Of a DNA stretch of 25,835 nucleotides, positions 1-25,835 are shown one piece after another. The DNA lies in the IMG/VR virus record IMGVR_UViG_3300010885_017866, positions 1 through 25,835 of that record. The stretch is one strand, 5' to 3'. Source of the DNA: a virus. Under the pieces are notes generated by a model. It did not search any database. It saw only the letters and a program-made list of their open reading frames with translations, and was not told the origin of the DNA. Position numbers and translations under genes: made by a program. Position 1 is the stretch's first letter. Each line of letters starts with the position of its first letter.

Positions 1-1497
1 AACATTAGTGCCACTGGTAACGTTTATGGTGGTAATATTGTTACTACTGGAACAAGTGGAAATATTTCTGGTGCTAATGTAATTTCAGCTAATGTATTTT
101 CCGCTAGTGGAAACATAACTGCTAGTTATTTTATTGGTAATGGTAGTTTATTAACAAGTATTACAGGTGCTAATGTAACTGGTACTGTAGCCAATGCTAC
201 TTTTGCTACTTCAGCAGGAACAGCAACTTCTGCTACAACAGCAGGAACAGTAACAACGAACGCACAATCAAATATTACTAGCGTTGGAACATTAACAAGT
301 TTAACAGCAAGTGGATTAATTAGTACTACTGGCAATATTACTGGCGGTAATATCGCAACTGATGGCACAATAAGTGCAACTGGCAACGTACAAAGTGGTA
401 ATTTAAGTGCCGCAGGCGGAGTTACATTAGGTGTTCCGGCTGGCATTCCTGGTCAAACTATCATTACTGGCGCCAATATTTTCTCAACAAAAGTAGGTGG
501 CAGTAATTCTACAATTAACGGCGGAGTAATTAGTGCTACCGGTAACATTACAGGTAATTATTTTATTGGTAACGGTAGTGCTCTTACTGGCATTACTGTA
601 TCAGGATCACTAAGTTGGACTACACAAGCTAACACAGCACCATCAGGTGTTAATCCAGGTAGCTTCTGGTATGACAGTTATTCCGGAGTTAAGTATCAGT
701 ATACTAACGACGGCACAAGTAATGTTTGGGTAGATCAAAGTTTCCCAACTAGCTTTACTACATTAGCAGTTACAGGCAATGCTACTATTGGCGGCAACCT
801 TGGCGTAACTGGAACAATTAGTTACGGCAACATAGGTTCTCCGGGCTATATTAGTGCCGCAGGCAATGTAATAGCTGGCAATATTACAACAGTTGGTTTA
901 GTAACTGCTACTGGTAACGTAATAGGCGGAAATGTTACAACTGTAGGATTAATTACAGCTACTGGTAATATTACTGGCGGTAATTTATCAGTAGGCACAG
1001 GTACAATTACAGTAGGCAACATTGTTAATGGCAATGGCAATGCTGTAGGCAACATTGGTAGTTCAAGTAATTACTTTAATAGAATATTTGCCACAGCAAC
1101 TACAGCACTATACGCTGACTTAGCTGAAATGTATGTAGCTGATGAAGATTATACGCCAGGTACTGTAGTTGAGTTTGGCGGAGAATACGAAGTACGTGCT
1201 AGTCAGTTAAGTCACAGTACAAGCGTAGCTGGTATTATTAGTACAAACCCAAGTTATTTAATGAACGCCGCACAGCCAGGCACACACGTAGTTCCTGTTG
1301 CGTTAACAGGGCGTGTTCCATGTTGTGTTGTTGGCAAGATTAACAAAGGAGATCGTTTGGTAGCTAGTGGAATTGCTGGAGTAGCTCAAGCATTGGATAT
1401 GTCCAAATACGAACCAAGTTGTATTATTGGTAAAGCATTAGAAAATTATGACAGCACAGATGTTGGTGTCATTGAAGTAGCAGTAGGGAGAACATAA
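1..1497 (+). CDS. Repeat-rich tail fibre / structural protein, C-terminal part (start lies before the window)
   Basis: The frame is open from base 1 to the TAA at 1495-1497, so about 498 residues of a longer protein are visible and its start is outside the window. The body is made of short, low-complexity beta-type repeats of the form SATGNITGxYFIGNGSxLTG, rich in Gly, Asn, Thr, Ser and Ala, typical of fibrous phage tail proteins. The last ~125 residues (from about 1108) are a different, compact domain beginning YADLAEMYVADEDYTPGTVV and containing GRVPCCVVG and IGKALENYD. The same C-terminal domain occurs in many structural proteins of aquatic T4-like phages, and I recall it as possibly related to self-processing or chaperone-type fibre tails, but that link is inference. 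It is followed by another repeat fibre gene with a one-base TAATG overlap. An in-frame ATG at 1129 marks only this terminal domain and is unlikely to be a separate gene start. Confidence 0.85.
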   Translation, partial: NISATGNVYGGNIVTTGTSGNISGANVISANVFSASGNITASYFIGNGSLLTSITGANVTGTVANATFATSAGTATSATTAGTVTTNAQSNITSVGTLTSLTASGLISTTGNITGGNIATDGTISATGNVQSGNLSAAGGVTLGVPAGIPGQTIITGANIFSTKVGGSNSTINGGVISATGNITGNYFIGNGSALTGITVSGSLSWTTQANTAPSGVNPGSFWYDSYSGVKYQYTNDGTSNVWVDQSFPTSFTTLAVTGNATIGGNLGVTGTISYGNIGSPGYISAAGNVIAGNITTVGLVTATGNVIGGNVTTVGLITATGNITGGNLSVGTGTITVGNIVNGNGNAVGNIGSSSNYFNRIFATATTALYADLAEMYVADEDYTPGTVVEFGGEYEVRASQLSHSTSVAGIISTNPSYLMNAAQPGTHVVPVALTGRVPCCVVGKINKGDRLVASGIAGVAQALDMSKYEPSCIIGKALENYDSTDVGVIEVAVGRT

Positions 1498-2927
1498 TGG
1501 CATTTCCAACAAGCCCAACAAACGGCCAACAAGCAAACGTAAATGGCGTAATTTACATTTACAGTAGTACGCTTACTGCGTGGACCGTACTTACTAATAC
1601 TGGCGCTAACGTTAGTGCTAATAATATTACAGCAACAAATAATATTACAGCTACTACTATTAGTACTACGGGTAATTTAGTAGTAGGCAATATTGTTCCT
1701 GCTGGCAATATTTTTCCTGCCGCAAATAATGTCTATAGTTTAGGCTCACCAACAGCACTATGGGCAAGTGTTTATATTGGCAATGCTACACTATACCTAG
1801 GCGATACAGCTATTTCAGCAAATAATACTAGTAATACACTAGTAGTTAACGGCAACACAGTAGTTACTGCTGATCCAACAGGCACAAGCTCAACAACAGG
1901 TAACGTTGCTATTACAGGTAATATTACAGGTAATAATGTTTTAACTACAGGTGTTGTAAGTGCTACAGGTAATGTAACTGGTAATTATATTTTAGGTAAC
2001 GGCGCACTATTAACCGGCGTTATCACAAGTGTTGCTAATATTAACTCAGGCACTAGTAATGTAACTATAGTAAGTTCTGGCGGCAATGCTACTATTGGCA
2101 TTGGCGGAACAGCTAACGTGGCAGTATTTGCTACAACAGGTGAATATGTAACTGGCGTTATAAGTGCTACGGGTAATATAACAGGCGGCAATGTAACAGC
2201 TAGTGGCACAATAGCAGTTGGCGGTATTAAACTCTCTGGCAACTTAATTGTTGGTGAGGGTCCTACACTAACTATTGATCCTAACGGATCCGGCGGCACT
2301 GATGGTAACGTAGTTATTACTGGTAACTTAACAGTTCAAGGTACAACTACAACAATTAATTCCAATACAATTAGTACCAATGACTTGACTATTAATATGG
2401 CTAATAATGCCGCAAATGCTACAGCGGCCAACAACGGCGGTATTGAAGTTGGGCCAGTTGGATCACCTTACGCAACATTGTTATATAACACAGCATCTAA
2501 CGTATGGGTATCTAGTTTAGGTATTAGTTCGGTGGGTAATATATCTGCTAATAACTTATCAGCTAACACCATTGCTGGAACATTATCCACAGCCGCACAA
2601 ACTAACATTACTAGCCTTGGCACACTGACATCATTAAATACTGGCGCTGTTAGTTCAAGCGGTAATGTAACAGGTGCTAATATTTTAACTGCTGGTCAAA
2701 TAAGTGCTACTGGTAATGTAACAGGTAATTACTTTGTAGGTAACGGGTCAGCATTAACTGGTATTAGTGCTGGATCTAGTAATAATTCAGTTACTATTAC
2801 TACTACAACAATTTCAGCTAATCTCACAATAGCTACAGGTCAAAACGGTTTATCAGTAGGACCAATGACATACGCTAACAACGTTCAAGTTAGTGTAGCA
2901 CCAGGACAACGATGGATTATTCTATAA
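1497..2927 (+). CDS. Repeat-rich tail fibre / structural protein
   Basis: This 476-residue protein starts at an ATG overlapping the previous stop (TAATG), with AGGGAG at 1485-1490 as ribosome binding site. Residues ~1-35 carry the short module FPTSPTNGQ...W found at the front of many phage fibre proteins, in which a Pro-rich loop is followed by a Tyr/Trp strand. The rest is repeats of SATGNVTGNY(F/I)xGNG(S/A)xLTG and TTGNL/ITGNI-type units (for example near residues 155-180 and 395-425). It also has a segment around residues 255-300 (VVITGNLTVQGTTTTINS then NDLTINMANNA) that is common in phage fibres. The last ~25 residues (VQVSVAPGQRWIIL) form a short unique end. It lacks the ADLAE domain of its upstream neighbour. 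No enzymatic motif is visible. A structural, probably fibrous, role is well supported; its place in the virion is not. Confidence 0.85.
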   Translation: MAFPTSPTNGQQANVNGVIYIYSSTLTAWTVLTNTGANVSANNITATNNITATTISTTGNLVVGNIVPAGNIFPAANNVYSLGSPTALWASVYIGNATLYLGDTAISANNTSNTLVVNGNTVVTADPTGTSSTTGNVAITGNITGNNVLTTGVVSATGNVTGNYILGNGALLTGVITSVANINSGTSNVTIVSSGGNATIGIGGTANVAVFATTGEYVTGVISATGNITGGNVTASGTIAVGGIKLSGNLIVGEGPTLTIDPNGSGGTDGNVVITGNLTVQGTTTTINSNTISTNDLTINMANNAANATAANNGGIEVGPVGSPYATLLYNTASNVWVSSLGISSVGNISANNLSANTIAGTLSTAAQTNITSLGTLTSLNTGAVSSSGNVTGANILTAGQISATGNVTGNYFVGNGSALTGISAGSSNNSVTITTTTISANLTIATGQNGLSVGPMTYANNVQVSVAPGQRWIIL

Positions 2928-4070
2928 ATGAGTACAATAGCAGCTGGAAATACTCTTACTACAGGTTTTGTAAGCACATCAGATACTACAGGTAACTTAG
3001 TATTCCAAACCAACGGCACAACTACAGCACTAACACTAACTACTGGGCAAAATGCCACATTAGCTAATAATGTTTCTGTAGTTGGTTCAGTTAGTGCTGT
3101 TAATACATTTGGATTTAAAAATAGAATTATTAACGGCGGTATGACTATTGACCAACGTAACGCTGGGGCTAGTGTATCTGTTAACGGAAATGACATTTAT
3201 ACTTTAGATAGATTTAAAGGATGGGCCAACGGTGGCGGTGTGTTTAGCGTACAACAATCATCCACCGCGCCAGCAAATTTTACATATAGTGCTTTATTAA
3301 CAGTTACAACAGCAGACGCATCTGTTGCCGCTGGAGATAATTATAGATGGGCGCAAGCTATCGAAGGTTATAATGTTGCTGACTTAGCTTTTGGAACGGC
3401 AAACGCTAAAACTATTACAGTTTCTTTTTGGGTTCGTTCAAATTTAACAGGAACTTACGGCGGATCAATATACTCCGCTACAGCATCACGTTCTTATGTA
3501 TATCAGTATACTATAAGCTCGGCTAATACTTGGGAACAAAAAACTGTAACTATTCCCGGCGACACTTCTGGTTCTTGGAATACAACTAACGGTAATGGAA
3601 TGGTTATGTATTTTGATTTAGGTTCTGGTAGTACTTACCAGAATGCAACTGGTGTTTGGGTTAGTGGAGAAAAATTTAGTACAAGTGGAAATGCAAGTTG
3701 GATTGGCACGTTAAGTAATAACCTATATATTACTGGGGTCCAGCTTGAAGTTGGATCACAAGCAACAAGTTTTGATTTCCGTGACTATGGTCGTGAGTTT
3801 ATTTTATGCCAGAGGTATTATGAAACTGGCATTGGATATGTTCTTGGGAACGCTCCTGCTGCCGGATACTATTTAGGCGGACCAAATGGATTTCGAGTAA
3901 CAAAAAGAACATCCCCAACAGTAATTTTAACAACTACAAACGTATACGCTTCTAGCAATTTAGCACTTGGCACCGCCTATGTAAGCGGTTTTAATGCCTA
4001 CGCAACATCAACTAGTTCAAGCGGGCTTTGTGAAACACAAGGCACATATACAGCATCGGCGGAGCTATAA
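2928..4070 (+). CDS. Tail fibre protein with RIINGGM-type receptor-binding domain
   Basis: This 380-residue protein begins one base after the previous stop. Residues 1-55 (MSTIAAGNTL, then SDTTGNL) form a short N-terminal module that recurs in the adhesin-like proteins downstream. From about residue 62 there is a classic domain, NRIINGGMTIDQRNAG, then YTLDRFKGW and a jelly-roll-like stretch with WVRSNLTG, TWEQKTVTIPG and YITGVQLEVG. The hallmark FDFRDYGREFILCQRYYE follows. That domain, ending in ASAEL, is common at the receptor-binding end of phage tail proteins and resembles carbohydrate-binding folds. The complete C-terminus suggests the gene is intact. No strong ribosome binding site is seen, so translation is probably coupled to the gene before it. 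Role: host-surface binding (inferred from family). The domain is clear; the receptor is unknown. Confidence 0.85.
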   Translation: MSTIAAGNTLTTGFVSTSDTTGNLVFQTNGTTTALTLTTGQNATLANNVSVVGSVSAVNTFGFKNRIINGGMTIDQRNAGASVSVNGNDIYTLDRFKGWANGGGVFSVQQSSTAPANFTYSALLTVTTADASVAAGDNYRWAQAIEGYNVADLAFGTANAKTITVSFWVRSNLTGTYGGSIYSATASRSYVYQYTISSANTWEQKTVTIPGDTSGSWNTTNGNGMVMYFDLGSGSTYQNATGVWVSGEKFSTSGNASWIGTLSNNLYITGVQLEVGSQATSFDFRDYGREFILCQRYYETGIGYVLGNAPAAGYYLGGPNGFRVTKRTSPTVILTTTNVYASSNLALGTAYVSGFNAYATSTSSSGLCETQGTYTASAEL

Positions 4071-4241
4071 ATGGAATATAACTATCAACAACTTTATACA
4101 ATTGGCACAACGGACATTAATCCAAATTTAATTTTTCGTTTACCAGACAATGCTTACATTCCAAACGACGAAGCGAATACAGACTGGCAAGGTTACCAAG
4201 CCTGGTTAGCGGCCGGCAACACACCACTTCCTCCAGCATAA
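4071..4241 (+). CDS. 56-residue XkdW-like tail-associated protein
   Basis: An ATG immediately after the stop of the lectin-like fibre gene opens a frame ending at TAA 4239-4241. The peptide has the pattern FRLPDNAYIPNDEANTDWQ followed by YQAWLAAGNTPLP. This IP-(N/S)D-xANxD-(Y/W)QxYLAWxAxGNTP signature is very common as a small phage protein, or as the C-terminal end of tail-fibre proteins, and is related to the XkdW family. It lies between two receptor-binding-type genes with no gap upstream and 10 bases downstream, so it is probably translated by coupling. It may be a detached domain that caps or assists the fibre. Its short length makes it easy to miss, but the recognisable signature and exact abutment support it. 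Confidence 0.75.
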   Translation: MEYNYQQLYTIGTTDINPNLIFRLPDNAYIPNDEANTDWQGYQAWLAAGNTPLPPA

Positions 4242-4251
4242 TGAGTTTACT

Positions 4252-5022
4252 ATGAGCACAATATCAGCAGGCAACACATTATCGACCGGATTTATAGCAA
4301 GTTCAGATACTACTGGTAATCTGTTGTTAAGTGCTACTGGTAATATTATAGTTCCAGCCAACGGTATTACGTTTAGTGATGGCACTAGTATTGCTAGCCA
4401 CGCAGGTCCTAACGTACAAGTGTTTACAAGTGGCTCAGGAACTTATACAACACCTGCTGGCGCTAAATGGTTACAAATTAAAATGGTAGGCGCCGGCGGC
4501 GGGGGAGCCGGCGGTGGATATGGAGCTGTTATAGCAACAGGCGGAGGAGTTGGCGGCAATACTACTTTTGGTACTAGTCTTTTAACAGCTACAGGTGGCG
4601 GCGGCGGATCATACGCAGGTGCTCCTGGAAATGGTGGAGCAGGCGGCACCGGAACAATTAATTCTCCGGCTACAGGAATGACTGCTTACGGAAGTGCGGC
4701 ACAATCAATTGGACTAATTAATTCTGGTGCTTTAGCAGGAACTCCAGGTGGCGCAAGTGCATTTGGAGGTTCTGGTGGGACTACAGGTTCCGGCAGCACC
4801 CCAGGATATACCGGTGGTGGTGGTGGTGGTGGGCAAGGCACCAATACTTATAATGGCGCTGGTGGCGGAGCTGGTGGCTATGTTGAAGCATATATTACTT
4901 CTCCGTCGGCTACATACGCTTATTCTGTAGGCACTGGCGGAGCTGGCGGCACAGCGGGAACAAGTGGCAATAATGGTAGTGCTGGTGGTAACGGGTTAAT
5001 TTTTATCACAGCGTATTTTTAA
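4252..5022 (+). CDS. Glycine-rich adhesin-like tail protein 1 of 6
   Basis: This 256-residue protein has three parts. Residues 1-50 are a short N-terminal module (MSTISAGNTL, SSDTTGNL) nearly identical in plan to that of the fibre gene at 2928. Next is QVFTSGSGTYTTPAGAKWLQIKMVGAGGGG (residues ~55-85), the usual entry into the glycine-rich family. The rest is dominated by GGGGGxGG blocks and ends in NGLIFITAYF. Long polyglycine blocks separated by short variable loops recall the polyglycine-II tip adhesin gp38 of T4-like phages such as S16, where the loops contact the receptor. That comparison is by style, not demonstrated homology. Unlike the next five genes, it lacks the C-terminal GVVI(I/L)SxPT...SGxYTA tail, so it is the divergent member. 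An upstream ATG at 4241 opens only a four-codon frame and is not used. Confidence 0.8.
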   Translation: MSTISAGNTLSTGFIASSDTTGNLLLSATGNIIVPANGITFSDGTSIASHAGPNVQVFTSGSGTYTTPAGAKWLQIKMVGAGGGGAGGGYGAVIATGGGVGGNTTFGTSLLTATGGGGGSYAGAPGNGGAGGTGTINSPATGMTAYGSAAQSIGLINSGALAGTPGGASAFGGSGGTTGSGSTPGYTGGGGGGGQGTNTYNGAGGGAGGYVEAYITSPSATYAYSVGTGGAGGTAGTSGNNGSAGGNGLIFITAYF

Positions 5023-5032
5023 GGATAAAAAA

Positions 5033-5992
5033 ATGACATTAATCATCGGCGGATCATCAGGAGTAACTCCGGCACAATGGACTACTGCAGGTCGCCCAAC
5101 TTCACCTAATCCAGGGCAGTCAGGATGGAATACTACACTCGCACAGTTTGAAGTATATACCGGCGTGTCTTGGATTTCAATAGCAACCAGCGCAACATCA
5201 TATTCAGCAAGTTATTTAATTGTAGCTGGTGGCGGTTCTGGAGGTACAAATGATGGCGGTGGAGGTGGAGCCGGTGGATTATTAACAGGAACTGCAACAG
5301 TTAGTGTTGGCACTACATATTCTTTTGTTGTTGGTGCTGGAGCCGCAGCAACTGCAGGAAACGGAAATGGAACTCAGGGCGCTAATTCTTCAGGCTTTGG
5401 ATTTACTGCTATAGGCGGCGGATTTGGCGGCGGCAATAATGGCGGAACAGCAAATGCTGGCGCAGGCGGCTCAGGTGGTGGAGGTGGAAATAACGGTGGT
5501 GGTGCTGGCGGGTCAGGAACCGTTGGACAAGGCAATAATGGCGGCGCTGGAAACATAAATGCAAACTATCCAGGCGGTGGTGGCGGTGGCGCAGGCGCTG
5601 TGGGTGCCACAGCTAGTAGTACAACTGCTGGTGGAGCAGGCGGAGCAGGAACAGCTAGTTCCATTACAGGTAGTTCCGTAACATACGCAGGCGGTGGTGG
5701 TGGCGCTATTATTACTAGTGGAGGAAGTGTCGGTGCCGGCGGTGCCGGTGGTGGCGGAGCAGGTGGTGGCGGAGCTTCTGGATCAGGCGCAGGTATAGCA
5801 GGCACAGCAAATACTGGTGGCGGCGGTGGAGGCGGGGCAAGTGGAAATTCAGGATCTGGTGGATCAGGTGTAGTTATTATATCAATTCCAACGGTATATT
5901 ACACCGCTACTTACACGGGCACACCTACTATCACAACATCGGGCGCAAACACAATTTTACAATTTAACGCTTCAGGTAGTTACACAGCTTAA
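5033..5992 (+). CDS. Glycine-rich adhesin-like tail protein 2 of 6
   Basis: This 319-residue protein is preceded by a good ribosome binding site (AAGGAT at 5021-5026). Residues 1-55 form a different N-terminal module from gene 1: GVTPAQWTTAGRPTSPNPGQSGW followed by FEVYTGVSW, the RPxSPxxGxxxxNT...ExYxxxxW motif seen in phage tail proteins. From residue ~62 comes the shared body: YSASYLIVAGGG, GAGGLLTGT, TYSFVVGAGA, FTAIGGGFGG, YPGGGGGGAG, SSITGSSVTYAGGGGG. It ends with the shared tail GVVIISIPT...TITTSGANTILQFNASGSYTA. The central ~220 residues are close to half glycine. A receptor-binding role is inferred from composition and from its place among fibre genes. It has exactly the same length as the next gene, consistent with recent duplication. 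Confidence 0.85.
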   Translation: MTLIIGGSSGVTPAQWTTAGRPTSPNPGQSGWNTTLAQFEVYTGVSWISIATSATSYSASYLIVAGGGSGGTNDGGGGGAGGLLTGTATVSVGTTYSFVVGAGAAATAGNGNGTQGANSSGFGFTAIGGGFGGGNNGGTANAGAGGSGGGGGNNGGGAGGSGTVGQGNNGGAGNINANYPGGGGGGAGAVGATASSTTAGGAGGAGTASSITGSSVTYAGGGGGAIITSGGSVGAGGAGGGGAGGGGASGSGAGIAGTANTGGGGGGGASGNSGSGGSGVVIISIPTVYYTATYTGTPTITTSGANTILQFNASGSYTA

Positions 5993-5994
5993 TC

Positions 5995-6954
5995 ATGCCA
6001 CAAACAACTATACTTGATCCTATTTATGGAATTACTCCTAGTGCTTGGACAACTGCTACACGTCCATCGAGCCCTACTATAGGTCAACAAGGTTGGAATA
6101 CAGATTTACAACAATATGAAATTTACACTGGTTATGGAACTTGGACTCAAGTTACTACCTCCCCAATATACACAGTAAGTTATTTAATAGTAGCAGGTGG
6201 CGGCTCAGGCGGCGCTTCTACTTATACTTCTGGATCAGGCGCAGGCGGTGGCGGTGGTGGAGCAGGTGGATTAATTTCTGGAACTACTACTTTAACTTCT
6301 GGAACAGCTTATACAATTACTGTTGGTGCTGGTGGTGCTGCTGTTGGTGGGTCAGCAAATAATTATTTTCAAGGTAATCAAGGCGCTAATTCGTCGGGGG
6401 TTGGGTTTACTGCTATAGGTGGAGGGTATGGAGCTAATCCAGGAAGCCTAGGTGGAGCAGGCGGATCAGGCGGTGGTGGAGGATATTTAGCTGGCACAGG
6501 TGGCTCAGCAACTTCTGGGCAAGGCAATGCTGGCGGAGGAGGTGTATCAAGTGCTCCTTATCCAGGTGGCGGTGGAGGTGGTGCTAGCCAAGCAGGCAAT
6601 ACTGGCGGTCAAGGTGTGGGCGGTAACGGGTCATCTAGTTCTATTACAGGCTCGTCTATAACTTACGCAGGAGGTGGCGGCGCATCTAACTATAGTGGCG
6701 GCGCCTTTTCTGGAGGATCAGGTGGCGGCGGAGCGGGCGGTACTAACGGCACCGCTGGCACTACAAATCTTGGTGGTGGTGGTGGAGCGGCAGGTGGCGG
6801 CACATATACATCTGGAGCAGGCGGATCGGGGGTAGTCATTATATCAGTTCCTACTTCTCGTTACACAGGAACAACTACTGGTAGCCCTACTATCACTACT
6901 TCAGGCAGTAATACGATAATTAAATTTACAAGTTCAGGAACATATACAGCATAA
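5995..6954 (+). CDS. Glycine-rich adhesin-like tail protein 3 of 6
   Basis: This 319-residue protein starts two bases after the previous stop with no separate ribosome binding site, so it is probably translated by coupling. It shares the N-terminal module of gene 2 (GITPSAWTTATRPSSPTIGQQGW, then YEIYTGYGTW, residues ~9-50). It also has the common body YTVSYLIVAGGG, GAGGLISGT, YTITVGAGG, FTAIGGGYG, YPGGGGGGAS, SSITGSSITYAGGGG. The C-terminal tail is GVVIISVPTSRYTGTTTGSPTITT...SSGTYTA. The loops between glycine blocks differ from gene 2 in sequence and length although total length is identical. An overlapping out-of-frame reading at 6141-6362 is a shadow. A function as an alternative receptor-binding tip is inferred, not shown. 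Confidence 0.85.
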   Translation: MPQTTILDPIYGITPSAWTTATRPSSPTIGQQGWNTDLQQYEIYTGYGTWTQVTTSPIYTVSYLIVAGGGSGGASTYTSGSGAGGGGGGAGGLISGTTTLTSGTAYTITVGAGGAAVGGSANNYFQGNQGANSSGVGFTAIGGGYGANPGSLGGAGGSGGGGGYLAGTGGSATSGQGNAGGGGVSSAPYPGGGGGGASQAGNTGGQGVGGNGSSSSITGSSITYAGGGGASNYSGGAFSGGSGGGGAGGTNGTAGTTNLGGGGGAAGGGTYTSGAGGSGVVIISVPTSRYTGTTTGSPTITTSGSNTIIKFTSSGTYTA

Positions 6955-8039
6955 TGGCAACAACAATTAACGCACAACCAGGTACATCATTACTACCAAC
7001 AGCTATTATCAAAACAGCTGATGCTACAGGTAATCTTGCGCTTCAAACTTCTAGTGTTACAGGTTTAACCATAGACACACTACAAAACATCACAGCTACA
7101 TCAGCTGGAGCATTTGGTATTCCTGTTGGAACCACTGCCCAACGACCAGCAAGTCCTGTAAATGGTATGATACGCTATAACAGTAGTGGTGGCGGATTAG
7201 AAGGCTATATTAACAATGCGTGGATATTAATTTCAGGTAATGCTGCTACTTATACAGCAAGTTATTTAATTGTAGCTGGTGGTGGTGGATCTGCCGCTTA
7301 CGGTGGTGGCGGAGGAGCAGGTGGTTTATTATCAGGCACATCAACCTTAACTTCTGGAACAACTTATACTATTACTGTCGGAGCCGGGGGAACTGGTGTT
7401 GCTGGAGCAGTTGGTAATAATGGAGGCAATTCATCAGCAGTAGGATCAACTGCTATAGGTGGCGGTTACGGATCTTACGGTGGCACAGCGGCAGCCGCAG
7501 GCGGCTCGGGCGGTGGCGGCGGAAATAATAATCCTTATTTGTTGGCCGGCGCAGGTACTAACGGACAAGGCTATCAAGGCGGTAACGGAGCATATGGTGG
7601 CGGCAACGGATACACATCAGGCGGTGGCGGTGGAGCAGGTGGCGTAGGTATAGCTGGTAACGGAACAAATGCTTCTGGAAACGGCGGACCTGGGGCAAAT
7701 TCTTCTATTACCGGATCAACAGTAACTTATGCTGCTGGTGGCGGCGGCGGCGGATTTACAACTTATGGTGTTGCTGCCGGTATAGGTGGTAATAGTATTG
7801 GCGGTAATGGCGCTGTTACTACTGGCGCGGCTGGTACAGCCGGAGCTACTAATACTGGTTCAGGTGGCGGAGGTGGAGCAGGTGGTGGCGGTACTGGTGG
7901 AAATGGCGGATCAGGAGTAGTTATATTATCTATTCCAACTGTAGCATACACAGGCACTACAACAGGGTCACCTACAATTACTACATCTGGATCAAATACA
8001 ATAATTAAATTTACAAGTTCAGGAAGCTACACAGCATGA
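6954..8039 (+). CDS. Glycine-rich adhesin-like tail protein 4 of 6
   Basis: This 361-residue protein shares one base with the previous stop (TAATG). Its N-terminus combines two modules. Residues 1-45 are of the TADATGNLALQT type, as in genes 1, 5 and 6. Residues ~55-95 are an RP-type module, TTAQRPASPVNGMIRYN then GLEGYINNAWILIS, so it bridges the two N-terminal styles seen in the array. The glycine-rich body follows with YTASYLIVAGGGG, GAGGLLSGT, YTITVGAGG, STAIGGGYG and SSITGSTVTYAAGGGGGG. The shared tail GVVILSIPT...SGSNTIIKFTSSGSYTA closes it. The gene ends in the ATGA overlap with gene 5, which favours coupled translation. Adhesin-like role inferred as for its neighbours. Confidence 0.85.
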   Translation: MATTINAQPGTSLLPTAIIKTADATGNLALQTSSVTGLTIDTLQNITATSAGAFGIPVGTTAQRPASPVNGMIRYNSSGGGLEGYINNAWILISGNAATYTASYLIVAGGGGSAAYGGGGGAGGLLSGTSTLTSGTTYTITVGAGGTGVAGAVGNNGGNSSAVGSTAIGGGYGSYGGTAAAAGGSGGGGGNNNPYLLAGAGTNGQGYQGGNGAYGGGNGYTSGGGGGAGGVGIAGNGTNASGNGGPGANSSITGSTVTYAAGGGGGGFTTYGVAAGIGGNSIGGNGAVTTGAAGTAGATNTGSGGGGGAGGGGTGGNGGSGVVILSIPTVAYTGTTTGSPTITTSGSNTIIKFTSSGSYTA

Positions 8040-9088
8040 CAACTACTATAAACGCATCTAGTTCAGGGCTAATAGAAACTTCTGATACCTCAGGAAACTT
8101 ACAGTTTCAAACTAATAGCACGGCCGCACTAACTATTGACAATAGTCAAAATATTTCTTGTAATGGTACCGGTGCTTTTATGGTTCCTGTAGGCAACACA
8201 GCACAACGTCCTAGTAGTCCAATCAACGGAGCATTAAGATACAACACTAGTAACTATGCTTTAGAAGGCTACATAGGTAATGCTTGGGCTAATATATCTC
8301 AAAATTTACCTGTTTATACAGCAACTTATCTTGCAGTTGGTGGTGGTGGCGGATCTGGCGGAGGATGGAACTCTGGTGGTGGTGGTGGCGGAGGCGGAGG
8401 CCTACTAACAGGAACTGCAACATTTAATATAAGCACAGTATATACTATTACTGTTGGTGGTGGCGGAGCAGGACTTACAACAGGATCAAATTCCGTTATT
8501 TCTGGAACAGGTTTATCTACTATTACTGCTCTTGGTGGTGGTGGCGGTAGTGATGCTACAGGTGGGGGAGCGGCAGCTGGAAAAAGTGGCGGATCTGGAG
8601 GAGGAGGTTCCTCAGGATCAGTAGCTACTGCTGGCGGCGGTGCTGGCACAGTAGGTCAAGGAAAAGATGGCGGAAGTTCTTATCTTGTAGCTTCTTCATG
8701 GATAGGTGGCGGCGGCGGTGGAGCAAGTGCCGTTGGATCATCACCTGGCAACGGAGGAGCAGGCACCGCCAGTTCTATCACAGGAAGTTCTGTTACATAC
8801 GCAGGCGGTGGCGGTGGCGGATCATCTAATACTACTGGAGGCACAGGAGGTACTGGCGGTGGTGGAAACGGAGTTTCAAATGGCGGTGGCGGATCAACAG
8901 CTGGAACTGCTAATTTAGGTGGCGGTGGCGGAGGTGGCTATGGAACAACTACAGGAGGCTCTGGAGTAGTTATTTTATCCGTGCCTACAGCAAGTTATTC
9001 AGGAACTACTACCGGTTCGCCTACAATTACTACAGCTGGATCAAATACTATAATCAAATTTACAGCAAGCGGAACTTACACAGCATGA
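8036..9088 (+). CDS. Glycine-rich adhesin-like tail protein 5 of 6
   Basis: This 350-residue protein begins inside the ATGA overlap with gene 4 (8036-8039). Residues 1-40 read MTTTINASSSGLIETSDTSG and are almost identical to the start of gene 6, also at the DNA level apart from mostly silent changes. The RP-type module (TAQRPSSPINGALRYN, ALEGYIGNAWANIS) spans residues ~55-95. The body has YTATYLAVGGGGG, YTITVGGGGAG, ALGGGGGS, GTVGQGKDGG, IGGGGGGAS, SSITGSSVTYAGGGGGGS and then the shared tail GVVILSVPT...SGTYTA. Compared with gene 4, differences are concentrated in the loops between glycine runs. The gene ends in another ATGA overlap. Confidence 0.85.
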   Translation: MTTTINASSSGLIETSDTSGNLQFQTNSTAALTIDNSQNISCNGTGAFMVPVGNTAQRPSSPINGALRYNTSNYALEGYIGNAWANISQNLPVYTATYLAVGGGGGSGGGWNSGGGGGGGGGLLTGTATFNISTVYTITVGGGGAGLTTGSNSVISGTGLSTITALGGGGGSDATGGGAAAGKSGGSGGGGSSGSVATAGGGAGTVGQGKDGGSSYLVASSWIGGGGGGASAVGSSPGNGGAGTASSITGSSVTYAGGGGGGSSNTTGGTGGTGGGGNGVSNGGGGSTAGTANLGGGGGGGYGTTTGGSGVVILSVPTASYSGTTTGSPTITTAGSNTIIKFTASGTYTA

Positions 9089-10197
9089 CAACTACAATAA
9101 ATGCATCTAGTTCAGGATTAATAGAAACTTCAGATACATCTGGAGTATTACAACTACAAACTAACGGTAATGCAGCATTAACTATTGGCACAGACCAAAA
9201 CGCCGCATTTAATAGCACTGGTGCTATTACACTTCCTAACGGAACTACAGTACAACGTCCTACAGGATCTAATGGAATGTTACGTTATAATTCGTCAACA
9301 AAAGCTCTTGAGGGATATTTAAATAATGCGTGGACTACAGTAACTCCTCCTTCAACCTACACCGCATCTTATTTAATTGCAGCTGGTGGCGGAGGCGGCG
9401 GACATCAAGGCGCAGGCGGAGGCGGTGCTGGTGGGTTAATAACAGGGTCAACTACTTTAACTCCCTTTACAACTTATAGTTTTGTAATTGGGGGCGGGGG
9501 TGCTGGATCCTTAGATAATGGTATTACTGGATATAACGGTACAAATACAACAGGATTTAGTTTAACCGCTGTAGGCGGTGGTGGAGGTGGCTCTCGAGGG
9601 TCTGCTAATGATGGTCGAGGTGCCGCCGGCGGATCTGGAGGTGGTGGCGGCTGGATTGGAACAGGCGGCTCTGGAACCGCAGGACAAGGTAGTGCTGGTG
9701 GGGCTGCGAATACTGGTGGATATGCTGGTAATGAGCCTGGCGCTGGTGGAGGTGGAGCCGGAGCAGTAGGCGCTTCTACAGCAAACTCAACAAATGTAGG
9801 CGGCGCTGGCGGTACTGGTAATGTATCGTCAATTACAGGCACTTCACTATACTATTGCGGTGGCGGAGGTGGCGCCGCAGTAACTGGTGGTAACGGTGGT
9901 GCTGGCGGAGGTGGCGGCGGATCTGGAGCAACTACCCCTGGTACTGGCGGTTCAAACGGTGGCGGCAACGGTACTACGATCAACGGTGGCAATGGCGGCA
10001 CAAATACAGGTGGCGGAGGCGGCGGCGTTGGTGGTCCACAATTTGGCCCAGTATCAGGCACTGGTGGATCTGGAGTAGTTATATTATCTGTACCTACAGC
10101 ACAATATTCAGGGGTGACTACAGGATCGCCAACAGTTACTACTTCTGGTAGTAATACTATAATCACATTTACATCAAGTGGGTCTTATACCGCTTAA
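9085..10197 (+). CDS. Glycine-rich adhesin-like tail protein 6 of 6
   Basis: At 370 residues this is the longest of the array, and it starts in an ATGA overlap (9085-9088). The N-terminal module matches gene 5 (SSSGLIETSDTSGVLQLQTNG). The RP module (TVQRPTGSNGMLRYN, ALEGYLNNAWTTVT) is a few residues shorter. The body shows YTASYLIAAGGGGGG, GAGGLITGS, TYSFVIGGGGAG, LTAVGGGGGGS, GTAGQGSAGG, EPGAGGGGAGAVG and SSITGTSLYYCGGGGGA, which includes the only cysteine I noticed in the glycine bodies. The tail is GVVILSVPTAQYSGVTTGSPTVTT...SSGSYTA. It is the last gene of the unbroken fibre run; the next gene has its own late promoter. Adhesin-like role inferred. Confidence 0.85.
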   Translation: MTTTINASSSGLIETSDTSGVLQLQTNGNAALTIGTDQNAAFNSTGAITLPNGTTVQRPTGSNGMLRYNSSTKALEGYLNNAWTTVTPPSTYTASYLIAAGGGGGGHQGAGGGGAGGLITGSTTLTPFTTYSFVIGGGGAGSLDNGITGYNGTNTTGFSLTAVGGGGGGSRGSANDGRGAAGGSGGGGGWIGTGGSGTAGQGSAGGAANTGGYAGNEPGAGGGGAGAVGASTANSTNVGGAGGTGNVSSITGTSLYYCGGGGGAAVTGGNGGAGGGGGGSGATTPGTGGSNGGGNGTTINGGNGGTNTGGGGGGVGGPQFGPVSGTGGSGVVILSVPTAQYSGVTTGSPTVTTSGSNTIITFTSSGSYTA

Positions 10198-10200
10198 ATA

Positions 10201-10207
10201 GTAAATA
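10201..10207 (+). promoter_or_regulatory. Late promoter element GTAAATA
   Basis: GTAAATA resembles the T4/cyanophage late -10 box (TATAAATA / CTAAATA). Taking the T4 spacing, transcription would begin near 10213, giving a ~20-base leader that contains AAAGGA before the ATG at 10233. It sits just after the stop of the adhesin array, so the next gene can be expressed independently. Confidence 0.55.
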
Positions 10208-10232
10208 TAACATATTATCAAAGGAAACAAAA

Positions 10233-10601
10233 ATGGCACATTACGCAAAAGTAGCAAACGGCATAGTAACTGAAGTTATTGTAGCTGAAGCAGAGTTTTT
10301 TACAACTTTCGTGGATACAAGCCCAGGTTCGTGGATTCAAACATCCTATAACACCCGCGGTAACGTACACTACGGACAAGACGGCAATCCAGATAGTGGA
10401 ACAGCATTACGCGGTAACTACGCAGGAATTGGTTATACATACGACCAAGTAAATGACGTATTTTACGCACCTAAGCCGTTCAACTCTTGGACACTAAATC
10501 AATCTACTTGGACTTGGGAAGCACCTACTCCATATCCAACAGATGGTAAAACATATCGTTGGGACGAGCCAACAACTAGTTGGGTAGAAGTTACAGTATA
10601 A
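10233..10601 (+). CDS. Conserved phage protein, probable virion-associated (122 aa)
   Basis: This is a 122-residue protein with a clear ribosome binding site (AAAGGA at ~10220) and its own late promoter element. It starts MAHYAKVANGIVTEVIVAE, followed by the conserved centre SWIQTSYNTRG, LRGNYAGIGYTYD and FYAPKPFNSWTL. The C-terminal half has WTWEAPTPYP and YRWDEPTTSW. Proteins with this order of motifs are widespread in T4-like phages of aquatic bacteria, usually unnamed or listed as structural. The aromatic-rich, Trp-containing strands suggest a small beta module. Its position directly after the fibre genes and its late promoter fit a virion or fibre-associated role, but the function is not known to me. 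Confidence 0.8.
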   Translation: MAHYAKVANGIVTEVIVAEAEFFTTFVDTSPGSWIQTSYNTRGNVHYGQDGNPDSGTALRGNYAGIGYTYDQVNDVFYAPKPFNSWTLNQSTWTWEAPTPYPTDGKTYRWDEPTTSWVEVTV

Positions 10602-10603
10602 TT

Positions 10604-11266
10604 ATGGAAGCAAGATACCGCATAGATTATCCTGGCGAATTTGTTATACTTGAATCTAAATGGTCAGGTGGCAAAAAAACAGAACGCAGGGAATTTATCG
10701 CTAATCCTATTGACAACCAGCATATCTCAGGACGTGCTGCTGTAATAGGATCCGATGTTGACAGAGAGCATTTTCCATTCAGAGTGCTTGAAGACCATCG
10801 CGGCGGATTATTAGGTAGTAAAAAATTACAAACTTACGGCACAGCAAAAATAGCACAAGAGATGCGACTTGATTTTGCTGTTGACGTAGACTATGCTAAT
10901 ATAGAACCGTTAGTTGAATCTGGTTATACTGAAAAAAATGTTGTTTATACTACAGCTAGAAATTGTATTAAAATGCCTGGCGAGTTTTATTTAATTCCAC
11001 AAAACCCACACGTATGCGCTACCGTACTTCCTATCTATCTAGCGGCATTTGATGGACACAAAGAAATTTATATGATTGGTTACAACAAAGAATTACAAGG
11101 TGGGCAATCAGACTGGATACAACAAGTAACTAGTATTATTAAGGCATACGCTGGCACAATATTTGTCATGGTTGGCAACAAGTATAATATGCCTGAGGAA
11201 TGGTTATCCTGTGCCAATACTAAAACACTATGGCACCACGACTTTGTATGTTATTGTGACGTATAA
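10604..11266 (+). CDS. Unidentified protein, 220 aa
   Basis: I choose the ATG at 10604, two bases after the previous stop; an in-frame start 8 codons upstream (10580) would lie inside the preceding gene. Visible features are FVILESKWSGGKKTERREFI near the N-terminus, HISGRAAVIGS (residues ~40-50), a central VVYTTARNCIKMPGEFYLIP and HKEIYMIGYNKELQGGQSDW (residues ~150-170). The alternation of hydrophobic strands with short acidic or basic turns looks like an alpha/beta enzyme fold. The EIYMIGYNKE stretch is faintly reminiscent of sugar-transfer or DUF115-type proteins, but this is too weak to name a function. It is cotranscribed with the 122-aa gene and its last 16 bases overlap the convergent Nudix gene. 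Confidence 0.7.
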   Translation: MEARYRIDYPGEFVILESKWSGGKKTERREFIANPIDNQHISGRAAVIGSDVDREHFPFRVLEDHRGGLLGSKKLQTYGTAKIAQEMRLDFAVDVDYANIEPLVESGYTEKNVVYTTARNCIKMPGEFYLIPQNPHVCATVLPIYLAAFDGHKEIYMIGYNKELQGGQSDWIQQVTSIIKAYAGTIFVMVGNKYNMPEEWLSCANTKTLWHHDFVCYCDV

Positions 11267-11688
11267 AGTTGTTTCTGTATAATAGAAATCTTATCTCTAA
11301 CCGCTTCAAAGTTTATAGTTGACCACAATCCTGGATGTAACGGCTTAGGCCAAGTCCCTGAATCAATCCAAGCATAACCCGAATGTTCGTCGTTTAAAAT
11401 AGGTGTAAATTCTGTTTCAGTAATACAGAAAAAAGTATTATAAGCAAATCCACCATCAGCACTAGTAAATTTTTCTAGAGGAATTAGTTTTGTATAACTG
11501 GGCATCTCACCTATTTCTTCCTCACACTCACGAACCATAGCTGCCATAATACTTTCACCTGGCTCAATCTTGCCACCAGGTAAGCCCCATGAGTCTGGAT
11601 GTTTAGGATCGTTGCGTAATAGATAAAGATAGCGATTAGTAGATTGAGAATAAAACCAAATTCCCACAGCGGATACAATGTTTAACAT
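11251..11688 (-). CDS. Nudix hydrolase
   Basis: With the ATG at 11688 the product is 145 residues. The Nudix box runs from G39 to G60: GX5E (G39, E45), X7, RE (53-54), EE (57-58), G60. The metal-binding core (R53, E54, E57, E58) is complete, but the two usually hydrophobic consensus positions hold Cys55 and Glu61. Upstream LPGG and the strand VSAVGIWFY fit the fold. The family cleaves nucleoside diphosphates linked to another group; phage members act on nucleotides, ADP-ribose-type compounds or RNA caps, and the substrate cannot be told here. A TTG start at 11739 is possible but would overlap gp15, and the ATG has a late element ending 7 bases before it. It is the last gene of the leftward gp14-gp15-Nudix unit. 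Confidence 0.85.
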   Translation of the reverse strand: MLNIVSAVGIWFYSQSTNRYLYLLRNDPKHPDSWGLPGGKIEPGESIMAAMVRECEEEIGEMPSYTKLIPLEKFTSADGGFAYNTFFCITETEFTPILNDEHSGYAWIDSGTWPKPLHPGLWSTINFEAVRDKISIIQKQLYTSQ

Positions 11689-11695
11689 AGCGGGG

Positions 11696-11702
11696 TATTT
11701 AC
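11696..11702 (-). promoter_or_regulatory. Late promoter element GTAAATA for the Nudix gene
   Basis: On the minus strand GTAAATA is followed by seven bases (CCCCGCT) and the ATG at 11688. With T4 late spacing the transcript would start about two bases before the ATG, leaving no room for a ribosome binding site. It lies between the gp15 stop and the Nudix start. Confidence 0.4.
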
Positions 11703-11720
11703 TACAAAAACTTGATGTAG

Positions 11721-13124
11721 TTAAATTATAAGATTCCAAAAACCGCCGGCATAAATGCCTTGATAGGATTTAACCCACCCATCACCAATCCACTTGTATT
11801 GTATTTCAGTAGTAATGTTAGTGACAAATTGTGTATTGTCTGGACTAGAACTAGCACTAAACGATACAAACCAATTAGCACCATTGTATTCAATAATGTC
11901 ATTGGTATTGGCTACTAACGGGACGCCATTTTCACCCAACCATGCTACAGCATATCCACCAGCTTCACTACCAGTAGGCTCAGTTAACAAATAACGCTGT
12001 CCTGTTGTAGCTATTGGCAAGCCATATCCAGGTCCGCTTGCCTGCGGATTAATAACAGCATCTAACGGCGCCAGTGTATTAGCAGGAACAGACTCTTCAA
12101 TAATAGTAAACAATAAGAATTGATCGTTAGTAGGATCAAATGCTACTGTTCCATATACTTTACTACCATCTTCTTGTGTAAGAGCAATCATACTAATACC
12201 AGGACGTAATGTGCCATACATATTAACTACAGGAGTCCAGTTTACATTACTTGGCTCAACTGGATTAGGCGGAGGTAGTTGATAATTCTTCTCATCTACA
12301 ATAGCAGCTTGTGTTAAAATTTGTAGTTTATTGCCAATCAATACAACTTTATATCCAAACGGAGTAATATACTGACGTGTGCCTAATAACAAATCGTTAT
12401 TTTTAATAGCGTTAACCATGTCACCTTGTCCGTCATAGATACTAGCAATAATAGTTTCAACAACACCTAACTTCTTAACTTTAGCAGGTAAGCTCAACCA
12501 AATAGGTAGTGCGAATTTAATAGTGCTAATATCAATAGGATCTTCTGTGCCTTGCGGAACACTACGACTGCTCCAGCCAGTACTTACTAATTCTACAATA
12601 CTTAAACTAGTCCAGTCTAAAAAGTTATCTGTACTTTGTATTTCTAAGCTAGGATTAAACAAAGGTAGTATCTGTTCTAAAATCTGCATCTTTTGATTAG
12701 TATTACTAGTCCAAATATCTAAGTTGATGGATAACTTATAAGGTGCTGGCATATAGCGTTCTATTTGAAACGCATTACCTTGTGTAGTTTCGTATGTATT
12801 TGTAGTAGCATCATACTCACGCTGTCTAACAGTTTTGTTATCAACATACGTAGGATTTTGCATACGAGGACGATCAAAATCTAATCCAGTAACATAAAAC
12901 GTCATTAGTGGAGTTGACGGCATATTACTGGCAGAATTTTCCTGTATAATAGTTTGCGCTTGACGACTACTATCTCCGTATCGAACAGGAATACGATATA
13001 ATGTATCGCCGGTTCCAGGTGCCGCTGATTCATTGCGGCCAAACTCTACTTGGAATCCGCTGAACATTCTAGCAAACTGAATTAAGTAGCGTCGTATCTG
13101 AGAATCATAAAAATAACTTTGCAT
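11721..13124 (-). CDS. gp15: Tail terminator / sheath-stabilising protein gp15
   Basis: This 467-residue protein starts at an ATG sharing one base with the gp14 stop (TAATG on the minus strand). The first ~235 residues show the gp15 plan: YFYDSQIRRYLIQFARMFSGF at the N-terminus, YRIPVRYGD, MTFYVTGLDFDRPRM, then PAPYKLSINLDIWTSN, QILEQILPLFNPSLEIQ and a C-terminal beta region. T4 gp15 is ~270 residues and caps the tail tube and sheath where the tail joins the neck. Here ~200 extra residues follow, including GQRYLLTEPTGSEAGGYAVA, NDIIEYNGANWFVSF and EIQYKWIGDGWVKSYQGIY, a Trp/Tyr-rich extension that I recall from gp15 of aquatic T4-like phages. Assignment to gp15 is strong from fold pattern and from adjacency to gp14. 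Confidence 0.85.
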   Translation of the reverse strand: MQSYFYDSQIRRYLIQFARMFSGFQVEFGRNESAAPGTGDTLYRIPVRYGDSSRQAQTIIQENSASNMPSTPLMTFYVTGLDFDRPRMQNPTYVDNKTVRQREYDATTNTYETTQGNAFQIERYMPAPYKLSINLDIWTSNTNQKMQILEQILPLFNPSLEIQSTDNFLDWTSLSIVELVSTGWSSRSVPQGTEDPIDISTIKFALPIWLSLPAKVKKLGVVETIIASIYDGQGDMVNAIKNNDLLLGTRQYITPFGYKVVLIGNKLQILTQAAIVDEKNYQLPPPNPVEPSNVNWTPVVNMYGTLRPGISMIALTQEDGSKVYGTVAFDPTNDQFLLFTIIEESVPANTLAPLDAVINPQASGPGYGLPIATTGQRYLLTEPTGSEAGGYAVAWLGENGVPLVANTNDIIEYNGANWFVSFSASSSPDNTQFVTNITTEIQYKWIGDGWVKSYQGIYAGGFWNLII

Positions 13125-14476
13125 TATCGTCCTGGTGGTCTTGGGTTAGGTGGCTTGTTGCCGTGGTCATTGCCGTTGTCAGCTTGCGGCTTGAGCAGTT
13201 CAGATAAGGATTGACGTGAAGGAATAGCACCCTGGTCTGATGTATTGACTGTGTATGGATTATTAACAAAGCTACTACGCTCTGTCTTATTCTCAAGACC
13301 CCAATCAACAGGAGTACGAACATTGTCGGAAATAGCAACCCATGATGTGCCGCTGAAACGGAATAAACGATTTGGGAAATAATCTAGTCGCAAGCAGTAG
13401 TCTCCTTTTGTGGCTCCCATTGGGAATGATACACCTGGTGTTACTGGCAATCCGTTAGGAGCATGGTCATCACCAGTTAAGTAACCCATTGTATAGCCAA
13501 ACGACCGAGGGGTTTCACCCTCCCCTTGTGTAGCAGCGTCTACTGGTGGATTACCATAGTCAGCATACAATCCATTGGATGATGGCTGTCCACTTGGTGT
13601 ATTTGGTAAAATATAAAATGATACGTTGTCGTAGCCTGATAGCGGAACATCTACGTTGGCTTGAATAACTAATGCGTCGTTAAGTGCTAAATCCTTGTTG
13701 CGAGTAGAATCAGCATCACCTAATGTAGTAGGCTTTTCAATTAATGCCCAGTATGTAGGGTCATCAATTCCCACGCCTGGCGGAACATTTTGTGTAGCTT
13801 CGTAATATCTATCACCATCTTTAACAACTTCATTTTGTGGATAAAAATTACCTGGATCCCAAATGTTATCAGGCATAAACGGCTGATCAATAATCTGCTT
13901 GTATTCCTGAGCATTGACCATGGGCGTTGCTTTAACACGCCAAGTATGCGGCAACCAAGTTTGTGAAAATCCTTCCGCGGCATAAGCGGCATCCTGAATA
14001 ACATAATACTTAGGTAGTGCGCGAGTAATATTAGTGTTAAGCGGATAGTAATCTTTTAAGTTTGGTAGTTCTAATACGTCACCTGACATTAGTTTGCGGC
14101 CAAAAGTTTCAATCATTTTGTTATAAGCAAAGGTAATGAATAGTGTATCGTTTTGTAAAAATAACCCAAACTGAGTTAAATTAAAGTCAATATCATTGTG
14201 GGTATAAACGCCACGCATAATATAAACATCGGGATCATATACACGGTCACGATTTTCTAACAATAATAAATCTTCAATGAATAGCGGATTTGTGTTACTA
14301 TACTGTGGAAGTGTAGCATCACCGTTTCCAGGGTCAACTGAAGTATCTACAATCGGCCCCATGTATTTGTGGCAGTAAATATCCAGTCCGCCAACAGTAT
14401 AGCGTTCTTCGATAGTTTTATCTAAGAACTGATAATCGTTGGTTCTATTAGGGCGATATAAGGACAGGCGTGGCAT
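13124..14476 (-). CDS. gp14: Neck protein gp14
   Basis: This 450-residue protein starts MPRLSLYRPNRTNDYQFLD and continues with VGGLDIYCHKYMGP (residues ~28-41), FIEDLLLLENRDRVYDPDVY, GLFLQNDTLFITF and LMSGDVLELPNLKDYYPLN (~129-147). These are the landmarks of T4-type gp14, which forms the neck with gp13 and joins head to tail. T4 gp14 is ~256 residues. The extra length comes from an inserted module at residues ~204-247 (see separate entry), a region with SGYDNVSFYILPNTPSG, and a Pro/Asn/Gly-rich tail ending NPRPPGR. It runs leftward with gp15, whereas gp13 is on the other strand further right. A late element 6 bases before the ATG indicates late expression with an almost leaderless message. 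Confidence 0.85.
   Translation of the reverse strand: MPRLSLYRPNRTNDYQFLDKTIEERYTVGGLDIYCHKYMGPIVDTSVDPGNGDATLPQYSNTNPLFIEDLLLLENRDRVYDPDVYIMRGVYTHNDIDFNLTQFGLFLQNDTLFITFAYNKMIETFGRKLMSGDVLELPNLKDYYPLNTNITRALPKYYVIQDAAYAAEGFSQTWLPHTWRVKATPMVNAQEYKQIIDQPFMPDNIWDPGNFYPQNEVVKDGDRYYEATQNVPPGVGIDDPTYWALIEKPTTLGDADSTRNKDLALNDALVIQANVDVPLSGYDNVSFYILPNTPSGQPSSNGLYADYGNPPVDAATQGEGETPRSFGYTMGYLTGDDHAPNGLPVTPGVSFPMGATKGDYCLRLDYFPNRLFRFSGTSWVAISDNVRTPVDWGLENKTERSSFVNNPYTVNTSDQGAIPSRQSLSELLKPQADNGNDHGNKPPNPRPPGR
13736..13867 (-). other. Carbohydrate-binding-like module inserted in gp14
   Basis: Residues ~204-247 of gp14 read WDPGNFYPQNEVVKDGDRYY followed by EATQNVPPGVGIDDPTYWALIE. The spacing (start Trp, aromatic, V, D/G-x-x-YY, N, PP, D, YW) matches the short CBM5/12-type chitin/glycan-binding pattern WxxxxxYxxGxxVxYxGxxYxCxxxxxxxxPxxxxxYW. 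A related module is in the sheath protein of this genome. Binding activity is inferred from pattern only. Confidence 0.6.
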
Positions 14477-14482
14477 AACAAG

Positions 14483-14489
14483 TATTTAG
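14483..14489 (-). promoter_or_regulatory. Late promoter element CTAAATA for gp14
   Basis: The minus strand has CTAAATA followed by six bases (CTTGTT) and the gp14 ATG at 14476. T4 late spacing predicts a transcript starting one base before the ATG. The element lies back to back with the rightward sigma70-type promoter beginning at 14501. Confidence 0.6.
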
Positions 14490-14500
14490 CTATTAAACGG

Positions 14501-14529
14501 TTGACTTTTAATTCCAAATGCTATATAAT
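14501..14529 (+). promoter_or_regulatory. Sigma70-type promoter (TTGACT - 17 - TATAAT), leaderless
   Basis: TTGACT at 14501-14506 and TATAAT at 14524-14529 are separated by exactly 17 bases. The expected start of transcription, seven bases after the -10 box, is 14536, which is the A of the ATG. No ribosome binding site is present. An apparent earlier ATG at 14518 lies inside this promoter and cannot be in its transcript. Confidence 0.75.
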
Positions 14530-14535
14530 AGCTGT

Positions 14536-14787
14536 ATGGATGAAATTTTAAACCGTGTAAATGTAGTGGAAAAGCAAATTTCTGCGGTAAAAAATAAGGT
14601 AGCATATAGGGATCTACGTAAAATGCTAGATGGTGTGGATCGAGTAGTTACCGAAATTAGTAAGGAATCTGTGGAGTGTAGACGTATGAAACGTGATACT
14701 CTTAAGTATAATGAGCTAAAAGAAAAAGCTAATAGCTTATTAGATAACTTAGAGCAACACGTTACTTTTGCCAACCTAATCGGGTAG
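14536..14787 (+). CDS. Small helical (coiled-coil-like) protein, 83 aa, unidentified
   Basis: The start is set at the ATG at 14536 because the longer in-frame start at 14518 falls within the promoter. The 83-residue product (MDEILNRVNVVEKQISAVKN onward) is almost entirely helix-forming, with charged residues and Leu/Val/Ile in heptad-like spacing (VNVVEKQISAV, LRKMLDGVDRVV, LLDNLEQHV), and has a single Cys at about residue 49. It has no membrane segment or enzyme motif. Its strong sigma70-type promoter suggests early expression by host polymerase, as expected for a small host-interaction protein, but no function is recognised. It is followed after 40 bases by a second gene with its own sigma70-type promoter. 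Confidence 0.7.
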   Translation: MDEILNRVNVVEKQISAVKNKVAYRDLRKMLDGVDRVVTEISKESVECRRMKRDTLKYNELKEKANSLLDNLEQHVTFANLIG

Positions 14788-14789
14788 GC

Positions 14790-14818
14790 TTGACAAACAA
14801 TAAACTTGATATTATACT
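14790..14818 (+). promoter_or_regulatory. Sigma70-type promoter (TTGACA - 17 - TATACT)
   Basis: TTGACA at 14790-14795 and TATACT at 14813-14818 are separated by 17 bases. Predicted transcription start is near 14825, three bases before the ATG at 14828, so the leader is too short for a ribosome binding site. The promoter starts directly after the stop of the preceding small gene. Confidence 0.75.
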
Positions 14819-14827
14819 ATTAAAACT

Positions 14828-15973
14828 ATGGCTAAAAACGAAACTACAATTAAAAGATTAAACCCAAAGGGTGCTGAGACCAAGTATGTTGGTTTTGAAC
14901 CCGAATGGAACTTTCAACCAGACGATACTAATCGCCTTTCAAAATTTGCCAACGCATTTCAATGGTACAATTATCATTATGGCAAAAAAGATGCTAAAGA
15001 TATGATTGCTACTTATTTGGAAATTAATCATCGCAAACCAGATGCTAAACTAATTCGTGGCATTCCAGATAGTCAAATTCGTTTAACCCCAGGTTGGGTA
15101 TGTCGTATGGCAACAATGGGGTTAGTGTTAAACGAACACGAACAATGTATTTTAGATGAGCAAATTTCGTTAATGCTTAAATCTAAACAAGAAGTTAAAA
15201 AAGCGGCGGCAACAGACGAAGAAACAGCAGTAGCAAAACTAACTATTCAAGATCACCTCAGAGAAAAAGCGTCAGAGTGCGCAGGTGAACTTGAAGGAAT
15301 GTTTGATGACTTTATTACAGCCGGCGCTAAGATGTCAGCAGACTTTAAGCCCATTGCGTTAATCCGCGGTATGAATATTAGCACACAAATGATCCCTAAC
15401 ATTACTCGGGTATGGGATTTACGACTCGCTGAATTTAATGAAGTATTAACTGGTAATGATGAGCAATTAGTAGAAGGCTACAGTCACTTATCAAAAGCAC
15501 AACTCAAACAATGCGTTAAATTTTGCGAAACAGTATTACAAGATTGCGCTTCTTATATTTCCATTAAGAAAGTAGAACGCAAGCCACGTGCTAAGAAAGC
15601 AGTAAGTCCAGAACGCCAATCACGTGGATTTAAATATCTTAAAGAGTTTACAGAGCTTAATCTTAAATCAGAAAACCCAGCAAAACTGGTTGGAGCAAGC
15701 GAAGCATGGTTATATGATACAGCCAAGCGCAAACTAATCCATGTAATGGCAGACGCACACTTAGGTACATTCACTGTTAAAGGCTCAGCTATTATTGCTT
15801 TTGATACCCTAACAACTATGCAAAAAACTTTGCGTAAACCTGAGGAACAGCTTAAAGCAATTATGTCCGGCGGAAAACCAGCTATGCGTAAGTCCTTTGG
15901 GGAAATTAAAGCTACTGAGACTAAGTTTACAGGTCGTGGAAATGAGAATTTAATCATTCTAAAGGCTTGGTAA
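14828..15973 (+). CDS. Conserved T4-like aquatic phage protein of unknown function, 381 aa
   Basis: The N-terminal ~130 residues include VGFEPEW, FANAFQWYNYHYGKKDAKDM and RLTPGWVCRMATMGL, and are helical and charged. The middle is helical (KASECAGELEGMFDDF). The C-terminal ~130 residues carry the motifs KPRAKKAVSPERQSRGFKYL, LVGASEAWLYDTAKRKLIHV and LKAIMSGGKPAMRKSFGEIK. I recall proteins with this VSPE...GAS(E/Q)xWxYxTxxRKL C-terminal half from many cyanophages and pelagiphages, always without a known function. The basic stretch and compact beta part could bind nucleic acid, but no catalytic motif is evident. It has a near-consensus sigma70-type promoter with an almost leaderless start, implying early, strong expression. 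It precedes gp13 by 30 bases, with a late promoter between. Confidence 0.8.
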   Translation: MAKNETTIKRLNPKGAETKYVGFEPEWNFQPDDTNRLSKFANAFQWYNYHYGKKDAKDMIATYLEINHRKPDAKLIRGIPDSQIRLTPGWVCRMATMGLVLNEHEQCILDEQISLMLKSKQEVKKAAATDEETAVAKLTIQDHLREKASECAGELEGMFDDFITAGAKMSADFKPIALIRGMNISTQMIPNITRVWDLRLAEFNEVLTGNDEQLVEGYSHLSKAQLKQCVKFCETVLQDCASYISIKKVERKPRAKKAVSPERQSRGFKYLKEFTELNLKSENPAKLVGASEAWLYDTAKRKLIHVMADAHLGTFTVKGSAIIAFDTLTTMQKTLRKPEEQLKAIMSGGKPAMRKSFGEIKATETKFTGRGNENLIILKAW

Positions 15974-15978
15974 AAATG

Positions 15979-15985
15979 CTAAATA
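15979..15985 (+). promoter_or_regulatory. Late promoter element CTAAATA for gp13
   Basis: CTAAATA with predicted start near 15991 gives a 13-base leader that includes GGAG at 15995-15998, well placed for the ATG at 16004. Confidence 0.6.
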
Positions 15986-16003
15986 TATGGACACGGAGTC
16001 CAT

Positions 16004-16774
16004 ATGGCATTGCAAACAGAATCTACACTTGAAACGTTAAAACAAAACTTAATCGAATATGTTCGCCTACAGCTGGGCGATCAGATTATTGATATTGAGT
16101 TAGATCCAGGGCACTACGAATCAGCTTATCGTAATGCTATTGGCACTTATCGTCAAAGAGCAGAAAATGCTTACGAAGAAAGTTACACCTTTATGGAACT
16201 TGTAACTAACGTAAATATTTACGATTTGCCAGAAGAAGTAATTACTGTACGTCAAATTTTCCGCCGTACTTTTGGCAACTCTACCGGGCCATATGCGTCT
16301 AACTTTGATCCATTCTCCCAAGCTACAATGAATGTTTACTTAATGAACTTTAACGTAGCTGGAGGTTTGGCAACTTATGATTTTTATTCACAATATGTAG
16401 AATTAGCTGGTCGTATGTTTGGTGCTTATATGAACTATACTTGGAACCCAGTTACCAAAAAGCTACAACTAATTCGTGATCCAAAAGGCACAGGCGAGAA
16501 CGTGTTACTTTGGACATACAACTTAAAGCCAGAAGTAAACTTACTTTCTGATTATCAAATTAAACAATGGATTCGTAATTATATGTTTGGTAACTGTAAA
16601 ACTATGATTGGTGAAGCACGTGAAAAGTTTGCTTCCATTTCCGGACCACAAGGCCCAACATCACTAAACGGTGCCGCAATGAAAGCCGAAGGTATGGCAA
16701 TTATGCAACAATGTATCGAAGATTTGAAAAACTACGTTGACGGAAGTCAGCCCTTAACTTGGGTAATTGGTTAA
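16004..16774 (+). CDS. gp13: Neck protein gp13
   Basis: This 256-residue protein has GGAG at 15995-15998 as ribosome binding site. The N-terminus has the gp13 pattern: LKQNLIEYVRLQLGDQIIDI, then ELDPGHYESAYRNAIGTYRQ (compare T4 gp13, which has a short hydrophobic-Leu-Gly stretch, an 'INVELT' strand and a tyrosine-containing helix). It continues with NVNIYDLPEEVITVRQIFRR, a Tyr/Asn-rich centre (YFDFYSQY-like, residues ~125-145), and a C-terminal half with LLSDYQIKQWIRNYMFGNCK and a helix ending in the SQPLTWVIG tail. gp13 joins gp14 in the neck that seals the packaged head and accepts the tail. In T4 the genes 13-14-15 are contiguous and co-directional; here gp13 lies 1.5 kb away from gp14 on the opposite strand. 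Confidence 0.8.
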   Translation: MALQTESTLETLKQNLIEYVRLQLGDQIIDIELDPGHYESAYRNAIGTYRQRAENAYEESYTFMELVTNVNIYDLPEEVITVRQIFRRTFGNSTGPYASNFDPFSQATMNVYLMNFNVAGGLATYDFYSQYVELAGRMFGAYMNYTWNPVTKKLQLIRDPKGTGENVLLWTYNLKPEVNLLSDYQIKQWIRNYMFGNCKTMIGEAREKFASISGPQGPTSLNGAAMKAEGMAIMQQCIEDLKNYVDGSQPLTWVIG

Positions 16775-16781
16775 ACACTAC

Positions 16782-16810
16782 TTGATTTAATTTGGTTTTT
16801 GTGCTATACT
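16782..16810 (+). promoter_or_regulatory. Sigma70-type promoter (TTGATT - 17 - TATACT), leaderless
   Basis: TTGATT at 16782-16787 and TATACT at 16805-16810 have a 17-base spacer. The predicted start, 16817, is exactly the A of the dexA-like ATG. It drives the exonuclease / acetyltransferase / kinase operon. The final bases CTGTATG match those at the other leaderless starts at 14536 and 25293. Confidence 0.75.
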
Positions 16811-16816
16811 TACTGT

Positions 16817-17344
16817 ATGGCACAACATATCATGATCGACATCGAGGGACTGGACACAGGCCCTACAGCTACTATTTTAACTATAGCGGCACAATCTTTT
16901 GACCCATTTATTGAAGGATATGAAAACAAACCTTCTTTCTACACCAGAGTCACATTAGAGAGTCAAGAAAATCGTTCCATCAACGACGATACTATTGCTT
17001 GGTGGGCCACTCAACCTGAAGCGGCTAAGGAAGCATTTCACGAAGACAACCGCATTCCACTAGATCAAGCATTAGAAGGCTTACACAAACTATGCTGGCA
17101 CGCTGATTTTGTCTGGGCTAACGGCCCTACTTACGACATGAATATTTTAGAAAATGCTTATAGATCATTTGGCCGCCCACAGCCATGGCAATTTTATAAA
17201 GTACGTGACGCAAGAACTATCTACTCACTATGGCCCGACTGCCCCAAACCTCCAGTTGAGCATCACGCATTACAAGATTGCAAACGACAAATTATTATGC
17301 TACAACAAACATTCAAGCACTTAGGAATTAAATCGATTAGATGA
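16817..17344 (+). CDS. dexA: DexA-like DEDDh 3'-5' exonuclease
   Basis: The start is set at ATG 16817; the longer in-frame TTG at 16799 lies within the promoter. The 175-residue protein has the DEDDh exonuclease layout: MIDIEGLD (Asp8, Glu10), SINDDTIAWW (a hallmark of the DexA / Rv2179c-like group), WANGPTYDMNIL (Asp107), KVRDARTIYSL (Asp131) and EHHALQDCKRQI (His149 or His150, Asp154). T4 DexA is ~227 residues and degrades DNA, whereas related bacterial proteins act on RNA, so the substrate is uncertain. All catalytic acids are present. It is the first gene of a three-gene operon with ATGA overlaps, together with a kinase for DNA precursors, which fits host nucleic-acid recycling. Early expression is indicated by the promoter. 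Confidence 0.85.
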   Translation: MAQHIMIDIEGLDTGPTATILTIAAQSFDPFIEGYENKPSFYTRVTLESQENRSINDDTIAWWATQPEAAKEAFHEDNRIPLDQALEGLHKLCWHADFVWANGPTYDMNILENAYRSFGRPQPWQFYKVRDARTIYSLWPDCPKPPVEHHALQDCKRQIIMLQQTFKHLGIKSIR

Positions 17345-17808
17345 TTGAGATTGTTAGCACTCTCGATAATCCTAACGAGGTCGCAGAATTAGTTAGGCGC
17401 TCATTTAATTACACACCCGCAGGAAAAATGCCTGAGCTAATATCTAAAAAGCTAGAGCATTTAGTAGAAATAGAAAAAATAAAATATCTAATAGGGCTTG
17501 TTGAAGCTCCTAAATTTTACATTGTAGCAAAAGATAACACAAACATAATTGGCTTTGGTATTGTAAGTGAATCTAATTTACAATACTTTTATGATTTGAC
17601 TTGGGTATGCGTTGATCCCGAATATAGGAATCAAGGAATTGGCAAACAAATAGTAGCAAAAGCATTAGAATTTGCTAGACAAAAGGATAGAGAAATTGTT
17701 ATAATAACAGAGCGAACTAAGTTTTATGAAAATTTAGGCTTTGATATTTGTAATGAATTCAGACCTGGGTGGTATATGATGCTAACAACGACAATGGGAA
17801 AAATATGA
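17341..17808 (+). CDS. GNAT-family N-acetyltransferase
   Basis: This 155-residue protein overlaps the exonuclease gene by four bases (ATGA). It shows the GNAT acetyl-CoA site: the beta-4 strand LTWVCVDPEYR followed by the pyrophosphate loop R96-NQ-G99-I-G101 and the helix KQIVAKALEFA. A motif-B-like FYENLGF lies at residues 128-134. The N-terminal ~65 residues (NEVAELVRRSFNYTPAGKMP) are variable as in the family and presumably bind the acceptor. The acceptor could be a protein, an antibiotic-like amine or a metabolite; the sequence does not say. Co-expression from an early promoter with a nuclease and a nucleotide kinase makes a host-modifying or DNA-precursor-related role possible, but this is inference. 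The end overlaps the next gene by another ATGA. Confidence 0.85.
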   Translation: MIEIVSTLDNPNEVAELVRRSFNYTPAGKMPELISKKLEHLVEIEKIKYLIGLVEAPKFYIVAKDNTNIIGFGIVSESNLQYFYDLTWVCVDPEYRNQGIGKQIVAKALEFARQKDREIVIITERTKFYENLGFDICNEFRPGWYMMLTTTMGKI

Positions 17809-18470
17809 TTATTGGTGTATGCGGGTTAATAGGTTCAGGTAAGGATACCATTGCGGATTACTTACAAAATATACACCAGTTTCGTAGAGAATCCTTTGCT
17901 CATACGCTTAAAGATGCGGTAGCAAGTGTGTTTGGATGGGACAGAGAATTGTTAGAAGGCCGCACTCGCGAAAGTCGCGAATGGCGTGAGCAAGTGGATG
18001 CTTGGTGGAGTGAACGCTTAGGAATCCCAGGACTAACACCACGCTATGTACTACAATATTGGGGTACAGAAGTATGTCGTAGAGGTTTTCACGACGATAT
18101 TTGGATTGCCTCATTAGAAAACAAACTACGCAAAACACACGACGATATTGTAATCTCGGACTGCCGTTTTCCCAACGAAATTAAGGCAATCAAGGAAGCA
18201 GGCGGTATTGTAATTCGCGTTGTTCGTGGCCCAGAACCTGAGTGGTTTGAGCTGGCTAAAAATGTAAACACTGGAGAATCTAGCTTTCTTTGGCGGCTAG
18301 CTAAAAACAAATTAGATGAATACAAAATTCACGCCAGCGAAACCGCTTGGATAGGCACTAAGTTTGATGCGGTGCTAGATAATAACCAAGACGGATTAGA
18401 TAACCTATACAAACAAGTTAATAATCTGCTGTCAAATCTCCAGCCCGCCACGGCAGATCTGCTTTCTTAA
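17805..18470 (+). CDS. gp1: Deoxynucleoside monophosphate kinase (T4 gp1-like)
   Basis: The start is set at ATG 17805 in the ATGA overlap; the longer reading frame beginning at 17769 would lie within the acetyltransferase gene. The 221-residue protein opens with MIIGVCGLIGSGKDTIADYL, with the Walker A loop at residues 7-14. The dNMP-kinase features follow: FAHTLKDAVASVFGWDRELL, RYVLQYWGTEVCR, IVISDCRFPNEIKAIKEAGG (Asp119, Arg121), VIRVVRG and IHASE. T4 gp1 (241 residues) phosphorylates dTMP, dGMP and modified dCMP for phage DNA synthesis; this protein has the same order of elements and nearly the same length. Last gene of the early operon; its final 53 bases overlap the convergent HNH-like gene. 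Confidence 0.88.
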   Translation: MIIGVCGLIGSGKDTIADYLQNIHQFRRESFAHTLKDAVASVFGWDRELLEGRTRESREWREQVDAWWSERLGIPGLTPRYVLQYWGTEVCRRGFHDDIWIASLENKLRKTHDDIVISDCRFPNEIKAIKEAGGIVIRVVRGPEPEWFELAKNVNTGESSFLWRLAKNKLDEYKIHASETAWIGTKFDAVLDNNQDGLDNLYKQVNNLLSNLQPATADLLS

Positions 18471-18762
18471 CGTCTACAACACAGTTTAAACAAATAGTTT
18501 TTAGATTCTTTTGTACAGGATTATTACAATTTCCGTCTATATGATATACTAATAACTGGGCAGAATACTTGGCTCTAAAGCCACAACGGTCACATACAGG
18601 TTTTTTCCTATATCCGCTTAATTCCCACCTAGGCTTTTGTGCTGGAAGTTTCTTCTTTTTACGAATACAGGCTCCACACTTAGAGCGATAATAGATTTTA
18701 TCGTTTCTATGGTAAGCAATAGCCCTAGGGCGTTGGTTGCAGGCTGGACATATAGGGCGCAT
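18418..18762 (-). CDS. Small HNH-like / zinc-binding protein
   Basis: This 114-residue protein is encoded leftward between the kinase and the sheath gene. Four CxxC knuckles are visible: C5/C8, C29/C32, C57/C60 and C91/C94, implying two zinc sites. Between the last two lies VYHIDGNCNNPVQKNLKTIC, the core of an HNH fold (His74, Asn86). The usual His after the last CxxC is replaced by Val, so the catalytic site may be incomplete. Small HNH-like proteins near terminase and sheath genes are common in T4-like phages and may be homing-type nucleases or DNA-packaging cofactors. Here both a sigma70-type extended -10 and a late element precede the ATG. It is transcribed against the end of the gp1-like gene (53-base overlap). 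Confidence 0.75.
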   Translation of the reverse strand: MRPICPACNQRPRAIAYHRNDKIYYRSKCGACIRKKKKLPAQKPRWELSGYRKKPVCDRCGFRAKYSAQLLVYHIDGNCNNPVQKNLKTICLNCVVDVKKADLPWRAGDLTADY

Positions 18763-18767
18763 ATACC

Positions 18768-18774
18768 TATTTAG
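18768..18774 (-). promoter_or_regulatory. Late promoter element CTAAATA for the HNH-like gene
   Basis: On the minus strand CTAAATA is followed by five bases (GGTAT) and the ATG at 18762. T4 late spacing places the transcript start exactly on the A of the ATG. Confidence 0.5.
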
Positions 18775-18779
18775 TGGCT

Positions 18780-18788
18780 ATTATAGCA
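18780..18788 (-). promoter_or_regulatory. Possible extended -10 promoter (TGCTATAAT)
   Basis: TGCTATAAT on the minus strand fits an extended -10 sigma70-type promoter (TGnTATAAT) with no good -35 at 17 bases. Transcription would start near 18773, giving a ~11-base leader to the HNH-like gene without a clear ribosome binding site. Confidence 0.4.
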
Positions 18789-18838
18789 ACGAACCTATAT
18801 AGTAGGCAGCATCAAATGGGCACTTTTTTAAATAATAG

Positions 18839-18845
18839 CTAAATA
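18839..18845 (+). promoter_or_regulatory. Late promoter element CTAAATA for the sheath gene
   Basis: The rightward CTAAATA has a predicted start near 18851 and a ~24-base leader containing AAGGA at 18863-18867 before the ATG at 18875. It is divergent from the leftward late element at 18768-18774, in a 112-base intergenic region. Confidence 0.65.
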
Positions 18846-18874
18846 TTAGTAATTAATTTAAAAAGGATTTTACA

Positions 18875-21800
18875 ATGGCGAACACATTATTATCTCCAGG
18901 CGTACAAGTTACCGTTACTGACGAGAGCCAATATCTTCCAGCTGCTACGAACTCAGTTCCATTAGTAGTTATTGCTACAGCGCAGAATAAAGTTTCTGGC
19001 GACGGTACTGGAATTGCCCCAGGCACATTAGCAGTTAACGCAGATCAGTTATTTTTGGCTACTAGTCAACGTGCTCTTAGTGCTAATTATGGTGTTCCGT
19101 TCTTCTATCAAACAACTAACGGCACTCCAATTAACGGATACGAACTTAACGAATACGGCTTATTGGCTGCTTATTCCGCTCTTGGTGTTACTAATCGTTG
19201 CTATGTATTACGTGCCGCTATTGACTTAGCCGCTCTTACAGCTACACTAGTTCGTCCTACTGGCGATCCTGCTAATGGCAGTTACTGGTTAGATACTAAT
19301 GATTCACGTTGGGGCTTATTCCAATGGAATCAAACCAATGGCACATTTACTAATCAATCACCATTAGTTATTACAGATTCAATTTATTTAAATCCAAGTT
19401 CAACTGTTCCATTACAAACTTATGGTAGTATTGGTCAATATGCGGTTGTAGCAACTTATTCAACAAATCCAATTTATTACAAGCGTGGTGGCCCAACATC
19501 AACACAATCAAGTGCTACTGATGTTACTAACTTATACAACACATGGGTACAAGTTGGTAGTGACGAATGGCAAACTGCTTGGGCTACGGTACAAGGTCAA
19601 AATACTCCAACAAGTATTACCGCTGGCCAAACATTTAAACTTAATGGTATTGTAATTACAGTTCCAGCTAGTCCAAATAATACAGTAACAGGTATTTCTA
19701 ACGCAATTAATGCTGCTAGTATTGCTGGCGTTTATGCTGCTAACATGAATGGCGCATTAAACATTTATACTGACTCTGGCGCAGGATTTGAATATCCTAT
19801 TAGCGCAGGAACTGCTAACGGCACAACTACAACATTAACATTTGCTAGTGCGCAAGCATCAGCTCCATTTGCAATTGGCAGCACAATTACTGTAGAAGGA
19901 ATTGTTAGTAGTGGGTCTAGTACAACAGACTATAATGGTACATTTGTTGTTACAGCATGCACAACAACACAAGTAAGTTATGCTAATACTTCTAACGCTA
20001 CTTATGTTAGTGGCGGTAGTGCTTATTATGTTAGTGGTACACTTAATGTTGCTAACTTAACAGGCACAGCATTAACTACTTTAGGATTAACACAAGGCAC
20101 ATACAATGCTCCTGCTGTACAATCCAGTCCAAGTTATACAGTCCCACAATGGAACACTTATAGCACAAGTCCAGCTGGCGGAGCTCCAACAGGTTCTATA
20201 TGGCAAAAAACTAATTCTGTAAACTTAGGAACAGCATTAGTTGTTAGTAGATACAATTCAACATTAGGAACATTTGTTGCTCAAGCTACACCATTATACG
20301 CTAGCGATAACGCAGCAATTTATGGTTTAGATCCAGCAGGTGGCGGCTTTAACATTCCATCTGGATCAACCTATGCTCAATATAATCCGTTAGATAATAA
20401 TCAACTTGGATTAAAAATATTTGAACGTTATATTACTGGCGCAACTATTGTAACTGGTAGTAATACTACACAAACATTTACAATAGGTGACAGCTTTAAG
20501 ATAACAGCTACACAACCAGGCACATTAACTGAAGCGGTTGCTATAGTTACATTAACTGGCACTGCAGCAAGTGATTTTATTGCCGCAGTTAGTTCTGCTG
20601 ATATCTCTTATGTTAGCGCAACAATTAATAGTGCTGGCTCCATTGTGTTTACACACAGCGCAGGTGGCGATATTTACTTAAGAGAAATTATTGGTACTCC
20701 TGTAGCCGACGCTGGATTTACAACTAATACACAGTTTGTACGCCAAGGATATTATTTAGGTAATCCAGATTACTTAATCTTGTCTAACTGGGTAGGTAGT
20801 CCATTGTTTACATATACAGCAACTAATTCTGCTCCATTCCAAGATCCTACAACAGGTACATACTGGTATTATAGTGATCCTACTCAAGTAGACATTATGG
20901 TCCAAGAAAACGGTGAGTGGGTTGGATATCAAACAGTTACTTCAGATGCTCGTGGTTATAACTTAACATTGTGTAATGCTACTGGTCCTATTATTAGTGC
21001 TAGTGCTCCAACTACACAAACTGACACAGCACAAAGTCCGTTACAGTATGGTGATTTATGGGTTAACACAAGTGACTTAGAAGATTATCCATTGTTATAC
21101 CGCTGGGAAAATGTAAGTGGTGTACCACAATGGGTACAGATTGACAATACAGATGCTACTGATCCAAGTGGTATTTTATTCCAAGATGCTCGTTGGGCAC
21201 CTAACGGTACAACTAACCCAGTTACTGACGCATTGCCAACAATCCAATCATTGTTGACAAGTAACTATTTAGATATTGATGCTCCAAATCCATTACTATA
21301 TCCACAAGGTATTTTATTATGGAACACACGTCGTTCAGGATTTAATGTTAAAACATTCCAAGAGAATTACTTTAACAATCAAAGTTTCCCAACATACGAC
21401 TGGGTATCTACTACTGCTTACACCATTGGTGAATATGTTCAGTATAGTGGGTCTAACTATGTTTGTATTTTAAACAATACAAATCAAACACCTGATACAT
21501 CAACAACTTATTGGTCAGTTCAAACTGAAACTAATACATGGTTAACAGCTTCTGGCAACCGTCCAGACGGTGGACCATATATGGGTCGTCAGTCACAACG
21601 TCAAATTATTGTTGAATCTTTACGTGCTGCTATTAATACTAATACACAGATTCGCGAAGAACAAAACTACTATAACTTAATTGCTGTTCCTGGATATCCA
21701 GAGTTATCAACTAACATGGTAGAGTTGAACAACGAAATTAATAACGTAGCGTTTAACATTATTGACACACCATTACGTTTGAAACCAATTGATGTTGTTA

Positions 21801-22531
21801 CATGGGCTACAAACAATGATGGATTAGGATTACCTAGCGGTGACGGTAACTTTGCTACAGGCGATAGCTACTCAGGTACATTCTACCCAAGTTGCGAAAC
21901 ATTTGATTTAAGTGGTAACACAGTTGTTACATACCCAAGTCACATGATGATCCGTACAATTATTCGTTCAGACGAAGTTGCTTATCCATGGTTAGCTCCA
22001 GCTGGCACACGTCGTGGTTTAGTTGACAACGCATTCCAATTAGGCTATTTAGATGGCATTACTGGCATCTTCCAAACATTAAGTGTTGGCCAAGCATTAC
22101 GTGATGTATTGTATCCAAATCATATCAACCCAATTACCTTTATCCCAGGTGTTGGTATTGTAAACTTTGGTAACTTAACATTACAATTAACCCCAACAGC
22201 GTTGGATCGTATTAACGTAGCTCGTTTAGTAGCGTTTATCCGTGCTAGATTAGTTGTAATTGGTAAGCAATACTTGTTTGAGCCTAACGATCAAATTACT
22301 CGTACAGAAATTAGCAACTCTATTACTAGCTTATTGCTTGATATTGTAGCTAAACGCGGTATTTACGATTACTTGGTTGTTTGCGACAATACAAATAATA
22401 CACCTACTACAATCGACCAAAATCAGTTGTGGGTAGATATTGCTATTGAACCAGTGAAAGCTGTGGAATTCATCTATATTCCATTGCGTATTGAGAATAC
22501 TGGAGCGATTGCTCAACAGGCTATTGCCTAA
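18875..22531 (+). CDS. gp18: Tail sheath protein gp18 (enlarged, 1218 aa)
   Basis: The N-terminus MANTLLSPGVQVTVTDESQY, followed by VPLVVIATAQNK, is characteristic of T4-type sheath. The C-terminal ~310 residues are the conserved contractile core: RQSQRQIIVESLRAAINTNT, NNVAFNIIDTPLRLKP, YPSHMMIRTIIRSDEVAYPW, NHINPITFIPGVGIVNFGN, LDRINVARLVAFIRARL and VDIAIEPVKAVEFIYIPLRI. T4 gp18 has 659 residues. The ~560 extra lie in the middle and include several Trp/Tyr-rich repeats of the form PxxGxYWxxTxxxxWxLxxWNxxxGxF (residues ~125-160, ~440-470, ~665-760), a long Thr/Ser/Ala beta region (~250-420), and a carbohydrate-binding-like module at ~841-885. The extra domains probably decorate the outside of the tail. 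Strong ribosome binding site and late promoter indicate high late expression. Confidence 0.92.
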   Translation: MANTLLSPGVQVTVTDESQYLPAATNSVPLVVIATAQNKVSGDGTGIAPGTLAVNADQLFLATSQRALSANYGVPFFYQTTNGTPINGYELNEYGLLAAYSALGVTNRCYVLRAAIDLAALTATLVRPTGDPANGSYWLDTNDSRWGLFQWNQTNGTFTNQSPLVITDSIYLNPSSTVPLQTYGSIGQYAVVATYSTNPIYYKRGGPTSTQSSATDVTNLYNTWVQVGSDEWQTAWATVQGQNTPTSITAGQTFKLNGIVITVPASPNNTVTGISNAINAASIAGVYAANMNGALNIYTDSGAGFEYPISAGTANGTTTTLTFASAQASAPFAIGSTITVEGIVSSGSSTTDYNGTFVVTACTTTQVSYANTSNATYVSGGSAYYVSGTLNVANLTGTALTTLGLTQGTYNAPAVQSSPSYTVPQWNTYSTSPAGGAPTGSIWQKTNSVNLGTALVVSRYNSTLGTFVAQATPLYASDNAAIYGLDPAGGGFNIPSGSTYAQYNPLDNNQLGLKIFERYITGATIVTGSNTTQTFTIGDSFKITATQPGTLTEAVAIVTLTGTAASDFIAAVSSADISYVSATINSAGSIVFTHSAGGDIYLREIIGTPVADAGFTTNTQFVRQGYYLGNPDYLILSNWVGSPLFTYTATNSAPFQDPTTGTYWYYSDPTQVDIMVQENGEWVGYQTVTSDARGYNLTLCNATGPIISASAPTTQTDTAQSPLQYGDLWVNTSDLEDYPLLYRWENVSGVPQWVQIDNTDATDPSGILFQDARWAPNGTTNPVTDALPTIQSLLTSNYLDIDAPNPLLYPQGILLWNTRRSGFNVKTFQENYFNNQSFPTYDWVSTTAYTIGEYVQYSGSNYVCILNNTNQTPDTSTTYWSVQTETNTWLTASGNRPDGGPYMGRQSQRQIIVESLRAAINTNTQIREEQNYYNLIAVPGYPELSTNMVELNNEINNVAFNIIDTPLRLKPIDVVTWATNNDGLGLPSGDGNFATGDSYSGTFYPSCETFDLSGNTVVTYPSHMMIRTIIRSDEVAYPWLAPAGTRRGLVDNAFQLGYLDGITGIFQTLSVGQALRDVLYPNHINPITFIPGVGIVNFGNLTLQLTPTALDRINVARLVAFIRARLVVIGKQYLFEPNDQITRTEISNSITSLLLDIVAKRGIYDYLVVCDNTNNTPTTIDQNQLWVDIAIEPVKAVEFIYIPLRIENTGAIAQQAIA
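21395..21530 (+). other. Carbohydrate-binding-like module inserted in the sheath
   Basis: Residues ~841-885 of gp18 read YDWVSTTAYTIGEYVQYSGS, then NYVCILNNTNQTPDTSTTYW. This fits the CBM5/12-type pattern W...Y..G..V.Y.G..Y.C...N....P.....YW, with the terminal YW at residues 879-880. It sits just before the conserved sheath core, so it would be surface-exposed. A similar module is in gp14. Confidence 0.65.
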
Positions 22532-22540
22532 AAAGGACAT

Positions 22541-22564
22541 GGGTGGCGGGGAAACTTTCCACCC
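22541..22564 (+). other. GNRA-capped hairpin between sheath and tube genes
   Basis: GGGTGG (22541-22546) pairs perfectly with CCACCC (22559-22564). Inside, after one C/T mismatch, GGG can pair with CTT around a GAAA tetraloop (22551-22554). A run of A, not T, follows on the plus strand, so it is not a classic rho-independent terminator for gp18. It could instead be a processing or stability element or a weak terminator. It lies 10 bases after the sheath stop and 12 bases before the late element of gp19. Confidence 0.5.
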
Positions 22565-22575
22565 AAAAATATTAA

Positions 22576-22582
22576 CTAAATA
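22576..22582 (+). promoter_or_regulatory. Late promoter element CTAAATA for the tube gene
   Basis: CTAAATA with predicted start near 22588 gives a ~16-base leader containing GGAG at 22592-22595 before the ATG at 22604. Confidence 0.6.
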
Positions 22583-22603
22583 AAAGTAACTGGAGATTAA
22601 CAA

Positions 22604-23248
22604 ATGGCAACATCATCACTAACTAACATGACCGTACCGCTGCCGACAGATCAGAGCGCGCCAACGCAGGGTCTGTTGATGCCAAAATTAGCGTTCCGCT
22701 TTCGCGTGTTCTTTACCAACTTTGGCGTTAGCACACCAACAACAGAATTAACTAAGCAGGTCATGAAGTTTGACCGCCCACACGTTGAGTTTACAGAAAT
22801 CATGTTACCAATTTATAACAGTAGTGTAAAAATTGCTGGCAAATATAAATGGAGTGATATTACTTGTGATCTCCGCGATGACGCACAAGGTAGCGTAAGT
22901 AAATTAGTTGGCGAACAGTTACAGAAACAATTAGACTTCTTAGAGCAAAGCTCAGCATCTTCTGCTATTGACTATAAGTTTACAACACAGTTCCAAGTAC
23001 TTGACGGTGGTAACGGCGCTGTTGCTCCAGTAGTATTAGAGCAATGGAACATTTTAGGTTGCTACTTAAAAGACGTTAATTACAACACAATGGACTATGG
23101 CACATCTGAAGCAGTTAAAATTACTATGTCTATTACATTTGATAACGCCCTTCAAGTTAATCAAGCTGGTGCTACAGTTGGCGTTGGTGAAGTAATCAAC
23201 AATACTCGTACTCCTACTGGAACAGCTACCGGCGCCGGCGGCCTCTAA
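22604..23248 (+). CDS. gp19: Tail tube protein gp19
   Basis: This 214-residue protein lies directly after the sheath, as gp19 does in T4-like phages. It has the tube-fold plan: KLAFRFRVFFTNFGV (beta strand), TKQVMKFDRPHVEFTEIMLP, IAGKYKWSDITCDLRDDAQG, a helix VGEQLQKQLDFLEQ, FTTQFQVLDG, and QWNILGCYLKDVNYNTMDYG followed by VKITMSITFDNALQ. T4 gp19 is 163 residues; the extra length is mostly a ~20-residue N-terminal lead and a Gly/Thr-rich C-terminal tail. It forms the inner tube through which DNA passes. It has its own late promoter and GGAG ribosome binding site, as expected for a highly expressed virion protein. Confidence 0.88.
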   Translation: MATSSLTNMTVPLPTDQSAPTQGLLMPKLAFRFRVFFTNFGVSTPTTELTKQVMKFDRPHVEFTEIMLPIYNSSVKIAGKYKWSDITCDLRDDAQGSVSKLVGEQLQKQLDFLEQSSASSAIDYKFTTQFQVLDGGNGAVAPVVLEQWNILGCYLKDVNYNTMDYGTSEAVKITMSITFDNALQVNQAGATVGVGEVINNTRTPTGTATGAGGL

Positions 23249-23253
23249 ACCAA

Positions 23254-24450
23254 ATGGCGGTCCAGGGATACCTAGGACAGGGTAATCAGTCACTACAAGA
23301 TTCCACTGATCCAACGTTAAAGGATTATACCCACGCATCAAAGACGTTTATAAGTAACGGGTATCAGTATAGCCCGAGACTTAAATTCCTATTCCATGTT
23401 TATTTTAATATAAACACAGCTAACATTCCACAATTACAAGCAGCATATGGCTCAGGAGCAATTGCCACTATTAGTCTATTAGTTAAAAGTGCTGAGTTGC
23501 CAAAGTTTAAAATTGATACTACAGTATTAAACCAGTATAACCGCAAACGTGTAGTACAAACTAAAATGCGTTATGAGCCTAGTCGTATTGTATTCCATGA
23601 TGACCAAGGAGATTTAATTCGTAATATGTGGTATAACTATTATTCTTACTACTATGGTGATCCAAGTCATCAATACGCAGGTATTTCAAATATGTCAGGT
23701 ACCATGGGTCGCTTAATGACGCAAGCAAATGCGTTTAACTATAACACATCAGACATTTATAGCCAGCAACAAGCTAGTCCCAACTGGGGATTCCAAGGCG
23801 AAACATATCACGACGGTACAAACTTATTATTCTCCGGTTTAGGTGGCAAACCTGCTTTCTTCCGTGACATTACTATCTATGGACTTAGTCAAAAGAAATT
23901 TGCGCAATGGACATTAATTAATCCAATAATTACTGGTTGGCGCGGCGACAACTACGATTACTCTGAAAGTGGTGGCATTATGCAAAATGAAATGTCCTTT
24001 GAGTACGAGTCAGTAAAATACTTTACAGGTGACATTGGCGCTAATCAACCATCTAACTCTGTCTCAGGATTTGCTGATCCTGCGCACTACGACACAGTAT
24101 CTTCTAGTATTACTACCCCACAAGGTCGTGAAACTGTTTACACTAACAGTGGTGTTGTATCTGCTGTGTCAGGTACTGTACAAGATTTAAACAACACAAA
24201 TGCTGGATTAAGTGGATTGCAAAATGTTCTTGGCGGTGTACAAACTGCTGGTACATTACTTAATGTATTGTCAGGTAGTGCTATTAGTCAGCAACTTGGT
24301 GTTGGACAACTTATCAACGGCGGATTAAATAGTTTATCTGGTGAGGCTACAAATGCATTAGGTACTATACAAGGAAAATTAAATACGTTGGCTACTACAG
24401 CAAAAGGCGGCACTATTATTCCAACAGCCCCAGGTAGCACAGCACTTTAA
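23254..24450 (+). CDS. Second tail-tube-family protein (gp19/gp54-like), 398 aa
   Basis: This gene begins five bases after gp19 and has no obvious ribosome binding site, suggesting coupled translation. The core (residues ~40-260) follows the tube-fold pattern: YSPRLKFLFHVYFNIN, SLLVKSAELPKFKIDTTVLN, YNRKRVVQTKMRYEPSRIVF, HDDQGDLIRNMWYNYYSYYY, FRDITIYGLSQKKFAQWTLI and GGIMQNEMSFEYESVKYFTG. The LVKSAELPKFKI...QYNRKR segment and the strand-turn-strand end are typical of T4-type tube proteins and their baseplate relatives. The last ~130 residues are a Gly/Ser/Leu-rich tail (LGGVQTAGTLLNVLSG). It could be a tube-initiator such as gp54, or an aquatic-phage-specific tube paralogue; I cannot decide between them. 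It is followed by a small gene with TAAGGA. Confidence 0.75.
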   Translation: MAVQGYLGQGNQSLQDSTDPTLKDYTHASKTFISNGYQYSPRLKFLFHVYFNINTANIPQLQAAYGSGAIATISLLVKSAELPKFKIDTTVLNQYNRKRVVQTKMRYEPSRIVFHDDQGDLIRNMWYNYYSYYYGDPSHQYAGISNMSGTMGRLMTQANAFNYNTSDIYSQQQASPNWGFQGETYHDGTNLLFSGLGGKPAFFRDITIYGLSQKKFAQWTLINPIITGWRGDNYDYSESGGIMQNEMSFEYESVKYFTGDIGANQPSNSVSGFADPAHYDTVSSSITTPQGRETVYTNSGVVSAVSGTVQDLNNTNAGLSGLQNVLGGVQTAGTLLNVLSGSAISQQLGVGQLINGGLNSLSGEATNALGTIQGKLNTLATTAKGGTIIPTAPGSTAL

Positions 24451-24460
24451 GGATTAATTT

Positions 24461-24823
24461 ATGAGTAATACAGTAAACGCAATAAATCCTAGAATTGATA
24501 GAACTGTTCAAATTTTTGATAAATTTTACGACTACTCACAGGCAATTTCTGGCCCAGAGTATGATGCCGTATACAGTTATTTGAGATCTGTTTTTAACAC
24601 AACTGCTCAAGCAGAAAACTTTACAACAACGCTATTTCGTATAGCTAATACAACAGGTCAACCAGCAATAACTTTATTACAAGATATTCAAGGAGCATCA
24701 GCTCCACAAGTTACGTTGGTGTTTGCATATTATCTTAATACATTCCAATCCCCAGCAACACAAATGGGTGTACAAATTCCACGTACTCCTAACTACTATG
24801 TGGCACACAACATTAGACAGTAA
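24461..24823 (+). CDS. Conserved small phage protein of unknown function, 120 aa
   Basis: An AAGGA ribosome binding site at 24449-24453 overlaps the previous stop. The 120-residue product has INPRIDRTVQIFDKFYDYSQ, then EYDAVYSYLRSVFNTTAQAE, LFRIANTTGQPAITLLQDIQ, a hydrophobic VTLVFAYYLNTFQSPATQMG and the end PNYYVAHNIRQ. Proteins with the same order (DPRVxRxxxVFDKFY, NFTxxLFRIA, LLQDIEG, AYYLNxxRSPATxLG, PNYYAARN) occur in aquatic T4-like phages next to tube and head-completion genes and remain unnamed in my knowledge. Mostly helical, no transmembrane segment, no catalytic motif. By position it is probably a virion or tail-assembly protein. Confidence 0.75.
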   Translation: MSNTVNAINPRIDRTVQIFDKFYDYSQAISGPEYDAVYSYLRSVFNTTAQAENFTTTLFRIANTTGQPAITLLQDIQGASAPQVTLVFAYYLNTFQSPATQMGVQIPRTPNYYVAHNIRQ

Positions 24824-24828
24824 TTACT

Positions 24829-25263
24829 ATGCCTAAATTCCGCCAAGGCACTTACGAAGTAAAAAACACAGAAAAATATGTAGGCAAATCAAAGCCACGC
24901 TATCGCTCAGGCTGGGAAATGACTTTTATGATGTTTTTAGACAGTAACGAAAATGTAGTTAACTGGGCCAGCGAAGCAGTACGCATACCTTATCGAAATC
25001 CGCTAACCGGCAAAATGACAATGTATGTCCCAGACTTTTTGGTTACATACAAGGGCCCCAATAAAACAGTTAAAGCAGAATTAATTGAAATCAAACCCCG
25101 CAGTCAAAGTGTACTCGAAATTAAAATGAAAGACAAAGATAAAGCTATAGTGGCTGTAAATTACTGTAAATGGGATGCCGCTACAAAATGGGCACAACAA
25201 AACGGACTTACTTTTCGTGTAATCAACGAAGATGCTATATTCCACCAAGGTGCCAAAAAGTAG
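24829..25263 (+). CDS. gp4: Head completion protein gp4 (PD-(D/E)XK nuclease fold)
   Basis: This 144-residue protein is nearly the length of T4 gp4 (~150). Conserved blocks are GTYEVKNTEKYVG, YRSGWEMTFMMFLD (Glu30), VVNWASEAVRIPYRNPLTGK, MYVPDFLV (Asp69) and AELIEIKPRSQ (Glu87, Lys89). The spacing YVPDF...EIKP matches the TnsA-like PD-(D/E)XK endonuclease site. T4 gp4 acts after packaging to finish the head before tail joining, and its nuclease-like site is conserved in the family. All key residues are present here. It begins five bases after the preceding small gene with no strong ribosome binding site, so translation is probably coupled. Confidence 0.85.
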   Translation: MPKFRQGTYEVKNTEKYVGKSKPRYRSGWEMTFMMFLDSNENVVNWASEAVRIPYRNPLTGKMTMYVPDFLVTYKGPNKTVKAELIEIKPRSQSVLEIKMKDKDKAIVAVNYCKWDAATKWAQQNGLTFRVINEDAIFHQGAKK

Positions 25264-25280
25264 GGTGACCGCAAAATACA

Positions 25281-25287
25281 GTAAATA
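25281..25287 (+). promoter_or_regulatory. Late promoter element GTAAATA for gp16
   Basis: GTAAATA is followed by five bases (GCTGT) and the ATG at 25293. T4 late spacing predicts transcription to begin exactly at the A of the ATG. The 11-base string ATAGCTGTATG ending at this start is identical to that at the 14536 start. Confidence 0.5.
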
Positions 25288-25292
25288 GCTGT

Positions 25293-25790
25293 ATGACGAA
25301 GAAATTAGAAACACTTTTTGGTTTTGATAAACTGGATAACGAAGAGACTGTTATTAGCGAAACTATGACTACAGAAGAAACACGTACAGCTATCGTGGAA
25401 ATAGACGATACTATAGACAAAATAGATGCGGCACTACCAGCTATTAGAGATTTAGATGCTTCTGACAGAGAATTAGATGACATAGCTGATTTAGCCAAGC
25501 AAAGTTATGAAGATTTAACAGATTTGGGCATGAATGTTGACAGTAGATTTGCCGCAGAACTGTTTGCTGTAGCAGGAAATATGCTAGGCCACGCATTAAC
25601 CGCTAAAACAACTAAATTAAACAAGAAATTAAAGATGCTTGACTTACAGTTACGCAAATTAAAGCTGGATCAGGATGCTGCTAAACGGTCAAATGAGATT
25701 CAAAACTTACCCACAGCAGAAGGGCAAGTATTGTCACGTAATGACCTCTTAGAACGCTTACTTAGCGATAGAGCGCAAAAAGACATTTAG
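25293..25790 (+). CDS. gp16: Terminase small subunit gp16
   Basis: This 165-residue protein is the same size as T4 gp16 (164). It is acidic and helical. The first third is Asp/Glu/Thr-rich (TTEETRTAIVEIDDTIDKID). The centre has DLAKQSYEDLTDLGMNVDSR followed by FAAELFAVAGNMLGHALTAK, matching in layout the helix-turn core in which T4 gp16 monomers assemble (motif MDAAKIFLE...HMEVFATLMG). A basic helix KLNKKLKMLDLQLRKLKLDQ follows. The C-terminus has VLSRNDLLERLLSD, a short tail as in the family. It regulates and starts DNA packaging with the large terminase. Its position immediately before a gene that starts at 25819 fits the usual 16-17 order. The ATG has no ribosome binding site. Confidence 0.78.
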   Translation: MTKKLETLFGFDKLDNEETVISETMTTEETRTAIVEIDDTIDKIDAALPAIRDLDASDRELDDIADLAKQSYEDLTDLGMNVDSRFAAELFAVAGNMLGHALTAKTTKLNKKLKMLDLQLRKLKLDQDAAKRSNEIQNLPTAEGQVLSRNDLLERLLSDRAQKDI

Positions 25791-25798
25791 TATAAATA
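25791..25798 (+). promoter_or_regulatory. Late promoter TATAAATA
   Basis: This is a perfect match to the T4 late -10 box (TATAAATA). Predicted start near 25804 gives a ~15-base leader with AGGA at 25807-25810 before the ATG at 25819. It supports a late gene beginning at the window end. Confidence 0.7.
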
Positions 25799-25818
25799 TA
25801 ATATACAGGAAAAGTACC

Positions 25819-25835
25819 ATGAAAAATTTTAAAGA
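25819..25835 (+). CDS. Start of a late gene, probably terminase large subunit gp17 (cut by window end)
   Basis: Only MKNFK and two bases of the next codon are visible. A consensus late promoter and an AGGA ribosome binding site precede it. In T4-like phages the gene after gp16 is almost always gp17, the packaging ATPase-nuclease, which is why I propose it, but no residues beyond the first five support this. The first codon is clear; identity is inference. Confidence 0.5.

Follow-up and report, generated by a model that had tools for sequence, protein, structure and literature searches.

A lineage of freshwater jumbo myoviruses, to which a 25,835-nt stretch of viral DNA (hereafter the window) belongs, very probably uses two kinds of promoter, each in two leader versions: an ATG-proximal version predicted to yield leaderless messages and a distal version followed by a Shine-Dalgarno (SD) ribosome-binding site. 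In the proximal version, a sigma70-type promoter (TTGAC-17-TATAAT) about 5–7 nt before an ATG, or a TAAATA box 4–8 nt before it, would start transcription on the A of the AUG or no more than about 3 nt away from it; placement further upstream would produce a normal SD leader. Host polymerase with sigma70 would act first, and TAAATA would later be read, presumably, by host polymerase carrying a phage gp55-like sigma. The SD-less messages would then be translated by ribosomes able to recognise an AUG at the 5' end, probably intact 70S particles with initiator tRNA. As judged from promoter positions, this predicted leaderless design is lineage-wide and spans host-type and phage-late promoters, and it is not an early-only device.

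In the window, three sigma70-type promoters lie directly ahead of ORFs A, B and D:

14501..14529, plus strand: sigma70-type promoter TTGACT-17-TATAAT (11/12), -10 box ending 6 nt before ATG 14536
14536..14787, plus strand: ORF A, 83 aa, predicted leaderless; relatives align from ATG 14536
14790..14818, plus strand: sigma70-type promoter TTGACA-17-TATACT (11/12), -10 box ending 9 nt before ATG 14828
14828..15973, plus strand: ORF B, 381 aa, phrog_11903 (function unknown), predicted leaderless or near-leaderless
16782..16810, plus strand: promoter TTGATT-17-TATACT (9/12 plus the TG of an extended -10), -10 box ending 6 nt before ATG 16817
16817..17344, plus strand: ORF D, 175 aa, 3'-5' exonuclease (Pfam Rv2179c-like), predicted leaderless

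A preliminary description had reported three near-consensus promoters with 17-base spacers, and all of them were located where it had placed them; the third, with only 9/12, falls short of near-consensus if judged by its hexamers alone and is rescued by its conservation, its extended -10 reading TGC-TATACT. The distances of 6, 9 and 6 nt between -10 box and ATG were reproduced by both the sequence and our scan, and they predict a 3-nt leader for ORF B. No SD was found in the sequence upstream of ATG 14536, 14828 or 16817. ORF A had no Pfam or PHROG match, and an AlphaFold model of ORF B reached a pLDDT of 66.6 and a pTM of 0.33. Two further strong promoter-like sites occur in the window, at 17676 and 11254, neither of which closely precedes a start codon.

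Three promoter-like sites in AT-rich phage DNA could be a product of chance, and the hexamer score by itself would allow it: our scan of the window returned 56 sites scoring at least 9/12, compared with 52.0 ± 8.2 in shuffles, and since this count equals the shuffle mean, the score alone proves nothing and conservation has to decide. We therefore turned to an orthologue set of more than 100 viral contigs fetched with the proteins of the region, from which near-identical upstreams had been removed. An ATG-proximal promoter was present in 47/47 distinct orthologous upstreams of ORF A (-10 box ending 5–10 nt before the ATG), in 47 of the 50 of ORF B and in 24 of the 29 of ORF D (both at 5–9 nt), against 1.5–2.4% of shuffled upstreams. 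The lack of a ribosome-binding site, claimed earlier for the three ATGs themselves, extends to the orthologues, with an SD in only 2/47, 2/50 and 1/29 upstreams, respectively (an SD-like tetramer in 5/126 for the three ORFs together). The conservation is also specific to the boxes—TTGAC is invariant upstream of ORFs A and B, most -10 positions vary little or not at all in front of ORFs A, B and D, and the TG of the extended -10 is invariant among ORF D orthologues. The spacer mostly carries little information, with ORF A still keeping an AATTC...AAA spacer motif. One start in the same operon shows the reverse pattern:

15980..16003, plus strand: contrast case, TAAATA followed by an SD (GGAG, 15995–15998) before ATG 16004; SD-led

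Here, a promoter at 4–10 nt was found in 0/46 orthologous upstreams and an SD in 45/46. Conservation of this kind, together with the genome-wide counts given below, already refutes a chance origin, which retains practically no probability; the earlier statement that chance was unlikely is thus upheld by orthologue conservation, box-specific conservation and genome-wide enrichment in relatives, and not by the score.

To see how widely the geometry is used, we scanned four large relatives—G001 (344 kb), G002 (320 kb), G003 (317 kb) and G008 (152 kb)—with genes called mechanically and a strong sigma70 promoter defined as at least 10 points over -35, -10 and TG; the genome-wide counts thus come from relatives, the window being a 25.8-kb fragment, and the records may be incomplete. 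Strong promoters 5–7 nt before an ATG numbered 16, 14, 14 and 7, respectively, with at most 0.5 expected in each. The preliminary description had proposed a scan for this enrichment and had named its absence as a refuting outcome; in the relatives, the scan gave 51 cases against about 1 expected, where expectations derive from internal ATGs, whose context is coding, and the relatives are non-independent samples. In three of the genomes, the cases summed to 37, 26 of them forming a peak at exactly 6 nt, with 0.5 expected from in-frame and 2.0 from out-of-frame ATGs, and an SD accompanied 0/42 of the sigma70-type leaderless cases. A second sharp class of sigma70 promoters occurs 27–35 nt upstream in the same genomes, mostly with an AGGAG-like SD, and membership in the leaderless or the SD-led class is mostly common to orthologues, with some switches. 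No excess at 5–7 nt was detected in the control phages PA5oct (1 versus 1.2 expected), Synechococcus phage BUCT-ZZ01 (1 versus 0.6) and T4 (1 versus 1.2), although PA5oct and T4 do show a leadered sigma70 peak. Among the phages tested, the ATG-proximal sigma70 geometry is special to the window's lineage. Other measures were set aside along the way: the distance of a bare -10 hexamer to all candidate start codons was too noisy and was replaced by scoring -35 plus -10; a simple pattern with an ATG 4–9 nt behind the box also matches coding DNA by chance, and gene-start-based counts were used instead; and a high share of ATG among leaderless starts was given no weight, since candidate starts do not provide a background of true starts.

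Inspection of start contexts also brought up TAAATA, the core of the T4 late promoter, 5–7 nt before ATGs. A TAAATA ending 4–8 nt before the ATG was found at 32, 30, 26 and 14 genes of the four relatives, compared with 1.0, 0.5, 1.5 and 0.5 expected and with an SD in 0–1 per genome; in sum, this makes 102 versus about 3.5. A second TAAATA peak lies 14–26 nt upstream and is accompanied by SDs. The scrambled control hexamer AATAAT was not enriched at the TAAATA position; ATAATA and AAATAT, which overlap TATAAT and TAAATA in sequence, were enriched more weakly. The window itself contains the following cases:

14483..14488, minus strand: TAAATA box, 6 nt before ATG 14476; at 6–7 nt in 42/43 distinct orthologous upstreams, SD in 1
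14476–13124, minus strand: divergent virion protein gene (phrog_11591), downstream of the box at 14483..14488
18768..18773, minus strand: TAAATA box, 5 nt before ATG 18762; at 4–5 nt in 18/20 distinct orthologous upstreams, SD in 1
18762–18418, minus strand: 114-aa ORF headed by the box at 18768..18773
25282..25287, plus strand: TAAATA box, 5 nt before ATG 25293; at 4–5 nt in 13/13 distinct orthologous upstreams, no SD
Start ATG 25293, plus strand: 165-aa ORF, phrog_16202, headed by the box at 25282..25287
11696..11701, minus strand: TAAATA box, weak case, 7 nt before ATG 11688 (Nudix hydrolase ORF); kept in 1/4 orthologous upstreams

T4 late promoters are known for their TATAAATA box and for gp55. 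The lineage resembles T4 in both respects: a TAAATA/TATAAATA -10 box stands before virion genes—in G001, the genes with an ATG-proximal TAAATA include those for the portal and virion proteins—and a gp55-like late sigma is encoded in G001–G006; the partial records G007 and G008 yielded none, nor did the window fragment. The difference lies in placement, the T4 box being mostly 14–35 nt before the ATG and followed by an SD; at 4–8 nt, there was no comparable excess in T4 (1 versus 2.9 expected), PA5oct (3 versus 1.8) or BUCT-ZZ01 (1 versus 0). In G001, the gene for the gp55-like sigma (start 73431) is itself one of the SD-led sigma70-type units.

AT-rich hexamers before an ATG might also act as translation signals, i.e., as unstructured or S1-binding AU-rich stretches in RNAs that start further upstream, and AU-rich regions do aid SD-less translation in some bacteria (PMC5397173). 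We regard such a role as most unlikely here, given that conservation covers not only the -10 but also, at a constant spacing of 17 nt, the -35 TTGAC, that the same boxes recur at larger distance ahead of SD-led genes and that the scrambled hexamer lacked enrichment. Where the RNA would begin was estimated from the boxes themselves. In 42 SD-led promoters, the bases 6–8 past the -10 box are mostly T-A-T (30, 30 and 33 of 42), and in the leaderless class at the 6-nt distance, the A of the ATG occupies position 7; both classes would thus fit an RNA start at position 7. With the start placed by box position only, the promoters could still be real while RNA starts a few bases past the first ATG or leaderless RNA is translated inefficiently, the proteins being made mainly from read-through messages or an internal start—an arrangement made plausible by the high gene density and the back-to-back units. 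It is nonetheless very unlikely: the first codons past the ATG change in the manner of coding sequence (codons 2–12 of ORF A mainly at third positions, as in translated sequence), the promoter distance is conserved, and read-through messages from upstream would likewise lack an SD for these genes. Initiation at the promoter-proximal AUG accordingly remains our preferred reading, against which two points count: read-through from upstream units could add leadered copies of the same genes, and ORF B combines a 9-nt distance (3-nt leader) in the window with a switch of class, being SD-led in G002 and PA5oct.

With respect to timing, G001 holds 19 sigma70-type and 33 TAAATA-type leaderless units next to 22 and 27 SD-led ones, so that roughly half of the classifiable promoter-headed units are predicted to be leaderless, with no ribosome-binding site. 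The sigma70-type leaderless genes encode, among others, a UvsW-like helicase, a DNA primase, a DNA polymerase-like ORF, a UvdE endonuclease, a phosphoribosyltransferase, the exonuclease of ORF D and the phrog_11903 protein of ORF B; the SD-led sigma70 genes examined include a DUF2201 metallopeptidase, an HNH endonuclease and RtcB, and the others are mostly without a family. The proposal of leaderless early messages was therefore sound in one half: promoters positioned for leaderless mRNA are strongly supported, and sigma70-type leaderless genes largely serve DNA metabolism, but a restriction to early genes does not hold. Because the larger leaderless set is of the TAAATA type and contains portal and virion genes, and because SD-led sigma70 promoters exist, the choice between leaderless and SD-led does not follow a simple early-versus-late rule.

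Leaderless messages of E. coli are bound by 70S ribosomes, need the AUG and are strongly helped by extra initiator tRNA (PMC9031893, PMC4965119). Among 13 records, only G001 and G002 encode a tRNA-Met with the initiator-typical C1-A72 mismatch and CUCAUAA loop, although the base of its anticodon stem has U-G instead of the initiators' G-C; bS21 is encoded in 8/13, and no phage-encoded IF3 was found in the relatives. As neither the initiator-type tRNA nor bS21 occurs in all records, they may be helpers and would not be requirements. A more far-reaching and rather doubtful idea is a dual translation programme, in which leaderless and SD-led messages within a promoter class would be kept apart so that the phage, aided by an initiator-type tRNA(Met) and a bS21 of its own, could move host ribosomes from one kind to the other. 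Replication and key virion proteins could then still be translated if SD-dependent initiation were blocked or modified.

As to the host, a Bacteroidetes assignment by analogy with the bS21 phages of PMC9723584 was set aside, given a G+C content of 31–34% there versus 40–46% here; it is also disfavoured by the SD leaders and sigma70-consensus promoters of the lineage. The tmRNA tag of G002 looks proteobacterial, and bS21 finds its best matches in contigs from MAGs of Proteobacteria, Burkholderiales and Neisseriaceae, although these contigs could be of phage origin; both are weak host evidence. In Burkholderia cenocepacia, 72 genes have transcript starts exactly at the start codon (PMC4603805), which implies that messages of this kind could be dealt with in a proteobacterial host.

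Neither leaderless mRNA nor its promoter signature is new: Zheng et al. (2011) described a 'TA-led' signal, a TANNNT-type -10 without an SD, as the mark of leaderless bacterial genes (PMC3160421). Our modal -10 end 6 nt before the ATG, without an SD, agrees with that signal, the likeness extending to a TATAAT-like box with its first T about 12 nt upstream of the start codon. However, TA-led genes belong to cellular genomes, whereas the lineage here is one of lytic phages, has a full -35 box separated by 17 nt from the -10 and adds a second leaderless class, built on T4-late-type boxes. The cI message of lambda starts at its AUG and is translated in E. coli via the 5'-terminal AUG (PMC4965119, PMC9031893); this concerns a single prophage gene, in contrast to the dozens of lytic-phage genes predicted here. 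Lactococcus cremoris has bimodal leaders, either <5 nt or about 40 nt long with nothing in between (PMC10986495), similar to our two leader classes, although there the leaders were measured in the cell and here they are predicted from phage promoter positions. A passing remark in the AR9 paper holds that phages often produce leaderless transcripts (PMC5312081). In a limited literature search, with subscription papers outside its scope, no phage came up in which leaderless geometry runs through a whole lineage and through host-type as well as T4-late-type promoters. A possible precedent is the Thermus phage P23-45, which reportedly makes many leaderless middle and late transcripts from extended -10 promoters; it differs in being a siphovirus, in having a host with common leaderless genes and in lacking T4-type late promoters.

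Leaderless translation in proteobacteria has mostly been studied on few messages, such as lambda cI. If our reading is true, the lineage, with dozens of divergent freshwater relatives, would provide a naturally occurring system, on a large scale, in which to ask when a 5'-terminal AUG suffices, whether such messages resist host defences or translation shut-off, and how phage initiator tRNA and bS21 might tune them. It also bears on annotation, in that mechanical start calling misplaces leaderless starts. In the window, such calling gave ATG 14518 and TTG 16799 in place of 14536 and 16817; the in-frame ATG 14518 of ORF A falls within the promoter spacer, and relatives nonetheless align from 14536.

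Two promoters stand back to back in the window, each of leaderless type (its box only a few nucleotides before an ATG that has no Shine-Dalgarno sequence, SD) and each kept in most relatives:

Window 14477-14500, late-type TAAATA promoter and sigma70 promoter

This pair separates the divergent start codons 14476(-) and 14536(+). Among the TAAATA-type leaderless genes of the large viral relatives G001-G003, the spacing between TAAATA and ATG has two modes, one at 4-5 nt and the other at 7 nt; a spacing of 6 nt is less frequent than either.

Two observations elsewhere in the window concern the SD:

Window 15986-16003, short inverted repeat TGGACACGGAGTCCA enclosing the SD of ORF 16004
Window 5033-10197, five paralogous ORFs in a row (319-370 aa) with a common phrog_2295 domain

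The repeat arms differ among relatives yet remain complementary (e.g., AGGACAAGGAGTCCT), and the SD of ORF 16004 is possibly structured or regulated. The SDs of the paralogues are weak or absent ("little or no").

Several relatives encode translation components of their own:

G001 331282-331355 (+), initiator-type tRNA-Met, C1-A72 mismatch, CUCAUAA loop
G002 275959-276032 (-), initiator-type tRNA-Met, C1-A72 mismatch, CUCAUAA loop
G001 183610-183828, ribosomal protein bS21
G003 175110-175328, ribosomal protein bS21
G008 20114-20332 (-), ribosomal protein bS21

Among 13 relatives, two had the initiator-type tRNA-Met; it was not found in any of the eight cultured phages tested. bS21 is encoded in 8/13 related records. 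Both tRNA genes are located within phage tRNA clusters.

Two further ORFs may be of unusual make-up:

G008 52348-52935 (-), leaderless-type ORF, 195 aa
Window 18875-22531, tail sheath protein, very long at 1218 aa

The match of the former to the short DNA polymerase family phrog_11778 suggests an accessory or split polymerase gene, and a large insertion in the sheath protein is suggested by its best phage matches, which fall in two pieces and span ~60-76% of its length.
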